Shown here one piece after another: positions 1 to 64,000 of a stretch of DNA of 64,000 nt. The DNA is from Opitutaceae bacterium (GTDB lineage Bacteria; Verrucomicrobiota; Verrucomicrobiia; Opitutales; Opitutaceae): positions 1 to 64,000 of the forward strand of contig JANQRT010000053.1 of the NCBI GenBank assembly GCA_028284385.1, read 5' to 3'. The position numbers and the translations under genes were made by a program. Numbering within the stretch: position 1 is the stretch's first letter; each line of letters begins with the position of its first letter. The notes below the pieces were generated by a model, which was given only the letters and a program-made list of their open reading frames with translations, did no database searches and was not told the DNA's origin.

Positions 1-1
1 T

Positions 2-3000
2 TTTTCGCGAAACCAATCGAATGGCCTTATTGAATACAAAGGCAAAGTCCTGGATGGGATTGACGGCGTTGACGGGCTTCAGGGTCCGCGTTGCATCGCC
101 TTCAATCCAGACGGTTCAAAGGCCTATGTCGCCAACTGGAATGACGACACCATCGTAACCTTCGACCGAGGAACTGATGGAGCCCTTACTTTCGTCTCTC
201 TGATAAGAGACGAAGTCTCCGGAGTAGATGGACTGGATGGCGTTCATTCTCTCGATATGAGTTCTGACGGAGAATACGTTTATGCCGCTAGTTTCTTTGA
301 TGACGCGATTTCAGTTTTCGCCAGCGACCCTGATACGGGCGAATTGGCCTACGATCAGAGTTTGTTCAATGGTCAAGAGGGAATTGTCGGTCTGAACGGG
401 GCATTGACCATAATCGTTAGCACTGATGGTCAACACGTGTATTCAACTTCCAACAACGAGCGATCTTTGGTCGTTTTCCGACGCGAGATTCAGTACGATC
501 CTCCGGTAATTACTATTCATCCCGAGTCTCAATCAGTGCCTCTCGATGAAAGCGCGGCCTTCTTTGTAGAAGCGGAAGGAATAGAGGTGGAATATCAATG
601 GCAGGCCGACGGAGCTCCCATTGATGGTGAAACGTCCTCCACACTTTCGTTTGCCGCGGTCTCGGCTGCTCAAGATGGGGTTACTTATTCGGTAACGGCG
701 TTCAATCCCGGCGGTTTCGTTGAAAGCGATCCTGCTGTGCTGACCGTATTGCCTCCCATTACAGTTGACGCTCCCTCGATCTTAACCGCGCTCACTCTTT
801 CCGACACGTCGTCTCATCTCGAATGGATTGACAACAGTGACAACGAAACAGGCTTTGAACTAGAGAGGAAAATTGCCGGCCAGGAGTACGAGGTAGTGAC
901 CTTGACCGGGCCCAACACCATTCAGTACAACGATAATTCCCTCAGTCCCGGAACGACTTACATTTATCGCATTCGAGCCCGAAATGGATTCGAAATTTCC
1001 GAATGGTCGAACGAGACGGTCATCGAATCCTTTGATTCGCCGCCTAATCCTCCAGCCGATTTGGCAGTCGCTGACGAGCAGTTTAACGAGGTCTCGTTAA
1101 CGTGGACCGATTTTTCCGTAGTGGAAGACGGATTTCGTATTCAAAGGAAGGTGACGACGAGTCCGGATCCGTTCGTCACGATTGGAACGGTAGGAGTAAG
1201 CATCAAGATTTTCAAGGACGACACGGTCGATCCCGACACGCAGTACCAGTATCGAGTAAGCGCTTACAACGAAGCGGGCGAATCGGATTATTCGAATGTC
1301 GCCTCGGCAATCACCTCGACACTCCCAGTCAGCTCGATAACGCCTAATAGCAAAAATGTCGAGGCAGCGGCATCAGGTGGGCACACGGTTCTGGTAGTTT
1401 CTAGTTCACTCTGGCCAGTGGCTTCCGAGACAAGCTGGATAACGGTAGACAGTCCTTCCGATGGCCAGGGCGAAGCGGGAGAAGCGGTTTCGTACAGCGT
1501 CGATGAAAACATCGATCCCACATCACGGGTAGGCACCATCAACATTGGCGGCCTTATTCATACAGTTAATCAATCAGGCTTAACGGAAGATCCTCCGCTT
1601 GCCATCGATCCGACTGAATCGAACTTTCTCTCTTTAGGCGGGTTTACCGATATTACGGTGACTGGCAATGACGCTTGGACAGCCACCACTGAAGAAGACT
1701 GGATTACGATTACCGCAGGGGCCTCCGGAAATGGCGATGGCGCCGTTTCCATCGATGTCGCCGAAAGCACTTTATCCACAGCGAGACAGGGAATCGTCAA
1801 CATCAACGACCTGATTCATACCGTCAACCAGGAGGGGGTTCCAGGTTCGGGAGGAAGCGGCAATGTTGAAATAGATCCCGATAGCACCGACGCTCCTGCA
1901 TCTGGCGGTTCCTTTGATATTGGCATCACTTCGGACGGAAATTGGACCACGGCAAGCAATGATAGTTGGATTTCCATTACGGTAGGAGATACCGGTTCGG
2001 GGAACGGAACGGTCTCGTTTTCGGTTTCCGCCAATAGCTCCACTTCCTCAAGACAAGGAACGATTTTGATAAACGACAAGACTCATAATGTGAATCAAGC
2101 GGGAGAGGACTCTGGCGGTGGTGGGGGAGATCCGCCACCGTCCTCTCCTCCTTCCTCCGGCGGTGGCGGCGGAGGTGGAGGAGGAGGCGGGGGAGGCGGA
2201 GGCGCCATCCTCAAGTTCACGCCTGAAAACGCTCTCTTCGACACGCCTGGCGGCGATGGCGAGATCGAGATTACCGGTAACACCGTCTGGGTGGTCAAAT
2301 CGCAAAACGACTGGATCGATGTCGTAGGCAAATATATCGGCTTCGGGCCCTATACTTTGACCTATACGGTCGCTCTGAACGAAACAGGTCTGCCGAGAGA
2401 AGGGGAAATTCTTTTGAACAAGGAATCGTTCGCCGTGATTCAAAACGGCGGAAGTCTAGAGCCAATTGCTCCGCCGGAATCCCTCATTACATGGGAAGGA
2501 ATCATCGGTTCAGCTCTTGATTTCGGAGTAACGGAAAATTTCAGCATCAGTGTAGACGTTCCTTGGATACAGGTAGATTCGTTTACGGTTACGGAAGGAA
2601 TCGCGACGGTGATCATTAACGTAGATCCTAGCTACGAGATCGAAGAAAGAATCGGGATACTTACGGTCGGCGAGATACTGCATACGGTTAGACAGGAAGC
2701 GAATCCGGGATCGCCTCCTTCACTTACCTCTTTCCTAGCCCAGAACGACGCCGAGATCGTCTATGGAACGACCATTTCGCTCAATCCGGTTTGGGGCGAA
2801 GAGAATCCGCCCATTGAATACAGAGTGGCCCAGAGCGAAGATTTATCGGAAGTGGAGTGGCTAGCTATTGGCGAAGAGGAGCTTTCTTTTGATCTGGAGC
2901 CTTTACCGGGAGACGCGGAAGTGTTTTTCCAGGTTCGCAACCTGATTGGGGAATCGGAGACCTTGAGCGACGCTATTCGCATGGAAGCTTTGGGGCCTCT

Positions 3001-4096
3001 TCAGGATTTCACCGCTTCCATATCCAATGGAAGCAGGGTGGAGCTGACCTGGACTCATGAATCGGAAAACGAAATCGGATATATCCTGCAAAGAGCGTTC
3101 ACCGGTAACGAAGAGTGGCAGACCATTGCCAATTTGCAGCCGAATTCGCTTAGCTACATCGATACTTCGGCAGGAGGAGGACAGTCTTACGACTACCGAA
3201 TTCATGCCTACAATGACATTGGGCAAACCGAATGGCTTTCCGTTTCCGCAGGCTTCATTTCCAGCGGCAGCTTAGTCAATCTCTCGACTCGGAGCTACGT
3301 CGGTTCGGGCGAGGATATTCTCATCTCGGGTTTCGTTATTGGCGGATCTGGTAGTGTCGGACTAATGACACGAAGCGTAGGACCTCACCTGACCACGATG
3401 GAGGGCATCGAAGCGTTGGAAGATCCTATGATGAGAGTGAGAAACGCGCTATGGGCAGCCGACGCCCCTGACGTTGCGGCGAACGACGATTGGTCGAGCG
3501 ATCTGACAGTCAGCCAGCTCGAGGAGAAGGAAAGCGAAGTCGGCGCCTTCAGTATTTCAGGCAGCATTAAGGAGTCCGTAGTGGTGGAAAATTACGAGGC
3601 AGGCGTCTATGGCGTCTTGCTTAGCGGCGTCGAGAACAAGACAGGTGTGGCGCTACTTGAACTTTACGCTATTCCAGGCGAGACCAATGGGGCTACGCTC
3701 AAGAATATTTCTTCCCGGGGATTTGTTGGAGAAGGCTCGGCCATTATGATAGGAGGCTTTGTTATCGAAGGAAACGGACCGGTGACAATTCTAGTCCGCG
3801 GTGTAGGTCCTTCGATGCCAGGGGGAGTCCAAAGTGTTCTTGCCGATCCTAAACTCGTTCTTCTTCGAGCGATTAACGGGACAAGTCAAACGATCGGCGA
3901 AAACGATGATTGGGGTTCAGCGGATCCTCAAGGATTGCGGGAGGCGTTTGTAGCGACGGGCGCCTTTGATCTCCCGGACAACAGCCTCGACGCGGCGATT
4001 CTAGCTGTTCTCGAACCTGGAATTTACGCTGCTCTCCTGCAAGGGGCCGATGGCGGGACCGGTGTCGGTCTCTTGGAAATCTATCTGGTGGAGTAA
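2..4096 (+). CDS. Secreted multidomain surface protein, 5' end outside window
   Basis: The frame is open from the first bases of the window, so the first internal ATG (257) is not the true start and the N-terminus is missing. In order the product shows beta-propeller (YVTN-like) repeats up to about 490, an Ig-like domain (about 500-750), two fibronectin III domains (770-1310), three BACON-like domains (1330-2105), a Pro/Gly linker with 15 consecutive glycines (2159-2203), two further BACON-like domains (2210-2705), Fn3-like segments to about 3260, and two tandem C-terminal repeats (3280-3680 and 3710-4090) with GFVI and VGPS motifs. That C-terminal repeat is familiar from secreted Opitutae proteins. 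Role is probably adhesion or carbohydrate binding at the surface; the exact ligand cannot be read. No catalytic domain is visible. Confidence 0.85.
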   Translation, partial: FSRNQSNGLIEYKGKVLDGIDGVDGLQGPRCIAFNPDGSKAYVANWNDDTIVTFDRGTDGALTFVSLIRDEVSGVDGLDGVHSLDMSSDGEYVYAASFFDDAISVFASDPDTGELAYDQSLFNGQEGIVGLNGALTIIVSTDGQHVYSTSNNERSLVVFRREIQYDPPVITIHPESQSVPLDESAAFFVEAEGIEVEYQWQADGAPIDGETSSTLSFAAVSAAQDGVTYSVTAFNPGGFVESDPAVLTVLPPITVDAPSILTALTLSDTSSHLEWIDNSDNETGFELERKIAGQEYEVVTLTGPNTIQYNDNSLSPGTTYIYRIRARNGFEISEWSNETVIESFDSPPNPPADLAVADEQFNEVSLTWTDFSVVEDGFRIQRKVTTSPDPFVTIGTVGVSIKIFKDDTVDPDTQYQYRVSAYNEAGESDYSNVASAITSTLPVSSITPNSKNVEAAASGGHTVLVVSSSLWPVASETSWITVDSPSDGQGEAGEAVSYSVDENIDPTSRVGTINIGGLIHTVNQSGLTEDPPLAIDPTESNFLSLGGFTDITVTGNDAWTATTEEDWITITAGASGNGDGAVSIDVAESTLSTARQGIVNINDLIHTVNQEGVPGSGGSGNVEIDPDSTDAPASGGSFDIGITSDGNWTTASNDSWISITVGDTGSGNGTVSFSVSANSSTSSRQGTILINDKTHNVNQAGEDSGGGGGDPPPSSPPSSGGGGGGGGGGGGGGGAILKFTPENALFDTPGGDGEIEITGNTVWVVKSQNDWIDVVGKYIGFGPYTLTYTVALNETGLPREGEILLNKESFAVIQNGGSLEPIAPPESLITWEGIIGSALDFGVTENFSISVDVPWIQVDSFTVTEGIATVIINVDPSYEIEERIGILTVGEILHTVRQEANPGSPPSLTSFLAQNDAEIVYGTTISLNPVWGEENPPIEYRVAQSEDLSEVEWLAIGEEELSFDLEPLPGDAEVFFQVRNLIGESETLSDAIRMEALGPLQDFTASISNGSRVELTWTHESENEIGYILQRAFTGNEEWQTIANLQPNSLSYIDTSAGGGQSYDYRIHAYNDIGQTEWLSVSAGFISSGSLVNLSTRSYVGSGEDILISGFVIGGSGSVGLMTRSVGPHLTTMEGIEALEDPMMRVRNALWAADAPDVAANDDWSSDLTVSQLEEKESEVGAFSISGSIKESVVVENYEAGVYGVLLSGVENKTGVALLELYAIPGETNGATLKNISSRGFVGEGSAIMIGGFVIEGNGPVTILVRGVGPSMPGGVQSVLADPKLVLLRAINGTSQTIGENDDWGSADPQGLREAFVATGAFDLPDNSLDAAILAVLEPGIYAALLQGADGGTGVGLLEIYLVE

Positions 4097-4152
4097 CGTA
4101 ATTCGTAACCAGAATTCAATCACGGCCTGGAAACGATTCGCTAACGAGGGAA

Positions 4153-4317
4153 ATGAAAAACCTCTGCATATTCGGAACCGCTATTCTGTGTAGCTATCTG
4201 GGCTGGACGGCAGGGTCTCGGTTTGGCGATATCATGATCTCCTTTGCAATCAGCGGTGTAGCTTCGCTCATTGGGGTCTGGGTAGGCTGGAAGATTTATC
4301 AGCGTTTCTTTTTCTAG
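4153..4317 (+). CDS. Small two-helix membrane protein, 54 aa
   Basis: This short frame begins at an ATG preceded by a GAGGG Shine-Dalgarno at about 4 nt and ends in TAG. The 54-residue product has two hydrophobic segments (about 4-20 and 27-45) rich in small residues, with SYLGWTAG and GVWVGWK, which suggests a glycine-packed hairpin in the inner membrane. Small proteins of this shape are widespread and uncharacterised. It sits just after the large surface protein and converges with the peptidase gene downstream. Function unknown; coding status rests on the ribosome site and the membrane pattern. Confidence 0.6.
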   Translation: MKNLCIFGTAILCSYLGWTAGSRFGDIMISFAISGVASLIGVWVGWKIYQRFFF

Positions 4318-4324
4318 ATTCGCG

Positions 4325-4783
4325 TCAAGAGCTTGGACTGTAAAACCAGTGCCATGGCTCATAGGCGATTCCGTATCCATTATTTCTTGGATAGCTAAGT
4401 CGAAAGCCAAAGCCATTCGCATGAGAGGAAAGCCATTGGAACGCTTTGGTGTTTTCGAAAGCCTCTTCCAAAGGAGGAGAGCCTGGAGTTCCAACATCGA
4501 TCGCTTTTCCCGTGTGGTGTTCACTGCGGCCTGGAGGAGCATTCACTTTGAAGATCTCCTGATCAGAGATCCCTTTCTTTCTCTTGGCATCAATGATTTC
4601 AGTTTGGCGAGCTACGCTTCTGAAAGCGGAAATTATAAAAATATCAATCCCATCTTGGGTCGCCGCTGCTTTCATTCTCCTCCAAGCGTCCAGGACGGCT
4701 GGATGGAGATAGAAGACTCGCCCCGAGTCCTCGAATTCGACCAGATTCGTCTCTTCGCTAAACTGCGGAAGTTTCGTATTCAA
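4325..4783 (-). CDS. D-alanyl-D-alanine carboxypeptidase, VanY/peptidase M15B type
   Basis: The 152-residue protein carries the M15B zinc motif SxHxxGxAxD (S87, H89, G92, A94, D96) and the downstream EPWHW block (E142, H145), which give the zinc ligands and catalytic acid. The family removes the terminal D-Ala from peptidoglycan peptides. No signal peptide or membrane anchor is visible at the N-terminus, which is unusual for an enzyme acting on the wall, so export or start choice is uncertain. It overlaps the upstream acetyltransferase gene by 26 bp, so the two are probably co-transcribed and translationally coupled. Confidence 0.8.
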   Translation of the reverse strand: MNTKLPQFSEETNLVEFEDSGRVFYLHPAVLDAWRRMKAAATQDGIDIFIISAFRSVARQTEIIDAKRKKGISDQEIFKVNAPPGRSEHHTGKAIDVGTPGSPPLEEAFENTKAFQWLSSHANGFGFRLSYPRNNGYGIAYEPWHWFYSPSS

Positions 4784-5339
4784 TTTTCCTTACTTTTTCC
4801 TCGTCGTCGTTTAAGCTCGCATAGAGCTCCATGTCATGAAACCCGTCGTACCGCTTGTGAGACTTTCTCATCGTTCCTTCGAATCGCATTCCCAATTTGG
4901 TCAAAAGACGCTTTGAAGCTCGGTTCCCTGGCATGCAGGTGGCTTCAACTCGATTTAGTTGCAAATCATCGAAGGCGAAGTTCAACACTAGTCCACTTGC
5001 CTCGAAAGCGAGACCTTGCCCCCAAGTGTTTCGAGCGAGATTGATAGAGAATTCAGCCTTCCGGTGATGCTTGTTGAAAGAATGCAATAGAGCCATTCCC
5101 ACGAGTTTGCCGCCATTCTTCATCTCGATTGCCCAACTCAGAACGGAAAGAGCTGTGAATAGCTCAAGAAAGCCTCTAGTAAAGGATTCGGTCTTATGTG
5201 GCGGCCAGAGTGTATGGAGAGACACTTCGGGATCAGAGGCGTATTCGAAAACCTGTGGCGCATCCTCCGCTTTTAATTTTCTGAGACGCAGTCTCTCGCT
5301 ATTAAACTCGGAAGGTTCTAATTCAAACGAATCGGTCAT
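4758..5339 (-). CDS. GNAT family N-acetyltransferase, RimJ/RimL-like
   Basis: The 193-residue protein begins with the typical SERLRLRKLKAEDA strand and contains the acetyl-CoA loop around NTWGQGLAFEA, then NRVEATCMPGNRAS and KLGMRFEG, the order seen in ribosomal-protein-type acetyltransferases. It would transfer acetyl from acetyl-CoA to a protein N-terminus or small amine; the substrate cannot be told. It is first of a two-gene minus-strand unit with the VanY-type peptidase and is divergent from the 2-hydroxyacid dehydrogenase gene. Confidence 0.8.
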   Translation of the reverse strand: MTDSFELEPSEFNSERLRLRKLKAEDAPQVFEYASDPEVSLHTLWPPHKTESFTRGFLELFTALSVLSWAIEMKNGGKLVGMALLHSFNKHHRKAEFSINLARNTWGQGLAFEASGLVLNFAFDDLQLNRVEATCMPGNRASKRLLTKLGMRFEGTMRKSHKRYDGFHDMELYASLNDDEEKVRKIEYETSAV

Positions 5340-5427
5340 TTATCGAGGGTGAGACTGGTAGGGATTTTCGAGTCTATCTGTCAAACGGATTGACCATTTA
5401 GAAGAGTTCTTCCTAAAACGCTTATCT

Positions 5428-6372
5428 ATGGACAAGCCTGAAGTGTTGTTAGCCGTACCTCTCATGAAGGATTTTATGGATTCGCTGCATGAAAAATATC
5501 GCGTTTATTCCTGGTACGAAATCGAGGACCAGGAAAAGCTCTTGCAAGAAGCAGGGCATCGTATAAGAGCCATCGCTACGGGAGGCCACGCGGGAGCTGA
5601 AAGAAGCCTCATGGAGAGACTGCCGAATCTGGAGTTAATGGCTTGTTTCGGAGTCGGTGTGGATGCCGTCGATATTTCTTATACGAGATCGAGAAATATC
5701 CAAGTCACGAATACGCCGGATGTCTTGAACGACGACGTGGCAAACTTGGCGATAGGCCTTCTTCTTGCCAGTTCTCGAGCGTTGGTCGAATCGGATAAAT
5801 TCGTTCGAAGAGGTGACTGGCTGAAAGGTACAATGCCTCTACAAAAGGGGATTCGAGGCAAGAAGACCGGGATTCTAGGGCTGGGAAGAATTGGCAAGGA
5901 CATCGCCGGAAAACTCGAAGTTTTCGGCTGCGACTTATGCTACCATGGCCGCAACGAGCAGCCGGATGTGGACTATCCTTATTACCCGAACCCGGTTGAT
6001 ATGGCGAGGGACTGCGAGTACCTGATCGTCATCTGTCCCGCGAGTAAGGATACTTATCGCATTGTCGACGAAAAGGTCCTCGACGCTTTAGGACCGCAGG
6101 GAACTCTCATCAATATCGCGAGAGGCAGCGTGGTTGACGAACCTGCCATGGTCGCCGCCTTGAAGGAAGGTCGACTTGGAGCGGCAGCTCTAGACGTATT
6201 TGCCGACGAGCCCAATGTGCCCGAGGAGCTTTTCGCTATGCCCAATGTGGTTCTCGCTCCTCATGTCGGTAGCGCCGTAACGGATACGCGAAAGGCGATG
6301 GGAGAGGTTGTATTGAAGAATCTCGAACTGTTTTTCTCTGGCCAACCCCTCGCAACGCCTTTCAACGACTAA
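5428..6372 (+). CDS. D-isomer-specific 2-hydroxyacid dehydrogenase (glyoxylate/hydroxypyruvate reductase-like)
   Basis: The 314-residue protein has the two-domain fold of the family: a substrate domain (about 1-98 and 285-314) and a Rossmann domain with GLGRIG (151-156). The catalytic triad is visible as R232 (NIARGSVVDE), E261 (FADEP) and H279 (APHVGS). Arg175 follows the second strand (YHGRN), a position that in this family favours NADPH. It would reduce a small 2-oxoacid such as glyoxylate or hydroxypyruvate in the cytoplasm. The start has no strong Shine-Dalgarno. It stands alone between the divergent GNAT unit and the efflux operon. Confidence 0.88.
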   Translation: MDKPEVLLAVPLMKDFMDSLHEKYRVYSWYEIEDQEKLLQEAGHRIRAIATGGHAGAERSLMERLPNLELMACFGVGVDAVDISYTRSRNIQVTNTPDVLNDDVANLAIGLLLASSRALVESDKFVRRGDWLKGTMPLQKGIRGKKTGILGLGRIGKDIAGKLEVFGCDLCYHGRNEQPDVDYPYYPNPVDMARDCEYLIVICPASKDTYRIVDEKVLDALGPQGTLINIARGSVVDEPAMVAALKEGRLGAAALDVFADEPNVPEELFAMPNVVLAPHVGSAVTDTRKAMGEVVLKNLELFFSGQPLATPFND

Positions 6373-6412
6373 GCGACCAGAGTCTTTGTATTCGAACTTT
6401 CGGAATTTTAGG

Positions 6413-6440
6413 TTGCTTTCTACTACTCTTGTAGTAGATT
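6413..6440 (+). promoter_or_regulatory. Putative promoter with BlaI/MecI-like operator dyad
   Basis: A perfect 8-bp inverted repeat (TCTACTAC, 4-nt TCTT spacer, GTAGTAGA; 6419-6438) lies between a possible -35 (TTGCTT, 6413-6418) and -10 (TAGATT, 6435-6440) 16 nt apart. The dyad resembles the TACTACA/TGTAGTA operators of BlaI/MecI/CopY-type winged-helix repressors, so repressor binding would block RNA polymerase. It would control the efflux operon that begins about 155 nt downstream. No BlaI-type gene is in the window, so the regulator is inferred. Confidence 0.5.
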
Positions 6441-6596
6441 GGCGGTTTAGGTAGGCTGCCTTGCAAGATGTTCCGTTCGTCCTGAAAAATAACCTTTTTA
6501 TTTAAAATAGATAGAAACTTTATCTGACTTCGTTGTGTATATAGTTGATAATTGGCAATAAAGGCAGTTTTGTGATGGCGTTTAATTCTTAGTGGA

Positions 6597-8066
6597 ATGA
6601 GGGTGTTTCTGGTAGGTGTGGGAGTTTTTGTATTAGCTTTGTGGACTAGCGGTCGGCCGATCAGTTTGAAGGAGGCAATCGACCAATCACTTGATCGCAA
6701 CCTCGGGTTGATGATAGCCAGCGACGATCTTGCTGTGGCTGCTGAGGACCTCATCGTGGACAAGGCGGCTTTCGACGTTCGTCTGAGCTTGAACACTACC
6801 CAACAGGAGCGGGTTGCCGCTGGCACCAGTACCGATCTCGATGGCGCCGAACGGCCTGAAAGCGCGAATCGAAACAACTTGCTCAGCCTCACCAAGACTT
6901 TCTCAACCGGTACGGAAGTCACGCAATCAACCAATCTGAACCGCAACTCCACTAACTCCTCGTTCCAGCGCCTGAATCCTGACTACAGCGCCGTTGCTAG
7001 ACTGGACGTGAGACAGCCTCTGCTCAGCGGACGTGGAAAGAAAGTGAATCTCGCGGCCGTGAGGAGCGCTGCTTCTCGTCTGAATCAAAGCCAGCTTCAA
7101 TGGCGAGATACCGTGATCAACACCATCGCCGAAACGGAACGCCTTTATTGGAACTTGGCCTATTCGTATTTGCGCAAGGACTTTCTTCTCACCAGTATGA
7201 AGGTAGCAGAGCAATTGCTCGAGGAAGCTGAAAAGAGAGAGAGTATGGGGGCGGGCATCCAATTGGAGTCGCTGCAAGCCCGAGCGGCTTTGGCGAATCG
7301 AAGATCTGATGTGATCGTAGTTGATCAGGAAATCGAAACGGCCAGCGATGAGCTGCGTCGAGCCATAGGCGATCTAGCTGTTTCGGGAGATTTATTGGAG
7401 CCGTTGCAAATGGATCAAGCGGGAACCTATGACGGCAGCGTTGCCGAGCTCTACGACAAGGTTCTGGATTGGAGTTTCGATTCTCGTGTGCAAGAGGAAG
7501 TTATTAAACAACGAGAGTTTGAGAGAGACGCCGCTCGCAATCGCGTGATGCCCACTCTGGACCTTACGCTTTCCGGTCGGTATCTCGGTAGAGATGATGA
7601 AGGAGACCTCGCCTTGGAAGGAGCGTTCGAAGGAAAAGGCTACTTCTGGCAGGGCGGTCTCGAGTTGACGGTACCTTGGGGCCTTCGAGCGGAAAAAGCC
7701 CGGTTTCGAAGATCTGAATACATTCTCAGTCGCGAACGTTCTCGGCTAGAAGATATTCGCCAAAACATTCTCCTGGAAGCCCGCAACGCCTACCGCAGCC
7801 TGAAGACGGCCGAAGCTCGAATGGAGGTCACCGAGCTGACGGTCTCTCTCAACGAGGAGCAATTCGATCAGGAAAAGCGTCGACACGAAGCGGGCGGTTC
7901 CACTTTTCGCAATGTCCTGGAAGCCCAGGAAGACCTCGACGAAGCGCGTATGCAGCGGCTGGAAGCTCTGCGAAACGCCAACCAAGCTTTGGCTCTCATC
8001 CAATCTTTGGATGGCTCTCTGCTGGATCGCCACGGATTTACCTGGGAGGAGATCATCGGCGAGTAG
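6597..8066 (+). CDS. TolC-like outer-membrane efflux protein
   Basis: The 489-residue protein starts with a signal-peptide-like stretch (about 1-20) and then shows two long alpha-helical halves with the alternating pattern of the outer membrane efflux family: ISLKEAIDQSLDRN near the N-terminus, RQPLLSGRGKKVNLAAVR mid-way, and a second coiled-coil block ending in FRNVLEAQEDLDEARMQRL. It would form the trimeric outer-membrane channel for the RND pumps encoded downstream. It heads the operon; the adaptor gene follows after 60 nt. Overall length fits the family. Confidence 0.88.
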   Translation: MRVFLVGVGVFVLALWTSGRPISLKEAIDQSLDRNLGLMIASDDLAVAAEDLIVDKAAFDVRLSLNTTQQERVAAGTSTDLDGAERPESANRNNLLSLTKTFSTGTEVTQSTNLNRNSTNSSFQRLNPDYSAVARLDVRQPLLSGRGKKVNLAAVRSAASRLNQSQLQWRDTVINTIAETERLYWNLAYSYLRKDFLLTSMKVAEQLLEEAEKRESMGAGIQLESLQARAALANRRSDVIVVDQEIETASDELRRAIGDLAVSGDLLEPLQMDQAGTYDGSVAELYDKVLDWSFDSRVQEEVIKQREFERDAARNRVMPTLDLTLSGRYLGRDDEGDLALEGAFEGKGYFWQGGLELTVPWGLRAEKARFRRSEYILSRERSRLEDIRQNILLEARNAYRSLKTAEARMEVTELTVSLNEEQFDQEKRRHEAGGSTFRNVLEAQEDLDEARMQRLEALRNANQALALIQSLDGSLLDRHGFTWEEIIGE

Positions 8067-8126
8067 TTATTATATCCCATCAATCGAGTTCCTATACGTA
8101 TCTAGAATTTCAACACACAACGCCTC

Positions 8127-9332
8127 ATGAAAAAATTCACAATCCTCATTGCCGTTGTCGTAGCCTTTGGATTGGGCTGGGTGGCAAACGAACAAATTGG
8201 CAAGAAGCCCGAGGAGGCTGGTCAGGAAGCGAAAGGCGATGGCAAGAATGGCGACAAGCCGGCCAATCAGGAAGATAAAGAGGGTGGTGACAGCGAAAAG
8301 AAAGATGATCCTAGCGCCATTCCCGTAGCCGTTTCCATAGTCGAGCAAGGCGACATTTCTTCGGCTGTCACATTTAACACCAGCGTTGCCAGCGAGCAGT
8401 CGCTGGATATCCATGCCGAGACTGAAGGCATCATCGCTTCGATCGAAGTAGAGGAGGGCGATACGGTAAAAGCGGGCGATCCCCTTCTAAAACTGGTTAG
8501 CGATGACTTTCGTATCCAGAAAGAAGAGACGAAGGCGAATTTCGACAAGCTCGATAGGGAATATACCAGGGCTCAGGAAATGAGAAGAGAGGATCTCATC
8601 TCCATTCAGGAGTACGAAACGAAACGCTACGAATACGAGCAGGCTCGCCTTCAATACGAGAGGGACAGCCTGCGCTACGAGAGAACGGTCGTAAGATCTC
8701 CTATCGACGGTATTGTTTCTCAGCGTTTCGTTCAGGAAGGAGCCAGGATAACATCCGCTTTGGCTCTTTTCCATGTCGTCAATATGGACGAATTGATCGC
8801 CAGAGTCTTTATCCCCGAGAAGCTGCTCGACTCGGTAAAAGTCGGTCAGCCCGTGGTCATTGAAGCGGGATCTTTGCCGGGCAAGAAATGGGATGGCCTT
8901 GTGAAGCGAATCAGTCCGGCGGTCGATATTGAAACGGGAACTTTTAAAGTGACTCTGGCAATCAAGCGAGGCGAAGCAACATTGCCTACCGGACTCTTTA
9001 TTTCGGCTCGCATACTGACCGATACGCACAGCGATGTGCCTCTCCTCCCGAAACAGGCTATCATCTACGAAAGCGATGCCCAATACGTCTATGTGGTCGA
9101 AGACGAAAAGGCCAATAAAAGACGGATTACGCCCGGACTCATCGACGACACCTACGTCGAGGCCTTGTCAGCCATTGAACCGGGGGATGTAGTGATTGTT
9201 CAAGGACAAATCGGTTTGAAGGACGAGGCGTTGGTCAAGGTTGTCGGGCAAGCCGGAGACGAAGCGGAAATCGAAACGAAAACCGCTCAATCCGAAAGCG
9301 AGGAAACGGAAGCGGATGAGAACGCCTCCTGA
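8127..9332 (+). CDS. RND efflux periplasmic adaptor (membrane fusion protein)
   Basis: The 401-residue protein has an N-terminal membrane segment (about 4-20), then a charged low-complexity linker rich in Lys, Glu and Asp (about 24-65). The canonical adaptor order follows: lipoyl half (EGIIASIEVEEGDTVKAGD), a coiled-coil hairpin (about 130-185), the second lipoyl half (VVRSPIDGIV), and beta-barrel and membrane-proximal domains. It would bridge the RND pump to the TolC-like channel. Only one adaptor gene precedes two pump genes, so it probably serves both. The acidic, Ser/Thr-rich C-terminal tail (about 375-401) is an odd extension. Confidence 0.9.
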   Translation: MKKFTILIAVVVAFGLGWVANEQIGKKPEEAGQEAKGDGKNGDKPANQEDKEGGDSEKKDDPSAIPVAVSIVEQGDISSAVTFNTSVASEQSLDIHAETEGIIASIEVEEGDTVKAGDPLLKLVSDDFRIQKEETKANFDKLDREYTRAQEMRREDLISIQEYETKRYEYEQARLQYERDSLRYERTVVRSPIDGIVSQRFVQEGARITSALALFHVVNMDELIARVFIPEKLLDSVKVGQPVVIEAGSLPGKKWDGLVKRISPAVDIETGTFKVTLAIKRGEATLPTGLFISARILTDTHSDVPLLPKQAIIYESDAQYVYVVEDEKANKRRITPGLIDDTYVEALSAIEPGDVVIVQGQIGLKDEALVKVVGQAGDEAEIETKTAQSESEETEADENAS

Positions 9333-9356
9333 TTTTGGGAAGTTCTTCAAGCCGAA

Positions 9357-9380
9357 GATGAACGCAGATGGACACGGATA
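9357..9380 (+). repeat. Relic of a dispersed CACAGA/CACGGA-type intergenic repeat
   Basis: A stretch with GAACGCAGATGGACACGGAT lies in the 207-bp gap between the adaptor and first RND gene. It resembles the ACCACAGAG...CACAGAAAACACAG cores found at 24.99, 25.76 and 26.78 kb in this window. The gap has no other recognisable content and interrupts an otherwise tight operon, consistent with an old insertion. Confidence 0.3.
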
Positions 9381-9539
9381 AACAACGTCTGGCGGACATT
9401 GGTCCACGCTTCGAAAAAACCTAGTCGCGAATTCTTTTCGATCTTGTTCTCTTCTCTCAACAACCTTCTATATAATTGCCCGAAGCTCATCGGCGAAGTT
9501 GTCACGGGACCATTAGACCCGTTGCAGCAAATCAGATAA

Positions 9540-12500
9540 ATGGATACGAATTCACAGGATTTGCGTAGCATCGTAACGCATCGACCTGTCGCCATTTGCA
9601 TGGTGGTCATCGCGGTATGCGTCTTCGGATGGATTTCCTATCAACGGCTGGCGATTTCGCTGATGCCGGATATCAGCTACCCGACCATAACCGTACGTAC
9701 GGAGTATCCCGGCGCCGCGCCAGAGGAAGTCGAGTATCTTGTATCGAGACGATTGGAGGAAAGCCTGGGCATCATTCAGAACCTGGTCAGCATCAAGTCG
9801 ATTTCCAAAGCCGGACTTTCCAACGTCATCCTTGAATTCAAATGGAATGTCGACATGGATCTCGTTACTCAGGAAGTGCGGGAGAAGGCCGATCGTGTCT
9901 TTCTGCCTCGAGAGGCGACGAAGCCCATGGTTCTTCGATACGATCCGTCGCTCGATCCTGTCATGACACTGGCCTTACATGGCCCTCAAAGCCTTTACGA
10001 TTTACGGTATTTGGCTGAGCATGACATCAAGCGAGCCCTGGAAACTGTTTCTGGGGTGGCAGCGGTAAAAGTCAAAGGAGGCTGGGAAGAGGAAATACGC
10101 GTCGCTCTCGATGGATTGAGAGTCGCTTCGCTAGGACTGGACGTCGCTCAGGTCAATCAGATCTTGAGACAAAACAATCTGAATCTTCCTGGCGGGGACT
10201 TGGAGGACGGGCAACAGGAGTATCTCGTTCGCATGGTCAACGAGTTTAAATCCATCGATGACATAGCGGATCTGGTGATCATGGAGAACAACGGCGCGAA
10301 GGTGCGTTTGGGAGACATCGCCGAAGTCTATCGCTCGCCCAAGGACATCGAGCTGGTCACCAGATTGAACGAGCAGGAAAGCGTCGAGATCGACATCTTC
10401 AAGGAAGGCGATGCCAATGTCATTTCGGTCGTGGATCTTGTGAGAAACAAGCTCTATGGGCTACCGGAGCAGCGGGAATACATCAAAGAGCTAGAGGCCG
10501 AGAAAGGAAAGGCGAAGAAGGCTGAGGACTCCTCGAAAAAGAAGAACTTTGGTCAACTTCGGCGCGAGGAGGCTCAAAAGGCGATTCGACATCTTCGCAT
10601 GACCGATTTCCTGACTTACAAGCTGCCTGCTGATACCGAACTAGAAGTGCTGGCCGATCAGTCGCTCTACATCAAAAGCTCGGTAACCGAAGTTAAAAAC
10701 AATGCCATTATCGGCGGCCTGATGGCCGTTCTGGTTCTCTTCGCCTTTCTCAGAAGCGCCACCCACACCTTGATTATCGGTATCACCATGCCCGTATCCA
10801 TCGTGGCCACCTTTATTCCACTCAACTTCTTTGGCGTCTCTCTTAATATCATGTCATTGGGAGGCCTTGCTCTAGGCGTGGGGATGCTGGTCGACAATTC
10901 GATTGTAGTCTTGGAAAGCATTTTCAGCCGCAGAGAAAAAGGCGACGATTTGATCACGGCCACCATTAAAGGCCTCTCGGAGATTCGAAGCGCCGTGGTA
11001 GCGTCAACACTTACCACGGTGGCCGTTTTCTTCCCCATCGTCTACGTGGAAGGAATCGCCGGACAAGTGTTCAGAGACATGGCCTTGACCGTGGTCTTTT
11101 CGCTTCTGGCATCGCTGATTGTCGCGATTTTTCTGATACCGATGCTTTCCTCGCGTCGGATAGGTTCCGCTGGACTGAATCTCTCCTCCAAATCTCGCAA
11201 GAGCCCATTTTGGAATCTTAAGGCGATGGATTGGTTTACCGATGGAAAGGCGACAGGCAGCAAGGGTTTTCGCGAGATAATCGGCGACCTCTTTTCGGTT
11301 GGGCCTGGCGTGCTTTGGCAAATGCTTGCCAAGATCGGTCTGTCCTTCGCTTGCCTGCTATTAGCATTCCTCAAGGCTATTTTAAGTTTCGCTAGCATCC
11401 TAATCTGGCCGCTAGACGCTTTGGTAATGAAGCTCATCTTGAGAAAGGAAACCCTTTTCAAGAGATTCGCTGGCTGGGCGGGCAAGGATCTATCCGATAA
11501 GCGAAAGATCTATCCCGGTTTAGTCGCATTTGAAGCCCCAGCTCAACTGCTAGCCAGGATGGATGGATTGGTCGAATGGTACGAGGCGAAGTCCGTCATT
11601 AAGTCGTTTCTTTTTGCTCCATTCGCTCTCATTGGAGGAGTCTATTTTCTAGCGATTCGCTATCCCCTGCATGTTTTTATCCGTTTAATTATATCCGTAA
11701 TTCAACTACTGATTCTGGTAGCAGGGATTTTGCTGATAAGCCTTTTGGCCCTTGGCGGATTGATAATCCTGCCAGTCATCGCCCCTGCGTTATTCGTTTT
11801 CGAAAAAGGTTTCAGCGTCGTCGAGAATAACTATCCTTCATTGCTCGAACGAGCTTTAGGCCAGCGATCCTTTGTAATCGCGGGAGCTCTGACGCTATTC
11901 GCGTTTTGCATCTTCGGCATTGCGCCTAGACTCGGCAGCGAACTCATTCCGCAAGCCAATCGACCAGAGTTTGAGCTTACTCTTGCCCTTCCTGTCGGAA
12001 CGCCTCTCGAAAGGACGACGGAGATTGTCAAAGCGATCGAGCCGCGCCTGAGGGATGTCGAGCACGTCGATATCGTTAGCGCTACGGTCGGCGTGGATTC
12101 GGACGACCTTCTCGCGGGAGAAAAAGGAGATCACACGGCCGATTTTTTCATTCGTCTAAAAGATGGAACTGATGGCCGGGGTATCGAATCAGTGGTGACA
12201 ACGACTCGGGAAATTGCGGAAGGCGTTCCCGATTCCACCGTAAAAGTTTCCTTCCCAGATCTGTTTAGCTTCAAGACACCAGTAGAAGTTGAACTTTACG
12301 GCAACGACTTGTTGGCGCTGCGCGAAACGAGCCAGGAGATCGCCGTAGCGCTTCGCGGACTTCCTTTCCTGGCTGATGTGAAGTCTTCGCAGATGAAAGG
12401 GAATCCCGAGTTGCAGGTGACGTATGATCGCGATCGCCTTTCCGAGCTTGGCTTGAATCTAGGCGACGTGGCTCAAATCGTACACGATAAAGTCAGAGGA

Positions 12501-13388
12501 AGCTCGACTACTTCGCTGAGAAGGCGGGAAGAGAATATCGATATCCTGGTAAGACTGGCCGAAGAGGATCGCTTAGGCGTTTCGGAGATTCTTCGGATCA
12601 CGGTGAATCCAAACGGCGATGTGCCGATTCCGCTTGGAGCGGTGGCGACCGTCGAGATCAACGAAGGTCCCAGCGAGATTCGTCGACTTGATCGGCAGCG
12701 GGTAGCTTCCATCACTGCCAATACCGTTGGAGCTGATCTAGGAACCGCATCCGAACTGATCTATGCAGTGGTCAGCGAAATCGATTTGCCGGAAGGTCTC
12801 GCTTTCCGCATAGGCGGACAGGACGAGGAAATGAAAGTCTCTCAGAAAAGCCTGAGCTTCGCGCTTATCCTGGCCATATTTCTGGTGTACGTAGTGATGG
12901 CTAGCCAGTTCGAGTCTCTGCTCCATCCTTTCATTATCCTTTTTTCCGTACCTTTAGCCTTCATCGGAGTTGCCTTTGCGCTCTTCATAGCAGGCATCCC
13001 CTTGAGTATTATCGTTTTTCTCGGTCTGATTACTCTAGCTGGAATCGTGGTGAATAACGCCATCGTCTTGATAGACTGCATCAACCAAGCCGTCCGGACA
13101 GGCAAACCCCAGAGGGAAGCCATCATGAGCGCTTGCAAGCTTCGGCTGAGACCGATTCTGATAACCACCACAACAACGGTTCTCGGGCTCATTCCCATGT
13201 CCTTGGGTCTTGGAGACGGTGGCGAAATCCGCGCTCCTCTGGCCATCGCCGTCATCAGCGGGCTTACGAGCTCCACCATTCTTACCTTAATCGTAATCCC
13301 TTGTATCTACAGTTTTGTCGAAAGGGAAAAGTCTGTCGAAACGGCAACCCCAATGGGAGAAAAACAATATGAGCCAGTCACCTCTTAA
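9540..13388 (+). CDS. RND efflux pump, inner-membrane subunit, enlarged (1282 aa)
   Basis: The N-terminal half has the usual RND order: TM1, porter subdomains (YPGAAPEEVEYLVSRRLEE), then TM2-TM6 with GVGMLVDNSIVVLES in TM4. The C-terminal half resumes near residue 773 (SELIPQANRPEFELTL) and ends with TM7-12 (GIVVNNAIVLID). Members are usually about 1020-1060 residues. The extra length here is a Lys/Glu-rich coiled insert near 310-350 and about 230 residues between TM6 and the second half that hold several long hydrophobic segments. The pump would use the proton gradient to export hydrophobic compounds. The next pump gene overlaps its end by 20 bp. Confidence 0.9.
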   Translation: MDTNSQDLRSIVTHRPVAICMVVIAVCVFGWISYQRLAISLMPDISYPTITVRTEYPGAAPEEVEYLVSRRLEESLGIIQNLVSIKSISKAGLSNVILEFKWNVDMDLVTQEVREKADRVFLPREATKPMVLRYDPSLDPVMTLALHGPQSLYDLRYLAEHDIKRALETVSGVAAVKVKGGWEEEIRVALDGLRVASLGLDVAQVNQILRQNNLNLPGGDLEDGQQEYLVRMVNEFKSIDDIADLVIMENNGAKVRLGDIAEVYRSPKDIELVTRLNEQESVEIDIFKEGDANVISVVDLVRNKLYGLPEQREYIKELEAEKGKAKKAEDSSKKKNFGQLRREEAQKAIRHLRMTDFLTYKLPADTELEVLADQSLYIKSSVTEVKNNAIIGGLMAVLVLFAFLRSATHTLIIGITMPVSIVATFIPLNFFGVSLNIMSLGGLALGVGMLVDNSIVVLESIFSRREKGDDLITATIKGLSEIRSAVVASTLTTVAVFFPIVYVEGIAGQVFRDMALTVVFSLLASLIVAIFLIPMLSSRRIGSAGLNLSSKSRKSPFWNLKAMDWFTDGKATGSKGFREIIGDLFSVGPGVLWQMLAKIGLSFACLLLAFLKAILSFASILIWPLDALVMKLILRKETLFKRFAGWAGKDLSDKRKIYPGLVAFEAPAQLLARMDGLVEWYEAKSVIKSFLFAPFALIGGVYFLAIRYPLHVFIRLIISVIQLLILVAGILLISLLALGGLIILPVIAPALFVFEKGFSVVENNYPSLLERALGQRSFVIAGALTLFAFCIFGIAPRLGSELIPQANRPEFELTLALPVGTPLERTTEIVKAIEPRLRDVEHVDIVSATVGVDSDDLLAGEKGDHTADFFIRLKDGTDGRGIESVVTTTREIAEGVPDSTVKVSFPDLFSFKTPVEVELYGNDLLALRETSQEIAVALRGLPFLADVKSSQMKGNPELQVTYDRDRLSELGLNLGDVAQIVHDKVRGSSTTSLRRREENIDILVRLAEEDRLGVSEILRITVNPNGDVPIPLGAVATVEINEGPSEIRRLDRQRVASITANTVGADLGTASELIYAVVSEIDLPEGLAFRIGGQDEEMKVSQKSLSFALILAIFLVYVVMASQFESLLHPFIILFSVPLAFIGVAFALFIAGIPLSIIVFLGLITLAGIVVNNAIVLIDCINQAVRTGKPQREAIMSACKLRLRPILITTTTTVLGLIPMSLGLGDGGEIRAPLAIAVISGLTSSTILTLIVIPCIYSFVEREKSVETATPMGEKQYEPVTS

Positions 13389-16300
13389 ATTCTCCCTTCC
13401 GCGACTTTCCTTAAGCCGACCCGTCTCGGTTATCATGTCACTGGTCTGTCTTTTGGTGGTCGGCTTCATCTCCTATCTTCGCATTCCGATGAGCGACGTT
13501 CCGGAAGGAATGGAAGTTCCTGCCTTATTCCTGTATGTGGATTACCCGGACACGCCTTTGCTGGAGGTCGAACAGAAGATAACGCAGAAGCTCGAGGAAG
13601 CGGTTTCGACATTGCCCAAATTGAAGGACATCAATTCTTACACCAGGAAGGATTACGTATTTCTGGAAATAGAATTCGTTCAAGGAACGAACTTGAAGTC
13701 ATCGCTCGCCGAGCTGAAGGACCGCGTGGATCGCGTCAAAGCGGAGATGCCGGACTACGTAGACGATATTTGGATACGCCGTTGGGATTCGAACGATTGG
13801 CCTATGATGTGGGGAACCATTGCCTATCCCGACGACGGTTTGGAAAAAGCCTTTGCCTTGATGTCCGAAGTAGCCGTACCAGCCATCAGTCGTATTGATG
13901 GCGTTGCTACCATGGATGTTTGGGGAGCGTCGCAAAAGCTCATGCTCATTTACTTTGATGAGGAAAAGCTGGTTTCCCATCGCATCAATGCGGACCAGCT
14001 TATTCGCAAGCTGCGAACGGAGAATTTCAATCTTTCCGGAGGCTACGTCTACGATGGCGGTAAAAAAGCCATCATGCGCTCGACCGCCAAATTCAAAAAT
14101 GCGGAAGAGATCAGCAATCTTATGATCAAACCGGAAATCGGTTTACGTTTTGGAGATATCGCTGAAATAGGCTTTGCTCGACTAGCTCCCTCCCGTGTCC
14201 GTCAGGTGGATCAGAAGGATTCTCTAGCCTTTGAAGTCATGCGCGTATCGGGCTCGAATATTGCGCAAATTAGCAAGGATGTTCGAGCGGAGTTGGATCG
14301 ACTAATCGATACGCCTGCCTTTGAAGGCCTCGATTTCCAAATTCCCTGGGATCAGGGCGAGCAAGTTCAAAACTCCGTCAACAATCTAAAGTCTTCAGCT
14401 TTCTGGGGAGGCCTTTTCTCGGTCTGCGTCATTCTTTTCTTCCTCCGAGAAAAACGCATGACTGGCATTATCTCTGCCGCCATTCCCTTGTCGATAATGG
14501 CGACGCTGATCATGATCCATTCGATAGGCTGGTCTCTTAACGCGGCCACCATGATGGGGCTCATGCTTTGTCTAGGCATGGTGGTCGACAATGCTATCGT
14601 GATCGTGGAAAACATCTATCGCAAGCGACAAGGAGGCTTAGATCCACAGGATGCAGCTATCAATGGAGCAGGGGAGGTTGGACTCGCCATTACTATGGCA
14701 ACCTTGACCACGGTGGTTGTATTCCTTCCCATGATACTGCTAAACGATAACGAAATGATGGGATTCTGGATGGTGAGGATCGGTTTGCCTGTCATCGTTG
14801 CTCTCATTGCCTCGCTTTTCATTTCGCTTTTGATTATTCCCCTGGCTAGCTCGCGATTCGCCAAACCCGTTACGAGAACGGAAGACATCAAAGTCGTTCG
14901 ATGGCTGCGCGGGCATTACCTGACCGTTTTGCGTTGGACGCTTAACCATCGCTTCGATGCGGCGATTATCGCCATCCTGATCTTCGCCACCATTCAGATC
15001 CCGATGTCTCACATGCAAAAGACGGATCAGAATCGAGGAGATCAAGACAGCGTGTCTTTAAGATTCACGCTTCCCTTAGGAGAAAGCCTTTCCGAAAAGA
15101 CGGAAAAAATTAATGGCATCGAAAGTCAGATTCTCGAAAAGAAAGAGGAATACAACATCGCCAGCATGCGGAACTATATCCGCAGCGATTACGCTTCGGT
15201 TTACATTTACTTGAATCATAATCCAAACGAAAAGTGGTACGCCACCACCTGGGATTCCATCTTGAAAGGCGTCGGGATTCGCGAAGAAAAGCACATGAGC
15301 TATGAGGATATGATGAAGGACCTTCAGGAACGCTTGGAAATGCCTCCCGGGTATCGCTTGCGAATTAGCAGGCAAGGCAATAATCAAGCTCAAAATAAAC
15401 GTATCAATATAAGCCTTTACGGAGAAGATACCCAGGTGCTTGTTGGACTGGCTGAAGAAGCGTCCGAACGACTAAAATCGATACCAAGTATCATTTCAGT
15501 CGATACGCAGATGGATCGAGGCACTCCAGAGATGAAGGTGAATTTCGATCGAGACAAAGCTCAGCAATACAACCTGAGCCCGGAAGCGGCTTCGAGAAAT
15601 GTGAGCTACGCTTTGCGCGGCATCGTTCTCGGTCGCGTGATGAACGAAAATAGTGAACGTGAAGTGGATATCTGGATGCTACCTGGCCTGGATAGGGAAC
15701 CCGACGTCACAACCATGATGACGGCAGGCATCTATAATAACGACGGACAGCAAGTTCCGCTGGAATCCGTTGCCACTATCTCGGTTCAAAACGAATTGAA
15801 TAACATTCGCCGTACCAATCGGCAGACGACCATCACGGTGACGGCCATTACGTCTTCCAAGGACGCCAAGAATACCTATCTGGCCATCGACCAAGCCATG
15901 GCTGGATTCGAAATGCCACAGGGCTATCGCTGGGACAAAGGTCTTCGTTTCCAGCGCCTGGAAGAGGCGGACAAATCCCGGAACTTCGCCATTCTACTGG
16001 CGATAACCTTTGTGCTGCTGCTAATGGGAATTCTTTTCGAATCGGTGATTCTGCCGCTTGGGGTTCTCGTATCGGTGCCTTTCGCCATTTGGGGAGTTCA
16101 ATGGACCCTGTACCTAACTAAAACTCCTTTCGATATCATGGCCGCTATTGGGAGCGTCATTCTAATCGGAGTGGTAGTGAACAATGCCATTGTACTGGTG
16201 GACCAGGCTAATCGCTTACAGCAGTCGGGCATGGCTCGTTTTGATGCGCTCATGCAAGCCGGACGCAATCGTTTTCGTCCCATCATTCTGACTACACTTA

Positions 16301-16554
16301 CCACCGCTTTTGGTTTGCTGCCCATGGCCTTAGGGCGAGCTGAGATGGCCGAATTGGCAACCGCCCCGCTTGGCAAAACCATGATGGGAGGGCTCCTGGC
16401 TTCAGCCATATTCACTTTGCTTCTAGTCCCTCTTTCCTATACGATGTTCGATGATATAAGAAATTGGATACGAAGCGCTTTTGCAAAATTTCTGGCAGCC
16501 AAGCCGTCCGATAGCGAAGTCTTCGCCGATCAGAGCCCGAAGTCTACGCCATAA
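13369..16554 (+). CDS. RND efflux pump, inner-membrane subunit, second copy
   Basis: I chose the ATG at 13369 because GGGAGA lies about 8 nt upstream and the product then starts at MSQSPLKF just before TM1; the frame is open further up to 13315. The 1061-residue protein has normal RND proportions: porter domain (YPDTPLLEVEQKITQKLEE), TM4 with LGMVVDNAIVIVENIYR, a second porter half, and TM10 with GVVVNNAIVLVDQANR. Unlike its neighbour it has no large insert. The 20-bp overlap points to translational coupling. It may form a heteromer with the first pump or a separate pump sharing the adaptor and channel. Confidence 0.9.
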   Translation: MSQSPLKFSLPRLSLSRPVSVIMSLVCLLVVGFISYLRIPMSDVPEGMEVPALFLYVDYPDTPLLEVEQKITQKLEEAVSTLPKLKDINSYTRKDYVFLEIEFVQGTNLKSSLAELKDRVDRVKAEMPDYVDDIWIRRWDSNDWPMMWGTIAYPDDGLEKAFALMSEVAVPAISRIDGVATMDVWGASQKLMLIYFDEEKLVSHRINADQLIRKLRTENFNLSGGYVYDGGKKAIMRSTAKFKNAEEISNLMIKPEIGLRFGDIAEIGFARLAPSRVRQVDQKDSLAFEVMRVSGSNIAQISKDVRAELDRLIDTPAFEGLDFQIPWDQGEQVQNSVNNLKSSAFWGGLFSVCVILFFLREKRMTGIISAAIPLSIMATLIMIHSIGWSLNAATMMGLMLCLGMVVDNAIVIVENIYRKRQGGLDPQDAAINGAGEVGLAITMATLTTVVVFLPMILLNDNEMMGFWMVRIGLPVIVALIASLFISLLIIPLASSRFAKPVTRTEDIKVVRWLRGHYLTVLRWTLNHRFDAAIIAILIFATIQIPMSHMQKTDQNRGDQDSVSLRFTLPLGESLSEKTEKINGIESQILEKKEEYNIASMRNYIRSDYASVYIYLNHNPNEKWYATTWDSILKGVGIREEKHMSYEDMMKDLQERLEMPPGYRLRISRQGNNQAQNKRINISLYGEDTQVLVGLAEEASERLKSIPSIISVDTQMDRGTPEMKVNFDRDKAQQYNLSPEAASRNVSYALRGIVLGRVMNENSEREVDIWMLPGLDREPDVTTMMTAGIYNNDGQQVPLESVATISVQNELNNIRRTNRQTTITVTAITSSKDAKNTYLAIDQAMAGFEMPQGYRWDKGLRFQRLEEADKSRNFAILLAITFVLLLMGILFESVILPLGVLVSVPFAIWGVQWTLYLTKTPFDIMAAIGSVILIGVVVNNAIVLVDQANRLQQSGMARFDALMQAGRNRFRPIILTTLTTAFGLLPMALGRAEMAELATAPLGKTMMGGLLASAIFTLLLVPLSYTMFDDIRNWIRSAFAKFLAAKPSDSEVFADQSPKSTP

Positions 16555-16781
16555 GTTAGAACTATTTCGAGTTTCAAGCACGCGTGTCCTGAGGCCACGC
16601 GCCACCTGCATTCTTCAGGATGGATCGACTGCTCTTCCCAAGATGGATCGCGGCCTCCGGACGCGATTATTGCCTTCGGCAATGAGAACAGAAGTCCAGC
16701 TCGGCGATTCTTCTGATTCCGGATTCGATATCAACCACTTCTGGCAAGGTAGTGGGCGATCTCGGGGAGGTCTTTTAAAGC

Positions 16782-16852
16782 CGCCCCATACGTAAAGATG
16801 TCGCTGTTCCCCTCGAAAAGGAAGGGGCTGTTTTTTCGCTCCTTATGGGGCG
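16782..16852 (+). terminator. Nested inverted repeats with rho-independent terminator
   Basis: An inner hairpin CCCCT (16809-16813) / AGGGG (16823-16827) is followed by CTG and six T residues (16831-16836), a terminator for the efflux operon. It is enclosed by perfect 9-bp arms CGCCCCATA (16782-16790) and TATGGGGCG (16844-16852). The right arm overlaps the last codons of the convergent ankyrin gene. Confidence 0.6.
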
Positions 16853-18315
16853 TAGTTGACGTGGACCGGTCGCTCTTTGGGGATGGTGGCCCCGTGTTTA
16901 AGCATCAAAGCCGTGATAGCGTCGATGGTGGCGAAGTCGGGCTTGAAGTTTCCAGGACGGTAGCCTTCGGCGATGAAGAGCGGCGTGCGTCCGGCTCCAT
17001 TCTTCGTATTCCAAATCTGGATATCCGCTCCCTTAGTGTCGAGATATTGGGCGACTTGCGGAGCGTTCTTGTATGCCGCTCCGTGCATCGCGGTTTCACC
17101 ACGATTATTGACGGCATTTATGTCTGCTCCCAGTTCGACCAGAAATTGGACAGCAACTAGGCACTCATCCGGGGTACCGGCTTCTTCCTCAGGAGCATGG
17201 CTGCCAATGCCGGCTGCGACCATAAGCGACGTGGTGCCGTTTTCGTTAGAAATAGACGGGTCGGCTCCAAACTTGACGAGAAATTCCATGTAGTCGATGT
17301 CGGCCGTATCGCATGCGAGGAAAAAAGGAGTACAGCCGATCATGCTGATTCGCGCTCCATTGGCTTTACGGCCTGTTTTGAGTTGGAAGTTGACGTCCGC
17401 GCCGTGCTCAACGAGAGCGGTTGCCAACTCGAGCGTATCGAGGTCTCCCGTGATGTCCGGCGGCGGAGTGCCGGCCACGCCTTCGCCACGGTCGGGTTTC
17501 CGGACACGCACGAGCGTGTGCAAGGGTGTCCTGCCAGTGCGATGATCGTTGGCGTCTGCCCCGCGCTGGAGAAGCTCGATAGCGAGCTCGAGATGTCCGT
17601 TTTCCATGGCCAGGATAAGAGCGCTCGAGCCATTAGCCGCGTACCGGTTGTTTCTCTCGGTGATATTCATTACGGCGTTCACATCGATTCCGCGGTCGAT
17701 AAAATAGTGGACGATCTCCGCGTGGCCTTGGCGAGCGGCAAAGAAATAGGGCGTGTATCCGGATTCCAAGGCCGTGGAATAGTCCGCTCCGGCGTCGACG
17801 AGAAATGCTACGACCTCTAGGTGACCTTCGTGGGCCGCCCACATCAGAGCGGTTTGTCCGTGGCGCTGCTTGGCATCGATATCGGCTCCAGCGGATACAA
17901 GGGCTTTGACCGACTCGAGCTTGCCGACACGGGCGGCAGTCATGAGTAGCGTTTCGTCTCGATGAACGGTCTTGTTGGGGTCGGCTCCCAGCTCGATAAG
18001 CTTCTTCACCAAGACCGCATTTCCATTACCGACGGCTATATTAATAGGTTCGATTCCGTAGCGCGTTTGCGGAGACGGATTGGCGCCAGCTTTGAGGAGG
18101 GCCAGGGCCGATCCGGTGTCGTCGTGCTGGCATGCCCAGTGCAAAGCAGTCATGCCGTCGGCCTGAGGCGCGTTGAGATCGGCTCCGGCAGAGATGAGTT
18201 CGCGGACTTTCGCGAAGTTTTTGGCCTCGGCAGCATCGGGCAAAGAAGAGGCGTGGCTTAACCACGGCGTGGCGAGGATGACGAGAATAGAGACGAGCTT
18301 AGATGAACGAGTCAT
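16843..18315 (-). CDS. Secreted ankyrin-repeat protein
   Basis: The 490-residue product has an N-terminal signal peptide (about 1-22) followed by roughly ten or more ankyrin repeats with the GxTALHWA, GADxNA and GHLEVVxxLxxxGAD consensus running nearly to the C-terminus. Several repeats are extended, for example near LVRVRKPDRGEG and the SHAPEEEAGTPDE loop. Ankyrin arrays bind other proteins. In planctomycetes and verrucomicrobia such a gene often follows DUF1592/DUF1552 genes, as here, so a shared periplasmic or surface complex is plausible but unproven. Confidence 0.85.
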   Translation of the reverse strand: MTRSSKLVSILVILATPWLSHASSLPDAAEAKNFAKVRELISAGADLNAPQADGMTALHWACQHDDTGSALALLKAGANPSPQTRYGIEPINIAVGNGNAVLVKKLIELGADPNKTVHRDETLLMTAARVGKLESVKALVSAGADIDAKQRHGQTALMWAAHEGHLEVVAFLVDAGADYSTALESGYTPYFFAARQGHAEIVHYFIDRGIDVNAVMNITERNNRYAANGSSALILAMENGHLELAIELLQRGADANDHRTGRTPLHTLVRVRKPDRGEGVAGTPPPDITGDLDTLELATALVEHGADVNFQLKTGRKANGARISMIGCTPFFLACDTADIDYMEFLVKFGADPSISNENGTTSLMVAAGIGSHAPEEEAGTPDECLVAVQFLVELGADINAVNNRGETAMHGAAYKNAPQVAQYLDTKGADIQIWNTKNGAGRTPLFIAEGYRPGNFKPDFATIDAITALMLKHGATIPKERPVHVNYAP

Positions 18316-18415
18316 GATTTGTATTGCCCATGGATGGCGCAGATAGATGCAAGTGGCTTTCTTTTATCCAACTACGACCTTTCCCACTTCAATTCGAATT
18401 CGCTGTCGGGAAAAT

Positions 18416-19762
18416 TCAGATACTGACTGGCTGGTAGAATTCGTCGACGAGTCCGTCTGAATCGCCGAAGGATTCGATGCGCACGCCGGCTTTGTCGAGC
18501 AAGGTGAGGTGTAGATTGGCCAATGGGGTTGGCTTGTCGTAGCGGATATGGCGATTGCCCTTCATGCCGCCCGCCGCGCCGCCTGCGACGATGACTGGCA
18601 GATCCGTGTGGTCATGATTATTGGGATTGCCCATTCCGGAACCGTAGAGAAGCAGAACGTTGTCCAAGAGCGTACCGTTGCCTTCTGGAGTGGCTTTCAG
18701 TTTTTCCAGGTATTCGGCGAACAAGGACACGTGGAAGGCGTTGATCTTCGCCATGCGTGCGATCTTGTCGGGATTGTTTCCGTGGTGCGAGAGCGGGTGA
18801 TGCGGATCGGATACGCCAATTTCCGGATAAGTCCGATTGCTGGTTTCGCGAGCGAGCTGGAAGGTCGTGATGCGCGTAATATCGCCTTGGAACGCAAGTA
18901 GCTGCAAATCGAACATGAGACGAGCGTGATCCGCGTAGGCTGCGGGCACTCCGGTCGGGCGATCCAGGTCTGGAAGCGGATTATCCTTCGAATCCGACTC
19001 CGCCTTCTGGATACGGCGTTCGACTTCGCGAATCGAGTCTAGATAGTCAGTTATTTTAGCTCGGTCGGAAGCTCCCAGGTCGCGTTTCAGGCGGCGGATA
19101 TCGTCTGCCACGGCATCGAGCAAGCTAGCTCGTCTACGCAGCGCTTTGCGGCGTTGCTCGGGCGTCCCACCTTCGCCAAAGAGGCTTTCGAAAACCAGTC
19201 TCGGGTGCGCCTCCGCAGGGAGCGGGGTGGTAGGTGAGGACCAGGAAAGGTTGTTTTGGTAAACGCAAGCATAGCCATTGTCGCAATTGCCTACCGTTTC
19301 CATCAGGTCCATAGCGAGCTCGAGCGAGGGCAGCTGAGTCTCTTGACCGATTTGCTTAGCCGCGACTTGGTCGGCGGTGGTACCGAGATAGTAATCGGAG
19401 CTTTCGGTGACCTTGGCTCGAGCAGCGCTGAGAAACGCCGAGTTTGAAGTGGCATGGGAACCTGGATACGCGGGTCCCAGCTCCATGTTGGTCAGGACGG
19501 TAAGGTGTTTCTTGTGGGGTGCCAACGATTCAAGAATAGGCGAGAGCGTATCGAGCGTGTTTTCGCTGCCAGGCGTCCAGCGACTTTGGTCGCAGCCCAT
19601 GGGCATGAATACGTAGCCGAGACGTTTGACCGGTTTGGCCACGGTCCGCGTGGCGGCGCTCGCCGCGGGAATCATCGCTTCGAGAAGCGGCAGGCTAAGC
19701 GTGGCGCCTACGCCTTTGATGAAGGTTCTTCGGGGAATGGACTTCTTGGTGATGAATTTCAT
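18416..19762 (-). CDS. DUF1552 family exported protein
   Basis: The 448-residue protein begins with a twin-arginine-like stretch (KKSIPRRTFIKGVGATLSLP), so Tat export is likely. The body matches DUF1552, with KRLGYVFMPMGCDQSRW near the start, a basic helical region around EVERRIQKAESDSK, and the conserved SDPHHPLSHHGNN and LYGSGMGNPNNHDHTDLP segments. The alkaline-phosphatase/sulfatase-like relation of this family suggests metal-dependent chemistry, but no reaction is established. It lies 83 bp downstream of the DUF1592 gene and is probably in the same operon, the standard arrangement in these phyla. Confidence 0.88.
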   Translation of the reverse strand: MKFITKKSIPRRTFIKGVGATLSLPLLEAMIPAASAATRTVAKPVKRLGYVFMPMGCDQSRWTPGSENTLDTLSPILESLAPHKKHLTVLTNMELGPAYPGSHATSNSAFLSAARAKVTESSDYYLGTTADQVAAKQIGQETQLPSLELAMDLMETVGNCDNGYACVYQNNLSWSSPTTPLPAEAHPRLVFESLFGEGGTPEQRRKALRRRASLLDAVADDIRRLKRDLGASDRAKITDYLDSIREVERRIQKAESDSKDNPLPDLDRPTGVPAAYADHARLMFDLQLLAFQGDITRITTFQLARETSNRTYPEIGVSDPHHPLSHHGNNPDKIARMAKINAFHVSLFAEYLEKLKATPEGNGTLLDNVLLLYGSGMGNPNNHDHTDLPVIVAGGAAGGMKGNRHIRYDKPTPLANLHLTLLDKAGVRIESFGDSDGLVDEFYQPVSI

Positions 19763-19845
19763 TGGGCTGGCAGTGTTCGAAATTTCTGGGGCGTTAAGAA
19801 TTATAGCGTATTCGAGTGGATTTGGCTACTAAGTAAAATGTGGCG

Positions 19846-22572
19846 TTATTTGGCGGTGAGATAGCTCGGATCGACCACGCGCATCCTGAAGGGATCGCTT
19901 TGGACGATGCTCGTAATAATGCCAGAGAAGCGATACTCGTCTTTTGCGGCTTCGCGAACGATTTGCCTCACGGCTGGAGCATCGAAGGGCTCCACGCCGC
20001 GACCAAGGGCGAAGGTGAGAAGCTTCTCGGTTAAAGTGCGGGTGAAAAGATCGGGGCGGTCCAGAATACCGCTTTCAAGGTCTTCGATGGAGTTCGCCAC
20101 TCTACCGTCCGGCAGGCCTCCTTCGGAATCAATAGGTCTGCCATGCTCGAATTCGCGCCAGCGGCCTACCGCGTCGTAGCTCTCCAGGACGAACCCTACG
20201 GGATCGATCAGGTCATGGCAACTGGCGCATGCTGGGTCGGCTCGATGCTGGGCGAGTCGATCTCGCATGGGCAAGGATTCGTCAATGATGTTCTCTTCCA
20301 AAGCGGGCACATTAGGCGGCGCTGGGGGAGCGGGCGTTCCGAGTATGTTTTCGAGAATCCAGTTTCCGCGAATGGTTGGCGAGGTACGCGTAGCGTAGGA
20401 CGTCACCGTAAGGATGCTGCCGTGTCGCAATATGCCGCCTCGCTTGTACTCCGGCTTCAATTCGACGCGGCGGAAATGGCTGCCGATTACATGCGGTATG
20501 CCGTAGTGGCGGGCAAGGCGTTCGTTTAGGAAGGTGTAGTCGGCGCTGAGAAGGTCCGTTACCGGGCGATCTTCCTCGACGATGCTCTCGAAAAACAGTT
20601 CCGTCTCCTTGCGAAACGCCTGTCGCAGATTGTCGTCAAAATCGGGATACAACCTCAAATCAGGCGTAACGGAATCGAGATTTCTCAGGTAGAGCCACTG
20701 GCTGGCAAACGCGTCGACGAGGCTTTGCGAACGGGGATCGGAAAGCATGCGGCGCACTTGAGAGGCTAATACCTTTTCTTGCCTCAGCTTTCCGTCGATC
20801 GCGAGGTCGAGCAGTTGCTCATCCGGGATGCTGCTCCAAATGAAGAAGGAAAGGCGCGACGCGAGCTCCAGGCCGCTGACTTCATAGATATTGTTTGCAG
20901 GGATTTTCTTGGGGTCCCGCTCGATGCGGAAGATGAATTCGGGATTGACCAGGATAGAACTAAGGGCGAGTTCGATTCCCGCTTCGAAGCCGCCATCTTT
21001 CGCTCCGTCTCGATAAAATTGCATGGGCCTGCGGAGGTCTCGCTGGCTGATGGGGCGCCGATAGGCCAGTTTCATCAGGCGAGAGAGAACGTTCTCGGCA
21101 GCGGCCATTTCTTCTCCAGAGTCTTGGGGATAGCTGATGAAGATTTTGGCGCGACTTGGGGTGTCGCTTGCCACTTCTCCATTGTAGGGTCCTGTAATAG
21201 AGACCTGGTAGACCGCGGGAGAAAGTCTCGGGTGCCGGTGGAAATTGAAATGCGAATTATGAGGCATTCGCTTGTGTTCAAGAACAGGATACGACTGCTT
21301 GAGAAAGGCGACTCCCAGTTGTCGCGGTCCCGCTTTGACATGAGTCCGTAGGGAGAGGCGCTGATCGATTAGCGAATGGTTGAAATGTCTCTCCTCTGGC
21401 CTGCTGATGGTGAAGCGCTTGAGCAATTCCCGATCTAGAAGCATATCCATTTCGTAAGTACCGAAGAGGCCTTCGACATGCTCATTGCGGTCTCGGGCGA
21501 GCCGTACCTTGATCTCGTATTCACCGTCTTGAGGGAAGGTGTAATCGATCAGGATGCCACCGCGTGTGCCGAGCGGGAGCCCATCGATGCGCTTTTCCTG
21601 GGTCAACTCGGCTGGGATGCGGAATACCTTTCCCTGCGGGCTTGAGCTAGGCGATCCTATGGCCAGGCGGCTTACCTTCTTGGCGGCGGTGATGTAGCGG
21701 TCGAGCAGGGTAGGCGAAAGGTTGCCTACGGTGATGTTATCGAAGCCATGGCTGGAGTCGTCTTTCGGCAACAAGGCCGCGGCATCGATCTCGACGGCCA
21801 GCAGGTCGCGAACGGCATTCTGGTACTCGATGCGATTCAAACGACGAAAGGTCTCCTCTCGTCCTGGCTGCGGCTGGGCTGCGGCGTAGGCGTCGAGCTT
21901 GCCAACGAGTTCCCCTACCACGGTTGCGTAGACCGCCTCGGGCGGACGTTTCTTGTTAGGCGGAGGCATCTGGCGGGCATCGAGTCGACGGAGAATTTTC
22001 TCGAAAAGCTCTGTGTCGGCCGTCGGGTCGGCGAGCGTGATGCCCTCCAACTCGAGATTGCCCTTTTTATCCTTCGCATTGTGGCAGCTCATGCAGTTTT
22101 GCTGGATGAAATTGCCTGAGCTCGAAATGTCAGCATGCGGATCCCGCGCGGCTAAAAGCGGGGCCAGCGATTGTCTTAGCGTCGCCGCGGCGGCATCGTA
22201 TTCTTCGGGCGAGGGGCGTTTAGCGTCGTGGTCGTCTTCTGGCGGCATTTCTCGCTCCTCCAGCATCCACACGACGTCTTCCCACGTCTCCAGATTCTGA
22301 TCGATGCCCTCGGAAAGCATCGATTCCAGATCCAGCTTGCCTTTCTTCTTCTCCGGATTGTGGCAGGAGATGCAATACTCCTGCACAAGCTTTTGAGTGG
22401 TAGACACATGGAAATCATCCGGATCGATCTCCTGGCCATGGACCTCCCATGAAAACGTTAGACCAACGAGCAACGCTGTCCCAAAACGGAAACCATATTC
22501 AACCTTTCCGGACAGGCTGAAAAAGTTGAAATTCGGTCGAAAACGAGACATCTGGCTGCAAAACCTAGTCAT
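19846..22572 (-). CDS. DUF1592/DUF1588-type haem protein with three CxxCH motifs
   Basis: The 908-residue protein has a hydrophobic N-terminal export segment (about 28-46) and two cytochrome-like CxxCH sites in the first quarter (CISCH at about 67-71 and CMSCH near 160). The DUF1587, DUF1595, DUF1592, DUF1588 and DUF1585 segments follow in the order known from planctomycetes, with a third CASCH site in the DUF1588 part (ACASCHDLIDPVGF). It would be periplasmic and bind haem c. A redox or oxidative polysaccharide-degradation role has been suggested for the family but is not shown by sequence. It is first in the minus-strand set with DUF1552 and the ankyrin protein. Confidence 0.88.
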   Translation of the reverse strand: MTRFCSQMSRFRPNFNFFSLSGKVEYGFRFGTALLVGLTFSWEVHGQEIDPDDFHVSTTQKLVQEYCISCHNPEKKKGKLDLESMLSEGIDQNLETWEDVVWMLEEREMPPEDDHDAKRPSPEEYDAAAATLRQSLAPLLAARDPHADISSSGNFIQQNCMSCHNAKDKKGNLELEGITLADPTADTELFEKILRRLDARQMPPPNKKRPPEAVYATVVGELVGKLDAYAAAQPQPGREETFRRLNRIEYQNAVRDLLAVEIDAAALLPKDDSSHGFDNITVGNLSPTLLDRYITAAKKVSRLAIGSPSSSPQGKVFRIPAELTQEKRIDGLPLGTRGGILIDYTFPQDGEYEIKVRLARDRNEHVEGLFGTYEMDMLLDRELLKRFTISRPEERHFNHSLIDQRLSLRTHVKAGPRQLGVAFLKQSYPVLEHKRMPHNSHFNFHRHPRLSPAVYQVSITGPYNGEVASDTPSRAKIFISYPQDSGEEMAAAENVLSRLMKLAYRRPISQRDLRRPMQFYRDGAKDGGFEAGIELALSSILVNPEFIFRIERDPKKIPANNIYEVSGLELASRLSFFIWSSIPDEQLLDLAIDGKLRQEKVLASQVRRMLSDPRSQSLVDAFASQWLYLRNLDSVTPDLRLYPDFDDNLRQAFRKETELFFESIVEEDRPVTDLLSADYTFLNERLARHYGIPHVIGSHFRRVELKPEYKRGGILRHGSILTVTSYATRTSPTIRGNWILENILGTPAPPAPPNVPALEENIIDESLPMRDRLAQHRADPACASCHDLIDPVGFVLESYDAVGRWREFEHGRPIDSEGGLPDGRVANSIEDLESGILDRPDLFTRTLTEKLLTFALGRGVEPFDAPAVRQIVREAAKDEYRFSGIITSIVQSDPFRMRVVDPSYLTAK

Positions 22573-22847
22573 AAACCGCGAAACCGTAACATACGAAATT
22601 CAATTCGCATTAAGAAAAATTCGCTTTTCGTCCGAAAAAACAGCCAACCCATCCGCGATTCTTGATGCGAGGAAATAGCTTGAGGGCTCCTTTGGGGCAT
22701 TAATCGCGAGTTATCTGATTAATGAGAATATCTGCGATTCGGGGAGATATCTGATTAGAATAGCCGTTTCCACCTAGGTTCACGCTTGAGTTAAACCCTG
22801 CCTCCAGGATGATATCTGAACTCATAGAATAACTTTTCGCAAAAGAA
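22573..22847. other. Non-coding boundary between host-type operon and accessory block
   Basis: No gene is seen. The stretch holds a 10-bp direct repeat TATCTGATTA (22712-22721 and 22748-22757) and a small imperfect palindrome with arms AATCGC (22702-22707) and GCGATT (22734-22739) around TCTgATTAATgAGA. It is more A/T-rich than the DUF1592 gene and marks the left edge of the plus-strand accessory block. It could hold an attI-like site or a promoter, but I cannot assign either. Confidence 0.4.
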
Positions 22848-23231
22848 ATGAAAATCGACCGACTAAAGAACTCAGTCCTTTCTCTGGCAGCAAAACCAGA
22901 GATACAGGTATGTTTGTATCCAAACGGAACCTGCAAAGGCGATGAGTTGGTCCTAGGTTTCGATGACGCTTACCGAACCATAGAAAAACAAGAATTATCC
23001 CAAGCTGAAGTTGAAGCACTAGAGTCGTTGAGTCAGTTGCTCAGCTCCTTCAGCGGCAAACAGTTCGAAGACATGTATCTCGAAGACGAAGCACTGTTTG
23101 CCGATCACCGGTGGGAAGAAATAAGATCAAAAGCAAAAGAAGTCATCACTGCTTTTTATTGGACGTTGGATACGCCTCGAAAGAATGGATCAACCTACGT
23201 ATTGAGCAATGAAACTATCGAAAACGAATGA
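22848..23231 (+). CDS. Hypothetical protein, 127 aa, first cassette
   Basis: I do not recognise this protein. It is soluble, mixed alpha/beta in appearance and acidic, with a Glu/Leu-rich helical middle (QAEVEALESLSQLLSSF) and a Trp/Tyr-containing C-terminal part (EVITAFYWTLDT). No signal peptide or membrane helix is visible. Base composition looks more A/T-rich than the flanking operons. It is followed 7 nt after its stop by a palindromic attC-like element, so it is best viewed as cassette cargo. The ATG is the first in frame and has no strong Shine-Dalgarno. Confidence 0.6.
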   Translation: MKIDRLKNSVLSLAAKPEIQVCLYPNGTCKGDELVLGFDDAYRTIEKQELSQAEVEALESLSQLLSSFSGKQFEDMYLEDEALFADHRWEEIRSKAKEVITAFYWTLDTPRKNGSTYVLSNETIENE

Positions 23232-23238
23232 TGCGAAC

Positions 23239-23299
23239 AAAGCGTGTGTGGCAATCCCTATTACGCTCCGCTCCATAGCCATCGCCACCACTTAGCATT
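23239..23299 (+). repeat. attC-like imperfect palindrome 1
   Basis: The arms pair as AAAGC / GCATT (one mismatch), an unpaired spacer GT versus TTA, then GTGTGGC / GCCACCAC with one extrahelical C. Inner pairs AT/AT and CTAT/ATAG follow around the loop TACGCTCCGCTCC. It fills the gap between two consecutive genes, as an attC site would. The right end TTAGCATT differs by one base from the TTYRGCGTT seen at three other sites. Confidence 0.5.
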
Positions 23300-23309
23300 C
23301 AGAGAAACA

Positions 23310-23570
23310 ATGAGATTAGAACGATCAATTACATGCTTCAGCAATGAGGACGATCGCTTGATCAAAGAGATCAAGATAGAATGCTTTCCTATAGAACGAA
23401 TTAGACCAATATGGGAAACTGGCGATGACACAGAGATGGTCTTCGAGTACGAAATAAATAGAAATCGATTCGACGAATTGAAAGCTATACTGCCAGAAAT
23501 GATGAGTCTCGATTGGGACGGCAAAAAGTACACGTATTTCTTGTCTTGCCATGAAGCTGAACGACAATAA
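23310..23570 (+). CDS. Hypothetical protein, 86 aa, second cassette
   Basis: I chose the ATG at 23310 because the longer frame from GTG 23244 would translate through the palindrome. The 86-residue protein is acidic, without membrane segments, and has a conserved-looking DDTEMVFEYEIN strand and DWDGKKYTYFLSCHE near the C-terminus. The length and alternating strand pattern resemble small immunity-type proteins found in cassette arrays, but I cannot name a family. It is flanked on both sides by palindromic elements. Confidence 0.55.
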   Translation: MRLERSITCFSNEDDRLIKEIKIECFPIERIRPIWETGDDTEMVFEYEINRNRFDELKAILPEMMSLDWDGKKYTYFLSCHEAERQ

Positions 23571-23577
23571 TTCGAAC

Positions 23578-23635
23578 CAGTGTATTGTAGCAATGGATAT
23601 CACTCGTTTCGCTCGCAATACCCATATGCACACTG
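23578..23635 (+). repeat. attC-like imperfect palindrome 2 (degenerate)
   Basis: Outer arms CAGTGT (23578-23583) / ACACTG (23630-23635) enclose an inner stem GCAATGGATAT (23590-23600) / ATACCCATATGC (23618-23629) with one mismatch and one extrahelical A. The loop is CACTCGTTTCGCTCGCA. A GAAC precedes the left arm as in element 1, but the right side lacks the expected GTT core, so the site may be inactive or of another type. Confidence 0.4.
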
Positions 23636-23650
23636 ACGTGGGGCAACCAA

Positions 23651-24202
23651 ATGAAATTGATCTCACATCAAATTGAACGAGAAAGGCGTTTCTTGACGAA
23701 GTTTGCGTTTTTCGATCCCCGATTTGTCCAGATTTACGGCAGTTGGGGACGTTTGGCTTTGTTGCTAGTTTCGCTCCCTATGTTAGTTTCTGGAATCGTC
23801 TGGCTCGATCCCACAAAAAGAAATTACTCTGAAGGAGAAGTATTCAATTTATGGTTAGGGATAGCCGTTATGCCTATTGCGTCATTTATGGTTGGTAACG
23901 CAATTGGTGAGTTCGTAATCAAGAGTTTTACCCTATTATCTACGGTAGCGAAACAAGGATTCAAAACGAGAATTCAAACACGTTTGCTTTGCGCATTGTC
24001 ATCGATATTGATCCTTGGGGGTATCATCTCGCTGCTTGCTCTAAGAGATGGAGACCTTTGGGCATATCCAGCATTTGGATTGGGTATGTTTGTCCTATAC
24101 TGGTTTGTCAATTATGCCTGGAGCGATTGGTATCAAAACAGATCAGTCCAACAAACTGGTACTATTAATTTGGATACATCGCTTCACGGCAAGTCCTCTT
24201 GA
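23651..24202 (+). CDS. Hypothetical integral membrane protein, 183 aa
   Basis: Four hydrophobic segments are visible (about 35-52, 70-90, 112-130 and 137-155), with a basic cytoplasm-like N-terminus (SHQIERERRFLTKF) and a polar C-terminal tail. I recognise no family. The last part of the gene overlaps the left half of the attC-like element at 24146-24220, a common arrangement in compact cassettes. It may act with the following membrane-anchored coiled-coil protein, but no sequence evidence ties them beyond adjacency. Confidence 0.65.
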   Translation: MKLISHQIERERRFLTKFAFFDPRFVQIYGSWGRLALLLVSLPMLVSGIVWLDPTKRNYSEGEVFNLWLGIAVMPIASFMVGNAIGEFVIKSFTLLSTVAKQGFKTRIQTRLLCALSSILILGGIISLLALRDGDLWAYPAFGLGMFVLYWFVNYAWSDWYQNRSVQQTGTINLDTSLHGKSS

Positions 24203-24220
24203 TAGACTTTAGCGTTCTCC
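24146..24220 (+). repeat. attC-like element 3, canonical architecture
   Basis: R'' is GTCCAAC (24146-24152, fits RYYYAAC). Then come spacer AAACTG, L'' GTACTATTAA with an extrahelical A (24159-24168), GGA/TCC inner pairs, L' TTGATAGAC (24199-24207), spacer TTTAGC and R' GTTCTCC (24214-24220). AAC pairs with GTT and the L arms form nine pairs, one of them G-T. Spacers are six bases on both sides. It begins inside the 3' end of the membrane-protein gene and ends 7 nt before the next ATG. Confidence 0.55.
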
Positions 24221-24227
24221 CTAAAAA

Positions 24228-24935
24228 ATGATCCTCGCTATATTGACATCTGATTACATATCCATAGCGGCCGTGTTCGTTTCTGGTCTTGCTGCAATAG
24301 CGGCAATCGTCTCTGGGCAAAGAGCTCGAAAGGATGCTGAACGAGCAAATAAGAGTGCTCTAGATGCACAGGGGGAGGCAAACCGCGTGGCTACTGAAGC
24401 AACTCGTTTGCAGGCATTGGAGTGGACGTCTCAATATTTCTCGGACGTGAGAGCCTGGGGGGATGAATGCAGCAATGCGATTTCCGAGGCCATTCACCTT
24501 TCACACATTCGAGATGATAAACGCCGCGAGGAGAGTTGGAATTCAGTCAGGTCGCGTCTTTCTGCTCTAGTTGACCGCGGCCGCTGGTATTTTCCCAACC
24601 GATTTGAAGCGGAATATGGTATAGAGAAACCACCAGCATATCGCGGTCTTCGGCAGAGAATCTTAGACTACGTAGTAGCTGCGTATGACGCTTATCCAAT
24701 TCCTCCTGCTTTCTACGATCCATCATCGAATTCGAATGATGTAGTAACTCAAGATGCCTACGGTCGACTCGTATTTTGCCAAAGAGGATTTGTCAGCGAG
24801 ATTCAAGATGCGTTGAATCCACGACACCGAGAGAAGCAGGTAGAAGAGATCCTGGAGCAATTTGGAGCGACCGAGAATATGCGCATTCCAAGTGACGACG
24901 ACAATTCGGAACTCAAACTAGGAGAACAAGACTAG
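24228..24935 (+). CDS. Membrane-anchored coiled-coil protein, unknown function
   Basis: The 235-residue product has one N-terminal membrane helix (about 9-28), then an Ala/Glu/Arg-rich coiled coil (ARKDAERANKSALDAQGEAN, to about 65), then a soluble Trp/Tyr-rich domain (EWTSQYFSDVRAW, RSRLSALVDRGRWYFPN). Proteins of this plan occur in defence islands and cassette arrays, but no catalytic motif is visible. Start is the ATG seven bases after the attC-like core GTT. An attC-like repeat follows directly downstream. Confidence 0.65.
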   Translation: MILAILTSDYISIAAVFVSGLAAIAAIVSGQRARKDAERANKSALDAQGEANRVATEATRLQALEWTSQYFSDVRAWGDECSNAISEAIHLSHIRDDKRREESWNSVRSRLSALVDRGRWYFPNRFEAEYGIEKPPAYRGLRQRILDYVVAAYDAYPIPPAFYDPSSNSNDVVTQDAYGRLVFCQRGFVSEIQDALNPRHREKQVEEILEQFGATENMRIPSDDDNSELKLGEQD

Positions 24936-24941
24936 TAAGGA

Positions 24942-25074
24942 AACGGCCTTCAGCCGCTGTAGAAGATTGATTGATCGGTTCGTATCAGTTTTTTAACCAC
25001 AGAGTGCACAGAAAACACAGAATTCGAATCCAGCTCTCGTGATACGCGCCTTTTATGACAGTTCAGCGTTCACA
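24942..25074 (+). repeat. attC-like long repeat, copy A
   Basis: Left AAC (24942-24944) and L'' CTGTAGAAGA (24957-24966) pair with L' TTTTATGACAG (25051-25061, one extrahelical G), spacer TTCAGC and R' GTTCACA (25068-25074). An inner stem CGTATCA / TGATACG lies inside. The core holds ACCACAGAGTGCACAGAAAA. Bases 24962-25070 align closely with copy B at 25732-25836, with small gaps. The pair brackets vapBC as expected for one cassette. Confidence 0.55.
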
Positions 25075-25090
25075 GGAAAAAGAAATTGAC

Positions 25091-25124
25091 TCATACACAT
25101 TTAATGAACAATTCGTGTGTATGA
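25091..25124. promoter_or_regulatory. Operator-like dyad over the vapB start codon
   Basis: Perfect 9-bp arms TCATACACA (25091-25099) and TGTGTATGA (25116-25124) are separated by 16 bp, and the right arm contains the vapB ATG. VapBC complexes normally repress their own promoter by binding such palindromes, so this is the likely autoregulation site. Confidence 0.55.
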
Positions 25125-25321
25125 AAAGAACCAACATCGTACTTGACGAGAAGCTGGTTGGAAAGGGCATGAAGCTCACGGGCATTAACACGCAAAAGGG
25201 CTTGATTGACTATGCGTTAAGGGAACTGGTGCGCAGGAAAGAGCAGAAGAGCATTCTGAAGCTGAGAGGAAAGATCCGCTGGCAGGGCGACTTGGACGAA
25301 CTACGAGGGAATCGCTTCTAA
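25121..25321 (+). CDS. vapB: VapB-type antitoxin
   Basis: The 66-residue protein matches the short VapB family whose N-terminus forms a ribbon-helix-helix fold: KRTNIVLDEKLVGKGMKLTG, then KGLIDYALRELVRRK, and a C-terminal tail IRWQGDLDELR that would wrap the toxin active site. I prefer the ATG at 25121 over the in-frame ATG at 25055, because the family starts with MKRTNIVLD and the extra 22 residues come partly from repeat copy A. It precedes the toxin by 2 nt and is co-translated with it. Confidence 0.85.
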   Translation: MKRTNIVLDEKLVGKGMKLTGINTQKGLIDYALRELVRRKEQKSILKLRGKIRWQGDLDELRGNRF

Positions 25322-25323
25322 AA

Positions 25324-25722
25324 ATGGTGATCGTAGACTCCACCGTCTGGATCGATTTCTTGAACGGCAGGGATACAGACCAAGTTCAAAAGCTGGAGAA
25401 GCTCCTCTCCGAAGAGACCGACGTCTTCACCACAGGAATTATTGTTCAGGAAATCCTTACCGGCATCAAAGAAAAGAAAGACCGAACGAAGGTCAGAAAA
25501 GAGCTCGACCATTTCATTCTACTCAATCCGACTTTAGATACGCATATCCAGGCAGCCGAGATTTTCGATGCCTGCAGAAAGAAAGGCTTCACGGTAAGGA
25601 GCATCATCGACTGCCTCATAGCGTCATTGACCCTCGAGTACGATCTAACGCTTCTCGAAAATGATAAAGATTACTCGCTCATTTCGAGAGTCCTACCTCT
25701 CAAAACCTTTAGAGAGGCATAA
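25324..25722 (+). CDS. vapC: VapC-type PIN-domain ribonuclease toxin
   Basis: The 132-residue PIN domain shows the acidic site D5 (VDSTVWIDFL), E43 (VQEILTG), D96 (SIIDCLIA) and D114/D116 (ENDKDY), which bind Mg2+ and cut tRNA or other RNA in the family. VapB neutralises it. The TAA stop overlaps the start of the AAC of repeat copy B, so coding region and recombination-like site abut exactly. A decayed vapC-like fragment lies about 3.3 kb downstream, which suggests repeated gain of this type of module. Confidence 0.9.
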   Translation: MVIVDSTVWIDFLNGRDTDQVQKLEKLLSEETDVFTTGIIVQEILTGIKEKKDRTKVRKELDHFILLNPTLDTHIQAAEIFDACRKKGFTVRSIIDCLIASLTLEYDLTLLENDKDYSLISRVLPLKTFREA

Positions 25723-25840
25723 CGCCGACTGGAAGATTGATTAATTTGTATTCAATTTTTTGCCACAGAGTTCACGGAAAACACGGAATCCGAATCCAGC
25801 TCTCGCGATACGCGCCTCTTATGACAGTTTGGCGTTAGAC
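25717..25840 (+). repeat. attC-like long repeat, copy B
   Basis: The outer stem TAACGCCGACTG (25720-25731) pairs with CAGTTTGGCGTTA (25825-25837) with one bulge and one wobble. R' is GTTAGAC (25834-25840), an exact fit to GTTRRRY. R'' GCATAAC (25717-25723) fits RYYYAAC at six of seven positions. The spacer before GTT is TTTGGC. The interior is homologous to copy A, including CCAGCTCTCG and ATACGCGCC. It starts at the vapC stop and ends 10 nt before the next ATG. Confidence 0.6.
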
Positions 25841-25850
25841 AAAATCGAGA

Positions 25851-26711
25851 ATGAAGCCATTCCGCTGGGATATTCAGAGAAAAGAGCAATTAGGGAGGCT
25901 GATAGAGGGTGAGCGTTCTCCAGCGTATCCGGAATTTATTGACGATCTCCGGATATGCTGCTCAAAACTCGTGGCGAGTTGCGAAGACGGATACCTTGTT
26001 TTCGTCGGCCGATCCCCTGAGAGCATCTTCGACTACCTGTCAGGCGTTTTTCAAGGAACGTGTAAGGAGAACGACATCGTCAACCTGAATATCTCGAACC
26101 GATACGAGGGCATAGAGTCCATCCGGAAACAAGACCTTCAGCTGATCGATTCGTTGAATGCCCATCTCGAAGAATGCGGATTGTCTCCTGACGAGATCGT
26201 TTCTCGCAGAAGGGCCACCGTCTTGACGGACTTGGTATCCGGAGGAGGGACGTTTGGAATTCTTGCGAATTACTTGATCGCTTTGGCGGGTGAACGAAAT
26301 GTCTCGATCAGAGATCTGAAGCGGAAACTCGGTTTCCTGGGGATCACATGGCAGGGCAAGACGAGTCCGAACACTTGGCGCTGGCAGCAGAAGGTTGAAT
26401 GGGTCAAGGAACACAACCTTCAGAACATAAGAAATGTTTCAATCCCCGGGAGGCTGTGGGACTATCTGGGCAATCGGCAATTGAAGGTCGGCAAATCAAA
26501 CAGGCCACAAAGCTGGGCGTCCGATGCCATTCTGGAACCTCCGAGGGAAGACTCGAACGTGAAGGCGCTCAGGAGAGCCTATGACCTCTATCATCGCGGC
26601 CTTGAGGAAAAAAGCGTTTTCGCGGGATTTCTGTCACAGGAAACCGCGATGGAGCAGCAATGGTTTAGAAAACTGTTGTCAGAGCTGAAGAGAGGTGGAA
26701 AGTCTAGCTAG
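25851..26711 (+). CDS. Hypothetical protein, possibly phosphoribosyltransferase-like
   Basis: The 286-residue soluble protein has an N-terminal strand-rich part with YLVFVGRSPESIFDYLSG and a central TVLTDLVSGGGTFGILANYL. The latter resembles the PRPP-binding loop of the phosphoribosyltransferase fold (hydrophobic strand, acidic residue, GG-T), but the usual DD pair is reduced to a single Asp. The C-terminal half (about 170-286) is Trp/Lys-rich and not recognised. Orphan PRTase-like proteins occur in some conflict and stress islands. I give this relation only as a possibility. It lies directly after attC-like copy B. Confidence 0.55.
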   Translation: MKPFRWDIQRKEQLGRLIEGERSPAYPEFIDDLRICCSKLVASCEDGYLVFVGRSPESIFDYLSGVFQGTCKENDIVNLNISNRYEGIESIRKQDLQLIDSLNAHLEECGLSPDEIVSRRRATVLTDLVSGGGTFGILANYLIALAGERNVSIRDLKRKLGFLGITWQGKTSPNTWRWQQKVEWVKEHNLQNIRNVSIPGRLWDYLGNRQLKVGKSNRPQSWASDAILEPPREDSNVKALRRAYDLYHRGLEEKSVFAGFLSQETAMEQQWFRKLLSELKRGGKSS

Positions 26712-26749
26712 TAAAGACAGGGGACGACCGCCCATTTAAGCGAAATGAT

Positions 26750-26804
26750 AAGATTGATACGATTGTATCAATATTTTAACCACAGATTATACAGAGAAAA
26801 CACT
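26750..26804 (+). repeat. Truncated repeat copy C
   Basis: About 55 bp align with the left half of copies A and B: AGATTGATA, GTATCA and TTTTAACCACAGA, then ACAGAGAAAACAC. The right half with the L' arm and GTT core is missing. It lies just before the next start codon and looks like an eroded attC-type element. Confidence 0.45.
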
Positions 26805-26808
26805 TCAG

Positions 26809-27171
26809 ATGGAAAACGAGATAACCGCGCTCTTCGACGATTGGAATGACGCCATTCAGACAGGAGATCCCAAGAGAGTGGTCGCCCTTTATGAATCCAA
26901 TGGCATTTTGTTGCCGACAGTCTCCAATGAGGTTCGTCACAACCACGAAGAAATCGAGGACTACTTCGTCGATTTCCTAGCCAAGGGACCTGTTGGGAAA
27001 ATAGATGAATCGAATATCCGAACCTTTGGACAAATAGCGATTAACTCGGGTGTCTATACCTTCACCTTTAACGATGGAGCGGCCGTTCAAGCCAGATTCA
27101 CTTTCGTGTATCGGCAGAATGGCGAAGGCTGGAAAATCATAGAGCATCACTCTTCAATAATGCCGGAATAA
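26809..27171 (+). CDS. SnoaL-like/CaMKII-association-domain protein (SgcJ/EcaC type)
   Basis: The 120-residue single-domain protein matches the NTF2-like superfamily branch with ALFDDWNDAIQTGDPKRVVALY, the conserved VRHNHEEIEDYFVDFL helix, TFTFNDG and the C-terminal WKIIEHHSSIMPE. The cone-shaped pocket binds small ligands or mediates assembly; catalytic function is not known for this subgroup. No signal peptide is seen. It follows repeat copy C by 4 nt, so it may be the last cassette or the first gene beyond the cluster. Confidence 0.8.
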   Translation: MENEITALFDDWNDAIQTGDPKRVVALYESNGILLPTVSNEVRHNHEEIEDYFVDFLAKGPVGKIDESNIRTFGQIAINSGVYTFTFNDGAAVQARFTFVYRQNGEGWKIIEHHSSIMPE

Positions 27172-27251
27172 AGAAGCTCCCGGTGAGGCATCTCCGCGAT
27201 GAGAGTTCAATCCTGGTTGGAGACCGCGTATTGACATTTTTGGGAAAAACC

Positions 27252-28061
27252 ATGAAGAACTTGTTCGTGAAAAGATCATTCCGCCTTCTTCTGTCGATGC
27301 TCTTGATCGGCTCCCTAGCCGGACTGCTGGGCTGCTCCACGCCACCTGTCGCGCCACCTGTTCGAGTGCTCCTGATCACGGGTCAGAATAATCACAATTG
27401 GGAGGAGACCACCCCGCTTATCGTCGAGTCGCTGAACGCGACGGAGCGGTTCGAAATCGAGTCCACGGAGGAGATCGAAGCCTTCCCGCCGGAGAGACTT
27501 GGCGAATTCGATGTCATTCTCAGCAACTGGAATTTATGGAAGTACCGCAAGGACCTTCCCGAGAAGTTTAATTGGTCGCCCGAACTGCGGGAGGACTATG
27601 TCGCCTTCGTAAAGAACGGCAAAGGGCATGTGGTCCTTCACGCCGGCTCATCGACTTTCTTCGACTGGGACGACTACCAGGAAATCTGCGTAGCCACCTG
27701 GACAAAAGGCACTCACCATGGACCGCAGCATGAATTCGAAGTAAGGATCGACGACGCGGAGCATCCGGTGACCAAGGGATTGAGCAATTTCAGGAAGTGG
27801 GATGAACTCTGGGAGAAGGTTTACGTATCCTCGGAAGGGGCTACCGTTCTAACCTCCAACTACGCCTCTAGCGAGTTCAAAGGCGACGATGTCTGGGAAC
27901 CCAGCACATTCGTCAGCCAGTTTGGGAAAGGCCGTACCGCCTACACCAGCTTGGGGCACGATGCCAAGGCTTTCGAGAGCGTGGAATTCAGGACGCTCCT
28001 AGCGCGCCTCGTCGAGTGGGCCGCAACGGGTGACGTGACGATTCCTCCGCCCGGCGAATAG
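27252..28061 (+). CDS. ThuA-like domain lipoprotein
   Basis: I chose the ATG at 27252, which gives a clean lipoprotein signal ending LAGLLGC (C28); the frame is open to a GTG at 27183. The mature part is a ThuA-like class I glutamine-amidotransferase-like fold: VRVLLITGQNNHNWEETTP, DVILSNWN, GHVVLHAGSSTFF, THHGPQHEF and the late TAYTSLGHD. ThuA proteins take part in 3-ketosugar/trehalose metabolism in some bacteria, and secreted versions are abundant in verrucomicrobia. It may work with DUF1080-type enzymes such as the one near 59-60 kb. Not close enough to its neighbours to prove an operon. Confidence 0.82.
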   Translation: MKNLFVKRSFRLLLSMLLIGSLAGLLGCSTPPVAPPVRVLLITGQNNHNWEETTPLIVESLNATERFEIESTEEIEAFPPERLGEFDVILSNWNLWKYRKDLPEKFNWSPELREDYVAFVKNGKGHVVLHAGSSTFFDWDDYQEICVATWTKGTHHGPQHEFEVRIDDAEHPVTKGLSNFRKWDELWEKVYVSSEGATVLTSNYASSEFKGDDVWEPSTFVSQFGKGRTAYTSLGHDAKAFESVEFRTLLARLVEWAATGDVTIPPPGE

Positions 28062-28125
28062 GACGCAGAGTAGCCATTGCCCACGGCTCCCATGTTTGAT
28101 GAAAAGCTATGGGAGGAAAACTACG

Positions 28126-29037
28126 ATGAGCCTACTGTCGCGTTTATCTTTTTCAATACTGTCGCTTGCATGTTGTTTGAACGCGCAATCGATCGATTCT
28201 CTGAGGGATGATATAAGCGAAGTATTGGAAGGCAAAGATGCCACGGTCGGTGTCGCCATTCTAGGACCCAATCCTGGAGATGTTCTTTCCATAAATGGCG
28301 CCAAGCGCATGCCGATGCAAAGCGTCTTCAAGTATCACCTTGCCTTGGCTGCCTTGGACAAGGTCGATAAAGGAATGCTTGGTCTGAGCGAGAAGATTGA
28401 GATCACCAGGGAAGATTTAGACATCGAGCTGTGGAGCCCAATCCGCAAGAAATACCCGGAGGGCGTTGAACTGCCTCTGTCCGAGATTTTGAAATACACG
28501 GTCGCGTACAGCGATAATGTAGGCTGCGATTTGCTGTTCAGAATGCTCGGTGGTCCCAAAGCTGTGGAAGCGTATTTGCATCAGGCCGGGATTAAGGATG
28601 TCGCCATCGTCTACAATGAAGTGACGATGCAGGAAGTCTGGGAGCGACAGTATGAGAACTGGACAACCGCTGAAGGGGCAAACGTGGCTTTGAAGTTGTT
28701 TTTCGAAAACAAAGAGCAACTGCTGTCGCCTTCGAGCCATGATTTCCTGTGGGAGACGATGAGAAATTCCGCAACCGGAAAGAAGACCATAAAGGGTCAG
28801 TTACCCAAGGGTACCGTTGTCGCCCACAAGACGGGGCACTCGGGCAAGAACGAAGAAGGTTTAACCGGCGCCCAAAACGATATCGGAATCGTCTTTTTGC
28901 CAAATGGAGAACGTTTTTATCTTAGCGTGCTGGTCAGCGATTCCCGAGAGAGCAGTAGCGTAAACCAAAAGATAATTGCGGATATAGCTAGGCTTGCATG
29001 GGATCACTTTGTCGGTAAGCAAGGACTACAACAATGA
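28126..29037 (+). CDS. Class A beta-lactamase, PER/CfxA-like (subclass A2)
   Basis: I prefer the ATG at 28126 (GGAGG about 9 nt upstream), which yields a signal peptide of about 20 residues; earlier in-frame TTG/ATG codons exist at 28096/28099. All class A motifs are present: S66-V-F-K69, S129-D-N131 within YSDNVGCDLLF, E165 in VYNEVTM, and K235-T-G237. The extended omega-loop region and the VVAHKTGxSG block resemble PER-type enzymes. It would hydrolyse beta-lactams in the periplasm by a serine acyl-enzyme. The signal (SLAC) could also be read as a weak lipobox. A vapC relic starts right after its stop. Confidence 0.9.
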   Translation: MSLLSRLSFSILSLACCLNAQSIDSLRDDISEVLEGKDATVGVAILGPNPGDVLSINGAKRMPMQSVFKYHLALAALDKVDKGMLGLSEKIEITREDLDIELWSPIRKKYPEGVELPLSEILKYTVAYSDNVGCDLLFRMLGGPKAVEAYLHQAGIKDVAIVYNEVTMQEVWERQYENWTTAEGANVALKLFFENKEQLLSPSSHDFLWETMRNSATGKKTIKGQLPKGTVVAHKTGHSGKNEEGLTGAQNDIGIVFLPNGERFYLSVLVSDSRESSSVNQKIIADIARLAWDHFVGKQGLQQ

Positions 29038-29053
29038 CATCGAGTGATGTCGG

Positions 29054-29137
29054 AGAATCGTCGATGGCCTCATTGCGTCGTTAGCTCTTGAATACGTCTT
29101 CACGTTTCTCGAAGAAGAAGAAGATGATGATGATGAT
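29054..29137 (+). pseudogene. vapC remnant, C-terminal PIN fragment
   Basis: Translated from 29054 the frame reads RIVDGLIASLALEY then FTFLE, which matches the SIIDCLIASLTLEY / LTLLE segment of the intact VapC at about 25606-25660, including the acidic D of IxD. The rest of the gene is absent, and the part that held the last active-site Asp is replaced by a GAA/GAT microsatellite. It is a relic without start or full domain. Confidence 0.65.
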
Positions 29138-29140
29138 GAA
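29111..29140 (+). repeat. GAA/GAT trinucleotide microsatellite
   Basis: Four GAA units (29111-29122) are followed by five GAT units (29123-29137) and one more GAA. It sits inside the vapC remnant at the place of the ENDKDY acidic motif, so expansion by slippage may have begun in acidic codons. Confidence 0.8.
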
Positions 29141-29164
29141 GGAGATGGAATGCTGGGTAGCGAC

Positions 29165-29752
29165 TTATCTTTGCTGGCACTGATGGATCAGGTAGCCTAA
29201 TCCAGCTCCGAAGCCGAGGCCGTGAGCGGCTCCCCAAAGAAGTCGGCCGGCTTTTCCCGAGGCAAGGGTGTTCAGTTCGTCGCCGAGATAATAGCCAAGG
29301 GTGTGAAAGAGAAAGAGGACGGCGCAGAGAGGAAGAAACCCTTCTTTCTTGCCGAAGGCTTTCATGAACATCCAGGTCATGGCGGCTAGCCCCAGAACGG
29401 AGCCGTAGAGATCACCATGAAACTTGCCTTTCAGGCCAAACCAGAAAAGGCACCAGAAAACGGCGTACACTAAAAAAGCCAGAGCGAAGAATCCAGGAAA
29501 GCGTATCCAAGATTTGGAGGTATGGACGAGACGATTCAAAGCCAGGCCAGACAGGCCGATGTAGACGATGGCAATAGCAGCATACATGGGACCGGTTCCT
29601 CTCACCAGACGAAAGGCCCAGATGGCGTAAGCCAAGAGACTGACGGCGGCAAAGCTTAGGCTGCCGTAGAGAATGGAGTAGGCGAGAGAGGGTTGCGCTT
29701 TGGATTCGCCCTCCTGTTGTCCAGATTCAGGCTGCAGTTGAAAGATTTTCAT
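29165..29752 (-). CDS. Hypothetical integral membrane protein, 195 aa
   Basis: After a polar N-terminus of about 22 residues the protein has about six hydrophobic segments, ending with a glycine-rich helix (GAAHGLGFGAGLGYLIH). No family is recognised. It lies 24 bp downstream of the alditol-oxidase-like gene on the same strand, so co-transcription is likely. The C-terminal end abuts the accessory block boundary with the vapC remnant. Confidence 0.7.
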   Translation of the reverse strand: MKIFQLQPESGQQEGESKAQPSLAYSILYGSLSFAAVSLLAYAIWAFRLVRGTGPMYAAIAIVYIGLSGLALNRLVHTSKSWIRFPGFFALAFLVYAVFWCLFWFGLKGKFHGDLYGSVLGLAAMTWMFMKAFGKKEGFLPLCAVLFLFHTLGYYLGDELNTLASGKAGRLLWGAAHGLGFGAGLGYLIHQCQQR

Positions 29753-29776
29753 AGAATCTCAAACCTTAGATTTCGG

Positions 29777-31060
29777 CTAGTCGAATACAAAGGTATTCAG
29801 AAACTCGTTGCGAAGCTTTTGTTTGGGGTCGAGCCTCTCGGCTAGATCGCAAAACGAGCTTCGCTTTGGATAGAACGACTTTACTAGTTCGGGTGAGGTG
29901 GTGAACAGTTTTCCCCAATGGGGTCGGGCGTCGAAGGGAGCCAAGGCCTTTTCGATCTGAGACAGAAGAGGCCTGACTTCGGGCCAATTTCGCTTCCAAG
30001 TGAAATGAATAGCCACACTGTCCTGTTGATAGCAGGGACTCATCCAAAGATCATCGGCGGCTATAGTTCGAATTTCGGAAATCAGAAGATGGGAGTCTAA
30101 TAAAGAACCAATTCCATTGATCGCCTCGATGGCCGACAAGGCATGCTGGCGAAGTACGAAGTATTCGCTTTGCAGCTCTTCGCCGTGGCTGGGTGTGAAT
30201 TCCATTTTGAAATGGGGTAGACGCTCATGCCAAGGACCCGGAATTCCTATCTGCTCCGTGCAATTGTTTTCCGCCGAATCCCCGACTGGTCTGAGGTTTT
30301 CGGTCGCCAAAGCGGCTCCATAGACGGTTGTATCCAATTCGCCATGATCGTTTCCTGTCGATCGTCGTTTAATCCAAACTTGGCTGATATTGTCCTCTTG
30401 CCAACGGGTAAAGAAGCTGACGCTGTATCCTTGCGACGCGATGTCGTCGAAATTTTCCAGGAGCTGGGCAAGAGGAAGATTCCGGTAAACGGTTTGCGCC
30501 ACCTCGAAAGTGGGCAACAGATCAAGCGTTAGTTTCGAAATCAGCCCGAGGGCCCCCAATCCAACTACGGTGCCAGGAAAATCGGTTGGATCCTCATCTC
30601 TTGAAAACGAAACAACCTCTCCGCCAGTAGTGATCATTTCTATACCTGAGACCGGTGTAGCCAAGTTGCCGTTACTATTTCCCGAACCATGGGTAGCAGT
30701 AGCGCAGGCCCCCGCAACGGAGATGTGAGGGAGCGATGCGAGATTCGGCAAAGCGTATCCATTTTCATGTAGAAACTGGCAAAGCGGTCCATAACGCATG
30801 CCTCCCTCGATCGTTACCGTTCGTCTTTCCGTATCGAGCTCGACGACTTGGTCGAGTTGCTCCAGGGAAATCAAATTGGTCGAACAATTCGCGATTTCGT
30901 TGAAAGAATGCCGCGATCCCAACACTCGAAAGCTATCCAAGCGGGAAACCAGCTCTCTGACTTCCTCAAGCGTTTCAGGTTGGAATACGTTTGAAGTTCC
31001 GTAGAGAAGGTTGCCCGCCCAATTCTGCAGGGCCTGGGTCTCGGAATCAGGCATCGCCAA
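29777..31060 (-). CDS. FAD-dependent alditol/xylitol oxidase-like protein
   Basis: The 427-residue protein has the VAO/PCMH FAD-binding fold: VLGSRHSFNEIA near residue 50 (His51 is placed like the covalent flavin His of AldO), PHISVAGACATATHGSGN, and GLGALGLISKLTLDL. The C-terminal half has the AldO-type substrate domain with EIRTIAADDLWMSP and RPHWGKLF. It would oxidise a sugar alcohol to an aldose with O2, giving H2O2. No signal peptide is seen. It starts 5 nt after the sulfatase gene on the same strand, suggesting a link between sulfated carbohydrate breakdown and polyol oxidation. Confidence 0.85.
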   Translation of the reverse strand: MAMPDSETQALQNWAGNLLYGTSNVFQPETLEEVRELVSRLDSFRVLGSRHSFNEIANCSTNLISLEQLDQVVELDTERRTVTIEGGMRYGPLCQFLHENGYALPNLASLPHISVAGACATATHGSGNSNGNLATPVSGIEMITTGGEVVSFSRDEDPTDFPGTVVGLGALGLISKLTLDLLPTFEVAQTVYRNLPLAQLLENFDDIASQGYSVSFFTRWQEDNISQVWIKRRSTGNDHGELDTTVYGAALATENLRPVGDSAENNCTEQIGIPGPWHERLPHFKMEFTPSHGEELQSEYFVLRQHALSAIEAINGIGSLLDSHLLISEIRTIAADDLWMSPCYQQDSVAIHFTWKRNWPEVRPLLSQIEKALAPFDARPHWGKLFTTSPELVKSFYPKRSSFCDLAERLDPKQKLRNEFLNTFVFD

Positions 31061-31065
31061 TCGCT

Positions 31066-32823
31066 TTACGAATCTAGCTTTTTCAGCATAAGGAGACGGA
31101 ACTCCATGGCCTGTTTCCCGGGAATGTTCGCCGCTTGTAAAACGAGAGGACCTCGCCCTTTCTGCAATTTAATCCTCCCAAGGGTCATAGGTTTCCATTC
31201 CTTCACGTAGGATTCCCTTCTTTCAATTCGATCGTTTTCGGCTCCGATGAGAGGAGGATCGTTAGATTCAGCGACTTTGGCAGCGACAGTTTGGTCTAGA
31301 AACTTCAACTCAATGGTAGAACCAAGATCTTCTTGAGGACAGGCGTAGTAGACCTGGACTTCGAAATCCCCTTCGGAAAGCGATTCGACGTTCCAGGTGA
31401 TTGAATCCTCGGTACTGGCCCAATTTAGAAAGTAGGAACAATTCGGATACCGATTCGATCTCTCAATGTTTCCAGTCGATATGGCGTCGCGAGCAGGCAG
31501 CTGGGTCCAAACCGTATCGGGGTGCCCAACAGTGAAGGGACGCTCATCGGGCTGGGCATTCAAAACCGCTTCGCTTTTCAATCTATCGAGTTCGCTGCTC
31601 AAACCTTGGGCCACTTCCGGTTGGCTGGCGGCGATGTCGTGTCGCTGGCCTGGGTCTGCTTCCATATCGAAAAGCTGTCCGTCGTTGTCCAATCGATACC
31701 GCTGATCCCTGATGCTGAATCGCCCGCGATGGTGAGTGAAGATGACACGATTCGAGGTTTGGTTGGCCTTGTCCTGAAGCAATGCGGAGAGGCTTTTCCC
31801 GTCTAGAGGCTTTAGCGGACTTGATTCGATTTCACAGAGTTCCATCAGAGTCGGGAGCAAATCGGTAACGGACGCAATGGACTTTATTTCATGTCCCTCA
31901 GGAAAACGGCCAGACCAGCGAATGAACAGAGGAGAGCGCACGCCGCCTTCATCAAGACTCCCTTTTCTGCCTTTCATTCCGTCGTTCCAACGAGGACTGT
32001 TCGGTCCGTTGTCGTTGAAATAAAGTACGATCGTCTCCTCCTCGATCCCCAGTTTCGTCAACGTATCCAAAATCCTACCAACATTCCAATCGATGTTCTC
32101 GCACATGGCCAAGGCTGCCCTAGTGAACTCCACTTTTTCCTTTTCTGGCTCTCGATGCCGCATGGGAATTTCGCGTTGAGACAATCGTTCCCAAAATCGA
32201 TCTGGCACCTGCATGGGGGAGTGAGGCGTGTTGAAGGCCAGCGTGACGAAGAAAGGCTTCTCTGATCGTCTATTTGACTCCATGAAAGCAATGGCTTTAT
32301 CTGTGGTATCATCCGGAAGAAAACCTTCACCCTTAACGATGGCTCCATTGCGCTCCAGCATAGGATCGAAATAGTTGCCCCAATGTCCGGAACAGAATCC
32401 GTAAAACTCATCGAATCCTCGCGCATTGGGATGGTAAGGATATTGCATGCCATTGTGCCACTTGCCAAAGAGAGCCGTCGCGTATCCTGAAGATTTGAAT
32501 ACGTCGCCAATCGTTTGCTCATCGAGATTGATCCTTTCCTGACCGCGGCTTACACCTCGAACACCACTTCGGGAATGGTAGCGGCCAGTTAGAAATTCGC
32601 TACGAGTCGGGGCACATACGGGACAAACGAAAAACCGATCAAACGACACGCCTTGCTCCGCCAGCGAGTCGATCCGAGGCGTACGGATATTCACATTTCC
32701 ATTGAAACTGAAATCGCCCCAACCTTGGTCGTCGGAAATGAAGACCACCACGTTCGGTTTTCCGCCGAAAGCCGGAAGCAGGCTAACGAAAATGGCTAGA
32801 GTGAGGGATAGACAACGAAACAA
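31066..32823 (-). CDS. Secreted arylsulfatase-type sulfatase with C-terminal extension
   Basis: The 585-residue protein has a signal peptide (about 1-20), the sulfatase core starting PNVVVFISDDQGWGD, and the formylglycine signature C70-A-P-T-R. GKWHNG and the ETIVLYFNDNGPNS block follow further on. Residues beyond about 440 form an extra beta-rich region (SITWNVESLSEGDFEVQVYY) that may bind carbohydrate. It would remove sulfate esters from algal-type glycans in the periplasm or outside the cell and needs a maturation enzyme for Cys70. It heads a minus-strand unit with the flavoprotein and membrane protein. Confidence 0.9.
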   Translation of the reverse strand: MFRCLSLTLAIFVSLLPAFGGKPNVVVFISDDQGWGDFSFNGNVNIRTPRIDSLAEQGVSFDRFFVCPVCAPTRSEFLTGRYHSRSGVRGVSRGQERINLDEQTIGDVFKSSGYATALFGKWHNGMQYPYHPNARGFDEFYGFCSGHWGNYFDPMLERNGAIVKGEGFLPDDTTDKAIAFMESNRRSEKPFFVTLAFNTPHSPMQVPDRFWERLSQREIPMRHREPEKEKVEFTRAALAMCENIDWNVGRILDTLTKLGIEEETIVLYFNDNGPNSPRWNDGMKGRKGSLDEGGVRSPLFIRWSGRFPEGHEIKSIASVTDLLPTLMELCEIESSPLKPLDGKSLSALLQDKANQTSNRVIFTHHRGRFSIRDQRYRLDNDGQLFDMEADPGQRHDIAASQPEVAQGLSSELDRLKSEAVLNAQPDERPFTVGHPDTVWTQLPARDAISTGNIERSNRYPNCSYFLNWASTEDSITWNVESLSEGDFEVQVYYACPQEDLGSTIELKFLDQTVAAKVAESNDPPLIGAENDRIERRESYVKEWKPMTLGRIKLQKGRGPLVLQAANIPGKQAMEFRLLMLKKLDS

Positions 32824-32913
32824 ACTGAACGAGGGATGATAGGTTTACTGAACGAATGGCCAAAGAGGGCCGTCACGCAGCAGATAAAACCACCTTAGTC
32901 GCTTCGCTTCAAT

Positions 32914-33456
32914 CTACTTCTTCTTTTCGATCTGGCTGAATTTAGAACCCTCGAGCGAAAGATTGTACATCAGACCTTTATTGCCGAAAATGAAGGCCAC
33001 AACAGGCTGATTCAGGCTCTTGGTATCGATCTCGCCACCGGCTCCGAGGGTTGCGATGGCCACGCTACCATCGACGCCCGCTTCCCAACCATTGCTAGCT
33101 CGGAACGAATTGAGCACGCTCTTTTCCAGAAAAAGGATGATTTGTCGGCGAGTTTGTACGCCTGCTTGAAAGCCAATGGAACCGGAAGCGGTGTTGTAGT
33201 ACTGGACGATCTTTCCGTCGATCAGCAAAGCGCCTTCGCCGTACTCTCCGCCGATGCCAAATCCCGCTTTGCCGACCTTGGGGAAAACCAACATGCCTGC
33301 CGACTGCTCGGCCAGTTTTCGGCCAGCGCTAGTGAGGGCCTCGAATTCCTCAATGGCTTCCTCGATCCTCGCGTCGAGAACGACTTTTCTGGCTGCATTG
33401 GCCAAGGGAATTTGGATCAAAAGAAGGGCGATGGAGAATAGGATAAGGCGTTTCAT
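32914..33456 (-). CDS. SYLF-domain (Ysc84-like) lipid-binding protein
   Basis: The 180-residue protein has a signal peptide (about 1-21) and a SYLF domain: AGRKLAEQSAGMLVFPKVGKAGFGIGGEYGEGALL, then YYNTASGSIGFQAGVQ and a Gly-rich ending. The family binds phosphoinositides in eukaryotes; bacterial secreted members have no settled role. It stands alone, with 90 bp and 190 bp gaps on its sides. Confidence 0.88.
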   Translation of the reverse strand: MKRLILFSIALLLIQIPLANAARKVVLDARIEEAIEEFEALTSAGRKLAEQSAGMLVFPKVGKAGFGIGGEYGEGALLIDGKIVQYYNTASGSIGFQAGVQTRRQIILFLEKSVLNSFRASNGWEAGVDGSVAIATLGAGGEIDTKSLNQPVVAFIFGNKGLMYNLSLEGSKFSQIEKKK

Positions 33457-33646
33457 TGGGTGTCAGGAAATAGTGTTTTCGATCATGGAACCTTGGGTAG
33501 GAAAGGATCAAGTCTCATCGATGCGAGCAGGGTCTTTATTTGCATTCAAGCGCGGCGAGAACTCAGCCAAAGACTGGTCGAAAAAGCACAGGTTCCTGAA
33601 ATGCTTAGGATCCCAACCAAGCGGAAGTTTCAGGCTGAGCGAAGGG

Positions 33647-35080
33647 CTAGTCTTTCTTGCCCTTGATGTGCAATTTCTTGCGAGGAGCCCTGGAATAGGG
33701 CGAAGATCCATCAGGGCTTTGTCGGTTGCGTTTAGCGTTGATGGGGTGACCTTGCGACTCCTTCGACGGTTCTGGATTGCTGGAGCGAATGGCCAAGGAA
33801 AGTTTGGGTTCGGGGGCGGCAAATTGGGATGCGTCGGTAGTCGAGCCTGAATTTTCAGGAACGGCTTCTGCCTTCTCTTTGACCGTCGCTACAGGTTCTG
33901 ATTCGGAAGACTCTGGCTTCGGCTCTTCTACCGTTTCCTTTTCCTCGTACTCAGACACCGCTTCCTCAATCACTTCGACCGCCTTTTCGGCACTGGTCTC
34001 AATCATTTCCGTAACCGATTCCTCAATACATGCTTCCTCTTTTTGCTGGGCAATTTCGGGGGTATCGATTTCCTGCTCTTCCGCGCTTTCAATTGGCTCG
34101 GACTCGGTTTCAGGATGAGACTCTTTGGCGAGTTTTGTTTTGAGATCAGGTTTCTCCTGATCAGTTGCTGCCTCTACGATTTCTTCTGGTTCCGCAGTCC
34201 CTTCCGTCAGCGAGATTTCCAGCTGATTTTCGTCTTCACTCGCTTCTGGCGCCGTGTCCGCTTCAGCTTCTTCCGTTTGTTCGATAAATTCGATTTTCGG
34301 GTCCCCAGGAGCTTGAGATTCAGGGATCCCTGGAAGCTCGGACTGCTGCGGTTGAGGTAAAGGAGCTTCCTCGCTAGTCGTTTCGACTATTGGAGATTTC
34401 CGCTTCTTGCTGGGCAGAGAAAGGGTGGGCTGCTTTTGCTCTTCATCCGAGCTGGAGGCTTTTTCTTTGGCCTCCTGAGCTGCCGGATCTGGACTGGGAG
34501 CTTCAACCTCATCACTGGCCTTGGCCTTCGCCGCCTTGAGTCGCTTCGATCGGACCAGCGTCACAATCACCGCCACGATGAAGAAAAAGAAAAAGATGCC
34601 TCCAATGAGAAAGATGAGCCCCGCTTTAAGAAGATTCCCGTCCCCTTCTGGTTTGGAGGTCAAGGTGATCGGTTTCGACTCCTTCTGAGAAAGGTCGAAT
34701 TCCGATTCGGATTTTTGCGGAGTCGGTTTCGGAGCAGGAGGAGCTTTCGGTTCGGGCTTTGGAGCTGGCTTTTGCTTGGCTGATTTTGCGCTTAGCTTTT
34801 CGGCGATGCTTTGGAATTTTCTGATCTGTCTCTCGCTTAAAGCTCGATGATCTGTCAGCACTCCGTTAGTAAGCTCGATTCTCAGCGACCCATTGTAGAG
34901 AAGATACTCCTTATTCCCTCTAGCGATAATCGATCTCGGTTCTCCCAATTCTTTCAAGACAACATCCTTAGGTACAGCCATGTTTGCCGAGGCAGGAACG
35001 AGAGACATGAAGGCAAGTAAAAGCGCTCCGAAAATCGCGCTAGACTTACAACCTGCCAGAGGAGTTTTTGCCATGTTCAT
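33647..35080 (-). CDS. Single-pass membrane protein with long acidic tail
   Basis: The 477-residue protein has an N-terminal signal (to about 33), then a short periplasmic part (VLKELGEPRSIIARGNKEYLLY) that looks like the BamE/SmpA-type 'lipoprotein-like' fold. A Pro/Lys linker and one membrane helix near 150-175 with a run of phenylalanines follow, then a cytoplasmic tail of over 250 residues very rich in Glu, Pro, Ser and Thr, ending in a basic stretch (RAPRKKLHIKGKKD). No enzyme motif is seen. The acidic tail with a basic end suggests binding to a charged partner. Start chosen because of AAGGA seven bases upstream. Confidence 0.7.
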   Translation of the reverse strand: MNMAKTPLAGCKSSAIFGALLLAFMSLVPASANMAVPKDVVLKELGEPRSIIARGNKEYLLYNGSLRIELTNGVLTDHRALSERQIRKFQSIAEKLSAKSAKQKPAPKPEPKAPPAPKPTPQKSESEFDLSQKESKPITLTSKPEGDGNLLKAGLIFLIGGIFFFFFIVAVIVTLVRSKRLKAAKAKASDEVEAPSPDPAAQEAKEKASSSDEEQKQPTLSLPSKKRKSPIVETTSEEAPLPQPQQSELPGIPESQAPGDPKIEFIEQTEEAEADTAPEASEDENQLEISLTEGTAEPEEIVEAATDQEKPDLKTKLAKESHPETESEPIESAEEQEIDTPEIAQQKEEACIEESVTEMIETSAEKAVEVIEEAVSEYEEKETVEEPKPESSESEPVATVKEKAEAVPENSGSTTDASQFAAPEPKLSLAIRSSNPEPSKESQGHPINAKRNRQSPDGSSPYSRAPRKKLHIKGKKD

Positions 35081-35241
35081 GGAAATTCCTTCAACGGTGT
35101 CTTAGCGCTAATCCTTAGCAATCGGTCGGTATTTTTATAGAAATTGTGAAATTTATCCTTAAAGGAAACGATTTCCATCCGATAGCTGCCCCAACGTCCT
35201 AGCGTCTGGCCTTATATCCAATTCAATCGGAGACTAAAGCC

Positions 35242-35955
35242 ATGAGCCATAGCTTTGCCGCGCCCAATCCTTTCGTTGCCGATTCCGAACCGGAATCGAG
35301 AGCCGACTTTATTCGCAAGACCTATCTTCATTTGGCAGGAGCGGTGATGGCCTTCATTGGATTGGAATCGATCCTCCTCCAGCTGCCAATCATCCATCGA
35401 TTCACGGAATTCGCCCTGTCTTCAAATCTTGTTTGGCTGGGCATCCTGGGAGCCTTCATGATTGTCACTTGGATGGCTCGCTCGCTGGCCGCTCAATCCG
35501 ATTCGAAGGGCGTTCAATACGCCGGTCTAGGACTCTATGTGGTAGCCGAGGCGATCATCTTCGCTCCGCTTATTATTCTAGCTCAAGCAGTGGCCGGCGG
35601 CGGAGTCATCATGACCGCGGCCCTGATGACCTTGCTTCTTTTCGGAGGACTAACGGCAGTCGTTTTCTTCACTGGCAAAGATTTTTCCTTTCTGAAGACC
35701 ACACTCACCGTGGGGGCGTTCATTTCCTTGGGACTGATCGTGACCGGAGCGTTCTTCGGATACGGACTGGGAACATGGTTTTCGGTCGGCATGATCGCCT
35801 TCGCTAGCGGAGCCATCTTGTACGACACTTCCAAAGTGCTGCACGAGTATCGAGAAGATCAATACGTAGGAGCGTCACTCGAGCTCTTCGCCTCAATAGC
35901 TCTTCTCTTCTGGTACGTGCTGAGACTGTTGATGGCCCTCTACAGCAAGAGCTAG
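35242..35955 (+). CDS. Bax inhibitor-1/YccA family membrane protein
   Basis: The 237-residue protein has seven predicted helices and the BI-1 family hallmarks: RADFIRKTYLHLAGA at the N-terminus and the last block LYDTSKVLHEYREDQYVGASLELFASI, whose acidic residues gate the family's calcium leak. The inner-membrane YccA branch interacts with the FtsH protease in E. coli. A GGAG lies about 8 nt upstream of the ATG. It is monocistronic, divergent from the acidic-tail protein. Confidence 0.9.
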   Translation: MSHSFAAPNPFVADSEPESRADFIRKTYLHLAGAVMAFIGLESILLQLPIIHRFTEFALSSNLVWLGILGAFMIVTWMARSLAAQSDSKGVQYAGLGLYVVAEAIIFAPLIILAQAVAGGGVIMTAALMTLLLFGGLTAVVFFTGKDFSFLKTTLTVGAFISLGLIVTGAFFGYGLGTWFSVGMIAFASGAILYDTSKVLHEYREDQYVGASLELFASIALLFWYVLRLLMALYSKS

Positions 35956-36117
35956 TTGCGGAAAGAGATTTTCTTCTCTTACGCGAGAGAAGTTAGCAGA
36001 AGCGAAAGAGGCTTCATCGAGCACGTCAGAAATAGACCTGTCCTGAACACATCTTTCCCTTGACAATCTAGGAGGCCGGTCCAGTTTCCTTTTCCTAGAC
36101 AATCGAAAGGAAAGAGC

Positions 36118-36450
36118 ATGGCTGGTAAAACGAACGACCTGTTGCAAGGAGCTTTGGAACTGCTTATTTTGCGTACCTTGCAGAACGAATCGCGACATGG
36201 CTGGGGCATTCTCAAACGAATCGAACAGATTTCCAAGGACGAGCTAGTGATCCACCAGGGATCATTGTATCCGGCTCTCTATCGTCTGGAGAAAAACGGA
36301 GACATTAAATCCGCCTTTGGCTTGTCGGAAAACAATCGCAAGGCGAAATACTATAGCTTGACGAAGGCGGGAGAGAAGCGCTTGGAGCAAGAGATGGCTA
36401 CCTGGGGGAAATTCGCCAGGGCTGTTGGGCTAATACTGAAATTCGCCTGA
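36118..36450 (+). CDS. PadR family transcriptional regulator
   Basis: The 110-residue protein is a winged-helix repressor with the PadR signature: LLQGALELLILRTLQNE, HGWGILKRIEQIS, VIHQGSLYPALYRLEKNG and YYSLTKAGEKRLEQEM. It is placed 34 bp before an orphan ABC permease, the common PadR-ADOP pair, and would respond to a ligand to control that gene. Upstream are a TTGACA (36060-36065) and a TCTAGG/CCTAGA inverted repeat (36067-36072 / 36094-36099) that could be promoter and operator. Confidence 0.92.
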   Translation: MAGKTNDLLQGALELLILRTLQNESRHGWGILKRIEQISKDELVIHQGSLYPALYRLEKNGDIKSAFGLSENNRKAKYYSLTKAGEKRLEQEMATWGKFARAVGLILKFA

Positions 36451-36484
36451 GGTACCACTGGGAAAAAGGGATTAAGGGGTCGTA

Positions 36485-39151
36485 GTGAAGAAATCGTTAC
36501 ATCGATTACTCTTTCAACTAAGAAGCTTTCTTGGCAGGAGGAAACTCGAAGACGAAATGGACGACGAGATGGCCTTCCATCTGGACATGGCAACCGAGGA
36601 AAACATGCAGAAAGGCTTATCCTCGGAGGACGCGCGCCGGAGAGCCAAAACGGATTTTGGTGGAATTGCCCAAACCAAGGAGGCCTGCAGGGACTTGTGG
36701 ATACTGGAAAAGATCAATCAATTCTGGAAAGATTTTAGAAACGGTTTCCGGCAATTGAATCGTTTCCCCAGCCAGTCGATTATTTCGATTCTTTCACTAG
36801 CGATGGCCATAGGTCTTTTCGCCACGTTTTTTAGCGTAATCGACAAGCTGCTGCTTTCAGGAATGCCCTTTGAAAATCCTGACGAGCTTTACTACATTTC
36901 ATGGGAGGCCAGCGAGGGTGGATTTCGCCCGAATATCAGCCTCCAGGATTTCGCTGATTTTCGAAAGCATCAAACAAGCTTTACTGACATAGCGGCCATT
37001 CGCGGGGCCTACATTACTTTAAACGAGACTGGCGAGATGGCCTACCGTTATCGGTCTTCCATGGTGTCGGACAACTTTATGGAAGTCCTGCGGGTCAAGC
37101 CTTTGCTTGGTTCAGGTTTCCAGGAAGGAGATAGCTATTCCGGTGGAGAGATGTCGATCATTCTGAACGAGCGAATATGGGAAGAGCAATTCAATCGAGA
37201 TCCAGACATTATTGGGAAGAAAGTTTTCACGGGCGACAAGCACTACACAGTCAGAGCGATCGTATCCAACAGCTTTCGCTTTTTAACGGGAGCCGTCGAA
37301 TCATGGAAAGGGGAAATACCGAGGCGCGTTGAAAACATGCCCAGAGATGGAGGCATTCCAACATGGCTTACCTACGGTCGCTTGAAGCCCGGTGTCAGCG
37401 TCGATCAAGCGGAAGCCGATTTTAAGGCGATCGCCGCCTCTCTCAAAGAGCAGTATCCAAAAATCAATGCAGGTCGAGACAGCCTCAGCATACGGCCGCT
37501 TATCGAATACTACATAAGCGACAACATGCGAAACTTGCTCGTTCTCCTGCAAGTTGCCGTTCTGGTAGTCCTTGTAGGAGCTTGTATCAATATCGCCATA
37601 CTGAGGGCGTCGCAGGCCGCCAATCGAATCAGCGAGTTTGCGGCTCGAAGCGCTTTAGGCGCGTCGCCTAGACAGGTCTTCAATCAGATTATCATCGAAA
37701 GCCTGGGCATCGGTTTTCTCAGCTCGATTATCGGCCTATCCATCGCCCTTTACGGCATAAGAGGAGCTCAATGGTGGATGAACAATTCCGTATTCTGGCC
37801 CTCCGAGATAACGGTTGAATTGAATCGCTCGGCGCTTGTAGTGGGATTAGTCCTCGGCATCCTGGCCAGCGTTGGGGCCAGCCTTCTGCCTGCGGTTAAA
37901 GTTTACAGTTTGGATATCATTAAATACCTCAGAGAAGGCAAGGGCTCTGTATCCAGTTTTACTACTGGCCACCTAGTGAGGGGCTTCGTTATAACCCAAG
38001 TCGCTCTCTCGTTTGCGGTACTGGTCGGCATGTTTATCATGCTGCAGATTTTCTTAAACTTGAATAAGAATCAACTGCCCTACGACCCCGATGATTTCCT
38101 GACCGCTCAAATGCTATTCTATCCGACTTCCTATCCATCGGTCAAAGAAAGAGGGGCAAAGATGGAGGAGGTCCTTGAAAGCATGAGAGCGATTCCGGGT
38201 GTCAAAAATGCCGCCATGTCTTTCAGGGCGTCTCTTTCAAACGCCTATAATGGCGCAGCGATCATCGAAGGCGTTGTCTATCAAGACCAGTCCGATTATC
38301 CTTCGCTTTCATGTCGCGTTGTCACGCAAGACTACTTCGATATGTTGAATATCAAGTTGCTCGAAGGTCGACTCTTCACCCCTTTCGATACACATGACTC
38401 GAACAAGGTCGTTATTGTAAACCAAGCTATGGCCGCTCGCTTCTGGCCAAATGAAAGCGTCATCGGCAAGCGTATAAAGAATCCGGAAAATCAATTCGCG
38501 GATGAATGGATGACCATCGTGGGCGTTATTCAAAATCTACCGGAAAGAGGTATACGTTTATTGAATACGGATGTTCCCTGCTACTACATGTTGAGCCGAC
38601 AGCACATGCTGGCGCTTTGGGAAGTAGTCCTGGAATGTACAGGCGATCCGGAGAAATATGCCCAACCCATGAGAGAAGCCTTGGCCAAAGTAGACAACAG
38701 CTTGGGGCTTATGTATATTCGGCCTGTGAAAAACGACTTCGGTCAGCAAGCATTTCAATTAACCTTCGTCACACGCCTGTTCCTAGCCTTTGGGGCCATA
38801 ACATTCCTGCTCTCGCTGATCGGCATCTACGGTCTTTTTTCCTCCTATGTTTCGCAGCGTATTCGTGAATACTGCATCCGCTACGCGCTGGGAGCCAACG
38901 CCAGGAATATCTGGAAAATGATCGCGAAGCAAGGAGCCGTTCTTACGGCGATTGGTCTGCTATTCGGATTGGTCAGCGGCTACGGCGTCTTTCTCCTATT
39001 GAAGGGAGTGTTTCCTTTATTCGTCTATGCCAGCCATTTCTATTTTCTGCTGGCCCTTTCGCTGGTAGCGACCACGGCTTTTGCCGCCATTTTCTTTCCG
39101 GCCAGAAAAGCCGTTACGGCCAATATCGCCACCGTACTGCGGAGCGACTGA
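36485..39151 (+). CDS. ABC transporter permease, ADOP/MacB-FtsX type without ATPase
   Basis: The 888-residue protein starts at GTG with AAGGGG upstream. The N-terminus has the ADOP-specific prefix (LFQLRSFLGRRKLEDEMDDE, EDARRRAKTDFGG). A MacB-like periplasmic domain and FtsX helices follow, and the periplasmic-plus-FtsX unit is then repeated, ending ARKAVTANIATVLRSD. No Walker A or B motif is present and no ATPase gene is adjacent, so it is an orphan permease that must borrow an ATPase or act mechanically. Control by the neighbouring PadR protein is likely. Confidence 0.9.
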   Translation: MKKSLHRLLFQLRSFLGRRKLEDEMDDEMAFHLDMATEENMQKGLSSEDARRRAKTDFGGIAQTKEACRDLWILEKINQFWKDFRNGFRQLNRFPSQSIISILSLAMAIGLFATFFSVIDKLLLSGMPFENPDELYYISWEASEGGFRPNISLQDFADFRKHQTSFTDIAAIRGAYITLNETGEMAYRYRSSMVSDNFMEVLRVKPLLGSGFQEGDSYSGGEMSIILNERIWEEQFNRDPDIIGKKVFTGDKHYTVRAIVSNSFRFLTGAVESWKGEIPRRVENMPRDGGIPTWLTYGRLKPGVSVDQAEADFKAIAASLKEQYPKINAGRDSLSIRPLIEYYISDNMRNLLVLLQVAVLVVLVGACINIAILRASQAANRISEFAARSALGASPRQVFNQIIIESLGIGFLSSIIGLSIALYGIRGAQWWMNNSVFWPSEITVELNRSALVVGLVLGILASVGASLLPAVKVYSLDIIKYLREGKGSVSSFTTGHLVRGFVITQVALSFAVLVGMFIMLQIFLNLNKNQLPYDPDDFLTAQMLFYPTSYPSVKERGAKMEEVLESMRAIPGVKNAAMSFRASLSNAYNGAAIIEGVVYQDQSDYPSLSCRVVTQDYFDMLNIKLLEGRLFTPFDTHDSNKVVIVNQAMAARFWPNESVIGKRIKNPENQFADEWMTIVGVIQNLPERGIRLLNTDVPCYYMLSRQHMLALWEVVLECTGDPEKYAQPMREALAKVDNSLGLMYIRPVKNDFGQQAFQLTFVTRLFLAFGAITFLLSLIGIYGLFSSYVSQRIREYCIRYALGANARNIWKMIAKQGAVLTAIGLLFGLVSGYGVFLLLKGVFPLFVYASHFYFLLALSLVATTAFAAIFFPARKAVTANIATVLRSD

Positions 39152-39280
39152 AGCTTGATTCGAAAAGCGCCTCTCCATCGCTGAACTGAATCGCGTATTA
39201 GCCATCTTGGCTAGTTCCATCCCAGCGATTCATGCCGTGAAAAACAGATCTCTGGAAGGAATCAAGTCGAACTAAGAGTC

Positions 39281-40048
39281 TTACTTGCTAGTCACTGATA
39301 GGGCCCGGAAAACGAACGGCTGGGCCGCTTGAGCGACAACGGGCTTCCCTTTGATGGTGGGAGGGCTGAACTTCCATTGCCACAAAGCATCTCGAGCGGC
39401 AACCAGAAGCTGGTCGTCAACGCCATCATCAGCCGCTCTAACCGTGGGGATATGAACGTCGCCTTCTTCGTCGATGTAGAAATCCAAGATGGCTCTCATC
39501 GCCGTTCGTCCACGAAGTAGTTCTGGCGGAAAAACAGGTCTTTCTACGTAGATCGGCTCTGGTATGCTGTCCAGGTCCTTAACGGAAGCTACTCCGTATG
39601 CATGGGGACCTTTGAGGCGATTGCCAAGCATGAGGTTAATGGAAGATGATACGCTGGTGAAATCAATTAGGCTGCCTCTAGACTCGAATGTTAAATCGAA
39701 CCGGTTAACCAAATTCACGGGCTCGCCATTGAGGGTCGGAACATCGAAATCCCACTTTTCGATAACATTGTCTACCGATCTGGCTAGAAGGTAGTGGCTT
39801 GCTTCGACGACGAGCCAGTCGATCAGCTCTCCTTGCTGACTGACAGCCACGAGAACGGCTACTTTTCCTTGCGTAATCCCATTATGTTCAAGCGAAGGCG
39901 GGAAGACGGGCGAAGGGGAAATGTTGGTAGTCAGTCTCAGTTCACCCTCTGGCGTATCCGCCACGATCGTTTCCTTGGAAGCGAATCCCGAACTGAATGG
40001 AAGTGCTATTCCTAAAATCAATATCCCTAGCAGTCTGAAAAGTTTCAT
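39281..40048 (-). CDS. Secreted protein with two TonB C-terminal-like domains (paralogue 1)
   Basis: A signal peptide (about 1-23) is followed by two TonB-C-like modules, about 45-130 (FPPSLEHNGITQGKVAVLVAVSQQG ... WDFDVPTLNGEPV) and 165-250 (VFPPELLRGRTAMRAILDFY ... WKFSPPTIKGKPV). There is no anchor or proline-rich spanner as in TonB, so it is not an energy transducer of the usual kind. A close paralogue is encoded at 41.6-42.4 kb, on the other side of the ECF pair. It is divergent from the anti-sigma-like gene. Confidence 0.75.
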   Translation of the reverse strand: MKLFRLLGILILGIALPFSSGFASKETIVADTPEGELRLTTNISPSPVFPPSLEHNGITQGKVAVLVAVSQQGELIDWLVVEASHYLLARSVDNVIEKWDFDVPTLNGEPVNLVNRFDLTFESRGSLIDFTSVSSSINLMLGNRLKGPHAYGVASVKDLDSIPEPIYVERPVFPPELLRGRTAMRAILDFYIDEEGDVHIPTVRAADDGVDDQLLVAARDALWQWKFSPPTIKGKPVVAQAAQPFVFRALSVTSK

Positions 40049-40134
40049 TTCGTTTCTTCATTCAAGACAACCGAATCTTTGATTGCCATGAAAACCGTTT
40101 CTTGCTGAAATATACGTCGTGATGGGCGTGATCA

Positions 40135-40155
40135 CTTCAGATAAAAATACTGAAG
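40135..40155. promoter_or_regulatory. Palindrome between divergent genes
   Basis: CTTCAG and CTGAAG are separated by nine A/T-rich bases in the intergenic region shared by the TonB-C paralogue and the anti-sigma-like gene. It could be an operator or a weak hairpin; no T tract follows. Confidence 0.3.
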
Positions 40156-40213
40156 GGATTTCGGACCGACTGGTTTATCAAATGAAGCGCTGGAATTCAT
40201 ACTATAAGATTCG

Positions 40214-40957
40214 ATGAACCCCGATGATAACCTGGAAAAGCTGCTCAGGAAATGGCAGCCAGACTTTAAGCCTGATCCCATGCTGGCGGAGCATGTGGAA
40301 GATCAGATCGACGTACTGGAAAACCGTCGCAAGTCTAGCTTGCTGGCTTCCTTTAGGGAATGGTTTCGTGGCGTAACGGCAAGTCCGGTCTATGCAGGAG
40401 GACTGGCTTTGCTGCTGGTTGTAGCGGGCATAGGTCTATCGGAGATCTGGAATGGATCTAAGGAAAGATCTCCCGATCAGCTCACCTCCATTTACCGGCT
40501 TTCCGTCGATCCTCTCTATCGTCTCGATGCGTCGGCCAACGAAGCTCGTCTGGCCGCTGAAGCCGCTTTGGCGACAGGGCTGCCTTTGGACGAGTCGCTG
40601 GTCTGGCTTCAGGAAGAGCTAGAACTCGATCAGCCTCAGTACGATGCCTTTTTAAGTCTCCATACGCAGTATCAGGATTCCTTTAACGAACTTTTCGCTG
40701 AACTTGTGTCGCTGAAAAGCGGATACCAAAAATTTGAAACGGACCGCAAAAGCGATGACGTGATTGACTTCATGGCTCTGTACGAGCTTCTGCAGAAACA
40801 GAAGGAACTGCGAAAACTGTCAGAGGATCTCACCCGAGAGCTTCTGATAAAGTCCTCGGAGCTTATGAACGCCGACCAGAAAACTCGTTTTCTCGAATTG
40901 TACAAAGGCGTCTCGCCAAGCCTTGAAGCCCGGTCCTATACCCCCATTAATGCTTGA
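40214..40957 (+). CDS. Membrane-anchored Spy-like protein, probable anti-sigma factor
   Basis: The 247-residue protein has a cytoplasmic N-terminus of about 55 residues (EKLLRKWQPDFKPDP...HVEDQIDVLENRRK), one membrane helix (about 57-75) and a periplasmic helical region with two LTxxQ-like motifs (LDQPQYDAFLSLHTQY and NADQKTRFLELY), the pattern of Spy/CpxP-type sensors. The sigma gene overlaps its end by 8 bp (ATGCTTGA), so it is probably the cognate anti-sigma. Putting the anti-sigma first is the reverse of the usual order. Confidence 0.7.
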   Translation: MNPDDNLEKLLRKWQPDFKPDPMLAEHVEDQIDVLENRRKSSLLASFREWFRGVTASPVYAGGLALLLVVAGIGLSEIWNGSKERSPDQLTSIYRLSVDPLYRLDASANEARLAAEAALATGLPLDESLVWLQEELELDQPQYDAFLSLHTQYQDSFNELFAELVSLKSGYQKFETDRKSDDVIDFMALYELLQKQKELRKLSEDLTRELLIKSSELMNADQKTRFLELYKGVSPSLEARSYTPINA

Positions 40958-41624
40958 TGATCAGAAATCAGATGCCGATTTAATGCGCGAGCTGGTGGCC
41001 GGCCGACAATCGGTTTTAAGAACGCTTATCACCCGCTGGGAGCGTCCTCTGTTTTCGTTCGTCTATCGCTATATCCAAAACGAGCATACCGCTCGGGAGA
41101 TTATTCAGGAAACCTTCGTTCGCCTTTACACGAAGAAAGAACGCTACAATCCCGAATATCCGCTTTCCTCCTGGATCTTCACCATCGCCTCGAATCTCTG
41201 CAAGAATCACGCTCGCTGGCTGCGCAGGCATCCGGAGGTGCCTCTTGAGACAGAGGGCGATCGCGATGAGGAGGGTAATGCCAAGCGGGATACGATCCCT
41301 TCCAACCTTCCTGACCCATCGCAGTTAGCAGATCGGAATGAGGAGATACGCGAATTGCGAAAAGCCATTGCAGGGCTGCCTCACGATCTGAAAACAGCCA
41401 TGCTTCTCCACCATTTTGAAGGCTTGTCCTACAAGGAAATCAGCGAAGTCGCCGGCTGTTCTGTCCGTGGAGTGGAAACCCGCCTTTACCGAGCTAGAAA
41501 ACTGATTCGCAAACGTATTGAGAAGACCCTTTCGGAAGATCGCCTAATTCAAAAAAAAAAGCCTTCTCCGCCAGTTAGAAGAGGGTTGATTTCCGAAGTT
41601 CTTGAAGACTGGGCCAAGGCTTAA
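40950..41624 (+). CDS. ECF-type RNA polymerase sigma factor
   Basis: The ATG at 40950 lies within the end of the upstream gene; an in-frame TTG at 40923 is less likely. The 224-residue protein has region 2 (RYIQNEHTAREIIQETFVRLY, SSWIFTIASNLCKNHAR) and region 4 (LPHDLKTAMLLHHFEGLSYK, GVETRLYRARKLIRKR). A run of ten A residues (41551-41560) lies near the 3' end in the codons for KKK; slippage there would replace the last 20 or so residues. Its targets probably include its own operon and possibly the flanking TonB-C genes. Confidence 0.88.
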   Translation: MLDDQKSDADLMRELVAGRQSVLRTLITRWERPLFSFVYRYIQNEHTAREIIQETFVRLYTKKERYNPEYPLSSWIFTIASNLCKNHARWLRRHPEVPLETEGDRDEEGNAKRDTIPSNLPDPSQLADRNEEIRELRKAIAGLPHDLKTAMLLHHFEGLSYKEISEVAGCSVRGVETRLYRARKLIRKRIEKTLSEDRLIQKKKPSPPVRRGLISEVLEDWAKA

Positions 41625-41643
41625 GTGGCATCGCTTTTCTTGC

Positions 41644-42417
41644 TCAACTCTGGCTTTCAGCCAAATCAGAGCGTTTAAAGGAAATTGGTTGTATTGCCTG
41701 AACGACTACGGGTCGACCTCGTTTTCGAGGAGGTTCGAATTGCCATTGCAGCAGGGCTTGTTCACCTGCTTTAAGCAGGTCGAGATTCAGGCTCATGAAC
41801 TCGGAAGCGACCGTGACGATGCGAACTTTCCCCATAGAATCGATGTAGATCCGATAATTGACGACGAGTTCGCTTTCCTCGCCAAGCATCTCGTCGTGAA
41901 CGAGGGGCGAGGTCGTTTGAACGGGGATTAGATACCGGTCCAATTCGCCTGCAGGAACCGTTTCCAATTCAAGATCGCGAAACTGGCTGATTTCCTCCAT
42001 TTTCGAATGAATTATCTCCACGCCGTTATAGGCTACCAGCTTCAATCCGGTTGATTCGAATTCGACATTCACTCGCTGCACGAGAGACGTTGGCTGACTG
42101 TTAATAATGGGGGGAAGAAAGTTCCATTGCCAAATCGCCTCTTCTGCCACCTTGGCAAACGGAAGGTGGGTCGCTTGAACTGCCAGAACTTCCTGTAGGG
42201 CTCCTCGTTCATCAACGGCCACCACGAAATGAGCAAAGCCTCGATCGACTCCAATCCTTTTAAGCGAATCAGGAAACCTTGGCTCGACCGTAGACACAAA
42301 GCCGAACTGCATATCCTCTGTTTGCACTGTATAGGCTTTGCCTGAAGCGAGACTTTCGAAACTCAGCCAACACAGTCCTCCAAGAAGCCAAATAAGACAT
42401 GGAAGATTCCGTTTCAT
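41644..42417 (-). CDS. Secreted protein with two TonB C-terminal-like domains (paralogue 2)
   Basis: This 257-residue protein shares layout and motifs with the product at 39.3-40.0 kb: signal peptide, FGFVSTVEPRFPDSLKRIGVDRGFAHF, WQWNFLPPIINSQPT, then a second module ending LQWQFEPPRKRGRPVVVQAIQP. It converges with the sigma-factor gene, leaving 19 bp between stops. The two paralogues bracketing the ECF pair suggest a common envelope function or regulon. Confidence 0.75.
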   Translation of the reverse strand: MKRNLPCLIWLLGGLCWLSFESLASGKAYTVQTEDMQFGFVSTVEPRFPDSLKRIGVDRGFAHFVVAVDERGALQEVLAVQATHLPFAKVAEEAIWQWNFLPPIINSQPTSLVQRVNVEFESTGLKLVAYNGVEIIHSKMEEISQFRDLELETVPAGELDRYLIPVQTTSPLVHDEMLGEESELVVNYRIYIDSMGKVRIVTVASEFMSLNLDLLKAGEQALLQWQFEPPRKRGRPVVVQAIQPISFKRSDLAESQS

Positions 42418-42612
42418 TAATCCGATTTAGACACCATAGCTATTTAACCCGTACGCCTCAAGACTACTTCGTGGACTTAGGCTAAAAGACGCTCCTCCAA
42501 ACGTCGTTTTGAATCGGATCAAGACGGGAAACGAAACGAGGACTCTGTCCCCTCAAAAAGGACAAGGATTTTCTCTTTTACTTTCCACCGCCAGCTCAGC
42601 ATAGATGCCGCT

Positions 42613-43596
42613 ATGAATAAACGATCCTTTGGACGAGATGGAGTTGAAATATCCGAGGTTGGTCTCGGCTGCTGGCAGCTTGGAGGCAATTGGAGCCACG
42701 TCGAAGACGAGACCGCGAAAGCCATACTGAAGGCTTCGTTGGATAGTGGCATCACCTTTCTCGATACGGCTGACGTTTATGGAGCCGGCCGCAGCGAAAC
42801 GATTATTGGCAAGTTTCTCAAGGAAGTTGGGCGCGACGACATCTTCGTTGCGACAAAAGTAGGCCGACTAGACTTGTATCCAGATAAATATACGGAGGAG
42901 GCCGTCCAGTCTCATATCGAGGATTCACTCAGACGTCTCCAAGTCGACAGTCTCGATTTGGTGCAGACGCATTGCGTTCCGGGAGAAATAATGGAGTCTG
43001 GCGAAATCTATCAATGGCTCGGAAACCTTAGGCAAGCTGGCAAAATCAAGCGCATCGCCGCGAGTATTGAAACGGTAGAGGAAGCTTTGATGCTGATAGA
43101 CAGCGTCCCCGAGCTCTACTCGCTGCAAGTCATCTTCAACATCTTCAGGCAAAAGCCCATCCACGAGCTCTTCGAAAAGGCCAAGGAAAAGCAGGTCGGC
43201 ATCATCGCTCGCGTTCCCTTGGCCAGTGGCGTGCTTTCAGGCAAATACACGAAAGACACGACCTTTGGCAAAGGCGATCATCGCAACTTCAACAAGGACG
43301 GAAAATTCTTCAATGTAGGAGAGACCTTTGCCGGAGTACCTTTTGAAAAGGGCATTGAGTTCGTCCAGAAAATCGAAGCTCTTCGTCCAGAAAACATGAC
43401 TCTAGCTCAAATGGCTCTTCGTTGGATACTCGATTTCGATGCCGTATCCGTGGTCATTCCAGGAGCAACGAAACCTGAGCAGGCTGTAAGCAACGCAGCC
43501 GTATCCGATCTTCCATCACTAAGCAGCGAGATTCATCAGAGCTTAAGCGATCTCTACCAAAACGAGATTCACGAAGAGGTGAGGGGAGTGTATTAG
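42613..43596 (+). CDS. Aldo/keto reductase
   Basis: The 327-residue TIM-barrel protein has the catalytic tetrad in context: D and Y in FLDTADVYGAGRSE, K in FVATKVG, and H in LVQTHCV. The C-terminal cofactor segment VIPGATKPEQAVSN is typical of NADPH-dependent members. It would reduce a sugar-derived aldehyde or ketone. The GST-like gene follows 34 bp later on the same strand, so they may share a transcript. Confidence 0.9.
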   Translation: MNKRSFGRDGVEISEVGLGCWQLGGNWSHVEDETAKAILKASLDSGITFLDTADVYGAGRSETIIGKFLKEVGRDDIFVATKVGRLDLYPDKYTEEAVQSHIEDSLRRLQVDSLDLVQTHCVPGEIMESGEIYQWLGNLRQAGKIKRIAASIETVEEALMLIDSVPELYSLQVIFNIFRQKPIHELFEKAKEKQVGIIARVPLASGVLSGKYTKDTTFGKGDHRNFNKDGKFFNVGETFAGVPFEKGIEFVQKIEALRPENMTLAQMALRWILDFDAVSVVIPGATKPEQAVSNAAVSDLPSLSSEIHQSLSDLYQNEIHEEVRGVY

Positions 43597-43630
43597 TTTC
43601 CCGATTCCCGGATAGCGTTAGCAATCAGTC

Positions 43631-44293
43631 ATGAGCATCCAAGTATACGAAATGGCTCACAGCCCTTATTGTATTCCCATAACGCAGGCGCTGACAGCGT
43701 TTGGAATCGACTTCGATCGGGTGTCGGTTCCCAACTGGGATCGAGGCGAGGTCATACGACTGACCCAAGGAGCCTACTACCAGGTTCCAGTCTTAAGGCA
43801 CGATGAGAAAGTGGTTTACGAAACGTCGTCGAACAGCCTCGATATCGCTCGCTATGTCGATCTCAACTTCGCCGAAGGCAGACTGTTTCCAAGGGAATAC
43901 GCGGGCATTCATGAAATCGCGATCGATTTCATAGAAAACGATCTCGAGCTTCTGACTTTCAAGCTTGTCGATCCAAGCTATTGCGACTCGATTGACAACA
44001 TTGAAAATCGGATACAAGTCATTCGCCACAAGGAGCGTCGATTTGGTCGAGGATGCGTTGACGAGTGGAAAAATTCCAAGCCTCTCATTAGAGCCAAAGC
44101 AGATGAACTGCTAACCCGATTCCAGGCCGCTCTGATGACCAAGCCATTCCTTTTTGGCGAGACCCCGATCTACGCGGATTTCGCCCTGTATGGAATTATT
44201 GGAAACATGACCTACCAGGGATGGAATGAACTAGGCGAAGCGCAAAGCGATTTGAAAGACTGGGCGAAACGAGTCGAAAACTATCGGTTCTGA
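43631..44293 (+). CDS. Glutathione S-transferase family protein
   Basis: The 220-residue protein has a thioredoxin-like N-terminal domain with SPYC near residues 11-14, the cis-Pro region YYQVPVLRHDEKVVYETSSN, and an all-helical C-terminal domain with FGETPIYADFALYGIIG. It would conjugate or use glutathione or another low-molecular-weight thiol; the Cys in the active site suggests an omega/beta-type or thiol-transferase reaction. It may act with ovothiol-type thiols, but that is speculation. Confidence 0.8.
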   Translation: MSIQVYEMAHSPYCIPITQALTAFGIDFDRVSVPNWDRGEVIRLTQGAYYQVPVLRHDEKVVYETSSNSLDIARYVDLNFAEGRLFPREYAGIHEIAIDFIENDLELLTFKLVDPSYCDSIDNIENRIQVIRHKERRFGRGCVDEWKNSKPLIRAKADELLTRFQAALMTKPFLFGETPIYADFALYGIIGNMTYQGWNELGEAQSDLKDWAKRVENYRF

Positions 44294-44329
44294 GAGTAGC
44301 AATCCAGATTTCTCAAATCTGGAGCTCTC
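44292..44329. terminator. Bidirectional hairpin between convergent genes
   Basis: A perfect stem CCAGATTT (44304-44311) / AAATCTGG (44315-44322) with loop CTC lies between the GST stop and the convergent sulfatase stop, extended by outer arms GAGAG / CTCTC. A good T tract is lacking, so termination strength is uncertain. Confidence 0.55.
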
Positions 44330-44336
44330 CTCTCTT

Positions 44337-45830
44337 CTACAGCTTTCCCTCTTCCTCAAGGATACGCCGCTGCTCTTCCAGACGCTCGAAAAAAGGCGGC
44401 GGATTGGAAATGCCAGGGACCACATCGGCTTCTTCGGTTGGAAACCAATGGACCAGATTCTCCTTTATCGAATCGTAGTTCGAGTCTCCGGCCAAGTTCG
44501 TCCATTCTTGCGGATCGTTGGCGTGATCATAGAGCTCTTCCGATCCGTCGGAATAGCGCGTATAGCGCCAGCGAGGCGTGCGGAGGGAATGGTTTCCTTT
44601 TCCCCAGGTGGTCAGAGACGGCCGCCCCCAGATGTAGTCCGGATTTTCGAGAAAGGGTCTAAGTGAGGTCCCATCCAAGCCTTCCTTCTTTTTCAAGCCA
44701 GCCATGTCTACAAGAGTTGGATACAGGTCGATTAAATTCACTGGGGCCTGGCAAAACCGGTTCTTGGCGATCCCCGGACCAGCGAACAACAAGGGAAGTC
44801 GAGTGGCCTCCTCCCAAAGCGTAAACTTCTTCCAGGTAAATTTTTCTCCCAAATGCCAGCCATGATCGGACCACAACACGATAATGGTGTTATCCTTATG
44901 CGGACCTGCCTCCAGAGCGTCTAGCACTCGCCCCAGACAGTCGTCCGCGAAGCTCATACTAGCCAGGTAGCCCTGTATCGCTAGCTTCCATTGACCTGCT
45001 TTCGTGACTGCCTCATGGTCGCCAAACCGAACGTTTTTCCTAGCCGCTTCGGGAACATCATTCAAATCGTGTTCGAAGCTGCTAGGCAGTTCGATTTCAT
45101 CGACCGGAAAGCGTTCTAAATAACCCTCAGGGAGATACCAGGGAAGATGAGGCAGGTAAATGCCGCACGCTAGAAAAAGTGGCTTGTCGCTCGGTTTCAA
45201 GAGCTGTTCGACAACGAAGTCGGCAACCTTCCAATCGGAGAACTCCTCCTTATCAACATTTAATTCGCCCCAGTCGAAGTGGTTCAAATTCAAGCCGTTA
45301 AAAGAGGTTCCTTCGGGCGGTAGGGGAGGAAAAGGGCGTTGCACTCTCTTGGAAGGGTAGTAGTCGCTCCAGGACTCTGGATCGGGAAAATTGCTGTGGA
45401 AAATCTTTCCGGACCCGAGGGTATGATAGCCATGCGAACGGAAGTATTGAGGAAGGGTTTGGGCTTTAGCGAGTAGGGGACTGTTGCGCCAAACCGAATT
45501 GTTCTGGTACACGCCCGACCGGTGGGGGCGGATCCCGGTCATCAACGACGCCCTCGAAGGATTACAGGCTGGAGCGGAACAATAGGCATTGGAAAAAGTG
45601 GTGCCCATTGCGGCAAGCCTCTCCATATTTGGCGTTTTCGCATTAGGATGACCTCCAAGCGGCGTGATCCAATCATTCAAATCATCCACCGAAATAAAGA
45701 GAACGTTTGGTGACGAGCTCTCCGCTTTTCCAGCCTCGGACGAATAACTTAGCAAAACCAGAAAAGAGAACAGCCAGGTTGCCCAGTGAAGTAAGGTTCC
45801 TCGTGAAAAGTAGGTATGATAAATTCGCAT
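44337..45830 (-). CDS. Secreted sulfatase, iduronate-2-sulfatase-like
   Basis: The 497-residue protein has an N-terminal export segment (about 12-33), NVLFISVDDLNDWI, and the formylglycine motif C89-N-P-S-R in SAPACNPSRASLMTG. It continues with SGKIFHSNFPDPESW, IVLWSDHGWHLGEK and a C-terminal ELYDHANDPQEWTNLA block, the pattern of iduronate-2-sulfatase-like bacterial enzymes acting on sulfated uronic-acid or algal glycans. It would be periplasmic or lipid-free secreted. Confidence 0.9.
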   Translation of the reverse strand: MRIYHTYFSRGTLLHWATWLFSFLVLLSYSSEAGKAESSSPNVLFISVDDLNDWITPLGGHPNAKTPNMERLAAMGTTFSNAYCSAPACNPSRASLMTGIRPHRSGVYQNNSVWRNSPLLAKAQTLPQYFRSHGYHTLGSGKIFHSNFPDPESWSDYYPSKRVQRPFPPLPPEGTSFNGLNLNHFDWGELNVDKEEFSDWKVADFVVEQLLKPSDKPLFLACGIYLPHLPWYLPEGYLERFPVDEIELPSSFEHDLNDVPEAARKNVRFGDHEAVTKAGQWKLAIQGYLASMSFADDCLGRVLDALEAGPHKDNTIIVLWSDHGWHLGEKFTWKKFTLWEEATRLPLLFAGPGIAKNRFCQAPVNLIDLYPTLVDMAGLKKKEGLDGTSLRPFLENPDYIWGRPSLTTWGKGNHSLRTPRWRYTRYSDGSEELYDHANDPQEWTNLAGDSNYDSIKENLVHWFPTEEADVVPGISNPPPFFERLEEQRRILEEEGKL

Positions 45831-46129
45831 CGGTTTGGGAATGGACTAGCCAGTAAGTTCTTTTCCAGACCTGGGGCAAGCAATCGAAAACATGTTGGCA
45901 GTTTCCAAAACGGATCTCAAAAGATTGAACTCAGCTCAAAAACAAGAACAGCCTGCTTAAAACTTTATAGGCCTATTTTTAATTAAAATAGATAATTTTA
46001 ACATGATTTATTTAGCCTGTATTACTTCATGAGGCCTTCTCTTTGGAGAAATATTGGCTAAGCCTGATTGCGTATTTGTAAAAAAATTTGTCTGGCTTGT
46101 CTTACTAACGGCAAACAATCTGTCCCAAC
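45831..46129. other. A/T-rich intergenic region with palindrome and shared motif
   Basis: No gene is seen. It contains CTATTTT TAATT AAAATAG (7-bp arms, 5-nt loop) within 45972-45994, followed by ATA. A very similar string, CCTTTTTATTTAAAATAGAT, occurs at 6493-6513 upstream of the efflux operon. The region probably holds the promoter of the secreted protein gene downstream. Confidence 0.4.
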
Positions 46130-46999
46130 ATGCCGCACCGAGTCGTTTCTTTTCTAGCGCTGATCGCTTTCTCAACCGCTCACATCGAAGGCCAATCATC
46201 GTTCGAGGGCGTTTATAGTGGCGCCTTTTCGGGCGCGAATGTGGGGAAGTTCGTAGCAACGGTCCAACCCGATAGCACGGTTATCATATGGGGATACGAT
46301 GAGACATGGGATACTGGTTTACGAAACGTGCTAAACGTAAGCGACGAGGGGACCTTCAGCGGAATCGTTGGGGTGACGCTGGTCAATGGTTCGGTAAATG
46401 GCGAGAGGGTGTCAGGATCGGGCACGAACTCAGGTGGAAGCGTAAGCTTTTCTGGTAATCGAAAACCGGATACAGGGCCGGTCAACCATTTCGTTGGCTG
46501 CTATGCCGGATTAGGGATTTCGAATGTGTCCAGTCAAATTCAGATCGAGGCCATTATAGCCGCCGATGGGGCTGCCTGGTTCTACTCAAGGGGCAACGAT
46601 TTCCAGAATGGAGGAGAAGGGATATTAAACGCGGATGGTTCTTTTTCTGTTACGGATGTGGGCGGAATCACTTACACAGGCTCGATCAGCGATAACGATT
46701 TCTCGATTTCCGGCAATTTCTCAGGGGGAGGCGAGTCAGGGACCTTCTCCCTAGCGAGAAAAACCAATTTCCTCCCCCTCCTTCAGCCAACCCAGTTGGA
46801 AGCGATAATCACTTCAGATGTCGCAAATCGCCTTCAGGTCCAAATAAATACCCAAGAACGAAGATCCTACTCGATTTACCGAGGTACCAGCCTTTCCACT
46901 CTTCAGCTCATTGAAACCCTGCGTGGATCAGGAACGGCCCTGCTGTTCTCAACGCAGCTGAACAACGGAGAAACGTTCTATCGAGTTGAAGCTCGATAG
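46130..46999 (+). CDS. Secreted hypothetical protein, beta-rich
   Basis: The 289-residue product has a signal peptide (about 1-22, ending HIEGQ). The next 190 residues have repeated Gly/Ser/Asn-rich strands (FEGVYSGAFSG, GSVNGERVSGSGTN, GSISDNDFSISGNFSGGG). The last 80 residues (SYSIYRGTSLSTLQLIETL ... ETFYRVEAR) look like the short C-terminal beta domain that ends many secreted verrucomicrobial proteins. Function unknown; it lies between two sulfatase genes but on the opposite strand. Confidence 0.65.
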   Translation: MPHRVVSFLALIAFSTAHIEGQSSFEGVYSGAFSGANVGKFVATVQPDSTVIIWGYDETWDTGLRNVLNVSDEGTFSGIVGVTLVNGSVNGERVSGSGTNSGGSVSFSGNRKPDTGPVNHFVGCYAGLGISNVSSQIQIEAIIAADGAAWFYSRGNDFQNGGEGILNADGSFSVTDVGGITYTGSISDNDFSISGNFSGGGESGTFSLARKTNFLPLLQPTQLEAIITSDVANRLQVQINTQERRSYSIYRGTSLSTLQLIETLRGSGTALLFSTQLNNGETFYRVEAR

Positions 47000-47033
47000 A
47001 ATTCATTCTCGATTCAAAGGCTGCTATCTGCTG

Positions 47034-48395
47034 CTAAAGTAGAATTTCCTCTTGAAGAACTTTACGCTGAGACTTGGGAGAGGTGATCTCGTGCTCGTTG
47101 ATAACCGGCGTCTTTTCGCCTGCGCTTTCCATGGCTTTTAAAAGTCTCTGGCGCAGATGATTGGCAACCGGACGATGCGATGCGAATCCAATCAGATTCT
47201 GCAACTCGTACGGATCGGAATGTAGATCGTAGAGATAAATCTCATCATAGTCCTCGGCAGAAGAATCGGTTTGGCCGCTGGCGCTCGAAGAGGAGACGCC
47301 ATATTTCCAACGACTCGTTCGAATCGCTCTGCCGCACTCCGATTCGCTAATCTGAATAAAGGCCAGGTTTTCCCAACTTGAGCTCGCTTCCTTGCCCCGC
47401 AAAATCGGCATCAGCGATCTGCCGGGCATTGAATCCGGAACTTGGATACCCGAAGCGTCAAGAAGGGTCGGCACCAAGTCGACGAGACTCATCACTTCAT
47501 TACGACGACCACCTCCATCGAAACCAGGCCCGCAAAACGCGGTAGGAACTCTAGCGGATGCCTCATGCCCCGATCTCTTGTATTCAGCATTGCGAGTCTT
47601 AAAATGACAGGCGTGGTCGGAGGTGTACATGATGATGGTCTCATCATCGATGTTGAGGCTTTTCAAAGCGTCTCGCAGTCTCCCCAAAGCCTCGTCCAAG
47701 CGCTTCACCATTCCTAAATAGCCGCCTAAATGTTGGCCGGAACTTCCTCCGAGCGCCTGAAGGTCAGGAGGCATCCACTTGCCAGTGTACTTTTCGCGGT
47801 AGCCATCTGGTGGCGGATAGTCGTCGATGTGGTTCTGGTGATGTGGCTCTAAATACGAAACGAAGAGGAAAAAGGGCTTATCCTCTTTGTGCTTCTCATC
47901 AACGTAGCGGATCACGGCATCGGTTTGAGCATCAACGCGATAGCCAGGAAGCTTTACCTTTTCGTTATCGTTATTCCAGAAATTGCAGTCGTAGGCATCC
48001 GAATGGAACTCCAGGAGATTGGCCGCTAGCCAGTAGTCATAGCCGCCGCGCTCTTCAACGGGGACCCAATCGTTTTGAGTGCCGAGATGCCACTTTCCAA
48101 TGTAGCCGGTATTGTATCCAGCCTCAGTGTAGTATTGAGCCAAGGTCTTCAGGCTCTTGTCTAGCGGAATGCCATTTCGCCAACTCCCTGTTTGAGTGGC
48201 ATAAAGACCGGTTTGCAGACAAGACCTTGCGGGTCCGCAGACTGGCTGACAAGTGATCGAGGCGTCGATATGGGTGCCGCCAATTGCCATGCGATCGAAA
48301 TTCGGGGTCAGGTCCAAGGGGTTTCCGTGGACGCCACAGGTATCCCAACGTTGCTGATCAGTGAAAAATACGATTACGTTCGGTTGCTTACTCAT
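47034..48395 (-). CDS. Sulfatase without signal peptide
   Basis: The 453-residue protein starts directly with the core (NVIVFFTDQQRWDTCG) and has the formylglycine motif C53-G-P-A-R in TCQPVCGPARSCLQTG, plus YIGKWHLGT and IMYTSDHACHF. The lack of a signal peptide predicts a cytoplasmic enzyme that desulfates imported oligosaccharides or small sulfate esters, in contrast to the two exported sulfatases in the window. The adjacent GH27-like enzyme, also without a signal, supports intracellular glycan processing. Confidence 0.88.
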   Translation of the reverse strand: MSKQPNVIVFFTDQQRWDTCGVHGNPLDLTPNFDRMAIGGTHIDASITCQPVCGPARSCLQTGLYATQTGSWRNGIPLDKSLKTLAQYYTEAGYNTGYIGKWHLGTQNDWVPVEERGGYDYWLAANLLEFHSDAYDCNFWNNDNEKVKLPGYRVDAQTDAVIRYVDEKHKEDKPFFLFVSYLEPHHQNHIDDYPPPDGYREKYTGKWMPPDLQALGGSSGQHLGGYLGMVKRLDEALGRLRDALKSLNIDDETIIMYTSDHACHFKTRNAEYKRSGHEASARVPTAFCGPGFDGGGRRNEVMSLVDLVPTLLDASGIQVPDSMPGRSLMPILRGKEASSSWENLAFIQISESECGRAIRTSRWKYGVSSSSASGQTDSSAEDYDEIYLYDLHSDPYELQNLIGFASHRPVANHLRQRLLKAMESAGEKTPVINEHEITSPKSQRKVLQEEILL

Positions 48396-48523
48396 TCGGC
48401 ATTCAATACTTAGAAAACAAGCCAGAGATTGAGGCTTGAGTTGGGTCGTTGTTCAAGCATTAGGCGCGTTTTGTCGAAAAAACGTCCCAAGCTGGGTTCA
48501 TGAAAGGCCAACTTGCAAGGACC

Positions 48524-49852
48524 TTAGGCTAAGCTGTATTCGATAAAAAATACCCCTACTGGAGGGATCTCGAGGATTGGAGAGTTCTCTAGTATTCCCA
48601 AATCAGTGTCCTTCCAAATATCGAACAGACGGGTAGCTGAACTCAGTCCTAGTCTCTCTGGAGACAACTGGATATGCTCTTTTTGTCGGCCTGGATTGCG
48701 ATTGAACACGCCTAGCCATCCTTTTCCTCGCTCCTCTCGGCTGGCTACCTTCCAGACTTGAGCGTCTCCCCAAAGGAAAACAGGTTTAGCGCACACCCCG
48801 TTCTGATTGCACTCCAACATCTTGCGATTCGTCAGGAGAGCGACGTCTTCCGGCGGCAAGGTCACGTTGTCGCCCCCAGGCATGAGAGGCGTGGCAGACA
48901 TGGCTCGCTGGGTCATAAAAGTCTGCTTTTCGACGAGACTCAGCAGGCAGCTCCGCTTCCATCCCTTGCCGCAAAGAGCGGCTACCTGCTCCTGTGGCCG
49001 TTCTTCTTCAGTCGGTTCCGGACTCATGGTCTGCAGTTCTCCAAAGGGAATCATGTCCAAATCAGGCCAGAAGCCTGGCTCTGTAGCATCGGCCCAGAAT
49101 TCCCAAGCTACAAACGAACGATCGATGGATTCCACGTCATCCCAGATGTCTTTGGTGATGCGCAGCATGTCCGACCGACGATAGGAAGGGAGCAAGGTTT
49201 TATCTGACTCGCCTCCATGCGAGAGACTCAGGACGATAGGCCGACCACTTCTTTCGATAGCGGTAGCCATCGCTTCCACTTCGTCAGCATAAGCGGTGAT
49301 ATCGTCCGCCTTTATGAAATCGACTCCCCAAGAGGCGAGCAATGCGACTAGAGAGTCATAGTAGGCTTGAGCTCCCTCCTTCGACATATCAATTCCGTAG
49401 TTGTAGTGACACCACGGACACGTCGAATCCTTGTTCGCAATGTCAGCCGCCTTCGCTTCAGAACCGAGAATAGGCAAATTGTTTTCCACCGCTTTGCGAG
49501 GGATCCCGCGCATCACATGAACGCCGAATTTCAGTCCAAGCTCATGAGTCCTGTCTACCAGTTTGGCAAAACCGTTAGGGAAGTAGCATTTAGAGGGAAG
49601 CATGCGACCGTACTCGTCCAAGTGGATGTCCATCGCATGCTTGTAGTATTTGGGATCTGGATAATACGTTCCTTCCTTAAGGTTGTATTCTCCATACCAG
49701 CCAATATCGACGACGAAATATTCGTACCCGGCTGGAGCAAGTTTTTCGGCGAATGCCTCTAGTTGGGCGAAAACAGCTTCTTCGTAGAGATAGCCTCCAA
49801 AGCTATCGAAACTATTCCAGCCGAGAGGTGGAGAGGAAAGCATCTGACTCAT
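48524..49852 (-). CDS. GH27/GH36-like glycoside hydrolase (alpha-galactosidase clan)
   Basis: The 442-residue protein opens with the family hallmark PPLGWNSFDSFGG, then YFVVDIGWYG and the nucleophile region WGVDFIKADD (Asp183 likely), followed by a late acid/base region near FWADATEPGFWPDLDMIP and a C-terminal beta domain. No signal peptide is present. It would cleave alpha-galactosides or related alpha-glycosides with retention, probably in the cytoplasm on products made by the sulfatases. It is on the same strand as the cytoplasmic sulfatase but upstream of it by 128 bp. Confidence 0.8.
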   Translation of the reverse strand: MSQMLSSPPLGWNSFDSFGGYLYEEAVFAQLEAFAEKLAPAGYEYFVVDIGWYGEYNLKEGTYYPDPKYYKHAMDIHLDEYGRMLPSKCYFPNGFAKLVDRTHELGLKFGVHVMRGIPRKAVENNLPILGSEAKAADIANKDSTCPWCHYNYGIDMSKEGAQAYYDSLVALLASWGVDFIKADDITAYADEVEAMATAIERSGRPIVLSLSHGGESDKTLLPSYRRSDMLRITKDIWDDVESIDRSFVAWEFWADATEPGFWPDLDMIPFGELQTMSPEPTEEERPQEQVAALCGKGWKRSCLLSLVEKQTFMTQRAMSATPLMPGGDNVTLPPEDVALLTNRKMLECNQNGVCAKPVFLWGDAQVWKVASREERGKGWLGVFNRNPGRQKEHIQLSPERLGLSSATRLFDIWKDTDLGILENSPILEIPPVGVFFIEYSLA

Positions 49853-50048
49853 GTAATATAATCGATTGAAATTGAGAATATTGTTGAGAGGGAGGGCTTA
49901 CGTTGCGACTGCTCCTCACAGCCGACAAGTTCCAAATGAAAAGGAGCCTTAAATCCTCAAGGATTAGGGCAATTGAGTCCCTTCAAGCAACTACCATCCT
50001 GATAGAAATTGACTCGCAAGTCAGCCTTTGAAGACTGCCGATTGGCTT

Positions 50049-51020
50049 ATGAATACCTCTTGGAACCCCGACACGAATCAGTTCTCCTTTGAAACCGAAC
50101 GGATCAGCGGCATCTTGGACGCCTTGATAAAAAGCGATGGCGAATGGGACCAAAATATGGATACCATCAACCATCGGCTCAGCAAGGTCGTGCACAAGCC
50201 CAGTAAAACGCTTGTCAGTCCCGACGAAGCGGGGCCCAAGCGGTTCGGTCCTTGCCAATCCGGTCTGGTAACCTGGTTTCGGGTTCTGGCTAAGGGCAGT
50301 TATTTGACCGAGCTTAGAGTGACTCCTTGCTCCTGTGAATCCATTGAAAACGGAATGCGTTTCACCTGGGAGCCTACGGTCGCTCATCAAGCGAGAATCG
50401 TCACCACGCTGATCGTAAAGGAACCTAACATCATCGATCTGGATATCGAAGTAGTCGGCTATGGCGATTATGAAGACTACGAAGTCCTGCTCTGCGCGTA
50501 TTTGAAACCTGGATTCAAGTCAGGAGCTTATGTAACGACCTTCAAAGACGAGACCAGAACGCCCGTCCAAATTCGGCCGAAGGACGATCCGTCTCATCAT
50601 AAATTCTACAATTTCTATCCTCGCGACGTTAAAGGCGGTCAAATGCTTTGGGACGGACGGCATCAGATCGGCCGATACTTCTGGTATCTCGCTATAGGTA
50701 GACTTTACGCTTTGCCGCTGGGATTCTATTCCGATGAAAAAGTGGATTGCTTACTGATGGGTCGGCCCGAAGACGTGTACGCTGTGGGTGTCACTTATGA
50801 TGGAGATGAAGCCAATGACAACGTTGCTGACCATCGTAGTATCTATCTCTCACTATTCGGCAAGGATCTGAAACCCGGGGCTGGCTTGAAAACGCAAGCT
50901 AGACTCGTCATTGACGATTTCGCGGCTAATCAGGAAGACCACATTCTGGAGTACGATAAATTCATCGACGAATTCAAAGATGTGGATAGAACCTTTCGCG
51001 TAAACCCGAAGCTCGTTTAG
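50049..51020 (+). CDS. Conserved hypothetical, possibly carbohydrate-associated
   Basis: I use the first ATG (50049); the frame is open to a TTG at 50028. The 323-residue protein is beta-rich, with FGPCQSGLVTWFRVLAKGSY, long alternating strands (IVTTLIVKEPNIIDLDIEVV), a Trp/Tyr-rich GRYFWYLAIGRLY, and no signal peptide. I do not recognise the family. The pattern of strands resembles galactose-mutarotase-type beta-sandwiches, which would fit its neighbours. The SDR gene follows 7 nt later and is surely co-transcribed. Confidence 0.65.
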   Translation: MNTSWNPDTNQFSFETERISGILDALIKSDGEWDQNMDTINHRLSKVVHKPSKTLVSPDEAGPKRFGPCQSGLVTWFRVLAKGSYLTELRVTPCSCESIENGMRFTWEPTVAHQARIVTTLIVKEPNIIDLDIEVVGYGDYEDYEVLLCAYLKPGFKSGAYVTTFKDETRTPVQIRPKDDPSHHKFYNFYPRDVKGGQMLWDGRHQIGRYFWYLAIGRLYALPLGFYSDEKVDCLLMGRPEDVYAVGVTYDGDEANDNVADHRSIYLSLFGKDLKPGAGLKTQARLVIDDFAANQEDHILEYDKFIDEFKDVDRTFRVNPKLV

Positions 51021-51027
51021 CGTCCAG

Positions 51028-51786
51028 ATGCCCGAAGGATCATTACAAGGCAAGGTGGCCGTTGTGACTGGAGCAGGTCGCGGAATAGGGCAGGGTATCG
51101 CTCTTGGCTATGCTCGAGCCGGAGCGAAGGTTGTCTGTGCCGCTCGCACCCAGGAGGAGATAGATCAAACCGTCCGCGATATCCTTTCTGAAGGCGGCGA
51201 GGCGATCGCCATCAATTGCGATGTCTTGAATCAGGGAGACATTGATGGTCTGATGAGAGCGACGGAGGAAAAGTATGGTGGCTTGGATATTTTCGTATTA
51301 AATGCGGGAGGTAGTATCGGAAAACAGGATACGATTGAATCTGTAGACGTTAAGAATTGGACGGATACGATTGAGTTAAATCTGTATTCGTCTTTCTACT
51401 GCGCGAGAGCGGCGATTCCACTCCTGAAGGAAAGCGAAGCGGGAAAGATCATCACTTTGGGATCGGGACTAGGACACCGATTCAATAAGGGAGGCAACTC
51501 CGCCTACAGTGTCGGCAAGGCCGCGCTCTGGATGTTTACCAAATGCTTGGCAACCGAGTTGGTGGAATACGACATCGCGGTTAACGAACTCATCCCAGGA
51601 CCAGTAATCACTCGAGGCTTTACCAAAGGTGATGAGGTTGAACCTCATATCGTTACGGAAGGTAAATTTGAAGGAGAGTGGGTCAAGGAACCTAAAGACG
51701 TCGTACCCATGGCTCTCTGGCTTGCCGAACAGGGCAAGTACGGTCCAACTGGCCAAAGCTTCGCTATCAATCGAAGGGTCCTGTAA
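51028..51786 (+). CDS. Short-chain dehydrogenase/reductase
   Basis: The 252-residue protein has TGAGRGIG (14-21), the LNAGG stretch (91-95), catalytic S146, Y160 and K164 (YSVGK), and a C-terminal substrate lid. The residues after the second strand (CAARTQEE) suggest NADP preference. It would oxidise or reduce a sugar or sugar acid in the same route as the upstream protein and the GH27-like enzyme. It ends just before a terminator hairpin that serves the convergent ovoA. Confidence 0.88.
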   Translation: MPEGSLQGKVAVVTGAGRGIGQGIALGYARAGAKVVCAARTQEEIDQTVRDILSEGGEAIAINCDVLNQGDIDGLMRATEEKYGGLDIFVLNAGGSIGKQDTIESVDVKNWTDTIELNLYSSFYCARAAIPLLKESEAGKIITLGSGLGHRFNKGGNSAYSVGKAALWMFTKCLATELVEYDIAVNELIPGPVITRGFTKGDEVEPHIVTEGKFEGEWVKEPKDVVPMALWLAEQGKYGPTGQSFAINRRVL

Positions 51787-51816
51787 AAAAAGGACGACCC
51801 GAGAAAGGTCGCCCTT
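51785..51816 (-). terminator. Rho-independent terminator of ovoA
   Basis: AAGGACGACC (51790-51799) pairs with GGTCGCCCTT (51807-51816), nine of ten pairs, loop CGAGAAA. On the minus strand the stem is followed by a run of seven T residues (51785-51791), a good terminator for ovoA. It also lies right after the SDR stop on the plus strand. Confidence 0.75.
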
Positions 51817-51840
51817 AGAAAGTCTATCCTGGAAAAACCT

Positions 51841-53973
51841 CTACTTCAGTTTCCAGACCGTAACTTGAGCCACGTTGTGATCGAAGGAGCGCTTCGTTTT
51901 CCTTAAAACATAAGGCGTGTCGATCGGCTCGGCGATGCGATCGAAGTTCGGACTTAAAAGCTCCTCGAGCTTGTCGAGCGTGGTCAGGTTCTCGCCTGCC
52001 ACCTTGAAACCGCCCAGCCAGTTCTCCTTTTCGGTAAACTGTTCCTGCCAGTCATAGGTGGATGCGATCACCAGCAAACCGTCTTGATTCAAGCGATGGT
52101 GGACCCCTTGAAGGAATTTCTGCGGATTGTAGGAACGCTCAAGCATCGTATCCAAAAGTATGAGATCATAGCCGCTGAAGATCTCCTTCATATTGGAGAT
52201 GTCGGCTTGCATGAATTCCACCTTCTCACGAGTGCCGTCAAGACCGAGCTCCTGCAGATTCCGTTGATGAAAGGAAACGATCTCCCCTTCGTCCGGCAGA
52301 ACGTATTGGGTGTACCCTTTATCCTTAAGCTCGACACCGACTCGAATCATGCGAGCGGTGAAGTCCACTCCCGTCACTTTCTCGTATTCGACAGCCAGTT
52401 CGAAGGTTGCTCTGCCGGTCTTGCAGCCAATATTCAACGCCTTGCCTTTGGCGCGACCTTGGGCGTGATTCAAACAGATTTGAGCCAGTTTCTCGGGATA
52501 ATTCTCCACCTTGAAATACTCTTTTCCGTAATTGAATTCGCAATACGGCACTACCTCGGGATCGGTCTCGTAAGTGTCGTCGGGAATCTCGACCGGGGCT
52601 TCCGATACGATGTAGCGGAAGCCGGCATGCTGGTAGAAATGTCGACGAAAGGCATACCTGGAATCGCGAGTAGCCTCGTTCCCCGTGGAAATCCAAGAAC
52701 CTCCCTTAATCAGGTTGTGCTTCATGTCGAAGGTCGGCGTGGAAAAATCGTCGTACAACGGATGAACCTCGAAGCCAGGAAAGCCTCGAATCGGCGTTTC
52801 CGTATGCTGCCAGACATTGCCGAGAATATCGAAAAAGCCTTTGCCAAATTCATGCGTATCGACTGGGACGGACGACGCCGGACCTTCCAGGTTTATATTG
52901 CCGGGAGCCTTTTCCCACTGAGGGACGTCTGGCGTTTCCGTGTAGTCAAGAAGTCGATACCATTCTTCCTCGGTCGGAAGACGAACGGGCTGACCTGTCT
53001 TTGCCGCTTTCCAATTGCAGAACGCCTTCGCTTCGAGGTAATTCGTTTCGACCGGCCAGGACCACGGCATATCGATTTCTTCAAGCATCGTGCGGAAGCG
53101 ATAACCGCCATCCGCCTGTGGCAGCCAGAAACGGGGACAAGCGGTCTTTTCGTAGCTCACCCAATTCCATCCTTCATCAGTCCAATAATCTTTGTTTCCA
53201 TAACCACCATCTTCGATGAACTCGAGAAACTCCTTATTAGAGACGAGATATTGAGAAGCCTGGAAATCCTGAACCTCGCTTTCATAGCGGCCGTACTCGT
53301 TATCCCAGCCATAGAGTGGGCTATCCAGAGTCTTTCCTTGGACAACCTTGCCTCCTGAAACGGCCAGAAGCTGATTGGCTGGGGGTTCGTTATCTTCCGA
53401 GCTAATCGCCCAAGTGGGACCAGAGGCGTCGAGTAGTTCGGTAGGCAGCTGTCGGATGAGCACCGAACTGGTTTCAAGGTGAATCCGCTCGTGCTCGATC
53501 CCCATCATCACTACCCAGAAAAGGCTATCCCAACCGACGGGCAAACTGATGGGCGTCTCGCTGATCAGCCGATCAACGGTATCACGAACCTGGTTACGAT
53601 AAGCGGTTACATCGTCCGCGTCCGGCCAATCGTAGTGCTGATCGTTCAAATCGTCCCATGACATTTCGTCCACTCCAATGGCGAACATGGACTCGAAAGT
53701 CGGGTTGATCCTTTGATCGAGATACTTTCCAAGAACAAGCTTATTGATTAGAAATGTGGCGGTATGTCCATAGTAGAAAATCAGAGGATGCCGCAAAGGA
53801 TCCGCTCTCTTGTAGAAAGCCTCCTTGTTGATCATCGGCTCGAAGAGAGCTTCGTAAGCGTCGTAGGTGTCGTGGAAATACTGTCTGATTTCCTCCCTCT
53901 TGGTCTCGGGGTCGCCTTCTCGAAGAAGAACGGTATACGGTGTCTTCAGGTCATCAATAGCCGCGTTACTCAT
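51841..53973 (-). CDS. ovoA: OvoA: 5-histidylcysteine sulfoxide synthase fused to N-methyltransferase
   Basis: The 710-residue protein has the three OvoA parts in order: a DinB-like iron-binding domain with H70 (YYGHTATF) and HxxxH at 161-165 (IEHERIHLETSS); an FGE/sulfatase-modifying-factor domain with LIKGGSWIST and RRHFYQHAGFRYIV; and a C-terminal SAM methyltransferase (ALNIGCKTGRATFELA). It joins cysteine to histidine oxidatively and methylates the resulting 4-mercaptohistidine toward ovothiol A. The PLP-lyase OvoB is not in the window. Ovothiols protect against oxidants, which suits a marine aerobe. A terminator follows the stop. Confidence 0.9.
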   Translation of the reverse strand: MSNAAIDDLKTPYTVLLREGDPETKREEIRQYFHDTYDAYEALFEPMINKEAFYKRADPLRHPLIFYYGHTATFLINKLVLGKYLDQRINPTFESMFAIGVDEMSWDDLNDQHYDWPDADDVTAYRNQVRDTVDRLISETPISLPVGWDSLFWVVMMGIEHERIHLETSSVLIRQLPTELLDASGPTWAISSEDNEPPANQLLAVSGGKVVQGKTLDSPLYGWDNEYGRYESEVQDFQASQYLVSNKEFLEFIEDGGYGNKDYWTDEGWNWVSYEKTACPRFWLPQADGGYRFRTMLEEIDMPWSWPVETNYLEAKAFCNWKAAKTGQPVRLPTEEEWYRLLDYTETPDVPQWEKAPGNINLEGPASSVPVDTHEFGKGFFDILGNVWQHTETPIRGFPGFEVHPLYDDFSTPTFDMKHNLIKGGSWISTGNEATRDSRYAFRRHFYQHAGFRYIVSEAPVEIPDDTYETDPEVVPYCEFNYGKEYFKVENYPEKLAQICLNHAQGRAKGKALNIGCKTGRATFELAVEYEKVTGVDFTARMIRVGVELKDKGYTQYVLPDEGEIVSFHQRNLQELGLDGTREKVEFMQADISNMKEIFSGYDLILLDTMLERSYNPQKFLQGVHHRLNQDGLLVIASTYDWQEQFTEKENWLGGFKVAGENLTTLDKLEELLSPNFDRIAEPIDTPYVLRKTKRSFDHNVAQVTVWKLK

Positions 53974-54401
53974 AGGACTGAATTAATCGAGTTGGTGGTT
54001 GTCGCTTCGGTTTATTCTATGGGTTTTTTGAGGCGAGTAAGTGTGAACGCAGATGCTAGATCGGCGAAAAATCCTGGCAAACATAAACCCAAAGCCAAAC
54101 AACCCAGGATCAACTTTGGACAAAGGAGATGATAGGGCGAAAAGGCTTTGTAACTTATTGTTTAGCAAGATCGTTGTCCTGACTAGCAAATCGACGTCGA
54201 ACGATACTACGATCAAGAGAGAAATACTGATGCATTCCGTAACCGAAATGTTAGAAAGGAGTTCAGCTAGCCGATCTCATCATGATGGCCGGTCAACAGC
54301 TCGTTGAAAGCGCTCCCTTAGCGACTTTCGGGTTTCGCTCGCTTTCCCGCGCAAAGCAAAACAACTTACGGGAATTCAGGAAAACGGTTAAAGTCGGCAG
54401 A
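53974..54401. other. Intergenic region before second ECF module
   Basis: I see no convincing gene. The in-frame extension of the sigma gene from an ATG at 54282 is possible but its 40 residues do not resemble a sigma factor. GGAATT (54371-54376) and GTC (54393-54395), 16 bp apart, are ECF-promoter-like but would leave almost no leader. GTGAACGCAGATG near 54050 recalls the dispersed repeat at 9357. Confidence 0.4.
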
Positions 54402-55001
54402 ATGGGCGATTACTCGGAAGAGGAAGATGAAAAACTGGTCACAGCGTCGCTGGAGGGAGACCTCAGCGCTTTCGACGAAATCGTCCGCAGGCATCAGACT
54501 ATGATCACCCGCTGCCTATTCCGATTCTGCCCGCATCAATCGGACCTGGAGGACCTGGTGCAGGAAACCTTCGTCAAAGCCTTTCGCAAGCTTTCCTCCT
54601 GGCAGGCTACCGCTCCTTTCGAAAACTGGGTTCGGAAAATCGCCTACAACACCGGCTACGACTTCTACCGCAAAAACGCCCGCAATCCAGCGGCGATCAC
54701 CGAATTTAAGGCTGATGAAAACGACGATGAGATCGCACGACTTTCCGAGCCGGAGACCCAGAGACGATCTTATGAAATGACCGAACAGGTCCAAAAAGCC
54801 CTTTCTCTACTGAATGCTGAAGACCGAATGCTCTTAACCTTGCAATACCTGGAAGAGTTGCCCTTGGCTGAAATTGCCGAAAAAATGGATTGGGGCCTCT
54901 CCAAAACTAAGGTAAAGAGCTTTCGCGCCCGTAAGAAACTGAAAAAACTGCTGATCAATCATGGAATCGCCCAAGAAACAGAATCGACCCTCATGGAATG
55001 A
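54402..55001 (+). CDS. ECF-type RNA polymerase sigma factor (second module)
   Basis: Taking the ATG at 54402 gives a 199-residue protein starting MGDYSEEEDEKLV, as normal for the family. Region 2 is seen in DLEDLVQETFVKAFRKLSSW and ENWVRKIAYNTGYDFYRK, and region 4 in LNAEDRMLLTLQYLEELPLAEIAEKM and GLSKTKVKSFRARKKL. The next gene starts 41 bp before its stop, showing translational coupling to its likely anti-sigma partner. Confidence 0.85.
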   Translation: MGDYSEEEDEKLVTASLEGDLSAFDEIVRRHQTMITRCLFRFCPHQSDLEDLVQETFVKAFRKLSSWQATAPFENWVRKIAYNTGYDFYRKNARNPAAITEFKADENDDEIARLSEPETQRRSYEMTEQVQKALSLLNAEDRMLLTLQYLEELPLAEIAEKMDWGLSKTKVKSFRARKKLKKLLINHGIAQETESTLME

Positions 55002-55242
55002 GATGGTGCAAGCCGCTCGCGAGGAATCGCCTCCCGAGATCAATGTTAGGCCCGCCGTCAGGGCTCAACTCGAGCACGAAATCGCGTTCGGTCGCAAGAA
55101 TGCCGCTGCCGAAAATTCCATTGGCATCATAGAAGGCATCGCGGAGATATTCGCCAAGCCGATCGCTCGTTTCACCCTCGGAGCAAGCCTGGCCGCCACG
55201 GCTGCCATTGCCTTCGTCGGAGCGTCTGGCATCGAGATCTAG
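54961..55242 (+). CDS. Small membrane protein, probable anti-sigma factor, interrupted by amber codon
   Basis: The 93-residue product has a soluble N-terminus (about 1-65; WNEMVQAAREESPPEINVRPAV) and one membrane helix (about 72-90), the layout of short anti-sigma factors. It ends at TAG (55240-55242), but the same frame continues without stop for 27 more codons, to a TAA at 55324-55326 that overlaps the ATG of the next gene. The tail looks like real protein (IDEMDASFFQDDWSEYL), so the original gene was probably longer and coupled to the Spy-like gene. Readthrough, recent mutation or an assembly error are all possible. Confidence 0.7.
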   Translation: MESPKKQNRPSWNEMVQAAREESPPEINVRPAVRAQLEHEIAFGRKNAAAENSIGIIEGIAEIFAKPIARFTLGASLAATAAIAFVGASGIEI

Positions 55243-55326
55243 GAACTCGCCACAGAGTCCAGTATTGAGAGCATTGACGAAATGGACGCGTCGTTCTTCC
55301 AAGACGACTGGTCGGAATATCTGTAA
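55243..55326 (+). other. In-frame continuation of the anti-sigma gene after the amber codon
   Basis: Twenty-seven codons from GAA (55243) read ELATESSIESIDEMDASFF then QDDWSEYL and end at TAA. The acidic and aromatic composition and the exact TAATG overlap with the next start suggest a former C-terminus of the same protein. Confidence 0.6.
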
Positions 55327-55796
55327 TGAGTTCGAAGGGCAAAGCCTCTGCCGTCCTCATTTTGGCTGCCGTCTTCCTATGCGGTTCACTGTGCGGCGTA
55401 GGCGGGACTTTCTACTACCTGAAGAAGAAACGCCAAAACTGGGCGCAGCATGGACCAAGGGATGTTTATCGAGTCCAAGCTGATAAAATGTTCGCTCGGC
55501 TCGACAAGGCCCTCGACCTTAGCGACGAACAGAAAGTGGCGATCAAAAAGGAGATTGGAATCTTTTCCGATGCGGCAAAGCAGCTCCACAAGGATATGCG
55601 GCCGAAGCTGCGCGAGCTGATGAGCGTTCGCACGCAGGCCATTCGCAACCACCTCTCGCCCGAACAGATCGAGAAATTCGCGGCTATGAGAAAAAGGCAA
55701 TGGGATCGAGACCGCGAGAGGCGCGAGAAGAAGAACGGAAAGCCTGCCGAGCAAAAAGCTGCGGAAACCTCAGCCGAGACGGTTACCGGAAACTAG
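55326..55796 (+). CDS. Spy/CpxP-like periplasmic protein with membrane anchor
   Basis: The 156-residue protein has an N-terminal membrane segment (about 8-29) and a helical region with two LTxxQ-like motifs, LDLSDEQKVAIKKEIG and NHLSPEQIEKFAAMRKRQ, typical of the Spy/heavy-metal-resistance group that buffers misfolded envelope proteins or senses stress. A charged, low-complexity tail follows. It is third in the ECF module and, like the gene at 40.2 kb, links this domain to a sigma factor. Confidence 0.78.
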   Translation: MSSKGKASAVLILAAVFLCGSLCGVGGTFYYLKKKRQNWAQHGPRDVYRVQADKMFARLDKALDLSDEQKVAIKKEIGIFSDAAKQLHKDMRPKLRELMSVRTQAIRNHLSPEQIEKFAAMRKRQWDRDRERREKKNGKPAEQKAAETSAETVTGN

Positions 55797-55812
55797 GTCC
55801 AACGCTCTTCGA

Positions 55813-55837
55813 TTCGTATCGGCATTTAAGATACGAA
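55813..55837. terminator. Inverted repeat between convergent genes
   Basis: TTCGTATC (55813-55820) and GATACGAA (55830-55837) form a perfect 8-bp stem with a nine-base loop. There is no T tract, so it may stop transcription weakly from either side. Confidence 0.4.
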
Positions 55838-55844
55838 CCGCCAA

Positions 55845-56294
55845 TCATTCCTCCGTTCGCGGCAAAACGTTGTCGGTGCGAATCACGGTTACTGGCAATT
55901 TGGTTTTGATCGAAATGCCTTGCTCTTTCTGAAACTTCGCTCCCACCGCCTCGCATGCCTCGCCAATGCTTTTAACGGGATACTTGCGGCCCTTTTTGGA
56001 AATGTTGTACTCGTAGGCGCTCCGCTTGATTCTCTCCACCGTCACCCCTGGGTTGTCGTTTTCCGGGATCTGGGTTACCCATCCCACAAAGTCTTCGTCC
56101 GGCAGGACTCCACGCGGATCTGAGAGCACGATGATGTACTGCTTTTTGACCGGCGGTTCCCGAGCGGCTTTCGCTTCTTCCGCTTCGACCTGAGCAAGCC
56201 GCTCCAGGTCCTTCATCACTTTGGTGATCACGTCTGGCGAAACCTCGTTGTGGGCCATAGCCTCGGCAATCAGTTCTATAGAAACTTTTGGCAT
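55845..56294 (-). CDS. Conserved hypothetical protein, 149 aa
   Basis: The soluble protein has an alpha-helical N-terminal half (EAMAHNEVSPDVITKVMKDL, then an Ala/Glu-rich linker) and a mixed C-terminal half with QYIIVLSDPRGVLPDEDFVG, WVTQIPEND and EACEAVGAKF. No motif points to an enzyme. It is monocistronic and opposite to the Spy-like gene. I do not recognise the family. Confidence 0.6.
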   Translation of the reverse strand: MPKVSIELIAEAMAHNEVSPDVITKVMKDLERLAQVEAEEAKAAREPPVKKQYIIVLSDPRGVLPDEDFVGWVTQIPENDNPGVTVERIKRSAYEYNISKKGRKYPVKSIGEACEAVGAKFQKEQGISIKTKLPVTVIRTDNVLPRTEE

Positions 56295-56399
56295 TGATCG
56301 GTTTTGTAATAAAAGTCTGGTGTCGAATTGAGAAGTTTGCTGGCCTGAAATGTATCCAGCTCGTACTCAATCCAGTAGATTTCGTTTAAGCCTATTTCC

Positions 56400-56915
56400 A
56401 TGCAAGAAGATATTTTCGATGTCGTTAACGAGAACGACGAGGTAGTTGGATCGAAGCCGCGCTCGGAAGTTCATGCGGAGGGTCTGATGCATCGAGCCGT
56501 CCATGTGCTGATCTTCAATGATGAGGACGAGCTCTTTATGCAGAAACGTTCCGCAAATAAGGACACTTGGCCAGGAGCTTGGGACTCTTCTTGCTCCGGT
56601 CATGTAGATTCTGGTGAAAGCTACGAAGCGGCGGCTCTGCGAGAACTGGAAGAGGAGCTTGGCTGGCAGCCGGATGGACCTCTCGAACATCTTTTCAAAC
56701 TGCATCCCTGCGAGGAAACCGGTAATGAGTTTATCGAGATTTACCGTGTGACAGGAACGGGTCCTTTTCGTTTGAATACGGAGGAAATCGAAATCGGGGA
56801 GTGGATGAACGTTCCCAATTTGCTACAACGAATTGAATACACTCCGAAGCGTTTTAGCAGCGCCTTTCGCCTGGTCATGGAACGGATGCGTTTCATGGAA
56901 ATGCTGAGCGTCTAG
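56400..56915 (+). CDS. Nudix hydrolase, IPP-isomerase-like subgroup
   Basis: The 171-residue protein contains a complete Nudix box: G67 x5 E73 x7 R81-E-L-x-E85-E86-x-G88-W. The opening EDIFDVVNENDEVVG and the phrase TWPGAWDSSCSGHVDSGESY are typical of the YfcD/IPP-isomerase-like subgroup. It would cleave a nucleoside diphosphate derivative. The GDPD gene follows 67 bp later on the same strand. Confidence 0.88.
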   Translation: MQEDIFDVVNENDEVVGSKPRSEVHAEGLMHRAVHVLIFNDEDELFMQKRSANKDTWPGAWDSSCSGHVDSGESYEAAALRELEEELGWQPDGPLEHLFKLHPCEETGNEFIEIYRVTGTGPFRLNTEEIEIGEWMNVPNLLQRIEYTPKRFSSAFRLVMERMRFMEMLSV

Positions 56916-56982
56916 CCAGTCATCTTATTCCACTTCCTCTTCTCCGATCTTCTATCCACCCATCCATAAGAAGTAGAAGAAG

Positions 56983-57756
56983 ATGGAGAAGGAGAGGGAA
57001 GACGGGGCAAAGCCAATTATTATCGCGCATCGCGGAGCCTCCGGAGATGCCCCTGAAAACACGCTCGCGGCGTTCAATCTAGCTTGGGAGCAGGGGGCCG
57101 ATGGAATGGAATGCGATGTCCATCAGGCTCAAGACCACCATATCGTCTGCATTCATGACTCGGATACGAAAAGAGTCAGCAATGAAAGCCTTGAAGTTTC
57201 CCAGTCTAAAGTGGAAGCTCTCAAGCAGCTCGATGTGGGATCCTGGAAAGGCCTTGAATGGAAAGGAGAGAGGATACCGACTTTGGTGGAAACGCTCGAA
57301 GCGATTCCCTCGGAAAAACTAGCGGTTGTGGAAATCAAAACCGGCCCTTCGATTCTCCCGGCTTTCTATCAAGTATTGGAGAGATCGTCCTTCGATGAGA
57401 CCAAGCTAATCGTGATTTCCTTCGATGCGGAAGTCATTCACCAACTAAAAGAGGATTCGCCTCAAATAAAGGCCTACTGGCTTACCGCTTTTATGGGGAA
57501 TAAACCAGAGGGTTTCAAACCTGGCGTTAAGCGCATTCTGGATACATTAAGCCGAATTGGAGCAGATGGCTTGGGAGCCCAAAACCACGAAGCGGTAAAC
57601 GAAGAACTGGTTGAAGCTCTGAAGAACGCGGAGATGGAATTGAACATCTGGACCGTGGACGAGATTGCCGAAGCGAAACGATACCAGGAACTTGGCGTGT
57701 CTTCCATTTCAACCAATTTTCCGGCCAGGATCATCGAAGGCCTGCGGGATCGTTAG
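56983..57756 (+). CDS. Glycerophosphodiester phosphodiesterase
   Basis: The 257-residue TIM-barrel enzyme shows H16-R17 (IIAHRGASGDAPENT), E43 and D45 (GMECDVH) and H58 (CIHDSD), which bind the metal and hydrolyse glycerophosphodiesters to glycerol 3-phosphate and an alcohol. NIWTVDE near the C-terminus is also typical. No signal peptide is seen, so it is the cytoplasmic UgpQ-like form. Confidence 0.9.
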   Translation: MEKEREDGAKPIIIAHRGASGDAPENTLAAFNLAWEQGADGMECDVHQAQDHHIVCIHDSDTKRVSNESLEVSQSKVEALKQLDVGSWKGLEWKGERIPTLVETLEAIPSEKLAVVEIKTGPSILPAFYQVLERSSFDETKLIVISFDAEVIHQLKEDSPQIKAYWLTAFMGNKPEGFKPGVKRILDTLSRIGADGLGAQNHEAVNEELVEALKNAEMELNIWTVDEIAEAKRYQELGVSSISTNFPARIIEGLRDR

Positions 57757-57800
57757 GTTCCAGTAACCCGCCCCCCGCTTAGACCGTTAATCCAATTTAT

Positions 57801-59105
57801 ATGAAGCCAATGCTAAATGTATGGGCTACGATTGCTCTTTTCGCGATTGGAACGCCTTTCACAATCTCGGCCGAAGAAAGCGAAGCTCGCCAGCCAACCG
57901 TCGGCGAGAATTTGAGAAAACTCGATTTGTCAGCCAAACAAGAAGAGGAGATCAGGGAGCTTTTCAGTTCGCTTAGGAATCAAGACATCACGCGTAGGCA
58001 GCGACAACGCGAGATCCGGCAAGGACTGGCCAAAATACTGACCAGACAACAGAAGATCGCCTACCGAAATTCGCAAAAACAACGATCTCAAAAGAAGAGC
58101 GAACCGGTTGAACCCGTCGTTTCAATAGGCGATGAAGCCACACAGGCCGCTTACCTGGAAATGGCCGAATATTCTGAGAAGAACAAAGGTATCTCGATGC
58201 TGATCATCAGGGATGGCGAGGTGGTTTTCGAACACTATCCGAATGGCGGTTCAAGCGATAGGGCTCACGAATTGGCCAGTGGAACGAAAAGCTTTTCGGG
58301 TCTGATGGCAGTGGCGGCCCAGGAAGATGGCTTGCTCGACTTGGATGAAAAGGTGTCCGACACCATCGAAGAATGGAAAAGCGACCCCAGGAAAAAGGAA
58401 ATCACCGTCAAGCAGCTTCTCACCCTCACCAGCGGTATCGATGTGGGCCGTCCAGGAACCAGAGTTCCCGATTATACGAGCGCCGTGTCAAGAGGAAGCA
58501 AATACGAACCAGGGGAACGTTTTGAATACGGTTCCGCTCCTTTTCAGGTATTTGGAGAACTGTTACAAAGAAAGCTGAAAGCGGATGGACGCGAACAAAG
58601 CGCTTTGGAGTACCTGGATGAGCGCATTCTTGAGCCTTGTGGCATTGATTACGCCCGCTGGCGAAAAGACAAATTCGGAAACCCGCATCTGCCGTCAGGC
58701 GCAGCCCTGACCGCAAGGGACTGGGCTAAGCTTGGGCAAATGATCGTCGACAATGGTAAGGTTGACGGGAAACGCGTCCTGAAAAAGAAGTCGATCAATC
58801 TCTGCTTTAAAGGAACCGAGCAAAATCCGCTGTATGGGCTAACCTGGTGGCTATACCGACCGGTCGCTGACGAATCGATTCTCGAGATTCCTCAGGTCGC
58901 TCAAAACATTGACGCCGAAAAGGTGCCCGGCACCCCAAACGATTTAGTGATGGCCGCGGGGGCTGGCAAACAGCGCCTCTTCATCAGCCGTAAGGAAAAG
59001 CTGGTTATTGTTCGTCAAGCGGAAGGTATCGCGGCCTCGCTCGTAGGCCAACGTCCCAACTACAAAGACGCTGAATTTCTCGGACCGCTATTTAAAGAAG
59101 GATAA
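57801..59105 (+). CDS. Serine hydrolase (class C beta-lactamase fold) with N-terminal Spy-like segment
   Basis: A signal peptide (about 1-23) precedes an unusual helical segment (about 36-95) with two LTxxQ-like motifs (LDLSAKQEEEIRELF and ILTRQQKIAYRNSQ). A penicillin-binding-like hydrolase domain follows, with S160-G-T-K163 and later FEYGSAPFQV, which provides the tyrosine. The GDxR-like ISMLIIRDGEVVFEHY is typical of 6-aminohexanoate-dimer-hydrolase-type proteins. Substrate is unknown; the fusion to a Spy-like part is the odd feature. Confidence 0.85.
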   Translation: MKPMLNVWATIALFAIGTPFTISAEESEARQPTVGENLRKLDLSAKQEEEIRELFSSLRNQDITRRQRQREIRQGLAKILTRQQKIAYRNSQKQRSQKKSEPVEPVVSIGDEATQAAYLEMAEYSEKNKGISMLIIRDGEVVFEHYPNGGSSDRAHELASGTKSFSGLMAVAAQEDGLLDLDEKVSDTIEEWKSDPRKKEITVKQLLTLTSGIDVGRPGTRVPDYTSAVSRGSKYEPGERFEYGSAPFQVFGELLQRKLKADGREQSALEYLDERILEPCGIDYARWRKDKFGNPHLPSGAALTARDWAKLGQMIVDNGKVDGKRVLKKKSINLCFKGTEQNPLYGLTWWLYRPVADESILEIPQVAQNIDAEKVPGTPNDLVMAAGAGKQRLFISRKEKLVIVRQAEGIAASLVGQRPNYKDAEFLGPLFKEG

Positions 59106-59117
59106 CGGCCAAGCGCT

Positions 59118-60164
59118 TCACTTCAAATCCGGCATGATCTCGTAGATATCGAGATCCGGGTGCTCGTCCAGGTCAACCGCCCAGATATTCCGATACTTCA
59201 CGGGATTGCTGTGGTCCTGTATCCAAATATGCCTAGGTTCATTGGGTTCCGGCTTTTCGCCCCCATGCGTGACTTCCGGAACCTCCTGCTCGTGCTGGAC
59301 CCGAACGCCGTTCAAGTAGACGGTAAAACGAGCATTGCTGGTCTTGTTCCCGTCCTCGTCAAATCGTGGAGCAGTGTACTGAACGTCATAGGTTTGCCAG
59401 CTAAGAGGGGGCAAGCAGGCGTTTACCTGAGGAGGACTTATCCGATAGATGGATCCCGTTTGATCCCAAAGGCCTCCTTGGGCATAGGAATCCAGGACCT
59501 GAGTTTCGTAGGACCCTTGATAATAAATTCCGCTGTTTCCTCTTCCTTGTCCTCGATTATCGGGTTCCAAGGGCGTCATGAATTCAAGATGCAGAAAGAC
59601 GTCTCCAAACTTACGCTTGGTGCCTAGGTTGTTATTCGGCTGTCCTTTCTTTTTGGGTACGATTTGCATCGCGTCGCCTACCAGTTTCCATTGCACAGGA
59701 TTGTCGTGCCTAGTGTGCTCCCACTCGTCGAATCCACTGCCATCGAAAAGGACGATCGCTTTGGAATGAGGCTTTGCTCCGATAGTCAGCGATTTCCGAA
59801 TCACATGGTCGAGCTCGAACCTGACCTTCTTGTCTTGATGGTCGATAGTGCCCTTGAGTTTTCCGTTTTCAATTTGGGCCCGAGCGTTTCCAACATCGAC
59901 CGTTAAAACGCCATCTTCCACTTTCCCTTCGCCTTCGAAATAGCTGTGCGAACGCATGTCGAATTTGACCTTGAGCGCTACCGAGTAGCGATCGTCGCCG
60001 AGAGCGATCACCTGCGCTACGCAATCATGATCGACGAATCGATAGGTCTTGGGCGGGTCGATGAAGTGCCCTTCGTAATCGCCCATGAAAGCGTCGCTTT
60101 GAACGGAAGCGGTTGCCGAACAGAAAATTGAAATAGCGAGGAAAGTAGTAAGGAAACGAATCAT
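59118..60164 (-). CDS. DUF1080 (3-keto-disaccharide hydrolase-like) secreted protein
   Basis: The 348-residue protein has a signal peptide (about 1-20), a first beta domain (about 28-130) with DYEGHFIDPPKTYRF, and a C-terminal DUF1080 concanavalin-like domain: IVLFDGSGFDEWEH, DVFLHLEFMTP, RGNSGIYYQGSYETQVLDSY and HIWIQDHSNPVKYRNIWA. Members act on 3-ketoglucosides or bind glycans in the periplasm. It may work with the ThuA-like lipoprotein at 27.3 kb, another part of that pathway in other bacteria. Confidence 0.9.
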   Translation of the reverse strand: MIRFLTTFLAISIFCSATASVQSDAFMGDYEGHFIDPPKTYRFVDHDCVAQVIALGDDRYSVALKVKFDMRSHSYFEGEGKVEDGVLTVDVGNARAQIENGKLKGTIDHQDKKVRFELDHVIRKSLTIGAKPHSKAIVLFDGSGFDEWEHTRHDNPVQWKLVGDAMQIVPKKKGQPNNNLGTKRKFGDVFLHLEFMTPLEPDNRGQGRGNSGIYYQGSYETQVLDSYAQGGLWDQTGSIYRISPPQVNACLPPLSWQTYDVQYTAPRFDEDGNKTSNARFTVYLNGVRVQHEQEVPEVTHGGEKPEPNEPRHIWIQDHSNPVKYRNIWAVDLDEHPDLDIYEIMPDLK

Positions 60165-60248
60165 AGCTTTTTGAAGTATGGCGAACTATCTCGCTTACGA
60201 CCTCAAGCGTCAATCTCTGTTGCCCCCACTAATCGGCAATCACTGGCT

Positions 60249-61874
60249 TCAAGCCCTTCGACGGATAAAGCCAAATACCGAAACCAGCATCAAAGCGGCA
60301 AGAGCGACAATGCCGTACTTTCCGGCCTGATCTCCACGTCCCCAAAGGCCCCAGGTAGAGGCGAAGGTCGCGATGGCTGCCACGAGAAACATCAGAACAT
60401 TGCTGATGATTCTGGGCTTCCCTTTAAGCATCTCATCCCCCAAAGCGGCCTTCGAATTGAACAGCAGTATGAAAGCGAGGTAGGCGAGGGGAAGCAGGGT
60501 AGTAGCGATCACAGCCGCCGGAACTACAAGAGCGATCTTTGCGCCCCCGGACCAAAGAACCGGCGCGAAGAATCCGGCGACACCGGGCATCAAAGCTCCA
60601 ATAATGAAGACATTCTTTTGGCCGGGCTTATTGAATGCTTCCGAAATCGCGAAGCCATTCATGATTTGGATGATAATGATTGTGGATACGGCCATGGCCA
60701 GTACGCCGAAACCGAAAATCCATTGAGCTGCCGTCTCTCCCATGAGGGGAGCCAAACCTCGCGCCAGTTGAGCCGCATTGCGATTGGCGATCATTGCGCC
60801 CAAATCTCGATCAGCTTGAGGTAAGGCGGCTATCGCCAATTTAACCTCTTCAGGACCGAGATCCTCTCCACTCCAGGCAATCCGCTTTTTCATGGTTGAT
60901 TCGTAAGCCGCAATGGCTCCCGCATCATTGGCCTTGATGTCGGCGAAAACGTCATCCGCATTGCTGTGGAAAATGGTGCCGCTTACCAGAACCAGACAAC
61001 CCGTTGCGATGATGAAGGGAATAAAAAGCCCCATTCCCAAATCGTAGAGCGAAAGCTCGCGGTGTTTTTTCGTCCAGCCCCGCTTTGCCAGGGTGTAGGG
61101 CATCAGAAACGTCATGTTGATGCCTACGGCCGAACCGAAAGCGGCAATGATTCGATCGCGCTGGCTGCCAGTTATCAAATCATGCCAGAAAGTAGACGAC
61201 TCTCCCGTGGCGGCGATGGCCGATTCCAAAGTCGGAACCGGTCTGAACAGGCTTCCGAAATCGGGAATTAGCCCAGCTAACAACGCCCCGAAATCGATCG
61301 ATCCAGAAAAAATGAGAAACGTAGTGGTTGCGAAAAAGGAAAGCACTACCAGGGCTACCAACGCCTTCAGAACCCTATCGAAGATCTTGGCGCTCTTAGC
61401 CTCGCCAATGTAAAGCCACGTGATCCCAAACGAGACAAGTAGCAACAAACCGGTTATCACATAAGGACTTCCGAGACTGATTCCAAGATTGGCTGAAATC
61501 GCTCCCGATCCGACCGCAAATTGAGCAATGCAAAATACGACATTCGCTACCACCGTGGCGATTAGCCATCCCCAAGCCAAAGTCGGCGAAACGTATTCCT
61601 GAACAGCCCGAAAGGGGCGTTGCTTGATAGATAGCGTTACCCAGGAAATGGTGCCGAGAATAACAATCCCGCAAACCATAGCCAATGGCTGCAGCCAGAG
61701 AAACTCGTAGCCGCCAATGACCCCCAAATAGAGAGAGCTGGCCAGGGATCCGCCCCCAAGAGTCACTGCCGCCTGGAGCCAGCCGGGACCACTCATGCGA
61801 GAGTAGATCGAAAGCTTTTTCAGGAATGGCGCTTCAATAGCGTCGTCAAGGGTAGGGGGCGTGGCATTTGACAT
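60249..61874 (-). CDS. NRAMP-related metal transporter lacking the DPGN motif
   Basis: I start at the ATG 61874 (MSNATPPTLDD); a TTG at 61940 in frame is less likely. The 541-residue protein has about eleven hydrophobic segments and the NRAMP layout, but TM1 reads MSGPGWLQAAVTLGGGS, so the metal-binding Asp of the canonical DPGN is missing; TM6 reads VGINMTFLMPYTL. A soluble insert (about 330-395) is rich in charged residues. Such divergent members may carry Mg2+ or another ion rather than Mn2+/Fe2+. Confidence 0.75.
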   Translation of the reverse strand: MSNATPPTLDDAIEAPFLKKLSIYSRMSGPGWLQAAVTLGGGSLASSLYLGVIGGYEFLWLQPLAMVCGIVILGTISWVTLSIKQRPFRAVQEYVSPTLAWGWLIATVVANVVFCIAQFAVGSGAISANLGISLGSPYVITGLLLLVSFGITWLYIGEAKSAKIFDRVLKALVALVVLSFFATTTFLIFSGSIDFGALLAGLIPDFGSLFRPVPTLESAIAATGESSTFWHDLITGSQRDRIIAAFGSAVGINMTFLMPYTLAKRGWTKKHRELSLYDLGMGLFIPFIIATGCLVLVSGTIFHSNADDVFADIKANDAGAIAAYESTMKKRIAWSGEDLGPEEVKLAIAALPQADRDLGAMIANRNAAQLARGLAPLMGETAAQWIFGFGVLAMAVSTIIIIQIMNGFAISEAFNKPGQKNVFIIGALMPGVAGFFAPVLWSGGAKIALVVPAAVIATTLLPLAYLAFILLFNSKAALGDEMLKGKPRIISNVLMFLVAAIATFASTWGLWGRGDQAGKYGIVALAALMLVSVFGFIRRRA

Positions 61875-61970
61875 AGGACGGGACAGTAAGGGTTCGATGT
61901 AAGGAAGTCTCCTTTCGAACCGACCCGCAAGAAAAATCAAACACGCGTTAGGAGAGCGCGGGTCGAAGCG

Positions 61971-62708
61971 TTAGATTCGTTTGGTCCACACGTTCCAAAA
62001 AAGAGAGATTCCGTCGGAAAACCGCAATTTTCCCGCCGACTTCTCAATCCAGCGCACCGGAATCTCTTCCAACACGAGACCGCTCTCCTTGGCCTTGAGC
62101 AGCAATTCGATATCGAAGGCGAATCGCTCTTGATAGAAATGGTCTTTCCATGACTCGTGGAAAGCGTTTGGGATTATTTTAAAGCCGCATTGAGTATCCG
62201 AAATTTCGATATCGTATCTCAATCGAAGCGATAGGTTGAAAAGATGGGAGATTAATTTTCTTAAAGCACTTCGGCTTACGGGCGAGCTGCTGTTGTCTCG
62301 GGTGGCAAGATAGAGGCACTTGTCTTGCTTCGCTTCATAGGCACCCTGCATAATCTCCGCCGCTTCCGGACCCGAAATAGATCCATCCGCATCGATAAAG
62401 GCGAAAAAACGGGCGCTCGCTTCCTTCCATGCGGATCTAATGGCATAGCCCTTTCCACGATTTTTTTGATAAGCTAACGGAGCGGCTACTAATTCGGACC
62501 GACTTTCCCGAAAGCGCTCTACCCAAGCGATGAATTGCGAACGATCGGGTTCGGGCGATCCGTCGTCGACGATTTGAATTCGAGTCCTGAAGGCGCGCGA
62601 CTGCAACGCGTTGACAAGCTCCTCAAGGAAAGGAGGCAATCGCTCGTTTTCGCGATAGCATGGAATCGCTAGAAGAAAATCGTATTCGCCGTTTGGATTC
62701 ATGGCCAA
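61971..62708 (-). CDS. GT2 glycosyltransferase, dolichyl-/polyprenyl-phosphate sugar transferase-like
   Basis: The 245-residue protein has the GT-A layout with LAIPCYRENERLPPFL, QIVDDGS and the metal-binding FIDADGSI, then SDTQCGFKIIPNAF and ERFAFDIELLLKAK, as in polyprenyl-phosphate mannose/glucose synthases. No membrane helices are seen. It would load a sugar onto a polyprenyl phosphate for later use by a membrane transferase such as the Agl23-like protein two genes upstream. It overlaps the apbE end by 10 bp. Confidence 0.88.
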   Translation of the reverse strand: MAMNPNGEYDFLLAIPCYRENERLPPFLEELVNALQSRAFRTRIQIVDDGSPEPDRSQFIAWVERFRESRSELVAAPLAYQKNRGKGYAIRSAWKEASARFFAFIDADGSISGPEAAEIMQGAYEAKQDKCLYLATRDNSSSPVSRSALRKLISHLFNLSLRLRYDIEISDTQCGFKIIPNAFHESWKDHFYQERFAFDIELLLKAKESGLVLEEIPVRWIEKSAGKLRFSDGISLFWNVWTKRI

Positions 62709-63601
62709 TCTCCAAATTCATGAGAAATTCCTGAGCTATCGTAAACGATGAAACTCAAAGCGCTGTCGTTGGAGACCGTTTCATTTAAAGCGTCGCTATT
62801 CATGAGAATGGCAGCTGTACTGGCGGCATCCGCCAATGCGGCGTCGCTAGCGAAAGCGTAGCTCCGCGCCCACAGCGCGTCGCCCTTTTTGCCGTCCGGA
62901 TCGATAATGTGGTTTTCGTTGAAGACGAAACCGGAACTGGCTAAGGCGCTACCCTCAGGCAAAGTGATGGTTCCCGTTGCGTCGCCACAACCAATGCCGA
63001 GTGACCAGCCTGCCAGATCTTCTGGGGAGCCGATTGAAAGATAAGCGCTTCCAGCCGACTCCAATACTGCTCTCCCAATTCCCCACTCGCCAAAAATCTT
63101 GGCTAGTCGGTCCAAGGCGAATCCTTTTCCGATTCCTCCTAAGTCGAGGAGCGGTCCTGCTCTGAGTTTTTGGGCGACACTCGCATCGCGGTCGAGAGCA
63201 ATGACGGGGTCTTCACTCAGTTCGGCTAGCGTGTCGCTCGTCGACGGCAAATGGGAAAAGGATCCTAGCTGGCCTTTGGCCTGCAGCGATTCCCAGCCAA
63301 GGAAAGGGTGATATTTTCCGTCGAACAGGGCGCTCGCCTGAAAGGCCATCAAGAGGCACTCGAGAGTTTCCGGACTAATTCTGACCGAGTCTCCTTCTCG
63401 AGCCCGATTGATTCGCGTCACATCGCTACTCTCCACATAAAGGCTTAGAAGATTTTCAAGCTTGTCCAGATATTCAGACGCTTCGCGGGAAGCCTGCCGC
63501 ATGGCTTTCAAGTCTTCGCCCTGCAAATGGAAGACGAATTCGCAGGCCATGGCCTGGCATTCGAAAGACGTAACATTGGGAATCTCGGAGAAAGTGGCCA
63601 T
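62699..63601 (-). CDS. apbE: ApbE-type FAD:protein FMN transferase
   Basis: I chose the ATG 63601, ten bases after the preceding stop; the frame runs open upstream to 63715 but that would overlap the upstream gene. The 300-residue protein has the ApbE core SLYVESSDVTRINRAR, GPLLDLGGIGKGFALDRL, ESAGSAYLSIG and HIIDPDG. The family attaches FMN to Thr of NqrB/NqrC-like partners. No signal peptide or lipobox is obvious, in contrast to most ApbE proteins. It sits in an operon with the Agl23-like gene and the GT2. Confidence 0.85.
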   Translation of the reverse strand: MATFSEIPNVTSFECQAMACEFVFHLQGEDLKAMRQASREASEYLDKLENLLSLYVESSDVTRINRAREGDSVRISPETLECLLMAFQASALFDGKYHPFLGWESLQAKGQLGSFSHLPSTSDTLAELSEDPVIALDRDASVAQKLRAGPLLDLGGIGKGFALDRLAKIFGEWGIGRAVLESAGSAYLSIGSPEDLAGWSLGIGCGDATGTITLPEGSALASSGFVFNENHIIDPDGKKGDALWARSYAFASDAALADAASTAAILMNSDALNETVSNDSALSFIVYDSSGISHEFGDWP

Positions 63602-63611
63602 TAGATTCGCG

Positions 63612-64000
63612 TCACTCACGAGTATCCATAAATTGGGCCCAAAGCCTTTTTCCGATCCAGCATTCCAAAACGACGTTTTCACGAAGCCCATGATATTCCA
63701 CAATATGGGTTTCAAAGAGAGGATCAGAAGAGGCCTCTCGGCTGGAAGCAGGTTTTATCACGACCTCCAGATTCGGAACCTCGTCTCCCTCCGACCAATA
63801 GCCAATCGTACCGCTACTCCTCCAATACCAAGCCAAGGGCCAAGCCGTTTCGTCGCCTACAACGGCCACCTCCAATGGCGATGTCTGGTCGAGCTCTTCC
63901 AAAGTCTCCAGTCGGTCGATCAACTTTTGAAATTGGGAAGAGGTATGCTGATAGATATACGGATTTCGCGAATCGCTCGCATAGCGCTTGGCTTGTGCCG
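63612..64000 (-). CDS. C-terminal part of Agl23/TIGR03663-like membrane glycosyltransferase-type protein
   Basis: The frame stays open to the window end (the upstream codons read AKRYASDSRNPYIYQHTSSQ), so only about the last 129 residues are present; the TTG at 63923 is internal, not a start. The NPYIYQHTS phrase, the WPLAWYWRSSGTIGYW segment and the short C-terminal domain fit the TIGR03663 (flippase activity-associated, Agl23) group with an N-terminal GT39-like membrane domain outside the window. It would work with the polyprenyl-phosphate-sugar GT2 encoded downstream. Confidence 0.7.
   Translation of the reverse strand, partial: AQAKRYASDSRNPYIYQHTSSQFQKLIDRLETLEELDQTSPLEVAVVGDETAWPLAWYWRSSGTIGYWSEGDEVPNLEVVIKPASSREASSDPLFETHIVEYHGLRENVVLECWIGKRLWAQFMDTRE

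Follow-up and report, generated by a model that had tools for sequence, protein, structure and literature searches.

Class II anti-sigma factors wrap the sigma factor with two cytoplasmic helices, and loss-of-function mutations in anti-sigma genes are a familiar finding. Among the described systems, the closest to the locus presented here is CnrYXH of Cupriavidus metallidurans, in which CnrH is an ECF sigma factor, CnrY a class II anti-sigma factor and CnrX a periplasmic sensor. According to the respective reports, CnrX, on binding metal, acts on CnrY, which then releases CnrH (PMC7689651), and CnrH is derepressed by inactivating mutations (nonsense, frameshift, IS) that are scattered over cnrY and cnrX (PMC4803752), inactivation of either Y or X being a known derepression route in that system (PMC4803752, PMC7689651). 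Likewise, work on Pseudomonas aeruginosa links the truncated MucA22 to mucoidy (PMC6546240).

The window, i.e., the whole stretch of 64,000 nucleotides of an Opitutaceae contig that was analysed, carries an ECF sigma factor gene followed by two short genes, here called Y and X, the first of which contains an in-frame TAG. The features concerned are the following (positions in the window, except for the last line):

54149 to 54175, forward strand: candidate ECF-type promoter TGTAAC-N17-CGTT upstream of the sigma gene, from conserved half-sites and spacing
54282 to 55001, forward strand: ECF sigma factor, 239 aa (Sigma70_r2, 4.7e-15; Sigma70_r4_2, 4.3e-10; TIGR02937, 4.2e-26)
54961 to 55242, forward strand: truncated Y, a one-helix membrane protein and probable anti-sigma factor, 93 aa (orthologues intact, about 110-121 aa)
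55171 to 55233, forward strand: predicted membrane helix of Y (Kyte-Doolittle), residues about 71-91, directly before the TAG
55240 to 55242, forward strand: in-frame TAG of Y, after 93 codons, by ORF reading
55243 to 55326, forward strand: tail of Y, cut off but conserved, 27 codons and a TAA, ending DDWSEYL
55326 to 55796, forward strand: X, a membrane-anchored Spy/CpxP-like protein, 156 aa, intact
G000:C72:319614-325817 (L213 3615-9818), reverse strand: RND efflux operon of the window genome, with the promoter motif about 177 nt upstream

As in CnrYXH, the gene of an ECF sigma factor is accompanied by those of a short protein with one helix and of a helical periplasmic protein anchored in the membrane, and, as in the layout that leads from CnrH to cnrCBA, the promoter motif of the sigma factor also precedes an RND efflux operon. 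Nevertheless, the gene order is sigma-Y-X in the window and Y-X-H in Cupriavidus, Y resembles CnrY in no detectable way at the sequence level, X stands nearer to Spy/LTXXQ proteins, and the RND permease of the window genome obtains better scores from multidrug than from heavy-metal models, all of them below their cut-offs. The parallel with mucA22 lies in the truncation of a membrane-spanning anti-sigma factor; MucA, however, is larger, no similarity is claimed between the two proteins, and mucA22 is a frameshift whose effect was tested. The order of sigma gene, a gene for a protein of roughly 100 aa and a gene for an LTXXQ-type protein is found in many of the 30 Opitutales loci inspected, and the sigma factor of the congener G001 (JANQKI010000109.1, metagenome-assembled Opitutaceae) is 87% identical to that of the window. 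No paper on a cassette of this type in Opitutales was found in the open-access literature searched.

X resembles the periplasmic chaperones Spy and CpxP (LTXXQ), its family profile matching Spy at 6e-7 with an LTxxQ-like motif that occurs twice; unlike them, it has retained a membrane anchor at its N-terminus and is encoded in a sigma operon. In the X family, LTXXQ (PF07813) was recovered in 18 of the 22 members and Metal_resist (PF13801) in 9 of the 22 at E<=1, the X of the window scoring 0.0076, below cut-off, in the same search. The structural model consists of the membrane anchor and a helical hairpin (pLDDT 85-92 over about residues 51-130). It has no match with E<=0.001 in the PDB fold library, so that the relation to Spy is drawn from sequence, and no CnrX chain appeared in the PDB list obtained with the X profile.

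The ATG of Y at 54961 lies within the sigma gene, so that the two genes overlap by 41 nt, and past the TAG the frame stays open for 27 codons up to a TAA at 55324-55326 that overlaps the ATG of X at 55326; the coordinates given in a preliminary description of this DNA for these elements were all correct. The protein has a single hydrophobic stretch, with a Kyte-Doolittle maximum of 1.66-1.75 at residues 71-91, and the TAG therefore sits right at its end: the N-terminus and the membrane helix are kept and an acidic tail is lost, leaving an untranslated gap of 83 nt between the Y stop and the X start codon. A second copy of Y was sought in the window genome and none is credible, the best other match having an E of 0.11 and stops. 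The N-terminal domain of class I (zinc-type) anti-sigma factors commonly, though not universally, carries an HxxxCxxC motif; the window Y has no cysteine and lacks it. In the preliminary description the gene was named a probable anti-sigma gene, to which both its place and its one-helix topology are suited; homology adds nothing to this designation, no Pfam family being found in more than one of 21 members at E<=10 and the PDB profile search returning only an unrelated match (E 1.6). In the model of the congener Y, helices 12-21 and 31-46 precede the membrane helix 67-88, with a mean pLDDT of 49 that makes it too poor for anything except helix positions. From the gene order, the topology, the probable regulon and the CnrYXH parallel, Y is probably an anti-sigma factor. 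In two homologous loci, L175 and L176 (genomes G325 and G282), a Y frame of 157 aa matches the N-terminal part of the profile twice in tandem (positions 1-42 or 1-45, then 6-116 or 7-116), which suggests a duplication of the segment that would bind the sigma factor.

Regarding the putative regulon, the two half-sites, 17 nt apart, stand ahead of the sigma gene in all 12 family cassettes whose upstream sequence is available, the spacers themselves being unlike (a 13th cassette, L166, was left out as its sequence ends too early), and the motif was not seen in six order-level cassettes. Matches across the window genome amount to 7, vs 9 with a reversed control, i.e., to background, so that weight is given solely to the site that recurs ahead of the efflux operon. 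This site was found within about 200 nt of the start of the orthologous outer-membrane efflux gene in 6/6 genomes and, in a second set searched with a pattern one base longer, before the efflux gene in 6/7 (missing in G009). Both sets together give 12 of 13 genomes, the chance of a match in a given 300-bp stretch being about 2e-4; given that these genomes have common ancestry, 12 of the 13 coming from two genera, the sites are not independent events. The operon of the window genome comprises uninterrupted genes for an outer-membrane factor, an adaptor and the RND permease. The likely regulon of the cassette sigma factor consists of its own operon and the RND efflux operon. Another promoter-like site with similar flanks occurs in both congeners, at G000:C43:47127-47153 and G001:C135:99329-99355, on the reverse strand in each case; no ORF of at least 60 aa starts within 450 nt downstream of the G000:C43 site.

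The crucial point is whether the frame beyond the TAG was coding. The open frame and the overlap (TAATG) with the next start codon, which the preliminary description had taken as the sign of a natural gene end, are indeed present. However, they were rejected as proof in themselves, since in 15 of the 39 long ORFs of the window the frame likewise stays open for 27 codons or more beyond the stop; it is conservation downstream of the TAG that carries the case. Profile searches of 252 family and 273 order genomes, in overlapping samples, yielded Y homologues in 25 distinct genomes (15 per search), and an in-frame stop was found only in that of the window (0 of the 24 others). Relatives ending at the same TAG and followed by unrelated sequence were looked for among these homologues, and the opposite was observed, the tail being conserved. 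In the congener, Y is uninterrupted (121 aa), has a sense codon at the TAG position and is 68% identical to the window Y across its full length, both ending DWSEYL; in the 11 closest aligned orthologues this position is occupied by ACA, ACG, AAA, AGC, GGT, CGC or AAC.

The comparison of the 27 tail codons with those of the congener points in the same direction. Differences fall 6, 3 and 20 times on first, second and third positions (hypergeometric P 6.2e-7), and 17 of the 27 residues are identical, against 4.9 expected under neutrality at 54% divergence, a value of 17 being reached in 0 of 20,000 simulations; at an assumed divergence of 30%, P is 0.04. The tail shows a pS of 0.89, near saturation, and a pN of 0.23, and the part before the stop a pS of 0.65 and a pN of 0.22, equal to that of the tail. 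In a relative-rate count with an outgroup, three changes in the tail are unique to the window and two to the congener, which speaks against decay of the window tail. Moreover, a tryptophan at position -5 and a C-terminal leucine are shared by all 21 aligned homologues, those from other families of the order among them (the alignment leaves aside L169, L170 and L180, three distant homologues among the 24 that lack the tail motif). The Y/X junction is an ATGA overlap, with TGA as stop, in 23 of the 24 homologues, and TAATGA in the window; Y ends there with CTG TAA TGA (55315-55326), which marks a further local change on the lineage of the window. Altogether, sequence comparison indicates that the frame after the TAG was protein-coding until very recently, and the earlier proposal of a formerly continuous gene finds strong support in the intact congener, the absence of stops in the other homologues and the codon pattern of the tail. 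Conservation without decay implies selection on the tail for nearly all the time since the split of window and congener; consequently, the TAG arose recently, or is an artefact, or is still passed by ribosomes, the last option being the least likely.

An ordinary nonsense mutation of recent date is the most likely event here, a consensus error being less likely, and there is good reason to hold the TAG for a true allele. We rather favour the view that a very recent nonsense mutation in the Y gene of a CnrYXH-like sigma/Y/X cassette abolished the control exerted by X through the tail. The cytoplasmic N-terminus of Y would hold the sigma factor at the membrane and its C-terminal tail would be displayed on the periplasmic side; there, the Spy-like X would sense stress and act on that tail. 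The TAG would delete the entire tail, sparing the N-terminus and the membrane helix, and translation of X, formerly joined to that of Y by the stop/start overlap, would fall. Uncoupled from X, the tail-less Y would hold the sigma factor less well, and the activity of sigma factor and pump is predicted to rise, because loss of CnrY or CnrX derepresses CnrH. The main alternative to derepression is a possible one, namely that a tail-less Y, blind to the signal, represses permanently.

With respect to the event itself, three options had been listed at the outset, of which the recent nonsense mutation is now the best supported, programmed readthrough is unsupported, and an error remains, given the single assembly. 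An error of consensus or assembly, or a minority variant, in a living population with an intact Y, appears rather unlikely. The species is represented by a single genome, the tail shows no decay, and a single wrong base would be enough to turn an unseen sense codon, e.g., AAG or TCG, into TAG. On the other hand, consensus assemblies rarely carry nonsense errors, and among 11 presumed orthologous genes of the syntenic stretch, compared between window and congener leaving aside matches between non-genes that overlap in other frames, a stop occurs in Y only; the ten others are intact, with no sign of a poor consensus. Furthermore, the nearest observed codons (ACA and ACG) are at least two changes away from TAG; this distance also counts against the nonsense reading, which has to assume that the window lineage first passed through another, unseen sense codon between the ACA/ACG type and TAG.

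It is unlikely, too, that the TAG is real yet inconsequential, be it that the truncated Y remains functional and able to bind the sigma factor or that the cassette is disused. The preserved N-terminus and membrane helix, and the integrity of the sigma gene, X, the promoter motif and the efflux operon, are in keeping with it; the conservation of the tail end in 21 of 21 aligned homologues, across families of the order, argues that the tail matters in relatives. Finally, readthrough, programmed or driven by a suppressor, that would still yield the tail in the window species is highly improbable, despite a tail free of relaxed selection, and reassignment or suppression of TAG was rejected along with a structural signal, as the stop is not conserved in any of the 24 homologues, a tRNA with a CUA anticodon is absent from the 40 tRNA loci above the family cut-off (in a genome 97% complete, a slight limit on this absence), RF1 is present, TAG is the commonest stop of the long window ORFs (14/39) and the RNA after it folds like its shuffles (z 0.10 and -0.08). 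The X ORF likewise terminates at a TAG.

Returning to the recent nonsense mutation, it is in itself ordinary, and its value resides in the uncharacterised sigma/Y/X cassette of Opitutales that it reveals and in the uncharacterised regulator of an efflux pump to which it points. The cassette offers a testable regulon, formed by its own operon and the RND pump, and a tail motif whose conservation extends to the final residue; for the function of this tail, the stop allele constitutes a ready-made test. More tentatively, the C-terminal [DE]W[STIM][EDQ][YWLF]L of Y might be an undescribed periplasmic latch through which, across Opitutales, a Spy-like sensor anchored in the membrane would act on a CnrY-like anti-sigma factor and thus on an RND pump; were this so, the window would hold a natural latch-less allele, which should leave the pump switched on.

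As regards the neighbourhood, a congener gene of 534 aa (L074 1547-3151) has no orthologue at the matching position of the window (49853-50027), and elsewhere it finds weak matches only, at 23-27% identity. The divergent neighbour of the cassette (51841-53973, reverse strand) encodes a 710-aa fusion of DinB, FGE-sulfatase and methyltransferase domains, the layout of OvoA-type sulfoxide synthases, and its congener copy is 90% identical.
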